DNA of 64,000 nucleotides from Carboxylicivirga linearis (lineage in GTDB: Bacteria > Bacteroidota > Bacteroidia > Bacteroidales > Marinilabiliaceae). The position numbers and the translations under genes are program-made. Every line of letters begins with the position of its first letter. Position 1 is the stretch's first letter. Of this stretch, positions 1-64,000 are shown piece after piece. The notes beneath the pieces were generated by a model, which worked only from the letters and a program-made list of their open reading frames with translations, searched no databases and was not told where the DNA came from. The DNA lies in assembly GCF_018271995.1 (NCBI RefSeq), contig NZ_JAGUCO010000006.1:1-64000 (forward strand), given 5' to 3'.

Positions 1-357
1 AAGAGCATAAACATACCATTGAGTTGAATTATCCATAATACTAATTTATTGAAATATCTGAAATAACGGTTTAGCAAACTGCTATTCCCTGCCTGCTGCA
101 GGCAGGTATCCGTTGAACTAAGGGATCATTAATTCGGCTGCAACAATAATTAATATAGTACAATATAAAAATTGCATGCCTATTAAGTCTGTCTTCATTT
201 ATGATTGTAATGGATAATCAGAATTAGTCTGTCAATAAGGCACTATTTCCTCAACACATTATACTCATAATTGAGTATCGACACCTCATCTACAATGAAG
301 TAATTTTGTTAAAGTGTTTATCTCAGAATGCTGATTTTTACAACTAAACTAAGTGTC
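1..357. other. Leading intergenic region, no gene seen
   Basis: No convincing coding sequence is visible in these first 357 bases. The stretch is AT-rich apart from one GC-rich perfect inverted repeat at 88-106, listed separately. A possible Bacteroidota -7 element (TAATTTTG, 301-308) lies about 50 bp before the start chosen for the first gene, but no TTTG-like -33 element sits at the usual 19-21 bp distance, so I do not call a promoter. Confidence 0.5.
88..106. repeat. GC-rich inverted repeat (REP-like)
   Basis: An 8-bp arm CCTGCCTG (88-95), a 3-base centre CTG and the exact complement CAGGCAGG (99-106) form a perfect hairpin. It stands out in an AT-rich intergenic stretch. Short CCTGCC...GGCAGG palindromes are often dispersed in Bacteroidota genomes, so a REP-like element is the likely reading, though only one copy was noticed in this window. 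It has no T-tract, so it is not an obvious terminator. Confidence 0.5.
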
Positions 358-1122
358 ATGAAGAAGGTATTGATTGTGTTGTTGTTAGGATTCATGGCCA
401 TGGGAATTCATGCTCAGACTGATGAAAGGAGTAAGACAGATGACGGAATGATTCCTGCCCAATTCCAAACCAACAAAATGCAGTGGCTTGAAGAAGTGAC
501 TGCTCAACCCACTAGTCCCATTTGCTGTTTCTTGCAAAAAGAGATTGAATATCCCGAACAATGTGCCGAGATATATGAAGAAGGCGAAGTAGTAGTGCAA
601 TTTGTTATTGAAACAAACGGAGAAATAAGAGATATTGAAATAACCAATCCGGTATCAAGACTACTTGATAACCAAGTGGTATACTGCCTAAAAAAAACCA
701 GTGGCAGCTGGGTACCAGCTATTCAGGACGGAATATCTGTTGAAACCACACATAAACTATGTGTAATATTTGATGTAGAAGGCAATACTCCTCTGGAAGA
801 ACTATCGGCCTCGCATTACCTAAGCGGTATTAAATACTTATTGGAAGCTGAAGAGATTGAGCAAGATGTTTTCCTTGCTGAAAACACCAGAAATAAAAAA
901 GCAAGAAGACATTACAACAAAGCTTTAGCACACTTTAAAGAAGCCAATAAGTTACAAGCCGAAGAATCATCTATCTATTACTGGCAGTCAAGAGCATATG
1001 AACAAATGGGAGATATGTCGATGATGAAAGAAAAAATGGATGTATATGAGGAATTACTAAATCCCGATCCTGATATTATAGAAGAGTATGTTACCATCGG
1101 GTATAAAAACAACTCTAAATAG
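358..1122 (+). CDS. Secreted protein with TonB C-terminal-like domain and helical tail (paralogue A)
   Basis: I start at 358 (MKKVLIVLLLG), which gives a clean signal peptide ending at HAQ; an upstream in-frame start at 328 would put ten polar residues before it. About residues 55-140 look like a TonB C-terminal domain: an EIEYPEQ strand entry, then GEVVVQFVIETNGEIRDIEI and a long strand pair ending in CVIFDVEGNTP. The last 100 residues are helical and TPR-like (KALAHFKEANKLQAEESSIY). There is no membrane anchor other than the signal peptide and no Pro-rich spacer, so it is not a normal energy-transducing TonB. It is clearly paralogous to the gene at 2083; the two flank a LuxR regulator. Role unknown; a periplasmic protein-protein interaction module is plausible. 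Confidence 0.75.
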   Translation: MKKVLIVLLLGFMAMGIHAQTDERSKTDDGMIPAQFQTNKMQWLEEVTAQPTSPICCFLQKEIEYPEQCAEIYEEGEVVVQFVIETNGEIRDIEITNPVSRLLDNQVVYCLKKTSGSWVPAIQDGISVETTHKLCVIFDVEGNTPLEELSASHYLSGIKYLLEAEEIEQDVFLAENTRNKKARRHYNKALAHFKEANKLQAEESSIYYWQSRAYEQMGDMSMMKEKMDVYEELLNPDPDIIEEYVTIGYKNNSK

Positions 1123-1187
1123 AAGCGGTTGTCTCTTGACATCACTCTTAACAGGCAGATAACTTTGCTGAAATAAAGCATTGGAAT

Positions 1188-1949
1188 ATGGAATCGTTAT
1201 CTTTTGCCGACCTACTCTTTGCAATTAAAATACTCGACTCGCAAAGTATTAGAAGTGATGACAAACCGCAGATTGATTATATAGCCCTTCATTCTGAGAA
1301 AACACTTTTGGGCAATCAATTTTACCATATTGTAAGCTTCCCTCAGTTTAAGCTCGAATATGTCTCAGAAAACATTTCCAATCTTTTAGGTTTAGATCCC
1401 GCTCGAATTACGCTTAAACAATTGTATAGTCTTATCCATCCCCAGGATTTACCTCAGATATTACTGGCCTCAAAAAAACTAATAGAATTTTTATTTAGAA
1501 ACTTTCAGTTGATTCAACCACATCAAATAATAGTCACATTTGATTACCGCATTAAAAATAAAGAGGGTCAGTACATAAGAATTCTAGCTCAAAATGGCAT
1601 GATAAGTAAAAACATAAAAGAAAGATCGTGTAAAACCATTACACTACATTCCGATATCACCCATTATAAAACCAACCATAAAATAAAGTTTGATCTGATA
1701 AATTATGGCGATCCTATTAATTTTATTTTTCCTGATGAGGAACTAAATAATATGGATTTGTTTTTCACTCCACGCGAAAGAGAAATACTAACACTTTTAG
1801 TAACCGGTAAAAACAGTACCGAGATTGGTAAAGAACTATTTATAAGCAAACATACTGTTGATACACATCGCCGACATATGCTTAGCAAAACCCATTTATG
1901 CAATACGGCCGAATTAGTTGCCTTTGCCGTTAATAACCATCTGTTTTAA
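1188..1949 (+). CDS. PAS-domain LuxR-family transcriptional regulator
   Basis: A 253-residue cytoplasmic regulator. About residues 45-155 fit a PAS sensor domain (FKLEYVSENISNLLGLDP, then IHPQDLP and a FDYRIKNKEGQYIRI strand). Residues 190-253 are a LuxR/GerE helix-turn-helix: FTPREREILTLLVTGKNSTE, then ISKHTVDTHRRHML. It has no receiver domain, no transmembrane segment and no kinase, so it should work as a one-component switch that senses a small ligand or redox state through PAS. This architecture is common in Bacteroidota. It lies 65 bp after the first TonB-domain paralogue and 133 bp before the second, so it may control them; that is inference from position only. Confidence 0.88.
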   Translation: MESLSFADLLFAIKILDSQSIRSDDKPQIDYIALHSEKTLLGNQFYHIVSFPQFKLEYVSENISNLLGLDPARITLKQLYSLIHPQDLPQILLASKKLIEFLFRNFQLIQPHQIIVTFDYRIKNKEGQYIRILAQNGMISKNIKERSCKTITLHSDITHYKTNHKIKFDLINYGDPINFIFPDEELNNMDLFFTPREREILTLLVTGKNSTEIGKELFISKHTVDTHRRHMLSKTHLCNTAELVAFAVNNHLF

Positions 1950-2082
1950 TAAACGGCTGACTTCTGCCTTCATTCTGTTATTTAATCCACGTTCCATAAT
2001 TATAAAAGGTATCGACAAGCGCATTAAATAGTTGTATATTTAATAGTGTGTTAGTTCAGAATTCTAATTTAAAACCGATGTC

Positions 2083-2787
2083 ATGAAATATTTACTGGTG
2101 ATACTTTGGTTTGGAATCATGACAATGGGACTTCAGGCTCAAAATGAAGAAAGGAGTAAGAAAAAAGAGGGAAGAGTTCCTGCACAATCTCAAACCAATA
2201 AAACTCATAAAATCAAGGAAGTAAAAGTACAACCAAAATTTTCAATTGGGTACTTTATGCTTAACGAAATTGAATACCCTAAAGAAAGTTTAGATCTACT
2301 GGATGAAGGTCAGGTTCTGGTCCAGTTTATAGTTCAGCCCAACGGTGAAATTCGGGATATTGAATTATTAAACTCCGTTTCAGAAAAGTTGGATGAACAG
2401 GTAATTAGTTGTTTGGAAAGAACGAGTGGAAAGTGGACTCCGGATGAAGAAAATGGAAAGCCCGTTGAATCTGTACGTAAAATGTTGGTAACATTCGATA
2501 TTAAAAACAACGCACCCCTTAACCAGCGATCTATCAATCATTACACCAGGGGTATGAAGCATATTTATCAGGCAGAAATCTATGAAAAAGACAATGCTTT
2601 AAGTGAAAATAAAAGGATCAACAAATTAAACAGACAATATAAAAGAGCTTTATATCATTTTACTGAAGCAGGAAAATATCAAGCCGAAGAAAGCACCATC
2701 TATTACTGGCAATATTATGCAAATAAAAAACTGGGAGATGTTGAAAAGATGGAAGAAAACCTTCAGGCATTCAAATCAAGCCTGTAA
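2083..2787 (+). CDS. Secreted protein with TonB C-terminal-like domain and helical tail (paralogue B)
   Basis: A signal peptide (MKYLLVILWFGIMTMGLQAQ) is followed by a short charged linker and a TonB C-terminal-like domain (NEIEYPKES, DEGQVLVQFIVQPNGEIRDI, MLVTFDIKNNAP), then a helical tail rich in Lys, Gln and Tyr. It aligns over its whole length with the protein at 358, including the PAQ-QTNK stretch after the signal peptide and QAEES-IYYWQ near the C-terminus, so the pair arose by duplication. Like its partner it lacks the N-terminal anchor and proline spacer of TonB. The first copy has extra cysteines (SPICCFLQ) where this one has SIGYFML. Function unknown. Confidence 0.75.
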   Translation: MKYLLVILWFGIMTMGLQAQNEERSKKKEGRVPAQSQTNKTHKIKEVKVQPKFSIGYFMLNEIEYPKESLDLLDEGQVLVQFIVQPNGEIRDIELLNSVSEKLDEQVISCLERTSGKWTPDEENGKPVESVRKMLVTFDIKNNAPLNQRSINHYTRGMKHIYQAEIYEKDNALSENKRINKLNRQYKRALYHFTEAGKYQAEESTIYYWQYYANKKLGDVEKMEENLQAFKSSL

Positions 2788-2924
2788 CACACTAACCTTT
2801 GATGATAAGCACCTATGTTGATTAAACAAATCATCTGAACTAACACATTTTACAATTAGCCAAATCAATTATAGGATACAAAAAGAAATTCACAGATTTA
2901 ATTATAGAGTGCTTGGCTAATAAT

Positions 2925-4067
2925 TTACAATTGCTTCAATCTATTGGCTGCCTCAATCAATATTTCATCGGGTTGCGCGTAATTAATACGTACTACCTGT
3001 CTCTTTGATTTCTCATGCATAAAAGCACTAATGGGCATTACAGCAACTCCTCTATCCTTAATTAATCGAATAGCGAAATCCTTGTCTGCCTCTTCCGATA
3101 CTTCGGAAAAGTCAAACAACTGAAAGAAACTTCCCTGTGAAACAATGGGTTTAAACTTACTTGATTCCATTAAGTCAATAAAAAAAGCTCTACGATCCTG
3201 ATAAAATTTACGCAATCCCTTATACTCTTCTTTTTCGCTTAAAAAATCGGCTAAAGCTAATTGAAAAGGTGAATTAACGCTTTGCACCATCACCTGATGT
3301 ACTTTTCTGAATTCACGCATTATTTCTTCCGGGGCCAGACAATACCCTATTTGCCACCCTGTCACATGATAAGTCTCTCCAAACGAAGCAATGATAATAC
3401 TTCGCTCTGCCAAAATAGGATATAAAGCTACACTTTGATGTGATTCTTCATCAAACACAATATGCTCAAATGTTTCTTCACTTAATATCACAATCTTGGT
3501 TCCATTAACCATACGTTGCAAACGAAGCATATCAATTTCTTTCATCACCCACCCCGTTGGATTATGCGGCGTGTTAATAATGATCATCCGGGTTTTTGAA
3601 TTAATCATCATCTGCACCTGTTCCCAATCAATATGAAAATCGGGCTCTTTCATAGGCACATAAACAGGCTGAGCTCCATTCATTTGTATGGCAGGTACGC
3701 AATATTCGTTAGCTGGCTCAAAAACAATAACCTCATCTCCTTCTTTAACCAAAGCTGAAATAGCAGTAAACATAGCTTGCTGCACACCAGCAGTTATGGT
3801 TACTTCGGTCTGGGGTTGATAAGTACGGGAATATAATTCTTCCGTTTTGATAGCTAATTTTTTACGCAATGCCATCTCTCCCTGAAAAGGGGCTATTTGA
3901 TTCAATCCTTCGCGAAGATGTTTTTCAACTAAACCAATTAATTTTGAATTACAATGAAAGCCGGTATAACCATCAGCCAGATTAATAGCATTGTATTCGC
4001 TGATTAATGGTGCTATAGTTGATGAAAAATTAGATTTCAGGTTTTGATATTTTGTACTTATGTGCAT
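2925..4067 (-). CDS. PLP-dependent aminotransferase homologue lacking the catalytic lysine
   Basis: A full-length (380 aa) fold-type I protein of the class I/II methionine/kynurenine aminotransferase group (YbdL-like). Family hallmarks are present: TAGVQQAMF, GDEVIVFEP, the NTPHNPTG loop with Asn169, and a C-terminal VVRINYA containing the substrate-binding Arg. The active site is altered. The Schiff-base lysine of the SFGKTYH motif is Glu231 (SFGETYH), the pyridine-N aspartate of SDEVYE is Glu197, the following tyrosine is Phe200 (SEETFEH), and the N-terminal G-F-P-D-F motif reads GYTGFH. It is probably a pseudoenzyme that cannot form the PLP aldimine, perhaps binding or regulatory in role. 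It follows recO on the same strand after about 150 bp. Family confident; loss of activity inferred. Confidence 0.88.
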   Translation of the reverse strand: MHISTKYQNLKSNFSSTIAPLISEYNAINLADGYTGFHCNSKLIGLVEKHLREGLNQIAPFQGEMALRKKLAIKTEELYSRTYQPQTEVTITAGVQQAMFTAISALVKEGDEVIVFEPANEYCVPAIQMNGAQPVYVPMKEPDFHIDWEQVQMMINSKTRMIIINTPHNPTGWVMKEIDMLRLQRMVNGTKIVILSEETFEHIVFDEESHQSVALYPILAERSIIIASFGETYHVTGWQIGYCLAPEEIMREFRKVHQVMVQSVNSPFQLALADFLSEKEEYKGLRKFYQDRRAFFIDLMESSKFKPIVSQGSFFQLFDFSEVSEEADKDFAIRLIKDRGVAVMPISAFMHEKSKRQVVRINYAQPDEILIEAANRLKQL

Positions 4068-4218
4068 AATTGGGGTGCCGAGAATTATCTCTGTTTTATT
4101 TATTAACTAAATGTAACTAAACTGGAAATAAAAAGCGATGAGTTTGTGCTTTTTGAATCAGTTTTAATTACCAACGTAGGGAAATCTTTGACAAAAAACG
4201 CTGCAGGCCTTGTGATAA

Positions 4219-4950
4219 CTACTCTTCACTATGAAACAACGCTTGCAGAACTTCAAAAGATTTAATGGTTCCCAATCCGTCTAAATGTAACTCGTAATAG
4301 CGAATTAGAACTTCCAATAACTGACTACGATAATCAGCACTCATCTTCAAATCAGATAGGTTTTCTATATCCAGATGATATAATTCCTCCCATTTTCTGC
4401 AAAGCGCATCTTTAATAAAATAACCATGTGATGGTTCGTACGAAACAAATCGCCCGTTTAATAAATCAAATACCTGGTCGTTTTCATCATCTGCTGCCGG
4501 ACCAAAACCAAGAAACCGACTTAAATGAAACAGAAAAAAGAGATGGAAGTTATGCATCCCTTCACCCCCGGTGTCAAACACTTCAATACCATGATAAATA
4601 AAATTGAACAAATCTTCATTAGACTCCTCTTCTCGTAATACCTTAGCCATTATTTCGGTTAGAAAAAATGCGATGGCTCTTTTGGTCTGATCAAAAGGAA
4701 TAGAAGATAAGGGATGTAGCAATTTAAATTCCTTTATACGCTGCAAGTCCGATTTGGGACGATGATATACCTGCATATCAATTAAGCTTAATGGCTGCAA
4801 CAGAACTGTATTTCCTTTGTTTTTACTCGACCGAACACGATTTACCACATACGATTGCCGACCAAAAGCCTGGGTGTATACATTAACAATAATGCTACTC
4901 TCTTTGTACTTAATATGATTTAATACTATGCCTTTTGTACTTACTATCAT
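4219..4950 (-). CDS. recO: DNA repair protein RecO
   Basis: RecO helps load RecA onto SSB-coated DNA and anneals strands in the RecFOR recombination pathway. The N-terminal OB-fold is recognisable (MIVSTKGIVLNHIKYKESS, then VYTQAFGRQSYVVNRVRSS), followed by the all-helical C-terminal part. The zinc-binding cysteines of some RecO proteins are missing, as is usual in Bacteroidota. I choose the second of two adjacent ATG codons (4950) because family members start MIVSTK; an in-frame extension to 4977 adds an atypical hydrophobic stretch. It is the upstream neighbour of the aminotransferase homologue and diverges from the MFS gene at 5092. Confidence 0.92.
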   Translation of the reverse strand: MIVSTKGIVLNHIKYKESSIIVNVYTQAFGRQSYVVNRVRSSKNKGNTVLLQPLSLIDMQVYHRPKSDLQRIKEFKLLHPLSSIPFDQTKRAIAFFLTEIMAKVLREEESNEDLFNFIYHGIEVFDTGGEGMHNFHLFFLFHLSRFLGFGPAADDENDQVFDLLNGRFVSYEPSHGYFIKDALCRKWEELYHLDIENLSDLKMSADYRSQLLEVLIRYYELHLDGLGTIKSFEVLQALFHSEE

Positions 4951-5091
4951 CATTGCAAAAATAGAAGAAATAAACATTGCTTTTTTACTCTAATAACTTT
5001 CTTACTCTAACAACTGTCAAATATCAGTGTATGATTGATATAAAGTATCTATTTTAGCAGCCTTTATTTCGTTAATTTTAAATTTTAGTAG

Positions 5092-6462
5092 ATGAAGAAG
5101 GAATTCTCAAAAGCATTCTGGGTTGCTAACACTGTTGAGTTGCTCGAGCGGGCAGCTTATTATGGGGTTTTTGTTGCAATGACCTTATATCTTTCTCGAA
5201 TATTAGGTTTTAATGACATTGAGGCAGCATGGATTGCCGGACCATTTGGTGCTTTATTATACTTCTTACCCACATTTAGCGGAGCATACGCAGATAAAAT
5301 TGGATTTAGAAAAGCATTAATGTTAGCCTTCTTACTGCTAACCATTGGTTATGCCGGTATGGGTATTCTACCTGCCATTTTTGAAAACGCCGGTTATGTA
5401 TCATATGGAGAAACAACCACTTTCAAGGGACTGGAGTCATCTAATTATAAATATTTTATCATTCCCATCCTATTAGTTGTTGTAGTTGGTGGTTCATTTA
5501 TAAAAAGCGTCATTACAGGTACCGTTTCAAAAGAAACAACCATATCAAATAGAGCACGTGGTTTCTCAATTTTTTATGCCATGGTCAACATTGGTGCTTT
5601 TTCAGGAAAATTAATTGTAAAGCCTCTAAGAGTATCCATGGGAGACGAAGGTTTATATATCCTTAACTTCTTTGCCGCAAGTATGACATTAATAGCTTTG
5701 GTCACAGTTTTTCTTTTTTATAAAAGTACACAGACCAAAGGTGAAGGGAAATCAATAAATGAAATATGGAGCGCATTGGCAAAGGTTTTTACAAATACTA
5801 GATTAATAACCCTAATCATAATTATTACAGGATTCTGGATGGTGCAAAGTCAATTGTACGCCACAATGCCTAAATATGTACTTCGAATGGCAGGAAATGA
5901 TGCAGCTCCCTCTTGGTATGCAAATGTCAATCCTTTTGTTGTATTTACAACTGTTGCATTTATTACTGAACTTATGCGAAGGAAAACTGCATTGTTCTCG
6001 ATGACAATCGGAATGTTTATAATGCCTGTATCAGCTCTTGCAATGGCATCCGGTAATTTATTTAATGGAAATGAGTTATTGGGTTTTCACCCTGTTTCAT
6101 TTATGATGATTGTAGGCATTATTTTTCAAGGTCTTGCAGAAGCGTTTATCTCTCCTAGATTTCTGGAATATTTTTCGTTACAGGCACCTAAAGGCGAAGA
6201 AGGACTTTACCTTGGTTTTAGTCACCTTCATTCATTTATTGCACATCTTGTTGGATTTGGTTTATCAGGTTACTTATTAAGTAAATATTGTCCTGATCCA
6301 AAAATTTTATCTGATACAGAGAAGCTCACTGCATATGATCATGCTCATTATATCTGGTTTGTATTTGTTGGTATTGCCTCGGTTTCCGCTATTTCGTTGA
6401 TTATCTATGGTAAAGTCACCAAATGGATTGACAGCAAAAAAGAAGCTCCTCAGATGGACTAA
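5092..6462 (+). CDS. MFS transporter, POT/PTR-like
   Basis: An inner-membrane protein of 456 residues with about 12 predicted transmembrane helices. The N-terminal helix contains NTVELLERAAYYGVFV, which resembles the E-x-x-E-R-x-x-Y-Y-G signature of the proton-dependent oligopeptide transporter family, and the loop after helix 2 reads GAYADKIGFRKAL, the MFS A-like motif. Substrate cannot be told; di- or tripeptides are one possibility. It is monocistronic: a tRNA gene with its own promoter follows, and recO diverges upstream. Confidence 0.8.
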   Translation: MKKEFSKAFWVANTVELLERAAYYGVFVAMTLYLSRILGFNDIEAAWIAGPFGALLYFLPTFSGAYADKIGFRKALMLAFLLLTIGYAGMGILPAIFENAGYVSYGETTTFKGLESSNYKYFIIPILLVVVVGGSFIKSVITGTVSKETTISNRARGFSIFYAMVNIGAFSGKLIVKPLRVSMGDEGLYILNFFAASMTLIALVTVFLFYKSTQTKGEGKSINEIWSALAKVFTNTRLITLIIIITGFWMVQSQLYATMPKYVLRMAGNDAAPSWYANVNPFVVFTTVAFITELMRRKTALFSMTIGMFIMPVSALAMASGNLFNGNELLGFHPVSFMMIVGIIFQGLAEAFISPRFLEYFSLQAPKGEEGLYLGFSHLHSFIAHLVGFGLSGYLLSKYCPDPKILSDTEKLTAYDHAHYIWFVFVGIASVSAISLIIYGKVTKWIDSKKEAPQMD

Positions 6463-6489
6463 AAAATGAAAAACATTTTAAAGTTTTTG

Positions 6490-6520
6490 TTTGCAGATAT
6501 GGAAACTTGAATTATCTTTG
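6490..6520 (+). promoter_or_regulatory. Promoter of tRNA-Leu (TTTG-N19-TAnnTTTG)
   Basis: TTTG at 6490-6493, exactly 19 bases, then TATCTTTG at 6513-6520: a perfect match to the Bacteroidota primary sigma factor consensus. The -7 element ends 33 bp before the mature tRNA, leaving room for a short 5' leader. This is the best promoter in the window and a useful internal reference for the others. Confidence 0.8.
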
Positions 6521-6553
6521 CAACCGCTAAAGCGAAAAGGTCTTTAGAATGTT

Positions 6554-6637
6554 GCCCAGGTGGCGGAATTGGTAGACGCGCTGGTCTCAAACACCAGTGA
6601 TAGCAATATCGTGCCGGTTCGATCCCGGCCCTGGGTA
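6554..6637 (+). tRNA. tRNA-Leu (anticodon CAA)
   Basis: An 84-nt class II tRNA. Acceptor arm GCCCAGG (6554-6560) pairs with CCTGGGT-type bases (6630-6636) including one G-U. The D-arm holds GGTAGACGCG, and the anticodon stem CTGGT/ACCAG encloses the loop CTCAAAC with anticodon CAA. A long variable arm follows, and the T-arm GCCGG-TTCGATC-CCGGC spans 6613-6629. The discriminator is A6637. CCA is not encoded. Long variable arm plus CAA anticodon makes Leu (UUG codons). Confidence 0.95.
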
Positions 6638-6646
6638 CAAAAGCAA

Positions 6647-6677
6647 AACCTGATAGTTGAACTATCAGGTTTTTTTG
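6647..6677 (+). terminator. Rho-independent terminator after tRNA-Leu
   Basis: AACCTGATAG and CTATCAGGTT form a perfect 10-bp stem with loop TTGAA, followed by a run of seven T. It ends just upstream of the convergent gene at 6697 and can serve that gene's 3' end only weakly because the A-tract on the other side is short. Confidence 0.9.
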
Positions 6678-6696
6678 TTTTATAAATTAAGAACAT

Positions 6697-7914
6697 CTAT
6701 ACCACGGTGACTCCGTCTGTTTGAAGAAGTGCAATTTTCTCAATCTTTTTAAATATCAACTTTGGATAGGCTCCCAATACATCTTGATTCCTTCGAAGAT
6801 AGGAAACCCGCACCGGTGAATAATCTGTAAATGATTTTACATACTTCTTACTGAAAAGAGAGTTGGCAGATACAACTGATTCAAGGACGAACAACTCAAT
6901 GCTTTTTTTCATCAGGGTAAGAAAAACAGCCTTATTATTATAGCTAAGGTTCTCAATGCTATCTAATATTTTCTTTCCTAACCAGAATGTTTTACTTGCA
7001 TAATCATCAATAACTGATTCTTTAGCGGTAGCCGAAAAACAAGTTAACAGTCCTTGTGATGTATCATCCTGCACATCTTGTAAATCATCCAATATTTGAA
7101 GGTAAGCTCCATAATTATACAAAAACTCCTTTTGCTCTTTATTTAAGTCACCCAAAATCATGTAACCATCAGCCTGAACCGAACAACCTCCCTTTTCAAC
7201 ACATATTTCAAAGATCTCATCTTGGGTTAATTCTCCACTTTCAGAAAGCAAATCGGAGCTTTTTGTTTGAGCTTTATGGATAGCAAGTAAGCTTTCGTAT
7301 ACCTTTGGATATGATTCCCGTGGCCATTGCTTCTCTATCATTCCAACCAATTGAAAGATTTTATCTTCGTTGTGATTGGCCGGATCCACCAACTGATTAT
7401 CCAAACGTTTATAAAACCGATGGGCAAAAGCTGCTTTTTCATCTTTTGAAATGTTAGCATCATCTACAAAATTATCGGTATAAGGATAAAGCATGCTATA
7501 GGCAAATACAGAAGGTGTCAATTTAATATCTTGCCCTAACAAATATTGAAGCCCGTTCATAATCCAAACATTACGACAGGCCTGAAATATTTCTTCCAAC
7601 TCTAATTCAGCATCAAACTGACGTGCTTTTCTTACAAAATGCAAAGTAGTATCAACCATCTCATCCGATAAGATGATGTTCAGTTGTTCATCTGAATAAT
7701 CCAGACATTCCTTTAGAAAATTTCTAATATGAGTAAATAATGGATGTGAGGATCCCATCTCACAATCAGACAAACACGCATTTATACTTCGTAAAAAAGC
7801 TTCAAATTGCTTTTCTTTTACTTTCTTTTGAAGAAGCGAATAGGCAGTATCTAATTTTGGAAAAACAGAAGAACTATTATTCCATAAGGTTTTAAAGTGG
7901 GTTAGGTATTCCAT
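6697..7914 (-). CDS. Class I isoprenoid synthase-like protein (orphan)
   Basis: A soluble 405-residue all-helical protein without signal peptide. It carries two aspartate-rich motifs in the order and spacing expected for class I isoprenoid synthases: DNFVDD at residues 147-152, and DDLQDVQDD at 276-284 within LQILDDLQDV. Between them KGG (241-243) resembles the lysine/glycine turn seen in prenyl synthases. Prenyl transferases are usually about 300-350 residues and have DDxxD in the first motif; here it is D-x3-DD, so a terpene-cyclase-like or otherwise divergent enzyme is possible. No other isoprenoid gene is nearby. It is convergent with tRNA-Leu. Fold assignment fairly firm, reaction unknown. 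Confidence 0.7.
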   Translation of the reverse strand: MEYLTHFKTLWNNSSSVFPKLDTAYSLLQKKVKEKQFEAFLRSINACLSDCEMGSSHPLFTHIRNFLKECLDYSDEQLNIILSDEMVDTTLHFVRKARQFDAELELEEIFQACRNVWIMNGLQYLLGQDIKLTPSVFAYSMLYPYTDNFVDDANISKDEKAAFAHRFYKRLDNQLVDPANHNEDKIFQLVGMIEKQWPRESYPKVYESLLAIHKAQTKSSDLLSESGELTQDEIFEICVEKGGCSVQADGYMILGDLNKEQKEFLYNYGAYLQILDDLQDVQDDTSQGLLTCFSATAKESVIDDYASKTFWLGKKILDSIENLSYNNKAVFLTLMKKSIELFVLESVVSANSLFSKKYVKSFTDYSPVRVSYLRRNQDVLGAYPKLIFKKIEKIALLQTDGVTVV

Positions 7915-7994
7915 CAGCGATTAAGTTTATATCACTAAGATAGAACTTTATTTATTTTTAAAATGAGAATGCTTGTTGCATTTGTTTAGCCTCG

Positions 7995-8552
7995 TCAGCT
8001 ATACTTCTTTATTAAGATATGAATGCTTTTACGTGTTCTAATTCTTTTTATTTCATCAACAAACCATATTTGTGCTTTTAACTGACATTCGCTAATAATA
8101 GCAAATAACTCCTGTACTTTCTGAATTTCATCTTCGCAATCGAATTGAGGGGTAGAATAATCTGATACTATTTTATGCCCTAATTCATTTCTTAATTCGC
8201 CTAAATGCTGTGCGGCAGCAAGTAACTCTGCCTTACTCTCAAATTCAATAGATTTTTCAATCTCCTTCAAACTTTCAGTAAAACCCACACGTGTCTCCAT
8301 TTTCTTGGTAAACCTTATTGGATACAAAGAACCTCTGGTAATTAAATCACAATAACGTAATACAAAGGCCAGCACTTCTTCTGTTATCTGATAATAAATA
8401 AACAGTGATGTAATTCTGGCTTCTATGCTATCACTATTTTTTAAGGTTTGATTTGCTACACCTTCTAATTCATTAATTCCACGCATATAATTTTCAAACA
8501 TATATACATCAGGATGTAGTAATTCATTAATTAAATCTTTTTCATAATCCAT
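7995..8552 (-). CDS. Hypothetical helical protein with HEPN-like R-x4-H motif
   Basis: 185 residues, cytoplasmic, strongly alpha-helical, no known name. Near residue 125 it has LGELRNELGHKI, in which Arg-Asn followed after three more residues by His matches the R-phi-x4-6-H active-site pattern of HEPN-domain RNases and nucleotidyltransferase partners. Helices before it (ARITSLFIYYQITEEVLAFV) would fit the four-helix HEPN bundle. There is no partner antitoxin or MNT gene beside it, so it may be a solitary HEPN-like protein or a chance match. It stands alone, 80 bp upstream of the isoprenoid-synthase-like gene on the same strand. Confidence 0.6.
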   Translation of the reverse strand: MDYEKDLINELLHPDVYMFENYMRGINELEGVANQTLKNSDSIEARITSLFIYYQITEEVLAFVLRYCDLITRGSLYPIRFTKKMETRVGFTESLKEIEKSIEFESKAELLAAAQHLGELRNELGHKIVSDYSTPQFDCEDEIQKVQELFAIISECQLKAQIWFVDEIKRIRTRKSIHILIKKYS

Positions 8553-8653
8553 ATTGTAAATATTAGAGGTGAAACACTCTTATAAATTAAGAAAATTCAA
8601 CGTCGCTACAAAATAATATTCTCATAAGATGCTATACTGACATAAAATAAGAA

Positions 8654-8677
8654 GAGCCACCATTGCAATGGCAGCTC
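8654..8677 (-). terminator. Hairpin downstream of the TonB receptor operon
   Basis: GAGC...GCTC outer arms enclose the 12-bp palindrome CCATTGCAATGG, with a two-base mismatch on each side. Read on the minus strand it follows the receptor stop codon (8700) by about 23 bases and runs into TCTTCTTATTTTA. It fits an imperfect terminator for the leftward receptor operon. Confidence 0.55.
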
Positions 8678-8699
8678 CCCAACTAATTAGTAAATGGAA

Positions 8700-11000
8700 T
8701 TAAAAGGTAAGATTACAGCCAACCAAGTAGCTAATACCTGTTTTATCGGTAAATAAAAATTCCTGAGCTGTACTATTGGTTACGTTTCGTACATTCAAGT
8801 ATGTATTTAACCATTTATTTACCTGATAAGATGTTTTTAAATTCATTGTTAGTTTGGGATCAATCTCAACCCACTGAAAATTTTGTCCCACAGAATAGAA
8901 TGTTTTTTGCTTTGATAAGGCATAAAATGATGTATTGATATTCCATTTTTTACCAGGCTGATAGTTAATATAACCCCCTCCATAAAATTTAGGAGTATAT
9001 TCATGTGTGAATGACAAATACGCTGGCGTATTATTCAAATCATATGCATCAGCACTCTCACCGGTTATACCTTCATAAAAAGAAGATTCAGTAACTTCAA
9101 AATTCTCCAACTTAGTATTCTGATACGTTGCAAAAACAGAAGCATTTAATTTTTCGTTATGCACATATTTCAAGCTTAAAGTTGCACCCAGCTGGTTTGC
9201 TTTTAAATCAATATTCTGCATACTTTCTGTAATTTCCACATCAGTTGCACCCGGGTCTCCTCCTTCGCCAAAATTCTTAGTCATTTGCGAGAAGTTATCC
9301 GACTGATTATAAAAAACCGACAAATCGGCTTGCAGTTTTTTACCTAACTTTTTACGCATACCTAACTCATACATGGTCATCTCCATGGGTAATAAATCCT
9401 TGTTCCCCAATCGATACATGGTCATTCCTCCTGATTGATCATCCTCTCCCATACCAGGCATATTAATGGTTTTATTCATATAGGTATTTAAAACAAAAGG
9501 ACCAGAATTGGCTTTTGAAGCAACTGCTCTAAACAAAGTTGATTCATTTGCCTTAAATGAAGTTGAGAATTGATATGAAGTAAAGTCATCGTCCGTGGCA
9601 GTAAAATACCCCTTTACCATTGCCCCTGTTAGTCGTAGTTTCTCAAAAGCAGTATAATCCAACCGTAAACTTCCTTGTAGTGTACCTAAATCAACCAAAC
9701 CATTTAACAATCCTTCATCAGAATCAGTATCTACATAATTTTCATCGGAATACAATGCATAATCAGCTTCAACACCAGGACGAATTGTTAAGTTTTTAAT
9801 AGAGAAGTTATAGCCCATTTTGGCATCCATCTCAGTATAATCATACTCATATCCTGCCATCCCTTTTATAGCATTTAAATGTCCTGTTACCGCCGAAAAG
9901 TTGGCATCGAATTTACCCGAAGTCAGATTTAGGTTATTACTGAATGAATTGGATTCTCGCGTTGACAAAACTGAACCTAAATCCATGTATGAAGTTTGTG
10001 ATGATGAGTTCTGATAAGATCCTATATAATGGATCTGTGTTTTATCTGATATTTGATAATCCACTCCCAGATTCAAACCTGCTTTATTCACACCCAACCA
10101 ATAATCATCATTAAAGCCCGATGCCGAAAACATATCGTTCACACTTGCATTTATACTTCCTACCTCGCCACCAGAAACATAGGTATCGTTTTGCGGAATA
10201 TAGTAAGTATCCTGAAAACGATCAGCTTGTTGATAATTGGCTGACAGATTTAAGCCAAGTTTTCCTTTTGAATACGAAATATTACCATATCCAATGACTG
10301 AATTATGCGAACCACCCTGCACATCGGCTCTCGCATGAAATCCTTCCTCGGTAGTCTTTTTCGTAATTAAATGAATAACTCCTGAAACAGCATTTGGACC
10401 ATATAACGCTGTTGCCGGACCATAAATAATCTCTATCTTCTCAATATCCTGAATTGTAATAGGAAGATTTTCCCAAAAGGTAGCTCCCAAAAATCGGTTA
10501 TACACAGGTCGATTATCAATCATCACTAATGTGGTTGAGTTAACCGAATTAGATACATCGGAACCCGGAGGTAAAAAATCGTTCCCTCGAATATGAACAT
10601 CGTAATTACCGTTTGTTTTTTCACGAACTATAATGCCCGGAGCTAAGCGCAATGCTTCAGGAATATTTCGGGCACCTGAGTTTTCTAACTCTGTTGAACT
10701 TATCACCGTAGTCGCCAATGTTGATTCAAAAAGGTCCTCTTCTTTTTTTGAGGCTGTTGATTGTGATGGATTTAAAATCAACTGATACAATTCATCAACT
10801 GACGAAACTTTAAACCGTTTAACCAATTCAATAAGATCTTCGAATGGTATCTGTAATAAATCATCTTGCGTTAAATCTCGCATCTCATCAAGCGACATTT
10901 CGCTATAATTTAAAACCTTTGACTCTTCCTGCCCTTTTACAAAGTGGCTATTCACAATTACCAAAGTGGTAATGATCAATATATATTTAATCCTACTCAT
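8700..11000 (-). CDS. TonB-dependent outer-membrane receptor with helical N-terminal extension
   Basis: 766 residues with a signal peptide ending near FVKG. Residues about 30-80 form an acidic helical extension (SLDEMRDLTQDDLLQIPFED) that is not the CarboxypepD_reg domain usual in this phylum. The plug domain follows (VISSTELENSGARNIPEALR, GIIVREKTNGNYDVHIRG, LVMIDNRPVYN, IEIIYGPATALYGPNAVSGV), then a 22-strand-type barrel ending in aromatic Phe. It is probably cotranscribed with the YfiR-like gene upstream (29-bp gap). No SusD partner. The substrate is unknown; the absence of a carbohydrate-type context suggests a metal complex or other small ligand. Confidence 0.88.
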   Translation of the reverse strand: MSRIKYILIITTLVIVNSHFVKGQEESKVLNYSEMSLDEMRDLTQDDLLQIPFEDLIELVKRFKVSSVDELYQLILNPSQSTASKKEEDLFESTLATTVISSTELENSGARNIPEALRLAPGIIVREKTNGNYDVHIRGNDFLPPGSDVSNSVNSTTLVMIDNRPVYNRFLGATFWENLPITIQDIEKIEIIYGPATALYGPNAVSGVIHLITKKTTEEGFHARADVQGGSHNSVIGYGNISYSKGKLGLNLSANYQQADRFQDTYYIPQNDTYVSGGEVGSINASVNDMFSASGFNDDYWLGVNKAGLNLGVDYQISDKTQIHYIGSYQNSSSQTSYMDLGSVLSTRESNSFSNNLNLTSGKFDANFSAVTGHLNAIKGMAGYEYDYTEMDAKMGYNFSIKNLTIRPGVEADYALYSDENYVDTDSDEGLLNGLVDLGTLQGSLRLDYTAFEKLRLTGAMVKGYFTATDDDFTSYQFSTSFKANESTLFRAVASKANSGPFVLNTYMNKTINMPGMGEDDQSGGMTMYRLGNKDLLPMEMTMYELGMRKKLGKKLQADLSVFYNQSDNFSQMTKNFGEGGDPGATDVEITESMQNIDLKANQLGATLSLKYVHNEKLNASVFATYQNTKLENFEVTESSFYEGITGESADAYDLNNTPAYLSFTHEYTPKFYGGGYINYQPGKKWNINTSFYALSKQKTFYSVGQNFQWVEIDPKLTMNLKTSYQVNKWLNTYLNVRNVTNSTAQEFLFTDKTGISYLVGCNLTF

Positions 11001-11029
11001 AATATCCTCTACTAAAAAAATGATGTGTT

Positions 11030-11524
11030 TTATTCTCTTACAATTCCCAGGTTTAGCAATGAACCTGACAGATGAAGTTGATGTGATTTTATGACAGTCG
11101 GAAATATCTCAAATTCAATTTTACTGCTATTATCAATAAAATTAATTCCTCCGCCTGTTAAACCATTCTTATCTGTTATTAACAAGGTTGGCTTTGATAC
11201 CACCTGCTTTTTCACATCACCCAATTTTACACTTGACGATCTATCAAGGTAAAGAACATGATACAACTTCCCAGATAACTCATCAGCGTTAACATGAACT
11301 ACTTTAATTGAGTTTCCGAACAATTGCTTCTTTTGAGCAATAGACTCCAACTCCTGGTGCATTTCCTTACTACCAATTACACCGATCACGAATTCTCCTG
11401 CCAAATTAGGCCACTCAATTCGTTGGGCAATGTTGTACATAAACAAGGCCTGAAACTTGTAATTCTGTGCTTCTGCTCCCCAAGCAATACAAAGCAACAC
11501 AATTAGTGTGTACATTTTTTTCAT
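11030..11524 (-). CDS. YfiR-like (DUF4154) periplasmic protein
   Basis: I start at the internal Met at 11524 (MKKMYTLIVLLCIAWGAEAQ), which gives a good signal peptide; the longer reading from 11557 adds charged residues before it. The mature part has the DUF4154 signature: KFQALFMYNIAQRIEWP at the start, IGVIGSKE, a GNSIKVVHV strand, LYLDRSSS, LLITDKNG and GGINFI ending in KIEFEI. In Pseudomonas, YfiR is a periplasmic repressor of the diguanylate cyclase YfiN; here no cyclase or kinase is adjacent and the gene leads an operon with a TonB receptor. A sensing or adaptor role for the receptor is inference. Confidence 0.8.
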   Translation of the reverse strand: MKKMYTLIVLLCIAWGAEAQNYKFQALFMYNIAQRIEWPNLAGEFVIGVIGSKEMHQELESIAQKKQLFGNSIKVVHVNADELSGKLYHVLYLDRSSSVKLGDVKKQVVSKPTLLITDKNGLTGGGINFIDNSSKIEFEIFPTVIKSHQLHLSGSLLNLGIVRE

Positions 11525-11822
11525 AAACAGTCTTATTAAAATCCCCTTTAATTCCATGGTTATCTAAAAACCATATTTAACTGGTACAAAACTGCATACA
11601 TCCGGTATGGGAAAGAAAATTATTCAATCAACAACAACATATCCTCTACCTGTTAGTTGATTGATAAACGAGAGTCGTTAGTTTATTAATGCCGGCCATT
11701 TGTTGATTTCAAAGCATGAAAGGAAACCTTTAACTAACCCTCTTAGTATAAACGATCTTTTCTTTTCAGAACCATTGGCATTATCTTTGCTTTTATGGCA
11801 TCATTTACCTAATGATTGAGAT

Positions 11823-12221
11823 ATGAATAGAATAAAAAATTCCTTTTTTGATGTAAAGATGGGAACTGCCGGCGCATTTTTTTTGGGAGCTGTTGTATTT
11901 GCCGTCAATTATGGTCATGGTTGGCAATTGGCATTGGTGGCAGCATCGAAACAGGCATTCTATACTTTTTTTATTGGGGGTGTAATGACGAAGATGACTG
12001 AAAATCTTGCCGTAAAAATCAATAAACGAACTAAAGCACTTACAATGGCAGTATTGATTCCCACCTTGGTAACTTCAGCACTAACCTACGGCATGCACTC
12101 ATTAAAAGGAACACCAGAACCTTTTATAAGCACCATTCCTACTTTTATTTTTGCTCCTCCCGGATTTTTTGGATGGGCCTTACGTAAACGCAGGCAGTTG
12201 GAGAAGCTTAATCCTCAATAA
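11823..12221 (+). CDS. Small hydrophobic membrane protein, unknown
   Basis: 132 residues with about three to four hydrophobic segments (AGAFFLGAVVFAVNYGHGW, AFYTFFIGGVMTKM, MAVLIPTLVTSALTYGM, STIPTFIFAPPGFFGWAL) and a basic C-terminal tail (RKRRQLEKL). I do not recognise a named family. It is alone on the plus strand. Its last 14 bases overlap the 3' end of the convergent YwbE gene. Confidence 0.7.
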   Translation: MNRIKNSFFDVKMGTAGAFFLGAVVFAVNYGHGWQLALVAASKQAFYTFFIGGVMTKMTENLAVKINKRTKALTMAVLIPTLVTSALTYGMHSLKGTPEPFISTIPTFIFAPPGFFGWALRKRRQLEKLNPQ

Positions 12222-12420
12222 TTTCCTGTACCCTTCCTACTTGCCCATCTTCTAAGCGCACTTTAATACCATGCGGGTGAAAAGCACTTTTTGTTAGAAT
12301 ATCTTTTACTATGCCTCGTGTAAGCTCACCCGTCCGCTGATCTTTCTTAAGAACAATATCCACTTCTAAGCCGGCACTAATATTTCTTCGTTCTTTTCCT
12401 GTCATTTCTTTATTTTTCAA
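12208..12420 (-). CDS. YwbE family protein
   Basis: A 70-residue protein matching the conserved YwbE/DUF2196 family: NISAGLEVDIVLKKDQRTGE, LTRGIVKDILT and HPHGIKVRLEDGQVGRVQEI. These small basic proteins look like SH3/KOW-type folds and are often found in bacteria and archaea; biochemical role not established. The start at 12420 overlaps the upstream cysteine-cluster gene by 11 bp; a second Met (12405) would remove the overlap and is closer to the family start. Confidence 0.88.
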   Translation of the reverse strand: MKNKEMTGKERRNISAGLEVDIVLKKDQRTGELTRGIVKDILTKSAFHPHGIKVRLEDGQVGRVQEIIED

Positions 12421-12934
12421 GTAAACTCTTTAGTGGAACCAAATCCTTTTCGGAGTAGTTTAATTGCGGATTTTCCTCCAGATATTCCTTATTAATCAAA
12501 TACAGTTTGCTATTGTAGGTATCTTGCTCAAAAATATTTTCATCATCGAAATACTCGTCATCCACATCGGTGAAATTCAGGTGACAAAACGATAATTCCC
12601 ACTGATCGCCGGCCTCATTCATATTTACCAATGGAAATCCATGGGTACGACAAATAATTGGGCGAGCATTATAAATGGTACAGACATGATTCTTCAAATA
12701 AGCACAAGTACCTTTATTACCCTCTTGAATCTTCTGATTTAGCACCTCAGGATATTCCTTTTCTATCTGTTTTTTGATGGCCTCAAATTCAACGGGAAAA
12801 ACATCAAAATCCAAACAACACAAATCGCATCCTTTTTTACAAACCATATGATTGCTATGCTCATCACTCAAATAATTCACATAGGAATCAATCTCATCCC
12901 GCAAAGTATAGTAAGAATTTAATTGCTCGCTCAT
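12410..12934 (-). CDS. YkgJ-type cysteine-cluster protein
   Basis: 174 residues, cytoplasmic. The cysteine pattern is that of the YkgJ/CxxCxxCC family: VCKKGCDLCCLDF near residue 32, then GTCAYLKNHVCTIYNARPII with a following CRTHG. These cysteines are thought to hold a metal or Fe-S cluster; the reaction is unknown. It is downstream of the TlpA-like lipoprotein (46-bp gap) and overlaps the YwbE start, so the two are probably cotranscribed. Confidence 0.85.
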   Translation of the reverse strand: MSEQLNSYYTLRDEIDSYVNYLSDEHSNHMVCKKGCDLCCLDFDVFPVEFEAIKKQIEKEYPEVLNQKIQEGNKGTCAYLKNHVCTIYNARPIICRTHGFPLVNMNEAGDQWELSFCHLNFTDVDDEYFDDENIFEQDTYNSKLYLINKEYLEENPQLNYSEKDLVPLKSLLEK

Positions 12935-12980
12935 CCCTCATCATTTTTTGCAAAGATAAGGCTAATCAAGCCTTATGCAA

Positions 12981-14486
12981 TTAAATATTGAGTGCTTCAT
13001 CAATTGCATCCAGCAGCACTTGATTATCTGATGGATGTGGAGCATTTGAATAAATCATCTCTCCATCAGTATTAATTAATATATAACGAGGTATACTATT
13101 AATATCCAATCTCTTGTTCAATTCAACCAAATCTTCTTCTTCCAGTATGTAATGCTCACCCTTAATCCCTTTTTCAGTTATGGTAGCTTTCCACGATTCC
13201 TCAGTACACTGCCAGCCAACATATACAAATACAACGTCTTTATCTTTCAGTGATTTTTTCATCCCTTTGGCATATTCCATCTCTGTCATACAAGGGCCAC
13301 ACCAGGGAGCCCAAAAGTCGATGTAAATAGCTTTGCCTTGATATTTGGTAACGATATCATTTATAAAATCACTGCCACTATTCAGAATATGCAAATGAGA
13401 ATTATCCTCGGCCTGCAATTGCTCATATAGTTTTAATTCCTCATTATATTTAGTCTCTAGTTGAGCCTTTACGTTTTTATCAGCAATAAGATTGGGATCA
13501 TAAACACCGTCAAGGTTGTTGAATTCATGATTCTCTAACTCACGATAGTACCTTTTGGCAATTAAAATATCCTTAAAAAAACCATCATATTGACTTTGAT
13601 AGTTTTCAATATCAAATTTTATTTGCTCACTAATAATAACATCGCCAAAATACAAACTATCTTCCACTTCCTGTGGTATGCTAAGGGTGGTTTTTACATC
13701 CAACTCGTGCATTAAACCCCCAAACCAACCGGTTTTAAAATCACTGGATGATAAATTGGCCTCTTCTAAGAATGAAAAATATGATTCTGGTAATTCTGAA
13801 ACGAATTGCTTCATGTCTTGCCCCGTTTTCATAGGATGTCTCCATATATATCGCATCCTTAACCAGTAATTATTTTGTGTGATATCTGTTTTGACCCAAT
13901 CAACTAATTGCTTACTGTTAGGCTGAGATGATAAATAATTATTCAGTTTTGCAATGTCTTCTTTTAATTTTTGATTCATATAAGCTGAGTAATCTAAAGG
14001 GCCCAAGTTCCTAACAATACTGTCTGAAATATGATAAGCCTCGTTTATTGAATCTTCAAAAAACACATTGTAATTCTTAACCTCCTCAGCCAATTCACTT
14101 CCCTTGCCCGACACCTTATATAAATCATGCAGATCCTGAGTATTATTAATCACTTTCGTCCAGCATTTTCCATCAATATCTATAAACAGACTATCACCAG
14201 GCGAAACATAAAAACGAGTTCGACCAAAGTACTCCAATTCAATATCAATGGGTTGATTCAGCTCAAATGCAAACTTAAAAGAACCATCGTCTTTAATAAT
14301 CTGGTACTCTACATTCTTCTCTGTAAACATATCGGGCACAAACAAAGTCATCATATTATGATTCTCCACTTGTTCGTAATCACTTACTTTCCCACTAACA
14401 ATAACTTGATTAGAAGAAATACTTGTTTCATCAACGCAAGAAATAAGCAATAGAGCAGACAAAAACAGGATGCAAATATTTTTCAT
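12981..14486 (-). CDS. TlpA-like thioredoxin-fold lipoprotein
   Basis: 501 residues. The N-terminus MKNICILFLSALLLISCVDE ends in a lipobox, so it should be membrane-anchored on the periplasmic side. Residues about 25-110 resemble the DUF4369-type beta domain that Bacteroidota place before redoxins (SGKVSDYEQVENHNMMTLFV). A long helical middle follows, and the C-terminal third is a thioredoxin fold with WAPWCGPCMTEM near residue 393 and a cis-Pro loop (INSIPRYILI). It likely reduces or isomerises disulfides in exported proteins. The context (YkgJ-like downstream, glycosyltransferases upstream) does not fix a substrate. Confidence 0.88.
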   Translation of the reverse strand: MKNICILFLSALLLISCVDETSISSNQVIVSGKVSDYEQVENHNMMTLFVPDMFTEKNVEYQIIKDDGSFKFAFELNQPIDIELEYFGRTRFYVSPGDSLFIDIDGKCWTKVINNTQDLHDLYKVSGKGSELAEEVKNYNVFFEDSINEAYHISDSIVRNLGPLDYSAYMNQKLKEDIAKLNNYLSSQPNSKQLVDWVKTDITQNNYWLRMRYIWRHPMKTGQDMKQFVSELPESYFSFLEEANLSSSDFKTGWFGGLMHELDVKTTLSIPQEVEDSLYFGDVIISEQIKFDIENYQSQYDGFFKDILIAKRYYRELENHEFNNLDGVYDPNLIADKNVKAQLETKYNEELKLYEQLQAEDNSHLHILNSGSDFINDIVTKYQGKAIYIDFWAPWCGPCMTEMEYAKGMKKSLKDKDVVFVYVGWQCTEESWKATITEKGIKGEHYILEEEDLVELNKRLDINSIPRYILINTDGEMIYSNAPHPSDNQVLLDAIDEALNI

Positions 14487-14531
14487 AAATTTAAGTTTTG
14501 TTAAACCTAAGAAAGTGAATTTATTTGAATC

Positions 14532-15275
14532 TTAAAAACGCTTATATACGATTACATATTTAAAAAAACGAAAAGCGATAGGAATGTGATGAAGTATCGT
14601 TGAACCTAAACCAAAATACCGGCGCATAATATCGAAACGCTCTTTCAGACCCGGAACTATATTTTGCTTGGTTAGCCCGCCATCCAAAAATCGAGATAAA
14701 ACCAGATGAGTATTAACTACTGAATGGGCCTTTTTCAATGCAACCAAACACCACTCAAAGTCGGCCGAAAAGCGATATTTTGTATTGTATTTTTCCGCAA
14801 TTTTGGTGGAAACCAGTATCGACTGATGACTTACCAGCATTCCTTTCTTAAAATCGGTATATTGTAGTTTTATTGGTGGTTGAAGGCGACGTTCTCCAAT
14901 AACTTCACCCTGTGCATCAATCATAACCGTATCGCCATAATAAATATCAGCCAAATCATTATTAACGAATAAGTTTGACAAGGTTTCAGCATCGTAAATC
15001 TCATCCCCCGAGTTAATAAACCAAAGATAATCACCAGTAGCCAAATCAATACCTTTATTCATGGCATCATACAAACCATCATCCGGTTCACTAATCCATT
15101 TAGCAATTACCTTTTTATTGGCTTCGATAATATCATACGTTCCATCGCTTGATCCGCCATCAACAATTATATACTCAATATTCTGATAGCTTTGACAGGC
15201 AATACTATCAATGGTTTTTTGCAGCGTATCGGCTCCGTTATATACAATGGTAATAATGCTAACTAATGGCTTCAA
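14532..15275 (-). CDS. Family 2 glycosyltransferase
   Basis: 247 residues with a GT-A domain of the GT2/WcaA type: VSIITIVYNGADTLQKTIDS, IEYIIVDGGSSDGT, the acceptor-side WISEPDDGLYDAMNKGID, and NSGDEIY as the DxD-equivalent. Cytosolic or peripheral membrane; no transmembrane helices, but a hydrophobic basic C-terminus (FRFFKYVIVYKRF) may touch the membrane. It lies 18 bp after another putative glycosyltransferase, so the two form a short operon. The sugar and acceptor are unknown; surface polysaccharide or glycolipid is most likely. Confidence 0.88.
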   Translation of the reverse strand: MKPLVSIITIVYNGADTLQKTIDSIACQSYQNIEYIIVDGGSSDGTYDIIEANKKVIAKWISEPDDGLYDAMNKGIDLATGDYLWFINSGDEIYDAETLSNLFVNNDLADIYYGDTVMIDAQGEVIGERRLQPPIKLQYTDFKKGMLVSHQSILVSTKIAEKYNTKYRFSADFEWCLVALKKAHSVVNTHLVLSRFLDGGLTKQNIVPGLKERFDIMRRYFGLGSTILHHIPIAFRFFKYVIVYKRF

Positions 15276-15293
15276 AAGTATTGCTTTTAGGTA

Positions 15294-16175
15294 TTAACTC
15301 TTTTTCTTGAAATAACTGAAAAGTTCTTTTACTATGTCCTCGCGATATTTGGTAACCAAACACGGATTGATATAAATATTGCCATGCCCTTTTTGCGCCA
15401 TTTGTTGATGAAAAGCAACGTGTTCGCACAGAACCTGTACTTGTGGATCATTATTATCTAATGCCTGATAGCTACACCCTTTTACAGACTCATATTTATA
15501 GATGGCTAAGCCATTAAATCCCGATGCCACCGGAATAAGAGGATGATGTTTTTTAAGAAAATTCCATTTCGTTCTGTTTCCTTCAATGATATTCTCCGTC
15601 ATTGGCCTTTCGTCACCCGATTCCCTTAACGCATAGGTATCATGAAATACTTTCTTACATCGCTTATATAAAAACTTAGTTCCGTTTGACACCAACGCAT
15701 CCCATGATATATCCTGACCAAATGAATGAACAATACCTTCAAAACTGAAATGGTTAATATCCAGATCAATTACAATCATATAATCAAACTGTCGTTGCAA
15801 GCTATCGAGATAATCCATATACATATTTCTGAACCTCGACATTTTCTCTATTCGATGGCGGGAATAAAACGGATTAACACCATCTTTCTTCTTCACTGGT
15901 ATAGTAACCTGCTTGGTGTCCTCTCCTAATATATGAACATCATTGGCTTGCGTTTTCCAATTTTCTAAAACCGCTTTGGTATCATCAATACTATCATTCT
16001 CAACCACCACAACGGCTGATTCATTGAATTGACTTCGGAGCCTTTCAATAATAGGAATGTTTACTGTTAACCGCTTCCCGCAATCTCGCACTATCGAACA
16101 AATTACAACAGAGGACTCACTCATTTTCTGTAAGCCCTGTTCTTTCATCTGCTCAATCTCACTTGTATATTCCAT
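15294..16175 (-). CDS. Putative GT-A glycosyltransferase (CAP59/GT69-like)
   Basis: 293 residues. CSIVRDCGKRLTVNIPIIER begins a nucleotide-sugar-binding fold, followed by VVVVENDSIDDTKAVLENW and YMIVIDLDIN, an apparent DxD motif. The -ENDS-DDT- stretch and later HDTYALRE resemble the CAP59-type alpha-mannosyltransferase family; resemblance judged by eye. No signal peptide. It sits between nadB (24-bp gap) and the GT2 gene (18-bp gap), so all three may share a transcript. Exact sugar not inferable. Confidence 0.65.
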   Translation of the reverse strand: MEYTSEIEQMKEQGLQKMSESSVVICSIVRDCGKRLTVNIPIIERLRSQFNESAVVVVENDSIDDTKAVLENWKTQANDVHILGEDTKQVTIPVKKKDGVNPFYSRHRIEKMSRFRNMYMDYLDSLQRQFDYMIVIDLDINHFSFEGIVHSFGQDISWDALVSNGTKFLYKRCKKVFHDTYALRESGDERPMTENIIEGNRTKWNFLKKHHPLIPVASGFNGLAIYKYESVKGCSYQALDNNDPQVQVLCEHVAFHQQMAQKGHGNIYINPCLVTKYREDIVKELFSYFKKKS

Positions 16176-16199
16176 TACTGAATTACAATTTTTTAAAGT

Positions 16200-17771
16200 T
16201 TAATCCTCTAATTTATTCGGATAATCAATGGTATAATGAAGTCCCCGGCTTTCTTTACGTTTGCGCGCCATTTTTATGATCAGATAGCCAACATTGATTT
16301 TATTACGCAGATGGCAAATCTTTTCTGACACCTTAGAGTCTTGATACAATTTCTCCGTTTCGCGGTAGATAACTTCCAATCGATCGTAGGCACGATTTAA
16401 GCGAATATTGGAACGAACAATACCCACATATTTACTCATTATCTGCTGGACTTCTCTGTTGGACTGAGTAATCAGAATCATCTCCTCAGGATGGGATGTT
16501 CCTTCATCATTCCAATCCGGAATACGTCTGTTAATCTCTATATTCTTGATGGTTTCAATGGCATCTTTAGCTGCCGCATCGGAAAAGACTAAAGCTTCAA
16601 TCAGCGAGTTACTTGCTAACCGGTTAGCTCCATGTAAACCTGTTGATGAACATTCGCCGGTTGCATACAATTGATTTATTGAACTCCGTCCGTTTAAGTC
16701 AACTTTGATTCCTCCACATAAGTAATGTGCTGCAGGCACAACCGGAATCATATCTTTGGTAATATCAATTCCCAAACTCATACACTTATTGTAGATGGTT
16801 GGAAAATGATTTCTGGTTTCCTCTGCTGACTTATGAGTAACGTCCAGAAAAACATACTCATCGCCAGAAAGCTTTAACTCATTATCAATAGCACGAGCTA
16901 CAATATCACGAGGTGCCAGACATCCACGCTCATCATATTCCTCCATAAATTCCTGTCCATTCTGTCGGCGGAGAATACCTCCATAGCCTCTCATGGCTTC
17001 GGTAATTAGGAAGGATGGTCTTTCTGAAGGATTATAAAGCGAAGTTGGATGAAACTGAATAAATTCCATATTCTCAATAATCCCCTTGGCCCTGAATACC
17101 ATCGCAATACCATCACCTGTAGCAATTAATGGATTAGTTGTAGTATGGTAAACACTACCTATTCCACCTGTAGCCATCATGGTTGTTTTGGCTAAGATAG
17201 TTTCAATTGCCCCGGTATTTTTATTCAGAACATAAGCTCCGTAACACTCAATATCACGCATCCAGGGCTCAGTTACCTTACCCATATGATGTTGTGTGAT
17301 AATATCAACTGCAAAGTGATACTGTAACACATCAATAGATGGATGTGAATGTACTTCTTCAATTAATGCGCGTTGAATTTCTGCGCCGGTATTGTCTTTA
17401 TGATGAAGTATTCGGTGTTCGGAGTGACCTCCTTCGCGATGTAAATCAAACTGGCCATCTTTCTTTTTATCAAAATCAGTACCCCACTGCAATAATTGCT
17501 TAATTTGCTCCGGAGCTTCCTTTACAACCTTTTTAACAGCCTCCACATTACACTCTCCGTCACCAGCAATTAAAGTGTCGTTAATATGTTTTTCAAAAGT
17601 ATCGGGATCGTATGTTACGGAAGCAATTCCACCCTGTGCATATGCGGTATTGGTTTCTTTCAGTTCAGTTTTACTGACCACAGCAACTTTACCATAATCA
17701 GCCACCTTTAAGGCATAACTTAAACCGGCAATACCTGAGCCGATAACCAGAAAGTCGTATTCCCTTTTCAT
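16200..17771 (-). CDS. nadB: L-aspartate oxidase
   Basis: NadB oxidises L-aspartate to iminoaspartate with FAD, the first step of de novo NAD synthesis; NadA then makes quinolinate. 523 residues is the usual length. The FAD-binding GSGIAGLSYALKVADYG is at residue 11, and family motifs TAYAQGGIASV, HREGGHSEHRILHHKD, MEFIQFHPTSLY, and GLHGANRLASNSLIEALVF are intact, followed by the helical C-terminal domain. Neither nadA nor nadC is adjacent in this window, so the pathway is split. Two glycosyltransferase genes follow at close spacing. Confidence 0.95.
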   Translation of the reverse strand: MKREYDFLVIGSGIAGLSYALKVADYGKVAVVSKTELKETNTAYAQGGIASVTYDPDTFEKHINDTLIAGDGECNVEAVKKVVKEAPEQIKQLLQWGTDFDKKKDGQFDLHREGGHSEHRILHHKDNTGAEIQRALIEEVHSHPSIDVLQYHFAVDIITQHHMGKVTEPWMRDIECYGAYVLNKNTGAIETILAKTTMMATGGIGSVYHTTTNPLIATGDGIAMVFRAKGIIENMEFIQFHPTSLYNPSERPSFLITEAMRGYGGILRRQNGQEFMEEYDERGCLAPRDIVARAIDNELKLSGDEYVFLDVTHKSAEETRNHFPTIYNKCMSLGIDITKDMIPVVPAAHYLCGGIKVDLNGRSSINQLYATGECSSTGLHGANRLASNSLIEALVFSDAAAKDAIETIKNIEINRRIPDWNDEGTSHPEEMILITQSNREVQQIMSKYVGIVRSNIRLNRAYDRLEVIYRETEKLYQDSKVSEKICHLRNKINVGYLIIKMARKRKESRGLHYTIDYPNKLED

Positions 17772-17863
17772 TATTTTCTAGGTTTCAAACCTTACAAAGG
17801 TATAAAAAGATTGGCCTTTATGGTCATTTGATCAAAAGGCATCTGTATAAAAACAATGAAAAT

Positions 17864-19546
17864 TTATCTTACGGTAAACTCACTGGTTGTCCGAAGCACC
17901 TCTCCTTTAGAATTAATCCCCTCAACAATAACGGTATACTCACCCGTATCATCACCTGTATAAAATACTACTTCGGTTTCTTCATCGACAATATCCACAT
18001 TGCCAAAATACAGCACATTACGAAAATCGGCTAACCTGTTTTTTCTTTTCTCTTTACTTGAGTAATCTGGCGAAACATAAGTATAAGAAGGATGGTAGCA
18101 TTCTCGTGCTTGTCGAAAAATCCGATTATCAAAATCCATTGCTGCCATATTATTCTCTATGGAATAAAAGCAAAGCAATCGACCTAATTTTTCTTCTTCT
18201 AAAAAGTAATCTAAATTAATCACTTCAATATGATCTAATTCTTCCGGATTTATTTCGAGTACTCTATTTATATTGTGAACCGGAATACCGTCGACCAATG
18301 TTAACGTTTTTCCATCTCTTGGGTAATAAGATTTAGGTTCAAAGGTTTTGAAAAAGTACTCCCCTTTTTGCTTTCTTAATCCCACATACGGTACAATTTC
18401 CTTTATTACTTCTTCTACCGTTGGCAAATTAATAAACCTACCTATTGGAACTAGAATTTCAGCTTTGCCATAAAAAGGAGGTTGTTTTTGTAACGAATCT
18501 TTCCCGCTTCCATCCTCGCGATATGCCGAATAAATGGTGTTAATTTGCATATTAATGATGGCCCTGTTTAGCTCTTCCACCTTTTCTTTTGACAAATTCA
18601 AAGGCTCAATCATCTTTTCGGGATAATCTTCTGAGAAACTTGGATCTAAATTAACCTTATAATTGATAGAACTAGTATCCAAATTAAAGGGTTGAATAAC
18701 CATTTCACGTTGTCCGAATTCGTTAACAACAAATCTAAATCTACCCAATGAATCGGTCGTTGAAAACTGCATTAGCGGAGAATCACCTACAAAATTCAGC
18801 GTCATTTTTTCTCCGGTAATCAGTTCACCATTTTCTAAATCAGTAATGGTACCTGTGATCAATTCCCCTTCAACTTCAGGTAGCAAAAGATCATCTCCTT
18901 TAACCACACTTTGTTTTTTATTGAAAGACGACAGTGAGTTAGTATTAAGCCCTTTTATAAGACATGATTTAACTACAGACACTGTTACATGATTCACATC
19001 CTCCTGCAGTGTTTTTGATAAACTTAGCTTTACATTATCACGATTACCATAAAACACCTTTTTTACATCAACTTGTATAAAATTACCATCCTCTTCGTAC
19101 TTACTATTAATCTGCTTTTTAGTTGATATATCACTCTCAGCAACAGCTGGAAGTGAATTCTTTGCAAAGGGATTAATTACTGATATAGTTTTATAGGTAT
19201 AAGGTTTAACATCTAGATTTCTCATCCATCGAGTATAAACCCTAAGTGCATAATTAGCTGTTGATATCGTATCAGGCAATGATACTACTGATTTGACTTG
19301 CCCATCTTGCAATCTTAATTTTTGTTGTAATACCGGCTGATGTTCATTGTTTAACAATTCAAGATAAACCACCTTTGAAAGATCGGAAGGCTGATTTGAT
19401 TCGGAATTTAAATTCACAACATTCACCCACATATCTTCACCGCCAATATAAAAATCTCGGTCGGTACGTAATACCAAACTCTCTTGACTACGAACAGTTA
19501 TAAAACTGACTACAAATATGATTGCTAAAGCAATATTTCTCTTCAT
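17864..19546 (-). CDS. Secreted MG2/plug-like surface protein, unknown role
   Basis: 560 residues with a signal peptide ending near TVRSQ. Residues 20-130 resemble the MG2 domain that begins macroglobulin-like and related secreted proteins (VLRTDRDFYIGGEDMWVNVV, then ANYALRVYTRWM). Around 230-310 a carboxypeptidase-regulatory-like beta domain appears (ELITGTITDLENGELITGEK), and 385-465 looks like a plug domain without a barrel (TLTLVDGIPVHN, DHIEVINLDYF). It follows the DUF4249 gene by 15 bp. The arrangement suggests an accessory for the TonB receptor coded divergently at 21661, which is inference. Confidence 0.7.
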   Translation of the reverse strand: MKRNIALAIIFVVSFITVRSQESLVLRTDRDFYIGGEDMWVNVVNLNSESNQPSDLSKVVYLELLNNEHQPVLQQKLRLQDGQVKSVVSLPDTISTANYALRVYTRWMRNLDVKPYTYKTISVINPFAKNSLPAVAESDISTKKQINSKYEEDGNFIQVDVKKVFYGNRDNVKLSLSKTLQEDVNHVTVSVVKSCLIKGLNTNSLSSFNKKQSVVKGDDLLLPEVEGELITGTITDLENGELITGEKMTLNFVGDSPLMQFSTTDSLGRFRFVVNEFGQREMVIQPFNLDTSSINYKVNLDPSFSEDYPEKMIEPLNLSKEKVEELNRAIINMQINTIYSAYREDGSGKDSLQKQPPFYGKAEILVPIGRFINLPTVEEVIKEIVPYVGLRKQKGEYFFKTFEPKSYYPRDGKTLTLVDGIPVHNINRVLEINPEELDHIEVINLDYFLEEEKLGRLLCFYSIENNMAAMDFDNRIFRQARECYHPSYTYVSPDYSSKEKRKNRLADFRNVLYFGNVDIVDEETEVVFYTGDDTGEYTVIVEGINSKGEVLRTTSEFTVR

Positions 19547-19561
19547 TATATTAGGGTTAAG

Positions 19562-20761
19562 TTATTCTTCCCAGAAAGCTGGTGGATAGGTCACTCCTCT
19601 CAATGAGCAATCTGAGCAGATTGGATTTGATAAGAGCAATCCAACTACATTAAAGCCCATTTCACCATAAACCGGTTCATAAAACTTAAAATTGCCATTC
19701 TGAACTTCACCAACATAAATATCATAAGGAGTTGGATAATCAATTTCATCGGTGAAAAAAGTATCAAGATTACAATTTTCATAAATATTGTACAATGGAA
19801 TGTCAAGCTTTAATATCTCATCATAATCAATATAGATTCTTTTTGAAAGGACAGATCCAGTTTGAAAATATCCCATAACAGGCTCACTTTCATTATTAAC
19901 ATTAAAAACATTCCCTCTTAAAGAGAATGGTTGTTTACCAAAAACATCACCAACTTCCTCAGTTGATTCAGCTAACTTTCTCCAATATTCATATTCTTCC
20001 TGAGAAATAGTTAATTGTTTCACCAAAACACTATATCTCATTGTTAATCTATCAGATAAATCAGATGGAATAAAATTTATTTCCTTATTAGTAATTTCTC
20101 CTCCTATTTGATCACTAAAAGAATAAACATTAATATTATTCGATTGATTAGTTTTCCAACAAATATAGTTTTCTATCGGAAGTGAAATCAATATTTCATC
20201 ATCAGTATATGCATATCTCTCTGGATATGGAGTCATAAACTTCCAATCCTCCTCGTACATCCAACGTACATAAGCACTCTGACTTGCACTTCCATCTACA
20301 TAAATACTTATTCCCTCATTTTGATTTTCTTCTTCCTGATCCCAAGCCGTATTTTTCTTATAGTAAACATTACTTATCTCAGTCTTTGGTAGTATCTCAC
20401 ACTCACTAGACTGGTATTTATTTCCATCAGATGTTTGAATATGCAGGGTTAATTTATCACCTTCACTAACAATCAGATTTGTACTATCGGATTTATATAC
20501 ACCTGGACCAAACTCAGCAAAATAATATTGTTCTCCTTTATCATCAGTTACAAAAACAACGGCACCAGACTCGTACGGTGATGACTCTGTTATGGAAGTT
20601 GTAGATCGCCTTAATTCGATCGTATGAGACTTATTTTCATTGGTAATTAAACCATCAACTACCAACAAATTATCATACCCATCAATATTTACATTATATG
20701 GTTCCAGACAAGAGTAGGCAATTGCTAATAAAACAATACCAAAGATGAATTTACGGAGCAT
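19562..20761 (-). CDS. DUF4249 lipoprotein
   Basis: 399 residues; the N-terminus has a lipobox-like LAIAYSC followed by LEPYNV. The DUF4249 pattern is present: NLLVVDGLITNENKSHTIEL, GAVVFVTDDKGEQYYF, GPGVYKSD, and NKYQSSECEILP. Members are exported lipoproteins that usually follow a TonB-dependent receptor in Bacteroidota. Here it is divergent from the receptor at 21661 rather than downstream of it. Role unknown; a surface or periplasmic partner for the receptor is the usual guess. Confidence 0.85.
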   Translation of the reverse strand: MLRKFIFGIVLLAIAYSCLEPYNVNIDGYDNLLVVDGLITNENKSHTIELRRSTTSITESSPYESGAVVFVTDDKGEQYYFAEFGPGVYKSDSTNLIVSEGDKLTLHIQTSDGNKYQSSECEILPKTEISNVYYKKNTAWDQEEENQNEGISIYVDGSASQSAYVRWMYEEDWKFMTPYPERYAYTDDEILISLPIENYICWKTNQSNNINVYSFSDQIGGEITNKEINFIPSDLSDRLTMRYSVLVKQLTISQEEYEYWRKLAESTEEVGDVFGKQPFSLRGNVFNVNNESEPVMGYFQTGSVLSKRIYIDYDEILKLDIPLYNIYENCNLDTFFTDEIDYPTPYDIYVGEVQNGNFKFYEPVYGEMGFNVVGLLLSNPICSDCSLRGVTYPPAFWEE

Positions 20762-20877
20762 GATAGATTTTTAGGTTAAGTTGAGTTGGTGAATCTGAAT
20801 ATCACTTCAAATCTGACAAAAAAAAATGAAAAAATACAGAATTTGGTTAGAAATGTAACAAATAACATCACACCCCC

Positions 20878-20906
20878 TTGAAAACCCGCGATAATTTTTA
20901 AATTTG
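20878..20906 (+). promoter_or_regulatory. Candidate promoter for 20944 and the receptor operon
   Basis: CTTG with TTG at 20878-20880, 18 bases, then TAAATTTG at 20899-20906, matching the -33/-7 pattern with one base less than the common 19 spacer. The -7 element ends 37 bp before the ATG at 20944. The 182-bp divergent region also has to serve the DUF4249 gene on the other strand, for which I see no clear element. Confidence 0.5.
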
Positions 20907-20943
20907 TTCGATCTATCACAATCTAACCTTTGCTCCAAAACCT

Positions 20944-21648
20944 ATGCTAAGAAATTTAATCATCTTTGGATTTTTAAACCTGACCATCTCCCTCATTGGT
21001 CAGAATACTCAAATGATAACCAATCGGGTTGATTCAATTAAGGATTTCTATTATTCTGAGACCTATAATGAATATGATTTTCTAAACGGAAAAGAATACA
21101 AACCTTATTACAATCCTACCACCTCATCACCCCTTTTAGAATCAACCATGGGTGTTGGGACGGTATACTGCAAAGGTGTTGCTTACAAAAAACTAACTCT
21201 TTTATATGACAGAAACCTGGATGAATTAATTGTAATGCCCAATAAATTCATTGCAGAAAACATATATGTAACACTTAATAAAGTTAAGATTGATTCATTT
21301 TCAATAAAATATAACGATAAGCTATATCATTTAATCCATCATAGATCTGATGATGAGTTACCTCAGGGCTTCTACGAGATACCGTATAGTGGCAAAAACA
21401 AATTATTCATTAAACACAGCACCAACAACCTATATAACAACGGTATCTTAACCTACTATCCTAAAACCGAAAGGTATTTATTAAAAGATGATCAGTATTT
21501 TCAATTTAAAAAGAAAAAGGATCTGCTATTGATATTTTCTGAGAACAAGAAAAAAATACGGAAGAAATTAAGATCATTTCACAAACCTTTCAAACAGCTT
21601 ACTAACTATCAAATTTCACAAGTCCTTCAATTTGCCGAATCACTTTAA
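20944..21648 (+). CDS. Secreted hypothetical protein
   Basis: 234 residues with a signal peptide ending near SLIGQ. The body is mixed alpha/beta with many aromatic and charged residues (KEYKPYYNPTTSSPLLES, GVAYKKLTLLYDRNLDELIV) and a very basic helical C-terminus (KKKKDLLLIFSENKKKIRKK). I do not recognise a named domain. It is 12 bp before the TonB receptor and certainly cotranscribed, so it is likely a small accessory of that receptor. Confidence 0.72.
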   Translation: MLRNLIIFGFLNLTISLIGQNTQMITNRVDSIKDFYYSETYNEYDFLNGKEYKPYYNPTTSSPLLESTMGVGTVYCKGVAYKKLTLLYDRNLDELIVMPNKFIAENIYVTLNKVKIDSFSIKYNDKLYHLIHHRSDDELPQGFYEIPYSGKNKLFIKHSTNNLYNNGILTYYPKTERYLLKDDQYFQFKKKKDLLLIFSENKKKIRKKLRSFHKPFKQLTNYQISQVLQFAESL

Positions 21649-21660
21649 CCTACCCGATCG

Positions 21661-24435
21661 ATGAAGAAAGCACTAATAATATCACTTTTTATCTCATTGT
21701 CTTTAAAGGCTTTTAGTCAAGTTAGCACAACAGACTCCATTTCTTTTGATCAGGCAATTGATTATTTAGAAGAAAACTCCCCATATCATTTCTTCTACAG
21801 CCCTGAATGGAGTAAAGGTGTGTACTTTTATGATTTTCCTGAAAACATGGCTCCCACAAGTGCCATCCGTTGGATAGCCAAACAATCAAACCTAAATTAT
21901 TCCATAGTGGATGAGGTGAATGTTGTTTTTCTTAAAGACTATGTATTAAAAACCAATTATGCTCAAACATATCTGAATTATCTTAATCAAAAAGAAGCTT
22001 TTGTGCGCGACACCGTTGTATACGAAGCTCCTAAAAAACAAATTGATGAAGAAGTTGAAATAAGTAAAGAATACCAGCTTTTTAAAATCGGAAGTCCTTC
22101 TGGAAATATAGGTGTAAAAACGGCCACATTAAGCGGTAAAATATCCGATATTGAAACTGGTGAACCTTTGATTGGAACGGTTATTTATATTGAAGATTTG
22201 AAAAATGGTACTGTATCAAACATGTATGGGCATTACTCATTTACACTTCCAAAAGGAAGGTATAAAATAGAGTTTCGATCCATTGGAATGAAAACAACAT
22301 ACCGAAATATTGTAATCTATTCTGATGGGAATCTGGATGTTGAAATGAGAGAAGAAACAACTTCATTAAAAGAAGTAACCATTACTGCCAGAAGTGAAGA
22401 TCCGGTTCGGAACCTACGCATGGGAATGGAAAAAATTTCAATGAAAACACTGAAACAATTGCCACTGGGAATGGGTGAACCTGATATTATTAAAAGTACC
22501 TTATTACTTCCGGGTGTACAAAGTGTTGGCGAAGCATCAAGCGGGTTTAATGTGCGTGGAGGTAGTACTGATCAAAACCTTATTCTTCTTAACGAAGCTC
22601 CTATTGTTAACACCTCACATTTCTTCGGGTTTTTCTCTGGATTCAACTCCGATATGGTCAAAGATATTACTCTATATAAAAGTGGAATACCAGCCAAATA
22701 CGGTGGTCGTGTATCATCAGTTATGGATTTAACATTAAAAGAAGGAAACCGCAAAACCTACAAAGTAAACGGAGGTATCAGTCCGGTATCCGGAAGACTA
22801 ATCGCAGAAGGCCCATTAAAGAAAGATAAAGGATCATTCATTCTAGGAGCGCGAACTACTTATTCCGATTGGGTTTTGAAATTATTAGATGATAGCAAAC
22901 TTAGTAATAGCAAAGCCAACTTTCACGATCTTCAGGGTAACTTCTCATACGATATTGATGATAAAAACAGCATCTACCTTTCGGGCTATTACAGCTATGA
23001 TAATTTTGACTACTATACCGAAGATGCTTTTGAATACTCCACTATGGCGTCAACATTAAAGTGGAAACATGTATTTAGTCCTAAGTTGTTTTCAACTACA
23101 TCAGCTATGGTGAGCAATTATGAATATACTGTTGATTCACGAACCGACTCTACTCAATTGCATTCGGTGGAATATAGTCTGAACCAGTATGGTTTCAAGT
23201 CTGATTTCTCGTACCGATCAAGCCAAAACCATAAAATCGATTTTGGTTTAAATACAATTTGGTATGAACTATCTCCCGGCACCAGAACACCTATTGGAGA
23301 CGAATCACTAATAGCACCTAAAACGATTGAAGATGAGCAAGCTTTAGAAGCTGCACTTTATGTAAGCGACGAATTTGATTTGACTCATTTCATGTCAATA
23401 TCAGCTGGCTTACGTTGGTCGTTCTATAGTAACTTCGGGCCCAAATCGCAATTCAATTATCAGAATGGATTACCACGTACCGAAGAATCAATTACTGATA
23501 CCAGCCATTATGCATCGGGCAAATCTATTTCTTTTTATTCAGGTCCTGAGTTCCGCTTTTCTTCCAACATCAGATTGAGTTCTACAAGCTCGATGAAGAT
23601 TGGATTTAACCGGATGTATCAATATATTCAAATGATTTCCAATACAGCTGCCATGGCACCTACCGACATCTGGAAATTAAGTGATAACTATTTAAAACCG
23701 CAGCGAGGTGATCAATATTCTATTGGGTACTACAAAAAGTTGCGTAATAATACTATTGAAGCATCTGTTGAGACTTATTATAAAAGCCTAAAAAACATCA
23801 TTGATTATAAGGGTGGGGCTCAATTAACCATGAATGAGCATTTGGAAACAGATGTACTAAATGGTGTTGGTAAAGCCTATGGAGTTGAAGTGATGTTTCA
23901 GAAGAAAACCGGCAAGCTAACCGGATGGGTTAACTATACCTACTCGAGAGTATTGCACAAAATTGATGGTAATTTTCAGGAGGAGAAGGTGAATAATGGA
24001 GATTATTTTTCGGCAAACTACGATAAACCTCATGATTTTAAATTTGTTACCAACTATAAATTTAGCCGACGTTTTAACGTTTCAACCAACTTCTTTTATA
24101 GCACCGGACGACCGTTTACAGCACCGGTAGCTTACTATGATTTAGCCGGAGCTCAACGGATTTATTATTCCGACAGAAACTCCATACGAATGCCTGATTA
24201 CATTAGATTAGATGTTGCTGCCACCGTAAATGGTAACCTGGTTGCTAAAAAACTAAATCATAGTTCATGGACTTTTGCGGTATACAATATAATGGGACGT
24301 CAAAATGCTTATAACGTATTCTTCAGAACCGAAGGAGAAGAAGTAAAAGGATACAAAATGTCGATTTTTGGACAGCCTATCTTTACTGTTACCTATAACT
24401 TTAAACTATTTGGCAACGCCAAGGATGATTTTTAA
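21661..24435 (+). CDS. TonB-dependent receptor with STN and carboxypeptidase-regulatory domains
   Basis: 924 residues. After the signal peptide, residues 25-95 look like a secretin/TonB short N-terminal domain (QAIDYLEENSPYHFFYSPEW), the type that contacts anti-sigma factors. About 155-235 is a CarboxypepD_reg-like beta domain (SGKISDIETGEPLIGTVIYI). The plug follows (LPLGMGEPDIIKSTLLLPGV, FNVRGGSTDQNLILLNEAP, KSGIPAKYGGRVSSVMDL), then a barrel ending in FTVTYNFKLFG. No FecR or sigma gene is next to it, although the N-terminal domain suggests one could exist elsewhere. The ligand is unknown. It is convergent with hmuV and shares a terminator. Confidence 0.92.
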   Translation: MKKALIISLFISLSLKAFSQVSTTDSISFDQAIDYLEENSPYHFFYSPEWSKGVYFYDFPENMAPTSAIRWIAKQSNLNYSIVDEVNVVFLKDYVLKTNYAQTYLNYLNQKEAFVRDTVVYEAPKKQIDEEVEISKEYQLFKIGSPSGNIGVKTATLSGKISDIETGEPLIGTVIYIEDLKNGTVSNMYGHYSFTLPKGRYKIEFRSIGMKTTYRNIVIYSDGNLDVEMREETTSLKEVTITARSEDPVRNLRMGMEKISMKTLKQLPLGMGEPDIIKSTLLLPGVQSVGEASSGFNVRGGSTDQNLILLNEAPIVNTSHFFGFFSGFNSDMVKDITLYKSGIPAKYGGRVSSVMDLTLKEGNRKTYKVNGGISPVSGRLIAEGPLKKDKGSFILGARTTYSDWVLKLLDDSKLSNSKANFHDLQGNFSYDIDDKNSIYLSGYYSYDNFDYYTEDAFEYSTMASTLKWKHVFSPKLFSTTSAMVSNYEYTVDSRTDSTQLHSVEYSLNQYGFKSDFSYRSSQNHKIDFGLNTIWYELSPGTRTPIGDESLIAPKTIEDEQALEAALYVSDEFDLTHFMSISAGLRWSFYSNFGPKSQFNYQNGLPRTEESITDTSHYASGKSISFYSGPEFRFSSNIRLSSTSSMKIGFNRMYQYIQMISNTAAMAPTDIWKLSDNYLKPQRGDQYSIGYYKKLRNNTIEASVETYYKSLKNIIDYKGGAQLTMNEHLETDVLNGVGKAYGVEVMFQKKTGKLTGWVNYTYSRVLHKIDGNFQEEKVNNGDYFSANYDKPHDFKFVTNYKFSRRFNVSTNFFYSTGRPFTAPVAYYDLAGAQRIYYSDRNSIRMPDYIRLDVAATVNGNLVAKKLNHSSWTFAVYNIMGRQNAYNVFFRTEGEEVKGYKMSIFGQPIFTVTYNFKLFGNAKDDF

Positions 24436-24436
24436 A

Positions 24437-24474
24437 ATATATCAGCATACAAGTAAAAATTGTTGCTGATATAT
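24437..24474. terminator. Bidirectional terminator between the receptor and hmuV
   Basis: An 11-bp arm ATATATCAGCA (24437-24447) and TGCTGATATAT (24464-24474) with a 16-base loop. It lies between two convergent stop codons. T-rich sequence follows on the plus strand and A-rich sequence precedes it, so it can act in both directions. Confidence 0.65.
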
Positions 24475-24485
24475 TGTACTATATT

Positions 24486-24812
24486 TTATTCGGGTATATA
24501 AATGATTTCTCCATTTTCGAGCTGGTAGGCTACCCCTACTCTTTTCCCTTTGTTTCTGCTTTGAGAGGTTTCATCAGATGCCTTATAAGTTTCTATTTTT
24601 TCTCCTTCTTTAGTAATGATTTCCATGTTTTCTTTGCCCGGATTTTTAACCATAGTAAAATCGTCTTTCGAAAACATTTCTGTCATTTTATAACGCGAAA
24701 CAAGTGCCACCATTAGCGCTACGGCAAATACCATAGCTACATCAAACAGATTTGACACGGTAGCCATTGGATCAATATCTTCATCTTGTAAAAAGCGTTT
24801 CGAACGTCTCAT
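24486..24812 (-). CDS. hmuV: DUF2149 protein, HmuV-like subunit of the haem system
   Basis: 108 residues with one N-terminal transmembrane helix: RFLQDEDIDPMATVSNLFDV then AMVFAVALMVALVSRY. This is the DUF2149 signature; members accompany CobN-like chelatases and MotA/ExbB-like channels. The topology (short cytoplasmic start, one helix, periplasmic domain) mirrors ExbD. It is last in the leftward hmu cluster, after a 27-bp gap. The symbol is given by gene order in Porphyromonas (hmuYRSTUV), not by alignment. Confidence 0.78.
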   Translation of the reverse strand: MRRSKRFLQDEDIDPMATVSNLFDVAMVFAVALMVALVSRYKMTEMFSKDDFTMVKNPGKENMEIITKEGEKIETYKASDETSQSRNKGKRVGVAYQLENGEIIYIPE

Positions 24813-24839
24813 ATTATAGCTATTTTAATATGGGTTTAC

Positions 24840-25433
24840 TTACTTCTCTTTCTTTAGTAACTCTACTACAAACTCAAGATTGTTGATATCTGTAGCATAC
24901 CATCGTCTTTTAATCTGAAGAATAATAAAACCCACAGCACCTATCAACAAACCAATAACGGTGGTAGCAAAAGCAACCTGCATATTACTGGCCATGGATG
25001 CAATATCACCCGAAGCTAGTCCTACAAGGGCAGGCCCCATAGGAATTAAGGTTCCCATCAAACCTAAAATAGGTCCCAATTTTGCCAAGGTCTGACTTCC
25101 GGATAAATCTTTCTGACACTCAATTTCAAAATCGTTTAAAACTTTATGATAGTGTGTTTCGGTTGGTTCAACCCTCATTACCTTACTGAGGTAAGCAAAA
25201 GACAGTAATTTTACATGCTGACTTCTCTCCTGCAGTTCATCTCTCACATTCTTCGAATTCAACTTATCAAAGACACTCTTCATCTCTTTATTAAATTTAA
25301 GCTTCTGAACATAAATGCTGTAAAATGAACCGATAAGCATAAGTGCGCGAATAAAAAATATCAACAGCAATACCATTACAGGTATCATAAGTCCTGTAGA
25401 TATCCAATATAATAATTGTGTTATTTGTTCCAT
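24840..25433 (-). CDS. hmuU: MotA/TolQ/ExbB-family proton channel, HmuU-like
   Basis: I start at MEQITQLLYW (25433), where the start codon overlaps the previous gene's stop as TAATG; the longer frame to 25475 would overlap the neighbour by 43 bp. About 197 residues with three transmembrane regions, including the ExbB/TolQ core LAKLGPILGLMGTLIPMGPA and MQVAFATTVIGLLIGAVGFI. It should conduct protons and drive HmuS/HmuV or receptor TonB-type work in the inner membrane. Flagellar use is excluded by context. Confidence 0.88.
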   Translation of the reverse strand: MEQITQLLYWISTGLMIPVMVLLLIFFIRALMLIGSFYSIYVQKLKFNKEMKSVFDKLNSKNVRDELQERSQHVKLLSFAYLSKVMRVEPTETHYHKVLNDFEIECQKDLSGSQTLAKLGPILGLMGTLIPMGPALVGLASGDIASMASNMQVAFATTVIGLLIGAVGFIILQIKRRWYATDINNLEFVVELLKKEK

Positions 25434-26128
25434 TATAAATGTGTTATTTTTCTTTTTATTTGAAAACACTTCCATACAACGCCCAGTGCAATAATTGCAA
25501 CAACAGCTACTAATATGAAGATATATTCGAAGCTATAAATGTTATGATCGGGAGATTTTGTAACCGGAAGTCCCAGATATTTAATTGATAGTATGATTGC
25601 TCCCATTAACTGAAAAATGTGCATAAAAAATTTCATTTCGATGCGTAGTTCCACTTCAGGCATGCTTTTTCGAAACAACAGTTGAACACCACCTATTGCC
25701 ACAATAAAAATGATTGCTATTGCTATTGCCATCACTTTAAAATCGATACCCGATATGTTCAAATAAATGAGGCTTTCGAAGTAAAACAGTGCAGGAAATA
25801 CAATCAAACCGGGGAAATAAATACTGAATTTAAAAAACCTCTTTACTTTTTCACCATAATGATTGCGTATCATATAAATGGCCAGCAAAGCTCCTAATAT
25901 GGCATCGATCACCAAAAAAACCACAAAATCGATCATTCGGTCATTATTTTGTAAATGACTCCTGAGTAAATCATAACTCTGTTCAATGGCTACAGTATGC
26001 ATTCCCCAAGTATATATACCAACAATAGATAACCATGCAAGAAGTACCCCCGGCTTTGAGAAAAAGCTAAGCTGAATTCCGAAAACCAGGGTGGCTAAAA
26101 TAAAAAGTATGATGATTATTGTTTCCAT
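25433..26128 (-). CDS. hmuT: Seven-helix membrane protein, HmuT-like
   Basis: 231 residues with about seven hydrophobic helices (for example PGVLLAWLSIVGIYTWGM, MIDFVVFLVIDAILGALLA, FKVMAIAIAIIFIVAIGGVQ) and no known catalytic motif. It is translationally coupled on both sides: its ATG overlaps the hmuS stop (TAATG at 26126-26130) and its stop overlaps the next start in the same way. Such proteins occur between hmuS and the MotA/ExbB-like gene in Bacteroidota. Function unknown; an inner-membrane subunit of the HmuS complex is the natural reading. Confidence 0.78.
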   Translation of the reverse strand: METIIIILFILATLVFGIQLSFFSKPGVLLAWLSIVGIYTWGMHTVAIEQSYDLLRSHLQNNDRMIDFVVFLVIDAILGALLAIYMIRNHYGEKVKRFFKFSIYFPGLIVFPALFYFESLIYLNISGIDFKVMAIAIAIIFIVAIGGVQLLFRKSMPEVELRIEMKFFMHIFQLMGAIILSIKYLGLPVTKSPDHNIYSFEYIFILVAVVAIIALGVVWKCFQIKRKITHL

Positions 26129-29100
26129 TACTTTCTTCGAAGTCGAATAAACAATGCTAATAAAACCAGTAATGCTAAAACTGCTATAACAATAGTTGTA
26201 TTAGCTGATAACTTTTTCAGCTCTGCTTTTTGAGGTTGCACTTTCTGGTCTTCTTCTTTTTTTAGTACAACGTTATCATTACTTTCTTTACTAACGGGTT
26301 CAAGAACCTTATCTATCTCACGATTATAAGCCTGTTGCTTGTCTTCAGGCAATTGATTATTAATAAAAAGACGAAGCTTAGCATTATCACAGACAAAACC
26401 ACTACATCCCGCTTCGTAATTTGTAACCAGGTTGGCATGCATTGCGGCCATTTTCTGAACCTGTTCAGGGGTAGCCTCCCACATTCCTTTACGAACGGTT
26501 TCCAGCATTATGGCAGTCATTTCCTGTAATGCATATGGGTTTTTATTGCGAAAAAAGTCTTGTACCTGCAATTTGTATTTATCCTCGACATACACCTCAT
26601 ACAAATCATCCCATAAGCGATCTTCAATAACACTTTCTTTCATCACATTCCATCCAAAAGTATTACGAAACGTTTCAGCAAACACTTCAGCTGAAGAAGC
26701 TCCTCCTTTCATATGTTCTTGAATATACCGCGGATTAAGCAAGGTTGTTTTACTTTCAATTCCAATGGTTTCTTTCAGTCCCATTACACGAGGCTTATTA
26801 CTATTCCTGAAATCATTAAAATAGCTTTCAGCGTCATTTCCGGTTACTTCTTTAACCGCCAGGTTTATCCCTCCCATAAATTCATACACATGGTCGAGAC
26901 TTAAAGCACCCCAAGCGTTACTCTGACGAGGTTGTACCACTGCCTCGGTATTCAGTAAAGCAGCTTCAAAAACGTTCTTACCAAAATCGCCCCAATTATC
27001 TTCAGTTCCGTAAACAGCACCCATATTATTTAAATAGGTTTTAGCTACAACAGAGGTACTATCCCAGCTGTCACTTTTTTCAACCATACCCATAATAGCT
27101 GTCCCGTAATTACCGTTTACCCCCCCGAAAACGCGATGCTTCGACATTTCCCGTGCTTCTTTAGGCGAATAACCTTTATCAATCAGATATTTCTCTGCGT
27201 CTTTCATGCCTTTGCTAATTAGGTTATCACCATCCTGAGCATCGGCAGCCATTGCAACGGCACGATTAATAATAAACAGGCGTGATGCAGCCAAATCGCG
27301 CAATTGACCGGAGGTTTGAACCACTAAATCAATACGTGGGCGACCTAACTCCTCTTCACTAATAAGACGTATATCATTTACCTTACCGCGAGGAGTCCAT
27401 ATGGGTTCAATTCCCATCATATAAAGAATTTGTGCAATGGTTGTTCCTTCCGATTCGATAAAGCTTCCGGCCCACAGTGTGAAACTGATTTTTTGAGGAT
27501 AAACTCCGTCATGCTTCTTCTTATAATCTTCCAATAACTGATCCGTAAGTTTTTTGGCAACCTTCCAGGCCTCTTTGGTTGGGGTATTTTCGGCATTAAT
27601 CGAATAAACATTAAAACCTGTAGGTACGGCAGATGAATTAGCAATAGGATCACCACCTGAATTAGGACGAATATAACCGCCATCCAAAAAGTTTAAAATA
27701 CTTACCATCTCACCCTCGGGACTTTGAGCCAGTTGTTTCTTCTTTTTATTGATATCGTATAAGGTGTTTTCAATCGCTAACACAGCATTGGCAAAAGACT
27801 GTTCTTTAGGGTCAGCTTCAGGTACTTTAGGAGTAGCTCCACTACTGGCATCCACATCTTCCGGTTTCTTAATTGCTTTTTTAACCTTCTGTTCTTTAGC
27901 TGAGTCATGCTTTCCATTAGTCGAATGCTTATGAGTTGCTGCTTTCTCTTTTTTGGCTTTCATCATAGCCATTTTTTTTGCATCCGTTTCTTTTTTTAAG
28001 CGGGCACGCTCGGCCTTAAAATCCATAGCTTTTTTGTAATCAGCTGTAGCCACAATCTTTTTCCTTACAGCATCTTCATCATGCCCCTTAATAACGCTCT
28101 GTACATATTGTGTTGACGGTTTCAGGTATGTTTTTCTGAAATAAACTTCATCGTTGAGTTGTTTTCGATCTACGGCTCCACGCTCAAAATCATATTCCGA
28201 CATAGCAAAAGCCAATGCATCAATATGCATCATCAGAACTGTCTCATCCAATAATTTAGGAGTGTATGGTATGCCTAAGGTATACAAGCCTCCTGCCACT
28301 TTTTCGTGCTGAAGCTCGGCCAGGTATGCCTCTATTTTATGCATCTCATCCTCAGTGTAAGGAATGGATAAATCATCATTCAAATTCAGGTCAAGATGCA
28401 TTCCTTCATCAACAAACATTTTTTTTGCAGATAAAGCATACTCTTGCCTGATGGCTCCTTTTGACTGCGACCATGTATCCATTTTTTGCACAAGCAATTG
28501 TGAATTACTCAAAGCCTTGGCTTCGATAAAGGGAGGTGTAAGATGCTCAAGTGTAGCAGCATAAGAGCGTCGTTTGGCAATCATAGCTTCACCAATATTA
28601 CTTATGGTATAAACATATCCGTGCGGCGTATTACCGATTAAAGGATCTGTCCAATCGTAATCCGATAAAGCAATTTGCTTGCCCGGAGTAAATTCTAAAC
28701 TACCGTGTGTGCCAAAATGCATAATGGCATCGGCCTCGAAGGCTTTTTGAATCCACAAATACGGAGCGATATATGTATGCGGAGGAGCAACCTTAGCTCC
28801 ATGCACCAAGGCAAACGTATTATTGCCCAGTCCCGGCAACTGTTGAGGAACTATTGCTACATTACCAAATTGGACCCGTCCGACAGCAATATGATCCTTT
28901 CCGTTTTGGTATACCGACATATAGTTTCCGGGAGCTTTTCCGTATCGATCCACCACATCCTGATAGATTTCAGATGGTAATGTTTCTTCGCACCACTGCT
29001 CATATTGGTCGGCTGTTATTAAAGCCGGATTGCCTGTTTGAAGATAAGTATCAAAAGCACCATCGGCGTACGGTCCCAAAACCGGACCTTCTTTCATCAC

Positions 29101-30357
29101 ACGCTTTTCAAAGCTGCTATAGTCGGCAGGTAAATCCCCCAGATTATAACCTTCTTTCTGCATACGTAGCAATACATTGTGTAGCGACGGAAGCACTTCC
29201 ATATCGGCCGCTACCAAAGCATTTTTTCCGGGGCCTTTAAAATACACAATGGCCACTTTCTTATCAACATTAGCGGCATCGGCCAGATATGTATATTTAT
29301 CAACCATCTCGCCAAATTTCTTTAATCGGTTGGGTATGGCTTTAAAAATCAAATGCCCTTTCTCATCTTCAAATTCTGCAAATAAGGCATATGGAGCAAT
29401 TCCGCCATCGAACTCTGGCATGGTAACACTTTGTGAGAGCAACCCACCTTGCATACCTTTTTTATCATCAAGCCAATCTTCGTATCGCTGATGAACCATT
29501 ATCGGACATAGAACAGGCACATTTTGATTTTGAAGCCATTGAGTAATCCCTCCGGCATTACCACCACCCATAGATAAACGCCCATGAGGAATATAGATAA
29601 TCAGGTCGGGCGATATCTCTTTCATATACTTTAAACGACCGGAAAAACCGGCAACCGGATAAACGTTATATTGACGCTCTTCCAGTTCATGAATCAAGCT
29701 ATTAAGGTAGCCTCGATTTGAATTAAAGGGCCCCGGTATACTGGTCAGTAGTGCAATTTTTTTATATCCTGGCTTGTGAACACCTTGTTTCACACAATAG
29801 GATTCAAAATCCTTTACATTTTCAAGTGCTACCTCTTCATCGATATAAAACAAAGCATTTGAGGGAATTGTGAGTGCAGTATCGATAAGTTGTGTAAAGG
29901 TTGTTTTTCCATCAATAACAGTTCGAATATAATTAAACAGGTTACGATAGTTTTTATTTCCTCCGTTGTCGAGGTAAGATTCAACAACTCTGGCTGTATC
30001 ACCGGTAATATTGGTAATATTTAATCCTTTGGTTGTAGCTCCCCAAAGATTCATTGCTACACCTTCATTAGCGGTTTGATGGACATACTCTAACTGTTCT
30101 TCGGTCAATTTTAATCCCATCCCAAAGAATAAGAGCATATCGTACTTTTTAAGATCAGATAAATCTTTCTGCTCTAAAATATCGATTTTAACGAAACTAT
30201 TTTCGTTTGCCCCGGCCATTTTAGAAGACATGAACTCAGGATAATTTATTAAGGCTACTTTGGTAGGAGAATAGTACCTCCCCCATACACTAAAAGCCGC
30301 TACTATTATAACAATACCGACTAATGAACCTATCAGTTTTTTTGTTTTCATATTCAA
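26128..30357 (-). CDS. hmuS: Membrane-anchored CobN-like haem chelatase/dechelatase HmuS
   Basis: 1409 residues of the CobN/BchH superfamily. N-terminal anchor LVGIVIIVAAFSVWGRYY and C-terminal anchor TTIVIAVLALLVLLALFI place the large catalytic part outside the cytoplasm. CobN features include VCPIMVHQRYEDW-like text near 290, HFGTHGSLEFTPGKQIALSD, PHGYVYTISNIGEA, and SNAWGALSLDHVYEFMGG with the following GINLAV. About residues 765-850 hold a lysine-rich, low-complexity insert. CobN makes cobyrinic acid, but no cobalamin gene is near and hmuY/hmuR are, so this is the Hmu haem-handling paralogue, which is thought to remove iron from haem. It begins 124 bp after hmuY, beyond a strong hairpin. 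Confidence 0.9.
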   Translation of the reverse strand: MNMKTKKLIGSLVGIVIIVAAFSVWGRYYSPTKVALINYPEFMSSKMAGANENSFVKIDILEQKDLSDLKKYDMLLFFGMGLKLTEEQLEYVHQTANEGVAMNLWGATTKGLNITNITGDTARVVESYLDNGGNKNYRNLFNYIRTVIDGKTTFTQLIDTALTIPSNALFYIDEEVALENVKDFESYCVKQGVHKPGYKKIALLTSIPGPFNSNRGYLNSLIHELEERQYNVYPVAGFSGRLKYMKEISPDLIIYIPHGRLSMGGGNAGGITQWLQNQNVPVLCPIMVHQRYEDWLDDKKGMQGGLLSQSVTMPEFDGGIAPYALFAEFEDEKGHLIFKAIPNRLKKFGEMVDKYTYLADAANVDKKVAIVYFKGPGKNALVAADMEVLPSLHNVLLRMQKEGYNLGDLPADYSSFEKRVMKEGPVLGPYADGAFDTYLQTGNPALITADQYEQWCEETLPSEIYQDVVDRYGKAPGNYMSVYQNGKDHIAVGRVQFGNVAIVPQQLPGLGNNTFALVHGAKVAPPHTYIAPYLWIQKAFEADAIMHFGTHGSLEFTPGKQIALSDYDWTDPLIGNTPHGYVYTISNIGEAMIAKRRSYAATLEHLTPPFIEAKALSNSQLLVQKMDTWSQSKGAIRQEYALSAKKMFVDEGMHLDLNLNDDLSIPYTEDEMHKIEAYLAELQHEKVAGGLYTLGIPYTPKLLDETVLMMHIDALAFAMSEYDFERGAVDRKQLNDEVYFRKTYLKPSTQYVQSVIKGHDEDAVRKKIVATADYKKAMDFKAERARLKKETDAKKMAMMKAKKEKAATHKHSTNGKHDSAKEQKVKKAIKKPEDVDASSGATPKVPEADPKEQSFANAVLAIENTLYDINKKKKQLAQSPEGEMVSILNFLDGGYIRPNSGGDPIANSSAVPTGFNVYSINAENTPTKEAWKVAKKLTDQLLEDYKKKHDGVYPQKISFTLWAGSFIESEGTTIAQILYMMGIEPIWTPRGKVNDIRLISEEELGRPRIDLVVQTSGQLRDLAASRLFIINRAVAMAADAQDGDNLISKGMKDAEKYLIDKGYSPKEAREMSKHRVFGGVNGNYGTAIMGMVEKSDSWDSTSVVAKTYLNNMGAVYGTEDNWGDFGKNVFEAALLNTEAVVQPRQSNAWGALSLDHVYEFMGGINLAVKEVTGNDAESYFNDFRNSNKPRVMGLKETIGIESKTTLLNPRYIQEHMKGGASSAEVFAETFRNTFGWNVMKESVIEDRLWDDLYEVYVEDKYKLQVQDFFRNKNPYALQEMTAIMLETVRKGMWEATPEQVQKMAAMHANLVTNYEAGCSGFVCDNAKLRLFINNQLPEDKQQAYNREIDKVLEPVSKESNDNVVLKKEEDQKVQPQKAELKKLSANTTIVIAVLALLVLLALFIRLRRK

Positions 30358-30398
30358 ATTGAGTTGGATATTTGTTGATTGAACTTTTATTATAAAAG

Positions 30399-30429
30399 CC
30401 TTGCTTTATCCGGAACAGATAAAGCAAGG
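30399..30429 (-). terminator. Intercistronic hairpin between hmuY and hmuS
   Basis: Perfect 12-bp arms CCTTGCTTTATC (30399-30410) and GATAAAGCAAGG (30418-30429) with a 7-base loop. On the minus strand it comes after the hmuY stop and is followed by CTTTTATAATAAAAG, a weak U-tract. It should act as an attenuator or 3'-end stabiliser, letting hmuRY mRNA exceed hmuSTUV mRNA. Confidence 0.72.
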
Positions 30430-30481
30430 ACTCTCATAATTCAGGGGGGCTTCCAAAAACCCGATAGTATAAAAAAGAATT

Positions 30482-31153
30482 TTATTGCATTAAAGCATAT
30501 TCCGCATTAATTACACGATCGCTAGTTGTTGCACCGTAAAAACCTGTGAAACGCAATTTATAAACATCACCGTTTTCGAATTTGATAAAATAGAAGTAAT
30601 GGCTATTTACTTCATAGAGCATAGAGTTCATATCAAAACTCTTCCAATCATATCCGATGGCGTCCATTTCACTATTATAGACTGCATCAGCTATATCGGT
30701 TAAAGTTAAATTAGCAAACGATTCTGCAATCGCATCTGCATCTTCACTTTCAGTAAATTCTACAAATGCAACCTGACAATCAGAACTAACCAAAGCACCT
30801 GCAACATCATAGGGATAAGGTTCAGCACTGGATCCTAAATTAAGTCGATACGAAGTAAAAACAATATCCCAACCTGTTACAGTTGTTTCAACATTGTATT
30901 CTTCACCATCAACCCCTTCACAAAGGTTAAAGCTTGTCCAGCTATCCGTATCGTATTCTCCTTCCGACACTGGAGATTCTTCTCCTAACTTAATGTATAC
31001 CTGACTGGTATAACTAACGCCGGCAGAAGTATTATACCCCAGGTCAGCTTCAATTGTTTTCATTCCATAGTCTTTAACATCTATGGTTTCATCATCGTCG
31101 CAGGCTGCAAATAAAGCAACAACGGCCATCATCAATAGTAGCTTTTTCATCAT
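30482..31153 (-). CDS. hmuY: HmuY-family haem-binding lipoprotein
   Basis: 223 residues; MMKKLLLMMAVVALFAAC is a lipoprotein signal with Cys18. The rest is all-beta with the HmuY-like C-terminal pattern YFIKFENGDVYKLRFTGFYG and RVINAEYALMQ. HmuY proteins take haem from host or environmental haemoproteins and pass it to HmuR. In Porphyromonas two histidines ligate iron; other Bacteroidota homologues use methionines. Candidate ligands here are Met and His residues near FDMNSMLYEVNSHYF, which I cannot assign. It lies 22 bp after hmuR, so the order is R-Y rather than the classical Y-R. Confidence 0.85.
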   Translation of the reverse strand: MMKKLLLMMAVVALFAACDDDETIDVKDYGMKTIEADLGYNTSAGVSYTSQVYIKLGEESPVSEGEYDTDSWTSFNLCEGVDGEEYNVETTVTGWDIVFTSYRLNLGSSAEPYPYDVAGALVSSDCQVAFVEFTESEDADAIAESFANLTLTDIADAVYNSEMDAIGYDWKSFDMNSMLYEVNSHYFYFIKFENGDVYKLRFTGFYGATTSDRVINAEYALMQ

Positions 31154-31175
31154 ATATTATTTTAATTGTTATTAT

Positions 31176-33419
31176 TTATAAATGTGTGAAACGATATTTC
31201 AAATTGATAAAGAAGGATCTACCGTAAGAAATGGGGATACCCGCACCACTTGAGTGAGCTCCTCCACTAGACGGCCTGTTAACATTGGTAACATCCAGCA
31301 AGTTTTTGGCCCCCATCGTAAGCTTTAGTTTGTTTTGGTAAAAACATTTCATCACGGAGAGATTGAAAGTATGATAAGCGTCTTGTTTTCCCTCCGTTAT
31401 ATTTCCATCAGAATTTGAATAGAAATAAGGAATAGCGCCATTATACTTGTAATCGGCAGATAAGGTAGTTTGAGTTTTTTCTTCGGTTAGCTTAAAACCA
31501 CCAAACAAATCGTTTGTAATATTAAATTCATCAGAACCGTTTTGCTCTGTGTAACTATTGTAACGACCTGTTATACCATAACCAGCGCGCATGGTAAGAA
31601 AATTACTAATTCCGTAATTAATGCTTATATCACTTCCTGTAGATTGATATTCGGTTATATTCTGATAGACATATTGGGTGCTGTTTTCATCCTGCACCAA
31701 CGAAATCATATCATCAACATCATTATAATAAGCTGATAAGCTAAAACGCCAATGATGCTTATTCTTTTGTATTGAATAATCTACCGACGTATTCACATTG
31801 TACGACGATTCTGCAGTCAGATCCGGATTACCATAAATCTCGTGATTAGAATCCACAAAGTCGTAATACAGCTCTTTTAATTCGGGAGCTCTGAAGCCAT
31901 GCGCAAAGGATGCACGCCAATTAAGAGCATCACCCACATGCCACTTGGTATTGATTGAGTATACAACGGGCGCATCATATCCTGAATTATAACTGTATCG
32001 AAGTCCGGGTTGCAATTCAAAATGATCAGAGAGCTTATAATTAAGATTAAGAAAAAATGCATAATCACCAATGCTTTGTGATTTATCGATTACCCTTTCA
32101 CCTTCAAATGTTTCGTAGTTTACATCCACTCCACCTTGCATGCTTAGCACCCCCGGATAAATGGAAGTTCCGTAAATGGCTCTCATCATTTGCTGAGTTG
32201 CTTTCTGCGAACTAAGCTTTTCGCCTTTGGTTTCTTCTCCGTTGGCCAAATCCTTATTCACTGCTTGCGACGAACGATCGTAATAGTTATAGGCAGCTAC
32301 CATATTTAAATGGTGCTTTTTATTAAATGTATTTTGTAATCCTCCCGAAAAATCATACCTGTTGGTAAAATAATAGGTGTCGTACACCCTCGTACCGGAG
32401 ATATTACTCTTATTATGCAGCTCATCGCCAAATAACCTGAGATTGACATTTACCTGAAGTTCATTTTTATGAAATGTATAACCGGCATTAGCTCGCTTGG
32501 TATTTTTGGGTTTCCAATTCATTTGCCGATCAGACTTATCAAAATCTACTCCGTTGAAATACTCATATCCTCCTTCGGCAGTAATAGAATGATTACCCGT
32601 TTTAAAAGCTGCGTTGGCATTACTTACAAAACGCCCAACACTCTCAGCATAGGCATTTGCCTCGGCCAACCATTTATAATAGCTATTATTTTGTGTGATT
32701 ATATTAATGGTTCCGGCCAATGCATTATTTCCATATATAACCGACATGGGGCCTTCAACCACTTCTACCTGCTTGACATTGGCCAGGTTAATCTGACTCA
32801 AATCCACGTTTCCGTCTATGCGGCCAATAACAGGTACACCATCAATCATTACTTTTACACTTGATCCACCCATACCAAGCATTTCAATCTGGCTACCTAA
32901 AATCAAATCTGATGTTATACGAATATTTGCTTCCGCCAACAGTAATTCATTTAAGGTAACAACACCTAGTTGTTCAATTTTCTTCCCGGTAATTACTTTC
33001 ACCTTAAATATTGAACTGTCGGCACGTGTAGGGGTATTTGTTCCTGTAACCACTATCTGATCCAAATCAAAAACGTCTGGCTCCATTAGAACTTCATTTA
33101 CTTTACCCAGTTCTTCAATTGATACATATTTAGTAACATACCCAATTGATGAAATTACAACCATGCCGGCAGTTAGTTTAGACATATCAAGTTTAGCATA
33201 TCCCTCATTATCTGATACTACATGACACGCTCTATTATCCATTAATTGAATGCATATATGAGAATTGCACACAACACTTCCATCTTTTGCATCAATCATT
33301 CTAAAAGTATGTAAGTCGGCAGGCTTTTCTTTTTCATAATCGGCCTGGCTAAATACATGTGTATTAGACATGATAATATAAATTGTTAGTAATAATGTTG
33401 TTCTGAAATTTTTTTTCAT
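31176..33419 (-). CDS. hmuR: TonB-dependent haem receptor HmuR
   Basis: I start at MKKNFRTTLLLTIYIIMSN (33419), which gives a signal peptide; the frame extends to 33494 without a better start. The domains are a carboxypeptidase-regulatory-like segment (VVCNSHICIQLMDNRACHVV), plug (IVVTGTNTPTRADSSIFKVK, VKVMIDGVPVIG, VEVVEGPMSVIYGNNALAGT) and barrel. About residue 508 FRAPELKEL is followed by a histidine and GNPDL, which are the FRAP and NPNL boxes with the intervening His known from haem receptors. This is direct support for haem as ligand. It heads the leftward hmu cluster and diverges from the copper receptor genes. Confidence 0.92.
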   Translation of the reverse strand: MKKNFRTTLLLTIYIIMSNTHVFSQADYEKEKPADLHTFRMIDAKDGSVVCNSHICIQLMDNRACHVVSDNEGYAKLDMSKLTAGMVVISSIGYVTKYVSIEELGKVNEVLMEPDVFDLDQIVVTGTNTPTRADSSIFKVKVITGKKIEQLGVVTLNELLLAEANIRITSDLILGSQIEMLGMGGSSVKVMIDGVPVIGRIDGNVDLSQINLANVKQVEVVEGPMSVIYGNNALAGTINIITQNNSYYKWLAEANAYAESVGRFVSNANAAFKTGNHSITAEGGYEYFNGVDFDKSDRQMNWKPKNTKRANAGYTFHKNELQVNVNLRLFGDELHNKSNISGTRVYDTYYFTNRYDFSGGLQNTFNKKHHLNMVAAYNYYDRSSQAVNKDLANGEETKGEKLSSQKATQQMMRAIYGTSIYPGVLSMQGGVDVNYETFEGERVIDKSQSIGDYAFFLNLNYKLSDHFELQPGLRYSYNSGYDAPVVYSINTKWHVGDALNWRASFAHGFRAPELKELYYDFVDSNHEIYGNPDLTAESSYNVNTSVDYSIQKNKHHWRFSLSAYYNDVDDMISLVQDENSTQYVYQNITEYQSTGSDISINYGISNFLTMRAGYGITGRYNSYTEQNGSDEFNITNDLFGGFKLTEEKTQTTLSADYKYNGAIPYFYSNSDGNITEGKQDAYHTFNLSVMKCFYQNKLKLTMGAKNLLDVTNVNRPSSGGAHSSGAGIPISYGRSFFINLKYRFTHL

Positions 33420-33457
33420 TGATAAGTGGAAAAATGATACTGCTGTGTTTATCAATG

Positions 33458-33488
33458 CAAAAATAGATGCCTTCACAAGGCTGAACAA
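33458..33488 (-). promoter_or_regulatory. Candidate promoter of the hmu operon
   Basis: On the minus strand: ATTG with TTG at 33488-33486, 20 bases, then TATTTTTG at 33465-33458. The -7 element ends 38 bp before the chosen hmuR start. Both elements and spacing fit the Bacteroidota pattern. I see no classical Fur box over it. Confidence 0.5.
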
Positions 33489-34014
33489 TCCCAAATAATT
33501 GTTAAAATTTCTTAGTTCAACCTATTATATTCAATTAAATACACGATCTTATTTAAACATAAAATACTGTATTATTGGCGAATAAACTTTTCAATACCCC
33601 AACATATAGTTAACCACAAATGGTTAGTTAAAAAATGCCAATAGTCTGACTTCTTCGGACGATCATCTTTCGTTTTAGTGAAAATTCGAACGAATTTCTT
33701 TCAATCATCAGGCTTTTTTGCTCGAAACTCTGATTTTTTAGCAGGTTTTTTAATGAAATTGCTTCAAACTCCTGGCTTTTTCAGATAAGCTTCTCCCCAA
33801 AAGATGAAATTTTTTCTGAAAATCATACAACTTCGACATAAAAACTCAGGCAGTTAAGCATTTTCGCAAGACGATCTTTCGAAAAAGTTACAATGATGTC
33901 GCTTGTTCCCAGATCATTCTCACTTTTTGCGAGAAAAAAGACCACAAAAGACAGAAGTTTTAAGGTTTCAGCCAGATGACTTATAATTAACAGGCAAACA
34001 ATCGGTATAAGTTA
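33489..34014. other. Divergent haem/copper intergenic region
   Basis: More than 500 bases without a convincing gene, between hmuR (leftward) and the Cys-rich protein (rightward). It holds an inverted repeat TAACCA-CAAA-TGGTTA (33611-33626), a second one AAATTCG-AA-CGAATTT around 33682-33697, and three loose copies of a C-A/T-GG-(C)TTTTTT element starting at 33709, 33742 and 33772. These could be operators or remnants of repeats; no standard RNA family was recognised. Confidence 0.45.
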
Positions 34015-34425
34015 TTGTTAAAAACAAAACGCATCCACATTTTGAAAAAAGTTCTGGTCATATTTCTCTCAGCAATTAGTCTTACTGCTTCGTTGCATTA
34101 CAGCTTTACATTGTTGATATTTAAAATAAACCAGAATTACATTGCTCAAAATCTGTGTATTCAGAAAGAGATTGAAGATAATACATGCCAGGGTTGCTGT
34201 CACTTAAAAAAGGAATTAACCAAACAAAACAATCAGGAAACCAACCTACCTGAAGAAAGTCAGCGAAAAGTATTGATTGATTTCTTTCCCAATAGAATCA
34301 TTTCATTCAATCCTTCACACACAGCACAAAAAGTACTCTTTGGATCTTATCAGATCTTTTACATGTTAAGGATTACAAAGGATATTTTCCATCCTCCCAA
34401 ACTGTTGTTAAAACATAGAATTTAA
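34015..34425 (+). CDS. Small Cys-rich membrane protein of the copper receptor locus
   Basis: Up to 136 residues with one N-terminal hydrophobic helix (KKVLVIFLSAISLTASLHYS) and then YIAQNLCIQKEIEDNTCQGC followed by CHLKKEL. This C-(x)9-CxGxCHLKK pattern is a recurring Bacteroidota hypothetical protein found beside TonB receptors. No ATG is available after the in-frame stop at 33988; translation must begin at TTG 34015 or, giving a neater signal (KKVLVIFL), at TTG 34042. It precedes the copper receptor by 55 bp. A periplasmic metal-binding or assembly role is inference from cysteines and context. Confidence 0.65.
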   Translation: MLKTKRIHILKKVLVIFLSAISLTASLHYSFTLLIFKINQNYIAQNLCIQKEIEDNTCQGCCHLKKELTKQNNQETNLPEESQRKVLIDFFPNRIISFNPSHTAQKVLFGSYQIFYMLRITKDIFHPPKLLLKHRI

Positions 34426-34480
34426 AAAAGCACATTTTAACTGATGTGCACACATTGTTTCAACAACATACAATTCAAAT

Positions 34481-36718
34481 ATGAAAAGATTAATTCTTAT
34501 GATGTTGTTGTCATCTGTATGCTTTGCTATGTCATATAGCCAAACGTTACAACTACTTGATGGGCAACAACAAACTCCTGTTATCAATGCTACCTTCAGC
34601 TACGGAAGTCATCATGGCATTTCCAATAAAGAAGGTGAAATTAAAATCAAAAACGACTCTTCATCAACGTTATACTTATCACACATCAACTATGGTGAAT
34701 TATCGATCAGTCCAAATCAATTATCAGAAATTTTAAAAATTGGCAGCTTATTGTGGAATGCGCATAATTTTGAATTACAACCGGTAAGTATTATCGCTCT
34801 TCATCAAACAACCAACGACTCACTTACTATTGTATTTGATAATCACAATCGGTTATCGCACGATGCAGCGTCTGTTTTATCACAATTACCAGAGGTTTCA
34901 TTAATCAGAAAAAGCGGAAGTTATGGTTTCGATCCAGTTCTGCGTGGCTTTAAATACGATCAGTTGAATATTATAATGGATGGAGCTCAAAGTGCTAATG
35001 CAGCTTGTCCCAATCGCATGGATCCGCCAAGCAGTCAGATGCCGGTTAATATGTTATCACAAATAACTGTTTTAAAAGGCCCCTACTCCTTGCGTTTTGG
35101 AAATGGTATTGGCGGTACCATTAATTTTAAAACGGAACCATTTCAGTTTAATAACAATGGTCCACTATCGGGCAGGTTATCCGGAAGCTACGAAAGTAAC
35201 GGAGGTATCTGGCGAAGCGAAGGTTTGATTGCTGTTCAACAAACAGCTTACAATCTTAAATTTTATGGTGCTGCCTCTTCAGGCAATAATTACAAAGACG
35301 GTGATGGAAATGAAGTTCCTTCTTCCTTTAGTAGAAATAACATCGGTGCCATTGCAGGATTTAAGCTAACTGACAATCAAATTATCAAGCTAAATATTAG
35401 TCATAACTATGCCAAGAATGTTGATTTCCCAGCTCTTGCGATGGATTTACGGAAAGATGATACCTGGCTGGGTAGTCTGCATCACACTGTTACTTTTAAT
35501 AAAAAGTTGGTAGAATGGAATACCAGTCTCTACTCAACATTTGTTGATCATTTGATGGATAACTATGATAAAATTATAGATCCTCGAATGGCAGATGCGG
35601 TTACAGATGCTAAAACCTATAACTATGGGGGACGCACCGAAGGAAAATGGCAGTTGGGAACTAACCACTTATACCTGGGTGCTGATTATAGAGGCGATGA
35701 GGCAGAAGGAGAAAGAAGCAGAACGTTCTTAATGGGGCCCAATTCAGGTAATACTGTAACTGATAATGTATGGCAAGATGCATATGTTAGTCGTGCAAGT
35801 GTTTTTGCTGAATTTCAACAGCCATTAAATCAATGGAAACTCATTTATGCCGGTCGTATCGAGTATAATCAGGCGGATGCCAATAAACCCGACGAAATGT
35901 TCGAATCGCTATACAATGAAGTTTCAAGCACTAGTTTCAATCCCTCACTTAGTCTGGGTGTAAGCAAAAAACTGAACAAGTCTTTTGAAGCAGAGTTATG
36001 GTTAGGACATGCCCAACGAAGTGGAAGCATAACCGAACGATACATCAATTTTTTACCGGTTGGGGTTGATCCCTTTGAAATGATTGGAAACCCTGAATTA
36101 TCATCCGAGAAAAACAATCAGCTGGATGTTATTCTTAAATACCAAAAGGCTTCAACTCAGGTTCAGGTTTCAGGCTTTATGGCTGCTGTTAATGATTTTA
36201 TTTCTTCAGAGATAAGACATGACATCAATCCTAAAATGGCAACGGCCCCCGGCGTTCGTCAGTTTATAAATATTGATAAAGCTGTATTAAAAGGTTTTGA
36301 AATAACCTGGATCCAGCAATTCACTTCAACCATTAGTCACAGGTTAAGCATGGCCTATACACATGGTAATAATAATGAAACGGATGAAGCCTTACCAGAA
36401 ATTCCACCCATGGATTTGCGTTATTCTTTATTCGGTAATTTTCTTAAAAACAAACTTCAACCCGAATTAACTTACAGGCACGTTTGGAAGCAGGATCGAA
36501 TCGCTTCAAGCTTTGGTGAGACTGAGACTCCCGCTTTTCAACTGATTGATTTATCAATTAACTATGAAATCAGCAAACACCTACAATGCAACGCCAGCAT
36601 TAATAATTTGTTGGATGAAACGTATTACGAACATCTGACTCGTTCAGTGCGTGGCGGTAAAGCAGCCATTAATGCACCGGGGCGGAATATGATGTTTACA
36701 ATTGTTGCCCGTTGGTAA
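34481..36718 (+). CDS. OprC/NosA-like TonB-dependent copper receptor
   Basis: 745 residues, signal peptide ending near MSYSQ, a short beta domain, then plug and barrel. The plug contains MDGAQSANAACPNRMDPPSS; Cys176 and Met180 form the C-x3-M motif that in OprC binds copper, and the surrounding DG...CPNRMDPP is the family signature. Further plug text LSQITVLKGPYSLRFGNGIG is normal. The barrel ends in MFTIVARW. OprC/NosA receptors import copper, for instance for nitrous oxide reductase or other cuproenzymes; none is in this window. A terminator follows. Family assignment strong, substrate inferred from the motif. Confidence 0.88.
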   Translation: MKRLILMMLLSSVCFAMSYSQTLQLLDGQQQTPVINATFSYGSHHGISNKEGEIKIKNDSSSTLYLSHINYGELSISPNQLSEILKIGSLLWNAHNFELQPVSIIALHQTTNDSLTIVFDNHNRLSHDAASVLSQLPEVSLIRKSGSYGFDPVLRGFKYDQLNIIMDGAQSANAACPNRMDPPSSQMPVNMLSQITVLKGPYSLRFGNGIGGTINFKTEPFQFNNNGPLSGRLSGSYESNGGIWRSEGLIAVQQTAYNLKFYGAASSGNNYKDGDGNEVPSSFSRNNIGAIAGFKLTDNQIIKLNISHNYAKNVDFPALAMDLRKDDTWLGSLHHTVTFNKKLVEWNTSLYSTFVDHLMDNYDKIIDPRMADAVTDAKTYNYGGRTEGKWQLGTNHLYLGADYRGDEAEGERSRTFLMGPNSGNTVTDNVWQDAYVSRASVFAEFQQPLNQWKLIYAGRIEYNQADANKPDEMFESLYNEVSSTSFNPSLSLGVSKKLNKSFEAELWLGHAQRSGSITERYINFLPVGVDPFEMIGNPELSSEKNNQLDVILKYQKASTQVQVSGFMAAVNDFISSEIRHDINPKMATAPGVRQFINIDKAVLKGFEITWIQQFTSTISHRLSMAYTHGNNNETDEALPEIPPMDLRYSLFGNFLKNKLQPELTYRHVWKQDRIASSFGETETPAFQLIDLSINYEISKHLQCNASINNLLDETYYEHLTRSVRGGKAAINAPGRNMMFTIVARW

Positions 36719-36729
36719 AAAATGAAAAG

Positions 36730-36760
36730 CCTGACAGGGTGCATCTCTGTTAGGTTTTTT
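36730..36760 (+). terminator. Terminator after the copper receptor
   Basis: CCTGACAG and CTGTTAGG pair over 8 bp with one G-U around a 9-base loop, followed by TTTTTT. It begins 12 bases after the receptor stop and separates it from pbpC. Confidence 0.72.
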
Positions 36761-36786
36761 CTATTTTCCTCTTAAATTTGGCTTTC

Positions 36787-39135
36787 ATGAAAAAAGGAGA
36801 GTCGTCATTAAAAAGAAAAGGCATATGGATATTAGTTGGCCTGTTGGCTATATCCTATTATTGGTGCCTACCTAAAACTCTATTCGACACAACTTATTCA
36901 ACCTGCATCAACTCAAAAGATGGAAAACTACTTTCTGCTCATATTGCCAATGACGGTCAATGGCGCTTTGAAGCAGCTGATTCCATCCCTTATAAATTCA
37001 AGGAATCAATTCTTCTGTTCGAAGATGAATATTTTTACTATCACCCGGGTTTTAATCCCGTATCTATGGCTCGGGCATTGTTTCAGAATATAAAATCAGG
37101 AAGCATTAAAAGCGGTGGCAGTACCCTAACTATGCAGGTGATCAGATTGGCGTTCAACCGCAACCGTACCCTCTTTAATAAACTGATTGAAACAATTCAG
37201 GCCACACGTCTGGAACTACGATGCTCAAAAGATGAGATTCTTCAAATGTATTCTGTTCATGCACCATTTGGAGGTAATGTGGTGGGATTGGAAGCCGCGG
37301 CCTGGCGCTATTTTGGGAGACCTGCGCATCAATTATCGTGGGCCGAATCGGCTTTACTGGCCGTCTTACCCAATGCTCCTTCGTTAATCCATCCCGGCAA
37401 AAACCGATCACGTCTATTGGAGAAGCGCAATCGTCTCTTAACAAAATTATTGGATAATAATTCCATTGATTCAACCGACTACTATTTATCTTTGGCAGAG
37501 CCTCTTCCTGACAAGCCTATTGCCTTACCACAATTAACGCCCCACCTATTACACCAACAGATGAAACAGCATGGTGAGGGCACGATGCAAACATGCATCA
37601 ACTATATCTTACAGAAGCAAAGCAACCAAATAGTTGATAAGTTTTACCGAATCTACCGACAAAACGAAGTGCATAATATTGCAGCCATTATTGTTGATAA
37701 TCAATCGAAGCAAGTGCTTTCTTATGTTGGTAATTGCAATTCGCAATCAAGTGAATATGGTCATGATGTAGATATTATACAAGCATCACGAAGTACTGGC
37801 AGTATTCTTAAACCCTTTTTGTATGCCGCTGCACTGGATGATGGAATATTACTTCCTAAGATGCTGGTAGCCGATATTCCAACCTACTACAGCGACTTTG
37901 CTCCAAAGAATTATACTGAAAAATTTGATGGTGCTGTGCCCGCTCACACAGCCTTATCCAGATCGCTGAATGTACCAGCCGTAAGGCTTTTAGACGACTA
38001 TAGGGTGGAACGATTTCACACTCTGCTTAAAAAAATAGGAATATCAACCATTAATCAAGCTCCTTCGCACTATGGATTATCTTTGATTCTGGGTGGTGCT
38101 GAAGCTAACCTTTATGAATTAACTTCAACATATGCTTCAATGGCTGGCGTTTTAAACTACTATACAAATAACAATAGTACTTATCAAGCTAATGCGTATC
38201 AATCAGCTTGGATCAAAACAAATGCTGATGACCTTGCTACCCCTACCAACACTCTTCCACCTTTATCAGCCGGGGCAATTTATCATACTTTCGAAGCATT
38301 AACCAACGTTCAGCGCCCCGAAAACGAAGCTGGATGGGAGAACTTTACTTCTGGCAGAAAAGTGGCCTGGAAAACAGGAACCAGCTTTGGAAACAGAGAT
38401 GCATGGGCCATTGGTGTTACACCTGAATATACCATTGGAGTATGGGTTGGTAACGCATCTGGCGAAGGCCGTCCTGCAATTATTGGAGGAAGTGCTGCTG
38501 CACCAGTAATGTTTGATCTTTACCGTTTATTGCAACCAACCAGTTGGTTCGACATCCCGTATGATGATCTTCAACCGATAGAAGTTTGTAAAGAAACTGG
38601 TTTTAAAGCATCAATCAATTGTTTTAACCGAGATACCTTGTATGTACCTTTGGTGGAAAAGGATTTACCAGTTTGCCCATATCACAAGATTGTGCATCTT
38701 TCAAACGATGGTAAATACCGCGTTAATGCCGATTGTTATCCGGCTTCACAAATCCGCAATGAATCATGGATGATTCTTCCTCCGGTTATGGCGTGGTATT
38801 TTCAATCGAAAAACCCCGGCTACAAGAAGCTTCCTCCTTATCTACCAGGCTGCAAACCCAACGATGAATCACCATTAGAAATTATTTACCCAAAACCCGG
38901 AGCACAGTTGGTGGTTCCTAAAGAAATTGATGGTTCCATCGGTAGAATTGTATGTAAAGCATCACATCAAAACCGCTCCGAAACATTATTTTGGCATTTG
39001 GATAATGAATACTTAGGTAGCACTCGTCATATTCATCAAATGGAGATATTGCCACAACAAGGAAATCATACACTTAGTATAAGTGATGAAAAAGGGAATA
39101 TAATAAAAAGGCATTTCAACATTCCATCCCTTTAA
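36787..39135 (+). CDS. pbpC: Penicillin-binding protein 1C
   Basis: A bifunctional class A PBP anchored by one N-terminal helix (GIWILVGLLAISYYWCL). The transglycosylase domain shows LFEDEYFYYHPGFNPVSMAR with catalytic Glu, and SGGSTLTMQVIRL. The transpeptidase has SRSTGSILKPF (SxxK), SRSLNVPA (SxN) and WKTGTSFGNRDAW (KTG). The C-terminal domain starting ILPPVMAWYFQSKNPGYKKL is typical of PBP1C. I start at the ATG at 36787 instead of the TTG nine bases upstream. In many bacteria PBP1C pairs with an alpha-2-macroglobulin gene; none is adjacent here. Confidence 0.93.
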   Translation: MKKGESSLKRKGIWILVGLLAISYYWCLPKTLFDTTYSTCINSKDGKLLSAHIANDGQWRFEAADSIPYKFKESILLFEDEYFYYHPGFNPVSMARALFQNIKSGSIKSGGSTLTMQVIRLAFNRNRTLFNKLIETIQATRLELRCSKDEILQMYSVHAPFGGNVVGLEAAAWRYFGRPAHQLSWAESALLAVLPNAPSLIHPGKNRSRLLEKRNRLLTKLLDNNSIDSTDYYLSLAEPLPDKPIALPQLTPHLLHQQMKQHGEGTMQTCINYILQKQSNQIVDKFYRIYRQNEVHNIAAIIVDNQSKQVLSYVGNCNSQSSEYGHDVDIIQASRSTGSILKPFLYAAALDDGILLPKMLVADIPTYYSDFAPKNYTEKFDGAVPAHTALSRSLNVPAVRLLDDYRVERFHTLLKKIGISTINQAPSHYGLSLILGGAEANLYELTSTYASMAGVLNYYTNNNSTYQANAYQSAWIKTNADDLATPTNTLPPLSAGAIYHTFEALTNVQRPENEAGWENFTSGRKVAWKTGTSFGNRDAWAIGVTPEYTIGVWVGNASGEGRPAIIGGSAAAPVMFDLYRLLQPTSWFDIPYDDLQPIEVCKETGFKASINCFNRDTLYVPLVEKDLPVCPYHKIVHLSNDGKYRVNADCYPASQIRNESWMILPPVMAWYFQSKNPGYKKLPPYLPGCKPNDESPLEIIYPKPGAQLVVPKEIDGSIGRIVCKASHQNRSETLFWHLDNEYLGSTRHIHQMEILPQQGNHTLSISDEKGNIIKRHFNIPSL

Positions 39136-39317
39136 ATGATTCTAAACTAAGTGACATAAAAACTAAGTTAAACTTGAGTTAAAGTGTAAGATTAGTAGCA
39201 TTGAAAGCGAAGGTTTTAAACGGAAATATTAACTTTGCTTTTACGACTTTATTAAAAAACCATATTATTTATCTGATTTACCCTTAAAGTCATTAAAAGA
39301 AAAGAAACGCATTGTAT

Positions 39318-41033
39318 ATGAAGAATTTTGTGAGAATGCCGAAAGTAAAGTGGACAGCTACCATTGCGGTAGTCTTCGTAATGCTTTTTGGTTTGTATAG
39401 CTTTAATGATGACAAGCGTAATTTTGAAATCATTAAAAACCTTGATATTTACTACACCCTGTTTCGCGAACTGAACAGTTATTACGTTGATGAAACAGAA
39501 CCCGAAGAACTTGTCACTACAAGTATCAACGAAATGCTTGAGTCATTAGATCCATATACTACTTATATTCCGGAGTCGGATATGGAGGATTTTCGCTTTA
39601 TGACAACCGGCGAATATGCAGGTATTGGCTCATTAATATCAAAAAGAGATGAGCACGTTGTTATTGCCGAACCTTACGAAGGATTTCCTGCTGCTAAAGC
39701 CGGATTACTTGCCGGAGATAAAATATTAGAAATTGATGGTAAAAACATGGTTGGAAAAAGCACACCTGATGTGAGTGATATGCTAAAAGGACCGGCCAAT
39801 ACTTCATTAAAAATAAAGGTTGAACGCCCAGGCGAAAAGAAACCTTTAACTTTTGAATTAACTCGCGAGAAGATTCAAATCAATGCTGTTCCTTATTACG
39901 GCATGGTTGATGATGAAACCGGATTAATTATACTTAATAACTTTACTCAGGACTGTGCACGTGAGGTAGAAAAGGCATTTCTTGATTTAAGAGATCAGCA
40001 AGGGGCTAAAAATGTAATTCTTGATTTACGCGCTAATCCTGGTGGTTTATTAGATGAAGCAGTAAAAATCGTTAACCTTTTTGTTCCTCGCGGAATGGAA
40101 GTAGTTAGCACTAAAGGTAAAGTGAAACAGTGGGATAAAGTATATAAAGCAACTCGTCAACCTATTGATACTGTTATGCCAATGGCTGTATTAATTAGTA
40201 GAGGATCGGCTTCTGCTTCTGAGATTGTTTCAGGTGCTTTACAGGACTTAGACCGTGCTGTTATTATTGGCCAACGTTCTTTTGGTAAAGGTTTGGTTCA
40301 AACTACCCGTAACCTATCATACAATGCTAAGTTAAAATTAACCACCGCTAAATATTACATTCCTTCGGGCAGATGTATTCAGGCTCTTGATTATTCGCAC
40401 CGCAACGACGATGGTAGTGTTGGACTGGTTCCTGATTCATTGATTTCGGAGTACGAGACATTAAAAGGACGAAAAGTATATGATGGTGGTGGTATTTCAC
40501 CGGATATCTTGGTTGATGCTCCAAAATATTCAAGCATTACATTTGCTTTAGTTGCTCAACAAACCATATTTGATTATGCCACTCAGTTTGTGCTTGACAA
40601 CAAAAGCATTGCTCCGGCTAATGAATACAAAGTGGATGATGCAACCTATAATCAATTTATTGAGTATGTGAAGGTGCAGGAAGATTTCAAATACACATCA
40701 CGTTCGCAGCAAAAATTAAAAGACTTAATTGAGATTGCTAAGAAAGAAGATTATTATTCAAAAGCAGAAGATGATTTCAAGCAATTAGAAGAGACCTTGA
40801 AACTGGATATTGAGAAAGATCTTAATTTGTTCAGAAACGAGATTGAAGAATTACTTGCCATTGAAATAACCAAACGCTATTATTACCAAAAAGGTGCCAT
40901 TTTAGTTGGTTTGCAAGAAGATAAAGAATTATTTAAAGCCAAGGAGCTTTTAAGAGACAAATCACAGTATAATGGGCTATTAAATGGTCAGGTATTAAGT
41001 CACGCTGGTGATAAAAGATCAATGAAAGAATAG
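39318..41033 (+). CDS. S41 family C-terminal processing protease
   Basis: 571 residues starting at MKNFVRMPK (ATG; a TTG six bases earlier is less likely). One N-terminal membrane helix, then a PDZ domain (AGIGSLISKRDEHVVIAEPY, AGLLAGDKILEIDG) and the S41 protease domain. The catalytic Ser299 in RGSASASEIV and Lys324 in SFGKGLVQ are 25 residues apart, as in Tsp/CtpA. The C-terminal 170 residues are charged and helical. It is exported to the periplasm and trims or degrades proteins from their C-termini. Monocistronic with its own terminator. Confidence 0.93.
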   Translation: MKNFVRMPKVKWTATIAVVFVMLFGLYSFNDDKRNFEIIKNLDIYYTLFRELNSYYVDETEPEELVTTSINEMLESLDPYTTYIPESDMEDFRFMTTGEYAGIGSLISKRDEHVVIAEPYEGFPAAKAGLLAGDKILEIDGKNMVGKSTPDVSDMLKGPANTSLKIKVERPGEKKPLTFELTREKIQINAVPYYGMVDDETGLIILNNFTQDCAREVEKAFLDLRDQQGAKNVILDLRANPGGLLDEAVKIVNLFVPRGMEVVSTKGKVKQWDKVYKATRQPIDTVMPMAVLISRGSASASEIVSGALQDLDRAVIIGQRSFGKGLVQTTRNLSYNAKLKLTTAKYYIPSGRCIQALDYSHRNDDGSVGLVPDSLISEYETLKGRKVYDGGGISPDILVDAPKYSSITFALVAQQTIFDYATQFVLDNKSIAPANEYKVDDATYNQFIEYVKVQEDFKYTSRSQQKLKDLIEIAKKEDYYSKAEDDFKQLEETLKLDIEKDLNLFRNEIEELLAIEITKRYYYQKGAILVGLQEDKELFKAKELLRDKSQYNGLLNGQVLSHAGDKRSMKE

Positions 41034-41054
41034 AACCAAGCTTCAAGATATACA

Positions 41055-41086
41055 AGCCGGGAGTCATTTGCTTCCGGCTTTTTTTT
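41055..41086 (+). terminator. Terminator after the S41 protease
   Basis: AGCCGGGAG and CTTCCGGCT pair over 9 bp (one G-U) with loop TCATTTG and a run of eight T. It ends immediately before the convergent DUF5723 stop codon. Confidence 0.85.
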
Positions 41087-41090
41087 ATAA

Positions 41091-42542
41091 CTATCTCCAG
41101 GCTCTTCGATGTTTTGTGTAAGGATTATAATAGCATGGCAGAGCCTGAATACCTTTATTAGGTTGCCTTTTCTTTTCGTCTTTAGGATCACACCCCGGAA
41201 TAATGCTGATTCCGAATCTTAGATTTATTCCTCTTGCATCGCTTAAATCAAAAAATGAGAAAAGGTTATCGGTGATAGCATGAATATGTATCGGTCCCAA
41301 TTTAGCTCCAACACCAGCTCCAATGTTAAAGTAATCTCCATTTATCATTGAATATGATAAGGATGCATTGAGAACTTTATAATCAAAGGTATTAGCTGAT
41401 AATGAAAACGAGGGATGAAGACGATTTCGATAGAACTCGTTACGGAATACAGCTCCTGCATTAATATGATCTGTTAAAACACGAGTTAATCCCACATACA
41501 TTTGAGGTAAAAGGGGTGAAATATAACCTGAAGCATTTGGCTGAGGCACAAAAATATTTTGCAAACTATCACCAATATTTGAGATATAATCTGGATCATC
41601 AAAATCACTTTCGCTATCGGTTCCACTATAGCTAAATGTTCCTGTCGACTCAAAATTATTCACATCACTTGTCCAGTTAATAAAACCAACATCCAATAAG
41701 CTTCCTGATAATGTAGTTCGCGAATTCAACTGATAAACAAATCCAATATCAAAGCCTATACCCAAATTACGGTTATTCATCATATAACTCATCCAATCAA
41801 TATCTTCCTGAAAAGCAATATCTGTCACATAACCATCTTCATCAGTTGATACTTCCAATGGAAAAGAAGTATTTACCTTTGTTTCCAAATCCATATCTAA
41901 AGCAAAAGTGCGGTCGTCGGTATATAAACCACCTTCAGTGCGAGGAGTATATACATTTCCCTTACCAAAAATCAGTTTACCCCTAATACCTAATTGAAAC
42001 CTTTCACCCGTTTGTTTAGCCCAACCAACTGCATATTCGCGGTAATGATTCATATTTAATCGAAGTCCGTTTAATGAAGCCGCATTACCTGTAAAAGCCG
42101 GATAGTTACCTTCCCATAGCAGCTTAGCCGTATTCTGATTAAAGGTATTATAAGTATACACCTTCTCAGTTAAGGCAAATGTCCAATACGTATTTTTTAT
42201 CCACAAACCCAAATAAAGAGGTGTGTAATGCGTTTCAGCACCAACCAGTTCATGCCCCTTCATATTTCGAATGGCTCTGTCTGGATTAAAATAGAGCGAG
42301 TCATTCTCTTCCTCAAATAACTCCTGAACCGTAAAAGCTGTATTTGAATAATTAGTATGAAAAGAAGAAAGCCCAGGCATCCCAATTATAACAGGGCATC
42401 TGGGAGTAACTGCCGGATTCACAAAGTTGGCCTGGGGTAATTCGTGCATTAAAAATAAAGTAAGGTTCTGCTGCGCCATACCTATTTGCACAACAGTCAA
42501 CAAACTACCTAAAATGAAAACTCTTCTTAGAATACTATTCAT
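41091..42542 (-). CDS. DUF5723 outer-membrane barrel protein
   Basis: 483 residues with a signal peptide ending near QIGMAQ. The opening LFLMHELPQANFVNPAVTPR and IIGMPGLSSFHTNYSNTAF match DUF5723/PorV-like barrels of Bacteroidota, and the rest alternates as a beta barrel (YAVGWAKQTGERFQLGIRGK, NLGIGFDIGFVYQLNSRTTL). The start codon shares a base with the upstream lipoprotein stop (TGATG), so the two are translated together. Role unknown; members may belong to gliding or secretion-related outer-membrane complexes. Confidence 0.78.
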   Translation of the reverse strand: MNSILRRVFILGSLLTVVQIGMAQQNLTLFLMHELPQANFVNPAVTPRCPVIIGMPGLSSFHTNYSNTAFTVQELFEEENDSLYFNPDRAIRNMKGHELVGAETHYTPLYLGLWIKNTYWTFALTEKVYTYNTFNQNTAKLLWEGNYPAFTGNAASLNGLRLNMNHYREYAVGWAKQTGERFQLGIRGKLIFGKGNVYTPRTEGGLYTDDRTFALDMDLETKVNTSFPLEVSTDEDGYVTDIAFQEDIDWMSYMMNNRNLGIGFDIGFVYQLNSRTTLSGSLLDVGFINWTSDVNNFESTGTFSYSGTDSESDFDDPDYISNIGDSLQNIFVPQPNASGYISPLLPQMYVGLTRVLTDHINAGAVFRNEFYRNRLHPSFSLSANTFDYKVLNASLSYSMINGDYFNIGAGVGAKLGPIHIHAITDNLFSFFDLSDARGINLRFGISIIPGCDPKDEKKRQPNKGIQALPCYYNPYTKHRRAWR

Positions 42543-43147
42543 CAGTTTTCAATATTAAGTTCAACCCTCACTCCTAATGATGTTTGAATTGAATATTTAT
42601 TAAAATTTAGCCTTACTATGTTTGAAAGCACCAGATCATTTACCTCTAACTCAATGATCATCTGATCAGCAGACAATAAGCCATCAATATGCTCTGTTAC
42701 CTCAATAAAAGATGTTTCTTTTGATTCCTTTGTAATAATGCCATTTTCATCAATAACAGCCTCATCAACCTGAATACCATCAACAGGTGTTATTTCTATG
42801 GCACTTCCCAAATTCTCAAGATAATAAAAACGCAATGTTCCTTTGGCAGGGTATCGGTTTACAAGATCATAATGTAAATAGACTCTTTTAATATATTCTT
42901 CCGACTCAAAAGATTCATTTAAACTAAAAAACAAGGTATCTTCCAGCACCACATCAATGGGAGTTAAATCACCAATAGGTGGAATATCTCCGGGAAGTTC
43001 ATGAGCATTGTTAAACTGGTATCCGAAGGAACCCACAGGCAAGGCAATTTCGGGCTCATAAACTACCTCATCCGAAATTTTATCATAGTCCAATCCTACA
43101 CATCCGGCAAGAAGTATAAGTATGATAATGATTAAGGTAGGTCTCAT
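42542..43147 (-). CDS. Lipoprotein, unknown, coupled to DUF5723
   Basis: 201 residues; IIIILILLAGCVGLD is a lipobox with Cys near residue 16. The mature protein is beta-rich and acidic (EIALPVGSFGYQFNNAHELP, VDVVL-type strands, EVNDLVLSNIVRLNFNKYS). I do not know the family. Tight coupling with the DUF5723 barrel gene points to a shared outer-membrane job. Confidence 0.7.
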   Translation of the reverse strand: MRPTLIIIILILLAGCVGLDYDKISDEVVYEPEIALPVGSFGYQFNNAHELPGDIPPIGDLTPIDVVLEDTLFFSLNESFESEEYIKRVYLHYDLVNRYPAKGTLRFYYLENLGSAIEITPVDGIQVDEAVIDENGIITKESKETSFIEVTEHIDGLLSADQMIIELEVNDLVLSNIVRLNFNKYSIQTSLGVRVELNIEN

Positions 43148-43269
43148 GAGTTATTGCTTTAATATATTACACGCAAATTTAACTTTAATATTGCCCTTTT
43201 TAAGCACATTGTCAACCATTATTTGAACAGTCTTTCAATCATGATGTTTTGCTAGAAAGAGTAACTTTT

Positions 43270-45258
43270 ATGAAACCAAATAAGCTCATTGCCGAAACCA
43301 GTCCTTATCTTCTTCAACACGCTCATAATCCGGTCAAATGGTTTCCCTGGGGTGATGAAGCCTTTAAGAAAGCTCAAAATGAGGATAAACTAATACTGGT
43401 TTCAGTTGGATACTCGGCATGCCATTGGTGCCATGTTATGGAACATGAATCCTTTGAAGATGAAAGCGTGGCTGATATCATGAACCAACATTTTGTTTGT
43501 ATTAAGGTAGACAGGGAAGAACGCCCTGATGTTGATCAGGTGTATATGGAAGCTGTACAAATGATTAGCGGACAAGGAGGCTGGCCTTTAAACTGTTTTG
43601 CCCTACCTAATGGACAACCGGTTTGGGGTGGAACATATTTCTCAAAAGAGCAATGGATACAAGTGTTAACAACCCTAAGTAACTTATACCAAAACGAAAG
43701 AGATAAAATTATAGATCAGGCCAAACACCTTACAGAAGGAATTCGCCAGCAGGATTTTCCAGAATTATCAATACTGCCGCAGTCGACCGATGAAGCAGAA
43801 ATCATTTCAAATCTTAAAACCCGGTTTGATAATATAAACGGTGGATTGGGGGCTGCTCCAAAATTTCCTATGCCAATATCTCTCGAATTAATATTACAAT
43901 TGGGATATATAAAAAACAACAAAGAATTGCTTGATTTTGCATTTCTAACATTGGATAAAATGGCCTCAGGAGGAATTTACGATCAGGTTGGAGGCGGCTT
44001 TGCCCGATACTCAGTTGATGAGCATTGGTTTGCTCCTCACTTCGAGAAGATGTTGTATGATAATGCCCAATTAATATCGCTGTATAGTAATGCCTATAAA
44101 ATTAGTAGCAATCCTGATTACAAACGGATTATTAATGAAACGTTTGAATTTATTCAACGCGAATTAACTTCTGTTGATGGAGCTTTTTACTCTGCTTTGG
44201 ATGCCGATAGCGAAGGAAAAGAAGGTAAGTTTTACACCTGGAGTTTTAATGAATTAAAAGAGATAATTGGTGATGACAAATACTTTTTCAGTTACTTTTC
44301 AATAAATGAAAATGGCAATTGGGAAGATGGAGTAAATATTCTGCATGCAGTTACTCCTCGAAACATTTATTCTGAAAATCAATCCCTTGTACCACGAGAG
44401 TTTGAAAGCAATATTCAGCAAATGCTACGAATGCTTTTAATTGAAAGGAATAAACGTATTCGCCCAAGCCTGGATGATAAAATCCTTACTTCGTGGAATG
44501 CCCTGACCATCATCTCATTTTGTGATGCCTATCAAGCTTTGTCCGATCAAAAATTCTTAACTGCGGCCCAAAAAGCTTTTAACTATCTACGGTCAAAAGT
44601 AGTGCAAAAGGATGGTACAATTCATCGGTCATCAAAAAATGGAGTCAGTAAAATTGAAGGCTTCCTGGATGATTATGCCTTTTACATTCAGGCTTTAATT
44701 AAGCTTTATGAAGTCACCTTTAACGAAGAATATATACTTGATGCATTGAATACAACTCAATTTGTGATGGATCATTTTTACGATGAAGCCATTGGAATCT
44801 TTTATTATACTTCATCTAAAAGTGAAAAACTGATTGCCCGCAAAACAGATATTCAGGATAATGTAATACCATCCTCAGTAAGTACAATGACTATGAATCT
44901 GATTCAACTTTCGCAAATAACTCACCTACCCGATTACGAAACCATTGCAGATATGTTAATTACCAAGATGCATGATCAGATAGAAAAAAATCCGTCTTAT
45001 TATGCGCAATGGGCTTTACTATCATCACTTCGGCAGGCAAGAAATGAAGTGGTTATATGCGGTACAAATGCTGAGATGTTTCGAAAAGAGTTACAGACGG
45101 AATTAAGGCCCGGCACTATTTATGCCGGTTCATCAAATTCTAAAACTCAACTGAATATTTTAAAAGATAGATACCAATCGGATAAAACACTTATTTATCA
45201 ATGCAAAAACAAAAGCTGCGATCTACCCATTGAAGATCCCGAAGATTTAGTTATTTAA
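43270..45258 (+). CDS. YyaL/DUF255 thioredoxin-domain protein
   Basis: 662 residues from the ATG at 43270 ([20 protein letters not shown]). The N-terminal 160 residues are a thioredoxin-like DUF255 domain with [19 protein letters not shown] (CHWC in place of CxxC with Trp), followed by a long (alpha/alpha)6-barrel region ([38 protein letters not shown]). This is the conserved SSP411/YyaL family present from bacteria to man; the activity is not settled. No signal peptide. Its 3' end overlaps the convergent DUF2007 gene by 12 bp. Confidence 0.93.
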
Positions 45259-45474
45259 GCTCATGTATTTCATTAATTCCTGAGCTTCCTCCATATCCTT
45301 CTGAAAAATCATAACATTGGCTTCAGGTACAATATGTGGAGCTATGGTACTGGTATAACCATTTAACACACTGGCTTCAATATTATGGCTTTCCAACAAT
45401 TCCTTAATTTGAATAGCATCCATTGGGTTACCCGAAAAGGCAATTACCATTTTTTCGTTGTTTACATCACTCAT
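45247..45474 (-). CDS. DUF2007 domain protein
   Basis: 75 residues: [32 protein letters not shown], then [20 protein letters not shown]. This fits the small DUF2007 (putative signal-transducing, PII-like ferredoxin fold) family. Cytoplasmic, function unknown. It overlaps the convergent gene's stop region. Confidence 0.85.
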
Positions 45475-45576
45475 CTTTCTACATATTTAAGTTAAGATTA
45501 GTATCAAATATAAAAATAATTTGCATAAGCTAATCCCTTTTACAATAAGGCTTTCGTTATTAAAATCAAAACTACA

Positions 45577-45633
45577 AAACTTAAAATTACGTTACTAAAC
45601 TTATTTTTAAGTTGACAAACTTAAATTTAAGTT
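45577..45633 (+). promoter_or_regulatory. Three 20-bp-phased inverted repeats (probable BlaI-type operators)
   Basis: Three 17-bp sites begin at 45577, 45597 and 45617, each AAACTTA-N3/4-T(T)A-(A/C)GTT and each separated by 3 bp. The middle and last are near-perfect palindromes (AACTTA...TAAGTT). The 20-bp period places them on nearly the same face of the helix, about two turns apart. The last two overlap the predicted promoter, as expected for autorepression by the dimeric winged-helix repressor coded directly downstream. Confidence 0.7.
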
Positions 45634-45642
45634 GTAAGTTTA
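45611..45642 (+). promoter_or_regulatory. Candidate promoter of the blaI-like/M56 operon
   Basis: GTTG at 45611-45614, 20 bases, then TAAGTTTA at 45635-45642. The -7 element ends 29 bp before the ATG at 45672. The -33 element lies inside the second inverted repeat and the spacer contains the third, so repressor binding would block polymerase. Confidence 0.45.
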
Positions 45643-45671
45643 CAGTGCTGATTAACTAACTTGGTATTAAA

Positions 45672-46046
45672 ATGATAACTTTAACAAAAGCAGAAGAGAA
45701 TATAATGCAAATATTGTGGAAGCTGGAAAAAGGCTTTGTAAAAGATATCCAGAGCCAGTTTCCCGATCCCAAACCTCCTTACAACAGTGTTTCAACAATT
45801 GTGCGAGTGCTGGTAAAAAAAGAAATTGTAGGGTACACCAAGTACGGTGGTACTTATGAGTATTATCCATTAATTTCAAAAGAAGATTACCGAAGTGGTC
45901 AGATGGGACGTTTGGTTAACAAATATTTCAATAACTCTTTCAAACAAGTTGTCAATTTCTTTTCCGAAAATAAAAACCTCAAAATAGAAGAAGTAAATGA
46001 AGTAATAAAAATGCTTGAAGAACTGAAAAAAGAAAAAAATGACTGA
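45672..46046 (+). CDS. BlaI/MecI/CopY family repressor
   Basis: 124 residues: a winged helix (LTKAEENIMQILWKLEKGFV, PYNSVSTIVRVLVKKEIVGY, GTYEYYPLISKEDYR) and a C-terminal dimerisation helix. BlaI-type repressors bind palindromic operators and are cleaved when the partner M56 protease is activated. It overlaps the M56 gene by 8 bp. The cleavage site in other BlaI proteins lies in the C-terminal helical region; I cannot identify it here. The inducing signal is unlikely to be a beta-lactam because the partner has no penicillin-binding sensor. Confidence 0.92.
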   Translation: MITLTKAEENIMQILWKLEKGFVKDIQSQFPDPKPPYNSVSTIVRVLVKKEIVGYTKYGGTYEYYPLISKEDYRSGQMGRLVNKYFNNSFKQVVNFFSENKNLKIEEVNEVIKMLEELKKEKND

Positions 46047-48003
46047 TTTTCTGATATACCTGTTTGAATCGGGATTGTGCTTAAGCCTGTTTTACCTTGG
46101 CTACATTGTGTTTTTTCGAAAAGAAACCTATTTCACATTCAACCGATTTTACCTGCTGGGATCAATGATACTGGCACTTACAGTACCTCTTATTTCAATA
46201 CCCGTTGAAATTGGTAATCAGGGATATTTACATGAAACAGCCAATGGTGTAAGAAATATTAAAGATTACTACGAACACCTTATTCTTTTAACTGATCCCG
46301 GAACACTTGCTGATCCGTTAGCTGTTGCTAAAGATCCACAAGAGGCATTGCCTCAACAGTTGGTAAGCAAATCAGTCATCTCTATTTCAAGCATTCTGAT
46401 AACAATATACATACTGGGAGTGCTGTTCTTTACCTTTCGGTTATTCTACTTATTGTTAGGCATTAAAAAGATGCTGGCAAGAGCAAAAATTGAAAAAAGT
46501 AAAAAGATGAACCTGGTACTCATTCAGGATGAAGTACCTTCTTTCTCATTTCTGAAATGGATTTTTGTTAATCCAGGCATACTTAAACCCGAAGAATTGG
46601 AACAAGTACTAACGCATGAAAAAGTTCATGTGGAACATAAACATTCAGTGGATTTGCTATTGGCACACATCATAACCATTTTCCAATGGTTTAATCCACT
46701 AACATGGCGCATACAGAAATCAATTAAAACCTGTCACGAGTACATTGCCGACCGAAAGGTGGTTGAGCACGGACATGCTTTATTTGATTATCAGTCTCTA
46801 TTACTGAGTCAGTTAATCAGCATTCGCTCAGTAGAGCTGGTCAATAATTTTAATTTATTATCAATTAAAAAACGAATAGCCATGATGAATAAACATAAAT
46901 CGGGCAAATGGGCTCAATTGAAAGCCTTTGCCATCGTACCTATACTATTAGCTGCTTTCTTCTTTTTTACAGATATGACAAGCAGAAATGAAGATTTTAG
47001 TTTCGAACAGCCTGTTGCAGAAAAATCCAATCAACTAATTGGTTCGTGGATATCAAATGAAACAGGAATTAATGTTATTCAATTTGTTGAAATTAAAAAT
47101 GATGAACTTCTTACATTCAAAACTACCGGTGATAATAACATTGTAATAAATGATTATTCATGGGATGCAAGAAAAAGACAATTGATACTTAGTAATGAAA
47201 AAATTAAAGAGAAAGTTAATTATAGTCTTGAGAACAATAAGTTAATCATCGACTGGGGTAAAAATAATAAAGTAACTTATATCCGAAATGATGAAAAGAA
47301 TTCTTACACCTTAATGGATGATGGATTCCAAAAGCTGAATCTACCTTACGCAACACAGTTAAATCCGTATAAAAAAGAAATGGTGTTATGCACTATTACT
47401 TTAAGCGGAGATAAACTGAATGTAGATGGTAAATCGGTTCGTTTTTCTGAGTTGGAAAACTTTATGGTAAAGTTAAGATCTACAGCAGATCAAAGTAAGG
47501 TGGCCAAAATGGTAGTGCTAATGAATATCGACAAAGATGCCAAAATGGAATATGTCGATCAGATTAAAACAGCACTCAGAAAAGCCAACACTTTAAAGTT
47601 GGGTTATCTGGCCAAATTAAAAGGTCATAGCGGAACTGATTACATGGCCTTATTTAATTTATTACCACCGATGGATGCAATATTAATTGAAGATGTTGAT
47701 CTCGACAAAAAAGGAATTGCTCTGTTTGAGATTGAGAAAGATTATAAAGACTTTGGTTCCAAACTAAGTAAGCATGCAAGAGACAATAAAAAATATGTAA
47801 TGCTATATAGTTACAGTAACAATACCAGTTATGAAGATTATATCAAAACCATTGATCTGGTTTATAAAACTATCAATTCATTGCGTAAAGAAAAGGCTTT
47901 CTTCCAGGGCGATAATTATGCGGAATTAAGCTACGAAGAACAAAAGGCTTACCGAGAAATGTATCCTATTTCTTTAACGATGAGAAATATTGATGAAGAT
48001 TAG
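46039..48003 (+). CDS. BlaR1-like M56 metalloprotease fused to tandem ExbD-like domains
   Basis: 654 residues. Three N-terminal helices are followed by a cytoplasmic protease domain with the zinc motif HEKVH (193-197) and a downstream glutamate in HEYIADRK (Glu234), then a fourth helix near 296-312. The extracytoplasmic part has three pieces. Residues 330-420 are a lipocalin-like beta segment (LIGSWISNETGINVIQFVEI). Residues 447-527 look like an ExbD/TolR periplasmic domain (ITLSGDKLNVDGKSVRFSEL, MVVLMNIDKDAKMEYVDQI). Residues 545-645 form a second copy ending as Bacteroidota ExbD proteins do (DLVYKTINSLRKE, ELSYEEQKAYREMYPISL). There is no beta-lactamase-like sensor. The signal is therefore probably envelope or TonB-system state, which is inference. 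Confidence 0.88.
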   Translation: MTDFLIYLFESGLCLSLFYLGYIVFFRKETYFTFNRFYLLGSMILALTVPLISIPVEIGNQGYLHETANGVRNIKDYYEHLILLTDPGTLADPLAVAKDPQEALPQQLVSKSVISISSILITIYILGVLFFTFRLFYLLLGIKKMLARAKIEKSKKMNLVLIQDEVPSFSFLKWIFVNPGILKPEELEQVLTHEKVHVEHKHSVDLLLAHIITIFQWFNPLTWRIQKSIKTCHEYIADRKVVEHGHALFDYQSLLLSQLISIRSVELVNNFNLLSIKKRIAMMNKHKSGKWAQLKAFAIVPILLAAFFFFTDMTSRNEDFSFEQPVAEKSNQLIGSWISNETGINVIQFVEIKNDELLTFKTTGDNNIVINDYSWDARKRQLILSNEKIKEKVNYSLENNKLIIDWGKNNKVTYIRNDEKNSYTLMDDGFQKLNLPYATQLNPYKKEMVLCTITLSGDKLNVDGKSVRFSELENFMVKLRSTADQSKVAKMVVLMNIDKDAKMEYVDQIKTALRKANTLKLGYLAKLKGHSGTDYMALFNLLPPMDAILIEDVDLDKKGIALFEIEKDYKDFGSKLSKHARDNKKYVMLYSYSNNTSYEDYIKTIDLVYKTINSLRKEKAFFQGDNYAELSYEEQKAYREMYPISLTMRNIDED

Positions 48004-48013
48004 ATAAAAAATT

Positions 48014-48042
48014 AAAGCTCCGACTGGCCATCGGAGCTTTTT
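48014..48042. terminator. Terminator between M56 and acyl-CoA dehydrogenase genes
   Basis: AAAGCTCCGA (48014-48023) and TCGGAGCTTT (48031-48040) pair perfectly over 10 bp around CTGGCCA, with flanking A and T runs, so it can end transcription from both convergent genes. Confidence 0.88.
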
Positions 48043-48048
48043 GTTGTT

Positions 48049-49569
48049 TTATACATAGTTTAGCCAGTTGCTATCATATTTATAATCTTCAATAACCTGA
48101 ACTGAATTATTATATTTAAAGGCAGATAAAATACTGGTAATCTCCTGTCGAAGGTATTCTATAGCATTATCGGTTAGCTTAGAATCAAATCCTTTGTTAC
48201 TTAATTCCAGCACCTGATCAACACTAACTATACGGCCAATTACCTGACCCAATTCCACCATTTTTCGCTGAGGCATATTCAAATCAATTTTAAAATTGAC
48301 CAAATCCTTCACCACTTCACTGGCTTTTTGAGTCAGGTCATAGCTTCTAAAGAAATCCAGTAGATTATCGAGTTTAGCTTTTCGCATTAATTTCAAAACA
48401 GCTTCCGATATTTGTGAATAAAGCATATCATTTGAACCTTCAAAAATCTGGAATGGTCGACTATCAACGGTTGATCTACCCGCAATATGATTTAATTTGT
48501 ACCCCTTGGCTCCCACTAATTGAAGTAAGGTTTGTGAGGCTGCCTGCATCATATCAGTAGCAATACTTTTTACACTATTGGCTTCAATACCAATCCCTGA
48601 AAGATCGTTTTTTAAACCAGCCTTGCCACTACTGTTAACACACATAGCAGAACAAATGGTAAAACGCGATTGCAATTCAGCCAACCGTTGTTGCACCTGA
48701 TCGTAATTTAATAAGCTCTTACCACCAACAAAACGCTGCTGACAATGCTTAATGGCCTCATCCAACATACGCTGAATAAAACCCATGGCCATTCCCGGAA
48801 ACGACATACGGCTTCGATGTAACAAGTCAAGCATCATTTTAACACCTGAATTCTCCGGTTCTAACTTCTGTACTTTTGGAATTTCTACATCAATTTTGTT
48901 TCGCCCGTAAGGAATCTGATACAAACCAAGGTTTTCGAAATACTCTTCTACTACAATATGTTGCTCGGGCTGAGTAACATCACAAACAAAAAAGTCGATA
49001 TCGCGAGCTAGTTTTCCATCACCGGTATCTTTTCGTGCTGTAAGTAACCAGTAATCGGCCCAACCTGTTAAACCAGCCCAATGTTTAGTACCATTTAGTT
49101 GATAATGCGAACCATGATCTTTATAATGAGTTTTCATACTTAGGGCATCACTTCCAAAATCAGGTTCTGTAATCATTAATCCACCCATATTACCTTTTTC
49201 AACAAAGCGTCTCATCACCTGAGCTTTTGTTTTTTCCTGACCTGATTTTATAACCGGCTGTAAGAACAAAGCCATGTTAATACCAAAGGTTAAGGATAAA
49301 GCCAATGATTCGTATGAGGCCGCACTCATTAAAGCAATGCTTTCTTTTACATCACCTCCTAGTCCTCCATATTCTTTTGGAATAATTGCCGAAAACGGAT
49401 TTGCCGACATAATTTCGCGCATGACAAAAGGTGGCATCCCGCGCCTTATTGCTAAATCATCAACCGTAGATCGCTGATGATATACACTTTTCATTTTGTT
49501 TTTTAAGTCGTTTAGAATCACATCAAATGCACTCTCAACTTTTTCTTTTACTTCTGCAACCTTAAACAT
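48049..49569 (-). CDS. Acyl-CoA dehydrogenase family protein
   Basis: 506 residues, cytoplasmic flavoenzyme fold. The FAD/acyl-binding middle domain reads GLMITEPDFGSDALSMKTHY and LNGTKHWAGLTGWADYWLL; the C-terminal helical domain has RMSFPGMAMGFIQRML and PFQIFEGSNDMLY, in which the Glu of FEGSND occupies the position of the catalytic base. It is somewhat longer than short-chain dehydrogenases (about 380 aa) because of N- and C-terminal helical extensions. No electron-transfer flavoprotein or thiolase genes are adjacent, so the acyl substrate is unknown. Confidence 0.85.
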   Translation of the reverse strand: MFKVAEVKEKVESAFDVILNDLKNKMKSVYHQRSTVDDLAIRRGMPPFVMREIMSANPFSAIIPKEYGGLGGDVKESIALMSAASYESLALSLTFGINMALFLQPVIKSGQEKTKAQVMRRFVEKGNMGGLMITEPDFGSDALSMKTHYKDHGSHYQLNGTKHWAGLTGWADYWLLTARKDTGDGKLARDIDFFVCDVTQPEQHIVVEEYFENLGLYQIPYGRNKIDVEIPKVQKLEPENSGVKMMLDLLHRSRMSFPGMAMGFIQRMLDEAIKHCQQRFVGGKSLLNYDQVQQRLAELQSRFTICSAMCVNSSGKAGLKNDLSGIGIEANSVKSIATDMMQAASQTLLQLVGAKGYKLNHIAGRSTVDSRPFQIFEGSNDMLYSQISEAVLKLMRKAKLDNLLDFFRSYDLTQKASEVVKDLVNFKIDLNMPQRKMVELGQVIGRIVSVDQVLELSNKGFDSKLTDNAIEYLRQEITSILSAFKYNNSVQVIEDYKYDSNWLNYV

Positions 49570-49769
49570 TTATTCATTTTTTAATTACCACTCTTGTTTT
49601 AAAAACAAGAATATCGCTTCTAAGTAACGAATTATAAATGAATAAGTTTTACTTTATTTAAGATAATACGATCCGAATATATTGGAGGAAAATTCTAACA
49701 ACTCTTTAAAGCATGTTATTGAAGTACTTGAACGGATGATAAACAGAAAAATCCAAATAAGTAACTCTG

Positions 49770-50333
49770 TTACTTTTCCAACACATTGTGTTGACTTTGC
49801 AAAATACGATCCTTCAAATCAATAATCAGGTTGTGGAAATTTTCATTTTTCAAAACATCACCCTTTTCATATGCTTCCATCGAAATCGCATCTAAATATT
49901 CAATGCCCAAAGCCTTAAACAATCGACGAAACTGCTCAATGGTTAAATCTCTTTCATCTATTTGAACTGCCGAAGGTAAAAGTAAGGCTGCTTTTTTGCC
50001 ATACAGTTTTTTGTTAACGAAATAGGGTTTAAAGCGATCGATCATCAACTTAGTACGCCCTGATGCTCCGAACCAGTATACAGGAGTACCAAATACCAAA
50101 ACATCCGATTCTTCCATCTTTGCATACAACTTCTTCATGCCATCAGATTGCATGCAAATTAATTGTTCTTTGTTACATTCACGACAATCAATGCAAGGCT
50201 CAATATCATGATCATACAAATCAAACACATCAACATCAATCTCTTCATCTTTTAACTGTTCGGCCAATAAATTAGCCATAGCAAAGGTGTTTCCGTTTTT
50301 CCTGGGGCTTCCTATAAATATTGCTACCTGCAT
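49770..50333 (-). CDS. NAD(P)H-dependent FMN reductase / flavodoxin-like protein
   Basis: 187 residues from MQVAIFIGSPRKNGNTFAMA (50333), which begins the FMN-phosphate loop directly; the longer frame to 50381 adds a basic unrelated start. Other motifs: CIDCRECNKEQLICMQSDGM, a cysteine-rich insert of iron-sulfur flavoproteins, and VLVFGTPVYWFGASGRTKLM. It likely reduces quinones, nitro-compounds or a protein partner using FMN. The two or three cysteines could be redox-active or hold a cluster. Confidence 0.85.
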   Translation of the reverse strand: MQVAIFIGSPRKNGNTFAMANLLAEQLKDEEIDVDVFDLYDHDIEPCIDCRECNKEQLICMQSDGMKKLYAKMEESDVLVFGTPVYWFGASGRTKLMIDRFKPYFVNKKLYGKKAALLLPSAVQIDERDLTIEQFRRLFKALGIEYLDAISMEAYEKGDVLKNENFHNLIIDLKDRILQSQHNVLEK

Positions 50334-50590
50334 ATTATATTGATGTAAGGTTCTTTTATTAATATACTTATATTTTTTCAAAAAGATTTATTCTGAAGCA
50401 ATTTTTAATAAGAATAACATCTCGTAAAAATTGGTTCACTTAAAGTATATCTAAGTAACAAGCATTAATAATCGAAAGCATCTCAAGCAAATTATTGAAT
50501 TAGATTAATTTTTTCTCATCACCTGTAACATTCAAAAGATATAAGCCGTCCTACCTCATGAATAACAATTAAACTTAAATTTTGGAAGCT

Positions 50591-51490
50591 ATGAACCGAT
50601 CTATACTTATAACCCTAATTGTTTTATGCACTACTAATCTGTTTGCACAAAACGAAAACGTAACAAAAATTGTAACCATCAATGAAAACGGAGAACGAAC
50701 TGAAGTGATTGTTCCGGGAGTAAAAGTTGAGGTAAATGAATTTAACGATACCATTACCAAAATCACAGTAGGACGCAGACGAATTGACGTTATTGAAGAC
50801 CATAATCGGGCAAGGGTTCGAATGGTTCGATTGCCTATAGAGAAATTTAAAGGCCACTGGGCAGGTGTTGACATTGGCTTTAATGGATATATGAATTCCG
50901 ATTTCTCAACCAGCTTGCCTGCCAACGATATGTTTATGGATTTAAATCAAGGTAAATCCGTTACTTTCAGCATTAACTTCTTACAATATAATATTGGTTT
51001 ACAACGAAACAGAAACAATCTGGGAGTTGTAATCGGATCGGGTATCAGCTGGTACAATTACCGAACCGACAATCCATACTTCTTCCAGAAAAACCCGAAC
51101 ACGAATGTAACCGAAGGCATTCCTGTACCCGATGAATATGATGTTACTAAAAACAAAATAACATCCACTTTTATCAACTTTCCTTTGTTGCTCGAATGGC
51201 AATTACCAGCCTCTAACGATGCCCATCGTTTCTTTATTTCTGCAGGTCCTTATGCCGGATTTAGGTTATGGGGTCGCACCAAAATGGTATATCACGAAGG
51301 CGGTTCGCGGAATAAAGAAAAAAGTAAAAAAGATATCAATGTAAATCCTTTTCAGTATGGTGTGATGGTTCGCATGGGTTATCGATTTATTAAACTTTAC
51401 GGATCGTATAATTTCTCTACTTTTTATTCTTCCAATAAAGGTCCTGAGCTTTATCCTTATACTGTTGGAGTAACATTATTAAGCTTTTAA
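50591..51490 (+). CDS. PorT-like outer-membrane beta-barrel protein
   Basis: About 299 residues, signal peptide ending LFAQ, starting from the ATG at 50591. A short strand-rich N-terminus (VTKIVTINENGERTEVIVPG) leads to an 8-stranded-type barrel beginning KGHWAGVDIGFNGYMNSDFS and closing with YPYTVGVTLLSF. It is paralogous in its barrel to the next gene (INFLQYNIGLQR against LNFLQWSIGLQR). The two are 17 bp apart and cotranscribed. PorT/OmpA-type barrels in Bacteroidota often lie downstream of sigma or anti-sigma genes; none is here. Confidence 0.8.
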   Translation: MNRSILITLIVLCTTNLFAQNENVTKIVTINENGERTEVIVPGVKVEVNEFNDTITKITVGRRRIDVIEDHNRARVRMVRLPIEKFKGHWAGVDIGFNGYMNSDFSTSLPANDMFMDLNQGKSVTFSINFLQYNIGLQRNRNNLGVVIGSGISWYNYRTDNPYFFQKNPNTNVTEGIPVPDEYDVTKNKITSTFINFPLLLEWQLPASNDAHRFFISAGPYAGFRLWGRTKMVYHEGGSRNKEKSKKDINVNPFQYGVMVRMGYRFIKLYGSYNFSTFYSSNKGPELYPYTVGVTLLSF

Positions 51491-51507
51491 ACTTAAACAG
51501 ATTAAAT

Positions 51508-53070
51508 ATGCAAATTCGCAAAATCTATATGTTCCTTTTTATCCTTCTTGTTTGTCCTTTATTTTCGATACAAGCACAAACAACTACCGATAGTGTGCTA
51601 TTGAAATACGATCGCCACTGGGAAATAAAAGAAGGTCTATACCGGGTGATGCTTGACAACAAAATGGGTGTTGTAAAAAGTAATGGAGACATTATTGTTC
51701 CATGTCAGTTTAATCAGGTGTGGAACATTGATTCCGAAGGTTTCTTCCGCGTTCTGAAAAAAGGAAAAGCCGGTGTTTATCACGAAAGTGGAAAAGTGAT
51801 TATCCCTGCAGAGTACGATCAAATATGGTCATTTAATAATGGTTGGGCCAAGGTGATGCAAAACGGTAAGCTGGGTTACTTTAATCGCGAAGGATTAGCT
51901 GTTGTGCCTTGTGTTTACCAACAAATATGGTCTTTTGAGAATGGAAGAGCTCGTGTTTTAAAAGAAGGGAAAGTAGGCTATATTAATGAAAAAGGATTTG
52001 AAATAATACCTCCTGCCTATCAACAAATATGGTCTTTTGAGAATGGTAGGGCACGAATTTTAAAAGATGGCAAGGTGGGGTATATTGATGAAGAAGGAAA
52101 CGAGGTAATCGCTCCCATCTATTCGCACATTTGGAATTTTGAGGATGGTAAAGCAAAAGCTTTGCTGGATGGACAAATGGTATGGATAGATGAAAAAGGT
52201 CAATTGCTTGATATTCCTATTGATCAAACCGAAGCCAAAGAAACAGAAATTGAGGAAAGGCAAACAACACAAAAGCAAATTGTTATTGAAGATGACTGGG
52301 GAAATGAAACACGAGTACGCATTCCCGGTGGCAAAGTAATTATAAAAGAAGATGGAAATAACACCTATGTAGAAATAGGTACGGGTAATAGTAAGAAACA
52401 ATACCGGTATAAAGACAGGAGATTTAATGGTCATTTTACCGGAATTGAACTAGGTTTTGCCAATTATGTAAGCGCCGATGGTACCACACACCTTCCGGAT
52501 GATGCCAGCTATTTAACATTGAACGATGCTCAAAGTTTTAGCCTTGGATTGAATTTTTTGCAATGGAGCATTGGGCTTCAGCGCAGAGGTAACATTGGAT
52601 TAGTTAGTGGTTTAGGAATTGAACATACCCGTTATCGATTAGCAGGACCATATATCATTACGAAAGATGAAAATGGCAATACAAGTTATAATACGAGTGA
52701 CAGAAACATAAAAACCAATCAACTCACAACTACCTATATTAATGCTCCTTTATTACTTGAAATGCAAATTCCTACGGGTCATTACCGTCCGTTCTATATT
52801 TCAGGTGGAGTTATTGGCGGATTTAGAATCAATTCGTTTAGCCGGGTAAAATATAATGACAATGAAGGTCCTGGTAAAGAAAAGAAAACAAGCGATTTTA
52901 ATATTCGTGATTGGCGCTATGGGGTAATGGTTCGCATGGGATACAGAGCCATTAATTTATTTGGAACTTACTATTTATCAACTATGTTTGAAGACAATAA
53001 AGGTCCTGAAATCTATCCTGTTTCTGTAGGTATATCCATTGGAATAGATGGATGGGATTTAAGCAGGTAA
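51508..53070 (+). CDS. WG-repeat protein fused to a PorT-like outer-membrane barrel
   Basis: 520 residues. After the signal peptide (ends IQAQ), residues about 35-235 contain six tandem WG-type repeats of about 34 residues (for example QQIWSFENGRARVLKEGKVG followed by YINEKG). Repeats 4 and 5 are almost identical in DNA, 102 bp apart. A 50-residue linker (KQIVIEDDWGNETRVRIPGG) leads to a C-terminal barrel of about 220 residues (FNGHFTGIELGFANYVSADG), homologous to the preceding gene. The WG domain would sit in the periplasm or outside, bound to the barrel. Binding partner unknown. Confidence 0.85.
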   Translation: MQIRKIYMFLFILLVCPLFSIQAQTTTDSVLLKYDRHWEIKEGLYRVMLDNKMGVVKSNGDIIVPCQFNQVWNIDSEGFFRVLKKGKAGVYHESGKVIIPAEYDQIWSFNNGWAKVMQNGKLGYFNREGLAVVPCVYQQIWSFENGRARVLKEGKVGYINEKGFEIIPPAYQQIWSFENGRARILKDGKVGYIDEEGNEVIAPIYSHIWNFEDGKAKALLDGQMVWIDEKGQLLDIPIDQTEAKETEIEERQTTQKQIVIEDDWGNETRVRIPGGKVIIKEDGNNTYVEIGTGNSKKQYRYKDRRFNGHFTGIELGFANYVSADGTTHLPDDASYLTLNDAQSFSLGLNFLQWSIGLQRRGNIGLVSGLGIEHTRYRLAGPYIITKDENGNTSYNTSDRNIKTNQLTTTYINAPLLLEMQIPTGHYRPFYISGGVIGGFRINSFSRVKYNDNEGPGKEKKTSDFNIRDWRYGVMVRMGYRAINLFGTYYLSTMFEDNKGPEIYPVSVGISIGIDGWDLSR

Positions 53071-53093
53071 CCTGATTTTAACTCTAACTTATG

Positions 53094-53120
53094 AAAATAC
53101 GGCCACGGCCGTATTTTTTT
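53094..53120. terminator. Bidirectional terminator
   Basis: AAAATACGGCC and GGCCGTATTTT are separated by two bases, giving a 9-10-bp stem with a small loop, flanked by T on the right and A on the left. It ends the barrel operon and the convergent ABC permease gene, whose stop codon (53119) lies in the T run. Confidence 0.88.
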
Positions 53121-54375
53121 ATAAGGCATTAATAGCTTCCACCGGATCCATCTTAGAGCCCTTCCAGGCAGGAAGGTAACCTGACAGAATACCAATCGTA
53201 GCAGATATTCCTAATCCTTTTAGAATATTGGTGAGGCTTAAAACAATGGATGTATCCAGTACTAGGTTAATTACTAAAACTCCCAAAAAGATAATTAATA
53301 ATCCAGCCAACCCTCCTATGAGTGATAAAGCAGTACTTTCAATTAAAAACTGTAAGAGTATAAAACGGCGTTTGGCGCCCAATGCTTTTTGAATTCCAAT
53401 AATTCGGGTGCGTTCTTTTACCGAAACAAACATGATATTTGCAATACCAAATCCGCCAACCAAAATAGAAAAACCACCAATAAACCAACCGGCAATATCA
53501 ATCACTCCAAATAAATCATTCAATCCTTTCTGAACTAAACTAATGCGATTTAAAGCAAAGTCATTTTCAGCTTGAGGTTTTATTCTTCGGATTGATCGCA
53601 TAATACCTGCTAATTCATCACTAATATCATCGGACGAATAACCCGGTAATGCTTTTACCATAATAAAGGGTTGCACTGATTCGCTGCGAAGGTTAAACAT
53701 TGTTTTAGCAAAGTTAACTGGTATCAGTATGTTTTTATCCAAACTGTTTCCCAACATATCTGTTCCTTGCTTCTGAATTACACCAACCACCCTAAGTCTT
53801 CTTCCCATTAATTTAACTTCACGATCCAAAGGATCTGTACCCTGAAATAATTCTTCTGCAATATCAGCTCCTAAAACAGTTATATTGGTTCCGTTATGCG
53901 ATTCTTGTGGTGAAAAATAGCGCCCCGAACCAATTTCAAAACTCCATATATCTTCAAAACTATGAGTCACCCCCATCACTGCTACTTTGTCAAACGAATT
54001 ATTTTCAAATGACAATCTTCGCGACGACGCCATAACATAACAAACTGCTTCTGCCAGCTGCGACCTTTTCTTCACTTGTTCATAATCATCCAACCCGGGA
54101 ACACGACGATTCATATATCGCCACCATGGATACTCAGTTTCACCCTCTGGTGGTGCCCATGGCCACTTTTGAATATAGATAACATTATTCCCTAAAGACT
54201 CAACGCTTTCGCGAACCGAATTTTCCAGTGTATCTATCAAAGTAAAAACTGAAATAATGGAGAAAATACCAATGGTAACACCCGATAAGGTTAGAATTGT
54301 ACGTAATACATTTGAACGCAATGCATTGATTGCAAACAAAAAACTCTCTTTAAAGAATTTATAAATAAGAATCAT
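53119..54375 (-). CDS. MacB-like ABC transporter permease
   Basis: About 418 residues starting at MILIYKFFKESFLFAINALR (54375). One N-terminal helix (TLSGVTIGIFSIISVFTLID), a large periplasmic MacB-PCD domain (ENSVRESVESLGNNVIYIQK, MGVTHSFEDIWSFEIGSGRY), then three C-terminal FtsX helices (GGFSILVGGFGIANIMFVSV, KERTRIIGIQKALGAKRRFI). MacB-type transporters export peptides or lipoproteins by mechanotransmission. No ATPase or membrane-fusion gene is adjacent, so those subunits must be encoded elsewhere. Confidence 0.9.
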   Translation of the reverse strand: MILIYKFFKESFLFAINALRSNVLRTILTLSGVTIGIFSIISVFTLIDTLENSVRESVESLGNNVIYIQKWPWAPPEGETEYPWWRYMNRRVPGLDDYEQVKKRSQLAEAVCYVMASSRRLSFENNSFDKVAVMGVTHSFEDIWSFEIGSGRYFSPQESHNGTNITVLGADIAEELFQGTDPLDREVKLMGRRLRVVGVIQKQGTDMLGNSLDKNILIPVNFAKTMFNLRSESVQPFIMVKALPGYSSDDISDELAGIMRSIRRIKPQAENDFALNRISLVQKGLNDLFGVIDIAGWFIGGFSILVGGFGIANIMFVSVKERTRIIGIQKALGAKRRFILLQFLIESTALSLIGGLAGLLIIFLGVLVINLVLDTSIVLSLTNILKGLGISATIGILSGYLPAWKGSKMDPVEAINAL

Positions 54376-54413
54376 GGGTCGGTATCTTTGCAAAGCAAGA
54401 TAGGAAAAATGTC

Positions 54414-56708
54414 TCAGCGTTCCATGTAAACCGTTCCCAATCTGTTGGATCGATTATAATCAACTGCATGATCTACATTATTGATATACACTTTTTGGCC
54501 CTCCTCCTTTTGATTAACAGATAACTTAAATGGAATTTGGCTGTCGATAGTAATGTTATTCTGTTCAGGTTGCCATTCCACAGCTGCAACATATTTCGAA
54601 AGGCCATGCAACAGCACCCTATCTTCATTTCTGAGATAACTCCCATGAGCAATAAAGCAACTTTTACAATTATTTATGTCAGCCTTATTCTCACTGTTAA
54701 AAGTAACAGCAGTAATCCATGCATCTGTTTCCCATCCATCAAATGAATTGATACTATTTCTATGCTTGATCCTACCGTCTGCCTTTAGATTGATAAATAC
54801 CTTCGTTACCTCATCTCCTTGCGCAATGCTTACTCCTTGCATATCTTTTCCATCAAAGGTTTTTATAACCGGTTGCCTTTTTTCATTATCACTTAAAATA
54901 ATAGCTGTCACAAAAGTATTTTTGTCGGTAATCTTATCCTGATAAACTGACCAATATGGTTTCTCATTTTTCGGTTGATGATCTTCTAACCCAATTTTTT
55001 CTTTAAGTTTTATCTTCTCAGGAAAATCATGAGGTAATCCTCCATCAGGAAAAGTATTTGGAAACAGAGGCCTGACTTTAATTTCTGCATCAGCCTCTTT
55101 TACTGTAAGATCTATGCCATTCCTTTTTGACTCTCCATTATAATGTAGAAGCCACTCAAAGCTCCCGGGTTCATAACTTTCTACTTCATCAATGATTAAA
55201 ATTACGTCTCCAACCCATAAAAAATGACGATGATTTCTACTAAAATAACGAGCAGTGGGCCCGGTTGCATCAGCCATAACATATTTATAAAAACCATTAT
55301 CAATCAGATGGTTTACACTTCCGGAATTGGATACTCCATAATACTGATCTTTCTGTTCCTGAGCCTTTTCATTCCATGTTATTACATTATGCGCCTCACT
55401 TTGTACGTAGTATTGGGTATAGCTGGGATGCCCGTAACTTGAGTTTCCTGAATCAATAATCAGATTCTTTCCTTTATGAAAAAGTATAAAAGACCCCGCA
55501 TCGGCATGAGCATGATTCCACGAAAAACCAGATTTAACAGCTAACATGGTGGAGTTATTTTGCCATGAATCTCGCATTACCACCCATCCAATATCAGAAT
55601 ACATTTTCGACAATTCTTTCTCAGGAGCATAATCAACAGGTAGTAAGGGTAACTCAGGATGAAAAATTAATCCCAATGGTGTTTCGCTTTCAAGCCCTTC
55701 AGCATGATTTCCGCTATTTACCCGTTGCAGATACCAGGCGTAAAGATCACTTTGATGACCAAGGTTCCACAATAACAAAACTACCGAATTACCATTTCTG
55801 CGAATATCAGTATCACCAAAATTAACACACATACTGCTACCCTCTTCGGTATAGTAGGTTGTATAAATAAAGAAGTCGGCCATTTTTTCCATCATCTGAA
55901 CATCAGGCAGATTCTTGTCAGGTAAGCTATTTTGAAACGCATATCGAAACAGCATATATTGCGAAAATCCATAGGAAGCATAGTTTATACCCTCATAAAA
56001 ACCTCCGTCTCTATCGAAATTGGATGGTTTATTTTGTAAAACGCTACCCTGATATGAAACCCACTCGTTAATGGTTTGCGATATATTTATAGCCCATTCT
56101 GTAGCCTCAGGAATTTCATTTTTAACTGCTAAAGAAGCAAATCCGGCCATGTACACACAGGCTCCCCACCAATTATGGCCCATAGTATCAAATGTATGAA
56201 TACTGGTTTCAGGATTTAACCAATCATCCATAGCCGGCTTAATTCCCAGTCGTACAATGCCTTCTGCAATTTTTCTCCTTTCGTCATGGTTTAAATATTC
56301 ATAAATACAATCATATGCTATTGCTAAATCAAAACTGGTATGCGATACATCTAACCCTGCCTGCCATGGTGGATTACGGTTTAATAATTGCTTTCCTTCC
56401 CAAGTGGTTTTATGGATGTAATCAAGTAAGATTCTTTTTAATGCATCGGCATATTTTTCATTCTCTGTCATTCGATAAGCCAATGCAAGGGTGGCACATT
56501 CTCTTGATGCCAGATGATCTTTTTTTACTAATTCATTGGCATTGTTTCTAATTTTCAGCCACGACCTTTTGACTGATTCATTTGTGGTTATGTGCCTTTT
56601 AAGCCTGTTAATATTATCATCTGTATGTAATAAATAGTTATGTGCCTCAACAGTTATAAGACTCATTAAAAAAATTACTATTACAAACAACCTCATTAAA
56701 ACTCTCAT
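54414..56708 (-). CDS. Heparinase II/III-like polysaccharide lyase
   Basis: 764 residues, signal peptide (LFVIVIFLMSLITVEAHN). An (alpha/alpha) toroid comes first, with TMGHNWWGACVYMAGFASLA and DRDGGFYEGINYASYGFSQY, which hold the Asn-His and Tyr expected at the active site. An anti-parallel beta-sandwich follows with SWNHAHADAGSFILFHKGKN and IDSGNSSYG (His and substrate-facing residues of the heparinase II/III family). Such enzymes beta-eliminate uronic-acid glycans (alginate, heparin-like, ulvan or related). The GH88 and GH28-like neighbours support a uronate-rich polymer. Specificity not determinable here. Confidence 0.88.
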   Translation of the reverse strand: MRVLMRLFVIVIFLMSLITVEAHNYLLHTDDNINRLKRHITTNESVKRSWLKIRNNANELVKKDHLASRECATLALAYRMTENEKYADALKRILLDYIHKTTWEGKQLLNRNPPWQAGLDVSHTSFDLAIAYDCIYEYLNHDERRKIAEGIVRLGIKPAMDDWLNPETSIHTFDTMGHNWWGACVYMAGFASLAVKNEIPEATEWAINISQTINEWVSYQGSVLQNKPSNFDRDGGFYEGINYASYGFSQYMLFRYAFQNSLPDKNLPDVQMMEKMADFFIYTTYYTEEGSSMCVNFGDTDIRRNGNSVVLLLWNLGHQSDLYAWYLQRVNSGNHAEGLESETPLGLIFHPELPLLPVDYAPEKELSKMYSDIGWVVMRDSWQNNSTMLAVKSGFSWNHAHADAGSFILFHKGKNLIIDSGNSSYGHPSYTQYYVQSEAHNVITWNEKAQEQKDQYYGVSNSGSVNHLIDNGFYKYVMADATGPTARYFSRNHRHFLWVGDVILIIDEVESYEPGSFEWLLHYNGESKRNGIDLTVKEADAEIKVRPLFPNTFPDGGLPHDFPEKIKLKEKIGLEDHQPKNEKPYWSVYQDKITDKNTFVTAIILSDNEKRQPVIKTFDGKDMQGVSIAQGDEVTKVFINLKADGRIKHRNSINSFDGWETDAWITAVTFNSENKADINNCKSCFIAHGSYLRNEDRVLLHGLSKYVAAVEWQPEQNNITIDSQIPFKLSVNQKEEGQKVYINNVDHAVDYNRSNRLGTVYMER

Positions 56709-56836
56709 CTAATATATTCCTTCAATTAATGCCTATCTACTCGATTATCATTTGATAATAATCATCAATATACTACACCCATTGTTATTTTTATTCATTT
56801 TTTCCCTTCTTTTCTAATCAATTCCAATGATTTGTA

Positions 56837-57709
56837 TTAATCAATGGAGTAATGCAGTATTGATTCGTCATCTTTAAAATCTTTCGGACTACATTGATAA
56901 TAACCTTTGAAGCATCTGGAAAAATATCCCGGTGATTCAAATCCAACCATATAAGCAACTTCAGAAACATTTTTATCGGACTCTTTTAATAAAACAGCAG
57001 AAACTTTTAATCGCTCAATTAGAATAAAGCGTTTCATTGTTAGTCCGGTCTTTCTTTTAATCCTGCGATATACGTAATTAGGCGACAAGGATAACAAACG
57101 GCTTAGCTTTTTCACGTTTAGGTCAGTATCATCAATATGCTCTTGAATTACCGCTCGTATTCTGCATATAAAATCATCATCCTTTACGTTGTATAAAGGA
57201 CTTGCATCAACTACTTCGTTCTGACTCAAATGCAGATGCTTTAGAATATTAAGCACCTTAAATTTAAGTATGTAAAAATTTACGGGCACCGATATGATAT
57301 CAACTGCCCCCAGTTTCACGCCTTTTCGTTCGTTTAGATAATTATCTTCTGTTGTTAAGAATATAAGTGGAATGCAGGAAGTAGAAGAATTATTCTTAAT
57401 TAGCTGAGCTATTTGCAAGCCTTTTACATCTAAACTGACAATAATTACATGTGCAGAATATAGCTTATTCCAATAAATAAATCGTGAATCACTAATACAA
57501 GAAGTCAGATTAAAATCATTCGACAACTGTTCGCGAAAAGCACTTAGTATATCATTATTATTTCCGATTAAAACCATTTGAGGAAGGTCGTTTTTCACAT
57601 CTTTAGGTTCAGGAATCTCAGTATGATTCCTCTGATCAGCAATGGCTCTTAAATGAGTTAGTCTGTTTGCTATTTTAACTGTCCCTAAGGTTGATTCCAT
57701 AAGATTCAT
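56837..57709 (-). CDS. AraC regulator with degenerate receiver domain
   Basis: 290 residues, no membrane segment. Residues 43-158 fold as a receiver-like domain (LPQMVLIGNNNDILSAFREQ, IPLIFLTTEDNYLNERKGVK), but the acidic pocket is replaced by Asn, the phospho-acceptor region is shortened (VIIVSLDVKG) and the conserved Lys of the KP motif is Val141 (SVPVN). Residues 180-280 are an AraC helix-turn-helix pair (NVKKLSRLLSLSPNYVYRRI, VSEVAYMVGFESPGYFSRCF). It looks like the C-terminal half of a hybrid two-component protein set free. It follows the GH88 gene by 11 bp and should regulate this polysaccharide locus. A paralogue starts beyond the window end. Confidence 0.85.
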   Translation of the reverse strand: MNLMESTLGTVKIANRLTHLRAIADQRNHTEIPEPKDVKNDLPQMVLIGNNNDILSAFREQLSNDFNLTSCISDSRFIYWNKLYSAHVIIVSLDVKGLQIAQLIKNNSSTSCIPLIFLTTEDNYLNERKGVKLGAVDIISVPVNFYILKFKVLNILKHLHLSQNEVVDASPLYNVKDDDFICRIRAVIQEHIDDTDLNVKKLSRLLSLSPNYVYRRIKRKTGLTMKRFILIERLKVSAVLLKESDKNVSEVAYMVGFESPGYFSRCFKGYYQCSPKDFKDDESILHYSID

Positions 57710-57720
57710 ACGAGTTGATT

Positions 57721-58926
57721 TTAGTTAACATCTGATTTAAGTCTTAACATTTTGCGTAATCGTAACAGAGCCTCCAAATAATAGTAGTCGGCATAAATGA
57801 TTGAAGCATCTATTTCACTATTGTTAGGTTTATGCCCGGTAGAATGCATCAGAAAAGAGGAGTTATGGTTTCTACTCTGGTAGATTTCTGATGATAATTT
57901 CTTGAGCAATTGAATGGCGGTGGTATTATATTTCTCTTGTTTCGAGTCGGAACTAAATTGCGATAATTCCAACAAAGCGGAAGCCGCAATACAAGCTGCT
58001 GAGGCATCTTTGGGTGCTTGGATAGAAGGATCATTAAAGTCCCATTTGGGAATTTCACCTTCAGGAATATTACGAATAAAAACATCTGCCATCTTCTGAG
58101 CCGTAGCTAAAAAAGGTAAATAGTTTGTTTCGCGATAGCACATGGTGAAACCATAGATGCCCCAAGCCTGCCCCCTTGCCCAAACCGAATTATCATTATA
58201 TCCCTGATGCGTCACTCCTTTAATTAAATGACCATCAATAGTATCAAAAACGGCTACATGAAAACATGAAAAATTATCTCTTACCAAAGATTTCCTTGAT
58301 ACTTCAGCATGACTAAAAGCAATATCATATTGGCTATAATCTCCTCCATTTTTTGCAGCCCAAAAGAGCATTTCCAGATTCATCATATTATCGATAATGG
58401 TATTATGTGGCCAATGCATTTTTTTGACCATTGCAGGCCATGACAGAATGGTTCCAACCTTTGGATTAAATAGCTTTACCAATTTATTTGATGTATCAAT
58501 AATTACTTGCTTGCTAAGCGAATCAGATAAGTTTTTTTGCTGATTTCCATAACTACAGAAAACCTGAAATCCCAGGTCGTGGTCATTAGGAGTGCCAAAA
58601 GCTAAAGGCTTCAATAGACTTGTATATTTAATTGCCTCTTCTTTCCATTTATCATCGCCGGTAGCCTCAAACAAATTCCATAAAACACCCGGCCAAAAGC
58701 CACTTGTCCAATCATTATAATCCACACAATTCCATTTGGTTTGAAGGCTAAGTATATTTCTGGGCAAGCTATCAGCAGGTAAATTATTAAGCGTTTTAAC
58801 AGCCTGGCGAGTGCAATATTCAATTTGTGTATCTACCCATCTGGTATTTATGCTACTTTCACAAGAACTCAGCACTATTACACTAACAATCAATGCAATT
58901 ACTATATGTATTCTGTTAATATTCAT
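57721..58926 (-). CDS. GH88 unsaturated glucuronyl hydrolase, lipoprotein
   Basis: 401 residues; VIVLSSCESS is a lipobox, so it is anchored on a membrane. The (alpha/alpha)6 GH88/GH105 fold shows WTSGFWPGVLWNLFEATGDD, HDLGFQVFCSYG and IIDNMMNLEMLFWAAKNGG; the aspartates in HDLGF and IIDNMM match the two catalytic Asp of unsaturated glucuronyl hydrolases, and SVWARGQAWGIYGFTM is another family motif. It hydrates and removes the 4,5-unsaturated uronic acid that polysaccharide lyases leave. It is the natural partner for the heparinase-like lyase two genes downstream. Confidence 0.92.
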   Translation of the reverse strand: MNINRIHIVIALIVSVIVLSSCESSINTRWVDTQIEYCTRQAVKTLNNLPADSLPRNILSLQTKWNCVDYNDWTSGFWPGVLWNLFEATGDDKWKEEAIKYTSLLKPLAFGTPNDHDLGFQVFCSYGNQQKNLSDSLSKQVIIDTSNKLVKLFNPKVGTILSWPAMVKKMHWPHNTIIDNMMNLEMLFWAAKNGGDYSQYDIAFSHAEVSRKSLVRDNFSCFHVAVFDTIDGHLIKGVTHQGYNDNSVWARGQAWGIYGFTMCYRETNYLPFLATAQKMADVFIRNIPEGEIPKWDFNDPSIQAPKDASAACIAASALLELSQFSSDSKQEKYNTTAIQLLKKLSSEIYQSRNHNSSFLMHSTGHKPNNSEIDASIIYADYYYLEALLRLRKMLRLKSDVN

Positions 58927-58943
58927 TCAATAAAATTCTATTG

Positions 58944-58961
58944 CAACACTTTTTAGTGTTG
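58944..58961. other. Hairpin between the GH28-like and GH88 genes
   Basis: CAACACT-TTTT-AGTGTTG is a perfect 7-bp stem with a 4-base loop, 18 bp before the GH88 start. It has no T-tract on the minus strand, so it is more likely an mRNA-stabilising or processing structure than a terminator. Confidence 0.45.
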
Positions 58962-59047
58962 AGTTATATTCAATTTCTCTGCTAATTATTATGAAGGTGA
59001 TGCCTGATGGCAATCAAACCCAATTGCACTTCTGCAACAAAAATCTT

Positions 59048-60487
59048 TTAATGATCTGTTTTTATAAATTGTATATTCTCTGCGTGTTCACCTATATATA
59101 TTCGTGCAAAATCAGAAGTTTTATACCAAGGTGGTTTGCCCTTCATATTGTCATGAATGGTGTCTCCGTTTATAACCAGGTTCTCGAATACCACATTTTT
59201 CACCTGTCGTTCATTATTATATCCTGAAATAATTGATAATTCGGCGTTATCACCAAAGTATGAAATATCCTTAAAATAGATATTCTCAATACTTTTACCC
59301 GGTGCCTTGCAGTACTTTTGGTTATAAAAAATTCGAAGATTCACCAATTGCCCCTGTCTGAAATTTTCAATTCTGATGTTCTCAAACCTAACGTTTCTGA
59401 TGATGTTATTGTCTCCCCCATTAATTGCCAGGCAACCCTGATAATCGATTTGCTGTTCTTTATGATCGAGTATATCAATGTTTTTATAAAGCAAGTTTTC
59501 AATAACATCGGTTGAATCAGCATTACCATGAATACCAATAAAAATGGGATGTGCTACATCGGCCCAAAGCACTGAATTCTGCATGGTAATATTTCGGCTT
59601 GCTCCGTTAAATCCTTTTCGGGTGGCATACACTGTTGTGCAGTCGTCGGAATTTCGGCAAAAAACCCTGTCGAATAGCACATTGTTGCTGGCAAAAACAT
59701 TCAACCCATCACCCCATCCAAAATAGCTGATGCTTTTTACGTTACTAATAACAACTGAATCGGATCCTCCGGTAGCACATTGAGTTGTAAATATACCTTC
59801 AACCAACACATTTTTAGAGTTAGCAATATGTACCCCCATCTTAACAGTGTGTTCTATCATACCCCTGCCAATTACCTTAACGTTATCAGCATTGTGTATA
59901 AAAATCTGACCTCGCACAATGGCATCACCAGCTATATAAACGGTTTTCCCAGATGGAACAAAAAGCTTTCCATCTTCCAGGTTATGAATACCCTTGCCAA
60001 AAAATATAACATTCTTGTCATTTGCATCCGGCACGATATCTTCAATTGGATTGGCAAAAAGATGCAGGTTATGAAAGATATCTCCATTTACTTCGATAGA
60101 GAGGTTTTGAGGTTGATCAAGAAAAAATGTTAATTGCTTTTTAGAAACCTGGGGTTGTATATCTAATGATAAAGGCCTGACTTTGCTTGTTGAGATCAAT
60201 CCTTTGTTATTGGTAACCTTCACTTCAATTTTACCATTGAAATCGAAAAATGCCATTGAAGACTTCTCAACAGTGTGTTTACCATTCCTTACTTCATCAA
60301 CCTTGGTAAGATAAGTTGGTATTGTTTGCCATTTGCCATCGGTTAATCTCACCTGAACTGTAAAATCATCGTTCAACAGGGCACCCTCCGGTGCAACATA
60401 TGTTTTCAATAATCGTTCAGCTATCAAATTACCATTGGGAATTATGAGAACAATACAGAAGGTTAATATTTTTAATATCGATTTCAT
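59048..60487 (-). CDS. GH28-like secreted beta-helix glycosidase
   Basis: 479 residues from MKSILKILTFCIVLIIPNGN (60487), a signal peptide. An N-terminal beta domain (RLLKTYVAPEGALLNDDFTV) precedes the right-handed beta helix. The helix has the GH28 hallmarks in altered form: YFGWGDGLNVFASNNV (DG), CRNSDDCTTVYA (DDC) and PIFIGIHGNADS (G-x-HG). The expected downstream RIK motif is not clear (NLRIFYN). GH28 enzymes hydrolyse polygalacturonan or rhamnogalacturonan; some relatives act on other alpha-linked glycans. It lies upstream of GH88 in the same direction. Confidence 0.8.
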   Translation of the reverse strand: MKSILKILTFCIVLIIPNGNLIAERLLKTYVAPEGALLNDDFTVQVRLTDGKWQTIPTYLTKVDEVRNGKHTVEKSSMAFFDFNGKIEVKVTNNKGLISTSKVRPLSLDIQPQVSKKQLTFFLDQPQNLSIEVNGDIFHNLHLFANPIEDIVPDANDKNVIFFGKGIHNLEDGKLFVPSGKTVYIAGDAIVRGQIFIHNADNVKVIGRGMIEHTVKMGVHIANSKNVLVEGIFTTQCATGGSDSVVISNVKSISYFGWGDGLNVFASNNVLFDRVFCRNSDDCTTVYATRKGFNGASRNITMQNSVLWADVAHPIFIGIHGNADSTDVIENLLYKNIDILDHKEQQIDYQGCLAINGGDNNIIRNVRFENIRIENFRQGQLVNLRIFYNQKYCKAPGKSIENIYFKDISYFGDNAELSIISGYNNERQVKNVVFENLVINGDTIHDNMKGKPPWYKTSDFARIYIGEHAENIQFIKTDH

Positions 60488-60615
60488 TTGCAACATCGGA
60501 TTTAGATTAACTAGGTATTGCTGATTAATGCAAAGTAAAGGCGAGATCTTGATTTTAATGAAACAAAATCGACCTTTTGGGTATCATTTTACTAATTTGG
60601 GACTTCTTTTATCTG

Positions 60616-63387
60616 TTAAAGATCCTCTTTAGAAATGAATCTTTTATGGTATTCGGCAGGTGTATAACCGGTTTCTTTCTTAAAAATTCGGTAGAATGAC
60701 GTTTTTGAATTAAATCCACAATTTTGAGCCAATGCAACCAAAGTAAATTTTGAATATTCGGGATTACCCATCAGTTCAATTACTTTTTTCACCCTAAAAC
60801 CGTTGATAAATTCGTTGAATGTAATATGAAGGTTTTGATTGATAGACTGTGATATTTCATTGGAAGAGCACCCAAGCTCTTTAGCTAAATCGGCTATTTT
60901 CAAATCAACATTTAAATACAACTCCTTTTGTATGATAAACTGACTTATCTTTTCTAGCATTGCCTGACTCTTCTCTGATGTGAGTCGCGAGGATTCATAT
61001 TTTTTAGTCTCCTCTTTTTCTTTGGGCTTACCTTTTTTTATATTGTAACCCATCCATAAAATAATCAACAATACCGCGAGAACTATTACTGCCTGCCAGA
61101 AGGGATTCCGATAAAACACAGGAGATATAGTTACTTTCAATTGTCTGATTGTATTTAAATCAGGACTTTCATTGCCTTTTGCCAGACAAACCTCAAAGAC
61201 ATACTTACCTGCTTTTAAACTCTGATAAAAAACCTGATTGTCGCCCTTGAGAACTTTCCAATTATCATCCTCCCCTTTTAAACGATATAAGTATACATTG
61301 TCGGACTGAGCATAATAATTGAGTGCTACAAAACGAAAACCAAGGTTATTCTCTGCTCCCTTCAGGTTGAGATACGATAGTTCTTCTACAGGTTCCTTTG
61401 CTCCCTTTTCATCTGAAGCTATAAACCGATTACCATTTACAAAAATATCAGTAATCAGTACTTTCTTTCTTATGGGATCTTTTATCAAACTATCCGGTTG
61501 AAAATGTACAAGGCCTTTTTCATTTCCAAACCATAATTGACCATCCTCTGAGATGCTATTCATAACAGCATTAGGATTAAATGCCAAGCCTGGTAATCCG
61601 TCGGAAAGAGAATAAGATTGAAACACCTTATGTTCCACGTCAAAGCGGCTTAAGCCTTTCAATGTTGCTACCCATAAAACGCCTTCAGGGGATTCAGCAA
61701 CAGAGGAAATAGAATTATTGACCAATCCATCGGTCTGTTTATAGGCTTGTATTTTATTCAAATCTGACGATACCTGATCCAAACCTCCTTTTTCGGTAGA
61801 AACCCATATATTACTTTTAGAATCTTCGAAGAACGCTACTGTTTTATCTAACGGAAGGCCGATTGCTGTAACAATACGTTTCGGAATTCCGGTTGAAATA
61901 TCATAAATAGCTGTTCCAATCATACTCCCAAGCCAAAGACGATTTTTACTGTCTATATAACCGGCATATAATTGGTTACTTATTATATCTGAATTAGATT
62001 CTGTAAAAACCTGAGCTTCACCAGAGCCATCAATTTTGTATAAACCATTTAAACTTAATATCCATCTAACATTATTGGCGTCTTTAACAATGCCATATAT
62101 TGCTCCCGACAGAAAATCTTTTTCCGTGCGATAATTGATCAACTCATCACTTGCAACGTCATACAAACTTATTCCTCCTCCGTAAGTACCCACCAGAATA
62201 TTATTCTCCGTAAGAGGATAAAAACTAAGTATAATATCGGACCTCAAGGCGTCAACATCGTCCTTTCGATAAAATTTGCTTATCCCTTTATCCGGGTTGC
62301 TCACAAACAATCCATCCCGAGTACCGATCATCTTCAAGTTGTGCTTACCAAAATAGAACGATCGAATACTTTGTTGGCCAATAAATAACTCTCCTACCTT
62401 GGATGAAACCTTAATTGAGCCATTAATACGATTGCTATAATTTAAACCTGCAGCATAAGATCCAATCCAAAATCGTCCATCAGCATCAACCAGAACTGAA
62501 TAAATTGAGTTGGAACTTAAAGATGATGGGTTGGAACTGTCGTGAGAAATTAGCTTGCTCGTTTTTGAATCAATATTGTATAATATTAAACCTCCTCCAT
62601 CTGTTCCGATGCACAAATTATTATTGACAAGATCAAAAGTGAGTGTTAGAATATAATCGTTAACAATAACAGGTAATTCAGTTATTTTTTTTGAATCTGT
62701 ATCAAATAAAAAAAGTTGTTTTGTATCCGTTGCCAACACTAAATTCTCAAGATAACCTGTGATAGCAACCAATCCTCCGCCAAAATTATTTGTAGCATAA
62801 TAACCTGTTGTATTACGAGCAATATCGTACTCGATCAATCCTTTATCAAGGCTGGCAATGTACAATTTTGTTTTATCGGCTGAAAGATACGTGCTTGTTA
62901 TAACTCCTTCATTAACAACCTGCTGAATTGCTTTTGTTTGAACATTTATTTTTGACACCCCTTTGCTGGTTCCAATGTAAATACTTGTATCTGCAGGACT
63001 TGATATCAGACACTTAATTTTATTTTCATTAGTAACTATTTGATAAGACTCGAAAAATGGGTTAATAAAATCCCAATAAAACAATTGATCATCAGAACCA
63101 AACCAAATACCTTTATCCGGATCGTTGGCAAAACAGTTAATACTTACCTTATTAGTAGGGAATTTTTCCGAAAAAGACCTGATTGTTACTCCGTCAAAAC
63201 GGTCGAGTCCTTCCAATGTAGCCAACCAAACATAACCGAACTCATCAATGTGAACAGATTTTATATAATTGCTTGATAATCCATCTTCAACTCTTATTTT
63301 CTTAAATGAATTAATCTGAGCCCGCAGCCCATATGGAAGAAATAATATTAAAAGTGCAAATAATATTCTTGAGTATCCGATATTCAT
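60616..63387 (-). CDS. Membrane one-component regulator: beta-propeller, Y_Y_Y, TM, AraC
   Basis: 923 residues with a signal peptide (ends LRAQ). Two seven-bladed propellers of two-component-regulator type run to about residue 660 (VEDGLSSNYIKSVHIDEFGY, LWFGNEKGLVHFQPDSLIK at the end), followed by a Y_Y_Y domain (LGFRFVALNYYAQSDNVYLY, KAGKYVFEVCLAKG). One helix (FWQAVIVLAVLLIILWMGYN, about 757-778) leads to a 40-residue linker and an AraC DNA-binding domain (KIADLAKELGCSSNEISQSI, FTLVALAQNCGFNSKTSFYR). Classical HTCS proteins put a histidine kinase and receiver between these; here both are absent. It should sense an oligosaccharide in the periplasm and act directly on DNA from the membrane. 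Confidence 0.9.
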   Translation of the reverse strand: MNIGYSRILFALLILFLPYGLRAQINSFKKIRVEDGLSSNYIKSVHIDEFGYVWLATLEGLDRFDGVTIRSFSEKFPTNKVSINCFANDPDKGIWFGSDDQLFYWDFINPFFESYQIVTNENKIKCLISSPADTSIYIGTSKGVSKINVQTKAIQQVVNEGVITSTYLSADKTKLYIASLDKGLIEYDIARNTTGYYATNNFGGGLVAITGYLENLVLATDTKQLFLFDTDSKKITELPVIVNDYILTLTFDLVNNNLCIGTDGGGLILYNIDSKTSKLISHDSSNPSSLSSNSIYSVLVDADGRFWIGSYAAGLNYSNRINGSIKVSSKVGELFIGQQSIRSFYFGKHNLKMIGTRDGLFVSNPDKGISKFYRKDDVDALRSDIILSFYPLTENNILVGTYGGGISLYDVASDELINYRTEKDFLSGAIYGIVKDANNVRWILSLNGLYKIDGSGEAQVFTESNSDIISNQLYAGYIDSKNRLWLGSMIGTAIYDISTGIPKRIVTAIGLPLDKTVAFFEDSKSNIWVSTEKGGLDQVSSDLNKIQAYKQTDGLVNNSISSVAESPEGVLWVATLKGLSRFDVEHKVFQSYSLSDGLPGLAFNPNAVMNSISEDGQLWFGNEKGLVHFQPDSLIKDPIRKKVLITDIFVNGNRFIASDEKGAKEPVEELSYLNLKGAENNLGFRFVALNYYAQSDNVYLYRLKGEDDNWKVLKGDNQVFYQSLKAGKYVFEVCLAKGNESPDLNTIRQLKVTISPVFYRNPFWQAVIVLAVLLIILWMGYNIKKGKPKEKEETKKYESSRLTSEKSQAMLEKISQFIIQKELYLNVDLKIADLAKELGCSSNEISQSINQNLHITFNEFINGFRVKKVIELMGNPEYSKFTLVALAQNCGFNSKTSFYRIFKKETGYTPAEYHKRFISKEDL

Positions 63388-63569
63388 TTATCTCACGGTT
63401 CTGTTTTTACAGCAATAATAAAATTCCATGGGAACGTTTATTACGATCTCAAATGTACAAAAACAGATCTAAGTAAAGACAACAATCAATAAGGATGAAT
63501 CAACTTCCTTAATTGTTTCAATAGCTATTTTGTAAAAACAGTATAGGTGGAAAAATGAATAACATATTA

Positions 63570-64000
63570 TTATACAGCTTCTCTCTGTATTTCGGATGGC
63601 AAATAACCAAAATGTTCGCTAAAACACTTTGAAAAATAACCTGGAGAAGTAAAACCAACCATGTAAGCAACTTCAGAAATGGTTTTATCACTCTTTTTCA
63701 ACATCGATTCTGATATTCTTAATCGCTGTACTCTAATAAATTGCTTGGCTGTATAACCCGTTTGTTTTTTAATTTTTCGGTATAACATCGTATAGGAAAC
63801 ACAGAGAGAATCAGCCAATTCAGCCACACAATAATCATGTTTATCAATATTATCCTTTATGACCGTTATTGCCTTGTTGACAAAATCATCCTGATAAGAA
63901 CCAGATTCAGCTTCATCAGTGGCAGCTTCATTAATTTCATCAATCTTGTTAGTACTTATATGATTAAGAACATTTAAAATCTTATACTTAAAAACACTAT
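63570..64000 (-). CDS. AraC regulator, 5' part beyond the window (partial)
   Basis: The reading frame stays open to the right edge; internal GTG at 63827 is not the start. Translating on from the edge gives SVFKYKILNVLNHISTNK, then DDFVNKAITVIKDNIDKHDY, then the AraC HTH (LADSLCVSYTMLYRKIKKQT, VAYMVGFTSPGYFSKCF). The FKYKILNVLNH stretch aligns with FKVLNILKH at the end of the receiver-like domain of the gene at 56837, so the two are paralogues, but the receiver core itself lies outside the window. The gene ends 183 bp before the membrane regulator. Confidence 0.88.
   Translation of the reverse strand, partial: SVFKYKILNVLNHISTNKIDEINEAATDEAESGSYQDDFVNKAITVIKDNIDKHDYCVAELADSLCVSYTMLYRKIKKQTGYTAKQFIRVQRLRISESMLKKSDKTISEVAYMVGFTSPGYFSKCFSEHFGYLPSEIQREAV

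Follow-up and report, generated by a model that had tools for sequence, protein, structure and literature searches.

A BlaR1-like M56 protease with an ExbD2-ExbD1 pair in a blaI operon of Carboxylicivirga linearis, a candidate sensor of the Ton motor

Introduction

How bacteria sense the function of the Ton motor, or the supply of its subunits, is to our knowledge an open question. A locus of Carboxylicivirga linearis (assembly GCF_018271995.1, contig NZ_JAGUCO010000006.1) raises it in a concrete form. In the window, which is the 64,000-nucleotide stretch analyzed here (positions 1 to 64,000 of the contig), a single open frame of 654 codons encodes an M56 protease, a lipocalin-like segment and two ExbD-type periplasmic domains, and the start of this gene overlaps a blaI-type repressor gene by 8 bp (Table 1). 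The first-pass annotation, made from the letters of the DNA, had described a BlaR1-like M56 protease with two tandem ExbD-like domains and had suggested a repressor circuit that would read the TonB-ExbBD machinery or the cell wall, not a drug. What, then, would a protease of this type read with the outer parts of a motor?

Table 1. Features of the fusion locus in window coordinates.
Feature	Position	Strand	Basis
Operator-like palindrome 1, AACTTAAAATTACGTT, 1 mismatch to AACTTA-N4-TAAGTT	45578..45593	.	
Operator-like palindrome 2, exact, 20 bp after palindrome 1	45598..45613	.	
Operator-like palindrome 3, exact, 20 bp after palindrome 2, between promoter-like boxes	45618..45633	.	
Promoter-like TTG (45612) and TAAGTTTA (45635-45642)	45612..45642	+	Read from sequence
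blaI-type repressor gene, 124 aa, candidate cleavage site VVN95|F96	45672..46046	+	Pfam Penicillinase_R E=1.2e-29
Whole M56-lipocalin-like-ExbD2-ExbD1 gene	46039..48003	+	
M56 protease part, residues 1-316	46039..46986	+	Pfam, alignment, AlphaFold2 model, Foldseek
Likely membrane helices of the M56 part	residues 2-26, 32-51, 116-148, 290-314		
Lipocalin-like eight-strand segment, residues about 330-417	47026..47289	+	Model strands, Foldseek
Unit 1, ExbD2-type periplasmic domain, residues 430-536, linker motif KLNLPYA at 432-438	47326..47646	+	
Unit 2, ExbD1-type periplasmic domain, residues 537-654, LLPP linker (541-544) to long tail	47647..48000	+	

A BlaR1-like protease beside blaI

The N-terminal part of the fusion protein matches Pfam Peptidase_M56 (E=4.4e-12) and carries HEKVH at residues 193-197 and HEYIAD at residues 233-238. 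The residues H193, E194, H197, E234 and D238 (H193ExxH197, E234xxxD238) are invariant in all 29 aligned members, each of which also has the Pfam M56 match at E<=0.001, and the conservation of this part is 0.76. The first zinc His and E234 are 41 residues apart, which equals the H201-E242 spacing of BlaR1 in the available portion of PMC9834060. With the full-chain AlphaFold2 model (29 sequences, mean pLDDT 75.5, pTM 0.43), Foldseek recovered S. aureus BlaR1 8exq (E=5.6e-6, prob 1.00) as well as 8exp (prob 1.00), while P0001 as a single sequence gave no match among solved structures at E<=1. The Pfam match, the intact motifs and the fold match to 8exq bear out the annotated BlaR1-like M56 protease with its HEKVH motif. 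Furthermore, NNF is present in 27/29 members, close to where BlaR1 has its self-cleavage loop, an equivalence by position only. No Pfam family of a penicillin-binding sensor domain was found in the fusion protein at E<=1, and it is therefore not filed here as a beta-lactam sensor. In PADLOC, neither the protease nor BlaI had any phage-defence match.

The blaI gene stands directly upstream of the fusion in 26 of the 29 members. The exceptions are G022, where an 803-aa ORF intervenes, G360, where a different ORF lies upstream and the short contig contains no blaI, and G401, whose contig begins 237 bp before the fusion gene; in G005, blaI precedes the N-terminal piece, on another contig. By eye, a Phe occupies the candidate cut site in 32/32 BlaI sequences, seven of which come from other M56 loci, and the site is equivalent to S. 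aureus N101|F102, as given in the accessible portion of its source, by position and not by alignment. Direct cutting of BlaI by BlaR1 is likewise described in the text available of PMC9834060. Beside the fusion, no MotA_ExbB match was found in the five neighboring genes and one small ORF scanned. The exbB-x-exbD1-exbD2 motor operon of the window's genome, the first gene of which is ExbB by Pfam (E=3.5e-29), lies on a different contig.

Two unlike ExbD units

For the whole protein, Pfam ExbD (PF02472) scores 27.7 bits at residues 431-521 (E=3e-6), above the cut-off of 25.4, although the units alone do not pass: unit 1 cut out on its own gives 22.6 bits (E=1.2e-4), and unit 2 on its own matches no Pfam family at E<=1. 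Among the 29 members, the ExbD match is found at E<=0.001 in 23. Two profiles were built from 16 members, A2 for unit 1 (residues 430-536) and A3 for unit 2 (residues 537-654). Within the window's genome, A2 finds the ExbD2 of the motor operon (E=9.4e-11) and one weaker ExbD (3.6e-5), and A3 finds the ExbD1 of the same operon (E=1.1e-9), a second ExbD1 gene (7.8e-8) and a chance-level match (0.84). In profile-profile comparisons with 10 ExbD1 and 6 ExbD2 proteins, A2 matches ExbD2 (Prob 98.9, E=1.5e-16) but not ExbD1 (Prob 0.18), and A3 matches ExbD1 (Prob 98.5, E=2.6e-14) but not ExbD2 (Prob 0.03). These matched and swapped comparisons identify unit 1 as an ExbD2 and unit 2 as an ExbD1 ectodomain, and their order is the reverse of that in the motor operon. 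The two ExbD folds that had been annotated are thus present, but a tandem duplication of one ExbD is ruled out because the swapped comparisons fail. The tail KTINSLRKE...EEQKAYREMYPIS (residues 610-645), previously noted as ExbD-type, does align with the ExbD1 tail.

The ExbD pair modelled alone (33 sequences, 4 of them from a second scaffold) reached pLDDT 93.4 and pTM 0.88 and has a predicted ExbD-like fold. Ranks 1-5 of its Foldseek search are the ExbD chains 8pek, 8vgc, 8p9r twice and 8vgd (prob 1.00, E 0.008-0.034, TM normalized by target 0.66-0.81); TolR follows at rank 12, and every E-value is above 0.001. Against solved structures, the A2 profile found six ExbD sequences, the best at E=2.2e-5 and four of them no better than 0.018-0.039; with A3 no ExbD was found, only an unrelated match at E=0.75. 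Taken together, sequence, profile and fold all support a double ExbD fusion, and the M56-lipocalin-like-ExbD2-ExbD1 architecture is well supported.

An LP-containing linker precedes both units in most members (NLP-like before unit 1, LLPP before unit 2), with exceptions seen. In the closed state of ExbD, the site for the TonB D-box is covered by the linker strand (NIBS), according to the accessible parts of PMC12905483 and PMC10771500, and the fusion's linkers may act as NIBS. The pair itself may form a pseudo-heterodimer resembling that of the real motor. Acidic residues are absent in all 29 members from the membrane helix that precedes the ExbD units (residues 290-311), so the proton-relay residue of ExbD is missing. 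The fusion may work like an ExbD ectodomain, yet it is not a motor ExbD.

Distribution of the fusion

The survey of M56-ExbD fusions gave 29 aligned members from different genomes and families, plus G958 from another order; in L090 and L091 a contig end truncates the C-terminus, and L014 is without its N-terminus. Named relatives are mostly Carboxylicivirga, Plebeiobacterium and Marinilabiliaceae bacteria. Counting the window's own genome, fusions occur in at least 16/60 genomes of the relatives search, in at least 12 of the 14 genomes of the genus and, at E<=3e-32, in at least 14 of 393 genomes sampled from the order, where the 13 matches besides the window's own have HExxH and Pfam M56. These fusion counts are lower bounds, since at most seven candidates per genome were scored in the large surveys. 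In a 395-genome phylum sample, no match at E<=1e-14 was found besides the window's own genome. The wider profile A5 matched 82/395 genomes of a class sample, mostly in frames of single-ExbD length; two frames were of M56 length, the window's own and that of G958, the protein of which scores above the Pfam cut-offs of M56 and of ExbD and is accompanied by blaI.

A conserved operator-like array

Three palindromes in phase precede blaI in the window, and the boxes around the third are promoter-like, with an unscored resemblance to the TTG / TAnnTTTG pattern of Bacteroidota. At up to 2 mismatches, two or more palindromes are found in 26/27 operons examined and a single site in the remaining one. 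Their spacing is exactly 20 bp in 25 of these 26 operons and 21 bp in one, and three in-phase palindromes head 23 of the 27. A 28th operon, that of G958, has two exact palindromes 20 bp apart. The count leaves out G360 and G401 because blaI or its upstream region is off the contig; three operons scanned from both the exbD1 and the blaI sides were counted once each, and second matches 7 bp from a site, which overlap the array in five operon rows, were excluded.

In three genomes (operons L086, L087 and L090) a full-length exbD1 stands first in the operon with the array upstream of it, and no site was found before blaI (<=2 mismatches, 330 bp). A real motor subunit gene thus appears, from the arrangement of genes and sites, to sit inside an operon under BlaI control in these three. 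The repressor circuit that had been proposed gains support from the adjacent blaI and from this predicted array, which also heads the exbD1-led operons.

Single sites are a different matter. The window's genome has 32 places at up to 1 mismatch, of which only three are clustered, all at the fusion operon, while a backwards control pattern is commoner at one mismatch (101 vs 32), so isolated palindromes mean nothing. The other exact site in this genome (C96:34612) falls within a 557-aa ORF. Across the genus, exact sites occur in 12/14 genomes, with the backwards control equally common or commoner in most. In the whole window, 14 sites at up to 2 mismatches compare with 8.4 expected, and 7/100 shuffles reach 14, which is no clear excess. 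A wider regulon in the window's genome is unsupported, as the places elsewhere within one mismatch are unclustered and the control pattern is commoner; this search went up to 1 mismatch, and sites with more changes would escape it. The argument therefore gives single sites no weight and rests on the phased cluster that recurs across genomes, by which a conserved array of putative operators is well supported.

A second exbD1 gene in fusion-bearing genomes

Two or more exbD1-type genes (E<=1e-15) are present in 13 of 16 fusion-bearing genomes vs 0 of 44 fusion-less ones (Fisher p=1e-10, in a test that ignores shared ancestry among genomes that are not phylogenetically independent). The two matches in G045 each cover half of a single gene and enter the count once, and the fusion-bearing exceptions, G032, G034 and G049, have a single match at this threshold. 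Within the genus, both fusion-less genomes (G008 and G012) are without the second gene. Among 11 further fusion-bearing genomes (E<=1e-8), five have at least two exbD1, and the other six show no more than one match.

In the genus, the second exbD1 is preceded by a different conserved stretch of its own and by no BlaI array, so that any link to the fusion would be functional at best and not one of shared regulation. Upstream of the second exbD1 in the window's genome, no palindrome with up to 3 mismatches was found in the 260 bp scanned, and control of this gene by the operator array is unsupported. Because this exbD1 has no site and the genome has no other cluster at up to 1 mismatch, the three other genomes with exbD1-led operons are the only ones in which control of a motor subunit can be seen. 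Scattered 3-mismatch sites occur upstream of the second exbD1 in some relatives and are given no weight.

What the ExbD pair may read

Several properties of ExbD bear on the question, as described in the available portions of three papers. One TonB D-box is captured by an ExbD dimer (PMC10907165), and ExbD alternates between closed and open states and contacts peptidoglycan (PMC10771500). Taken together with PMC12905483, these papers describe open/closed switching, D-box capture and glycan binding. In the circuit that we propose, BlaI would sit on the three phased operators and repress its own operon, the palindromes being read from the DNA and the binding and repression predicted. The M56 protein would span the membrane, by analogy with BlaR1, with its zinc site inside and its two ExbD domains in the periplasm. 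The pair would mimic the periplasmic part of the cell's ExbB-ExbD1-ExbD2 motor without the motor helix, and would therefore probably bind the partners of real ExbD; probable ligands are a TonB-like D-box, free ExbD1 or ExbD2, or peptidoglycan. Ligand binding may, as in the switching described for ExbD, open or close the pair and so move the membrane helices, upon which the protease would cleave BlaI before the conserved Phe and release the operon. The circuit would thus set its own level and, in some genomes, that of ExbD1. Where the released operon starts with a real exbD1, as in the three genomes, the loop would be a supply control for a motor subunit, and in the window's genome its visible output would be the fusion operon itself.

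Since the outer parts of motor subunits replace the drug sensor, the cell may monitor its nutrient-uptake motor and not a drug. The signal, be it TonB-ExbBD, the cell wall or another, is one that we infer. To a BlaI-M56 pair with a covalent ExbD2:ExbD1 ectodomain pair as its sensor for the Ton motor or the motor's partners we give about an even chance, and this reading of motor partners is ranked ahead of a wall sensor and of an effector or decoy. The narrower proposal, that the covalent copy gauges the Ton motor so that an excess or shortage of TonB or free ExbD leads to the cutting of BlaI and to release of the operon (in some genomes with exbD1), is tentative and stands somewhat below even. 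If true, an energy machine of the envelope would here feed back on gene expression.

Alternatively, the pair could be a cell-wall sensor that binds the glycan chains of peptidoglycan, with a change in the wall triggering the protease and TonB uninvolved. The periplasmic domains of ExbD and TolR are reported to touch peptidoglycan (accessible text of PMC10771500 and PMC12905483), and BlaR1 relatives are known for sensing cell-wall drugs (accessible text of PMC9834060). However, the pair copies two partners of one specific motor and not one generic wall-binding domain, and exbD1 in the operon in three genomes points to the motor, which makes the wall sensor unlikely. Less likely again is that the fusion is itself the effector. 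It would then be an autoregulated ExbD look-alike that pairs with ExbD or TonB and in this way poisons or buffers the Ton motor, the protease only setting its own level. The only clustered array found in the window's genome is at the fusion's own promoter, and a helix 290-311 free of acidic residues in 29/29 members could occupy partners without driving protons; yet a fully conserved protease site and an adjacent blaI exceed the needs of a decoy, and exbD1 lies within the operon in three genomes.

The lipocalin-like segment had also been noticed at first reading, and it was recovered with the full-length model, for which Foldseek gave the lipocalin-like 5cyb and 4qrl (prob 1.00, E about 0.03-0.04); these matches, reported without ranges, we assign to the eight model strands at 335-416. 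It could be the true sensor, of a small ligand, with the ExbD units merely holding dimers together. Against this, the segment, judged by linker length, is shrunk to a linker of 16-21 aa in 7/29 members and measures 81-83 aa in 4 more, and its conservation (0.37) is the lowest of the five parts, compared with 0.45 and 0.52 for the ExbD units. A small-ligand sensor of this kind is improbable, and the constant ear of the sensor is the ExbD pair rather than the lipocalin part. A fusion of neighboring genes by assembly or gene calling has a negligible chance, as 29 aligned proteins of various genomes and families share the architecture, and so does one from another order.

Relation to known systems

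The proposed motor-reading circuit is of a known type, and the ExbD pair as its sensor is new to us. It shares with BlaR1-BlaI and MecR1-MecI the M56 fold, HEXXH and EXXXD with the 41-residue spacing, the adjacent repressor gene and the Phe at the candidate repressor cut site, but it has a lipocalin-like segment, ExbD2 and ExbD1 in place of a penicillin-binding domain. With ExbD/TolR of the Ton and Tol motors it has in common the fold, the sequence profile and the LP-containing linkers of most members, whereas a protease helix without an acidic residue replaces the acidic membrane helix of the motor and two unlike ExbDs are borne on one chain. The fusions of M56 with the TonB C-terminal domain in Bacteroidota are similar in having M56, blaI beside it and a periplasmic domain of envelope machinery, for example at L056 7492-8736 (Pfam M56 and TonB_C, blaI beside), and differ in that the window's fusion has the ExbD pair instead.

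Judging from this combination, BlaR1-type proteases may serve as a platform with which envelope machines are read, and the two unlike ExbDs of Bacteroidota, ExbD1 and ExbD2, may work as a pair. With a sensor made of the motor's own two ectodomains, and with candidates for the operator, the repressor and the cut site, the question of motor sensing becomes directly testable. In the literature open without subscription, no paper was found on a BlaR1 or M56 protein with an ExbD sensor, on BlaR1-BlaI with TonB in Bacteroidetes, on a BlaR1-like protein of Bacteroides or on an ExbD heterodimer of Bacteroidota; in the accessible text of PMC12204202 the words M56, BlaR and MecR are absent. A Chryseobacterium genome paper has both BlaR1 and ExbD.

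ExbD Domains Outside the M56 Fusion

The ExbD2-ExbD1 pair that ends the M56 (BlaR1-type) protease fusion also appears to be carried by a second membrane scaffold, a group of six proteins of 455–497 aa with several membrane stretches recognized by eye. No Pfam M56 match was obtained in any of the six when scanned. ExbD2 appears to precede ExbD1 on this scaffold, the order of the M56 fusion. The pair looks like a reusable module. In L096, the gene starts 1 bp past the end of a gene encoding a 1146-aa histidine kinase. A possible third scaffold for the ExbD domain is a 298-aa protein in L190, which has a lipoprotein-like start and bears the domain at its end (residues 181–257).

A second exbD1 gene, additional to that of the exbB-x-exbD1-exbD2 motor operon, was found in L004 and in L128–L140, and no adjoining exbB was seen in L004. 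By eye, its upstream region in many relatives contains a palindrome-like stretch, TCATTAATTA ... TAATTAATGA, plus GCAGGGTCA, rather than the BlaI array.

Features of the window and of related loci (second scaffold: apparent ExbD2-ExbD1)
Feature	Locus	Coordinates	Strand	Evidence
DUF2007 gene, 75 aa	window	45247-45474	-	DUF2007 E=8.2e-8
Second scaffold, ExbD2-ExbD1	L092	4592-5959		Pfam ExbD above cut-off
Second scaffold, ExbD2-ExbD1	L093	4343-5836		Pfam ExbD weak
Second scaffold, ExbD2-ExbD1	L094	4439-5875		Pfam ExbD absent
Second scaffold, ExbD2-ExbD1	L095	4222-5652		Pfam ExbD above cut-off
Second scaffold, ExbD2-ExbD1	L096	3966-5378		Pfam ExbD absent
Second scaffold, ExbD2-ExbD1	L189	2985-4421		Pfam ExbD above cut-off
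298-aa protein	L190	2509-3405		Pfam ExbD E=8e-7
Second exbD1	L004	1492-2067		
blaI, permease, fusion	L056	1413-6702		
blaI-M56-TonB_C pair	L056	7492-9114		
Sigma-factor gene (region)	L081	4893-5989	as fusion	Sigma70_r2 E=1.9e-15
Sigma-factor gene (region)	L085	5267-6369	as fusion	similarity of ends
Redoxin/thioredoxin-like gene	L091 (G360)	178-1548		Redoxin E=1.8e-19

Genes Around the Fusion

In L056, blaI and the fusion are separated by a gene for an 803-aa FtsX/MacB permease, and a convergent blaI-M56-TonB_C pair follows the fusion. Both sigma-factor genes lie just downstream of the fusion, and within the same regions a gene of 196–198 aa is also located just 3' of it, on the same strand. 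In genome G360, the redoxin/thioredoxin-like gene stands directly upstream of the fusion, where blaI would be positioned. In the window itself, the DUF2007 gene is divergent from blaI, with the operator array about 100 bp away.
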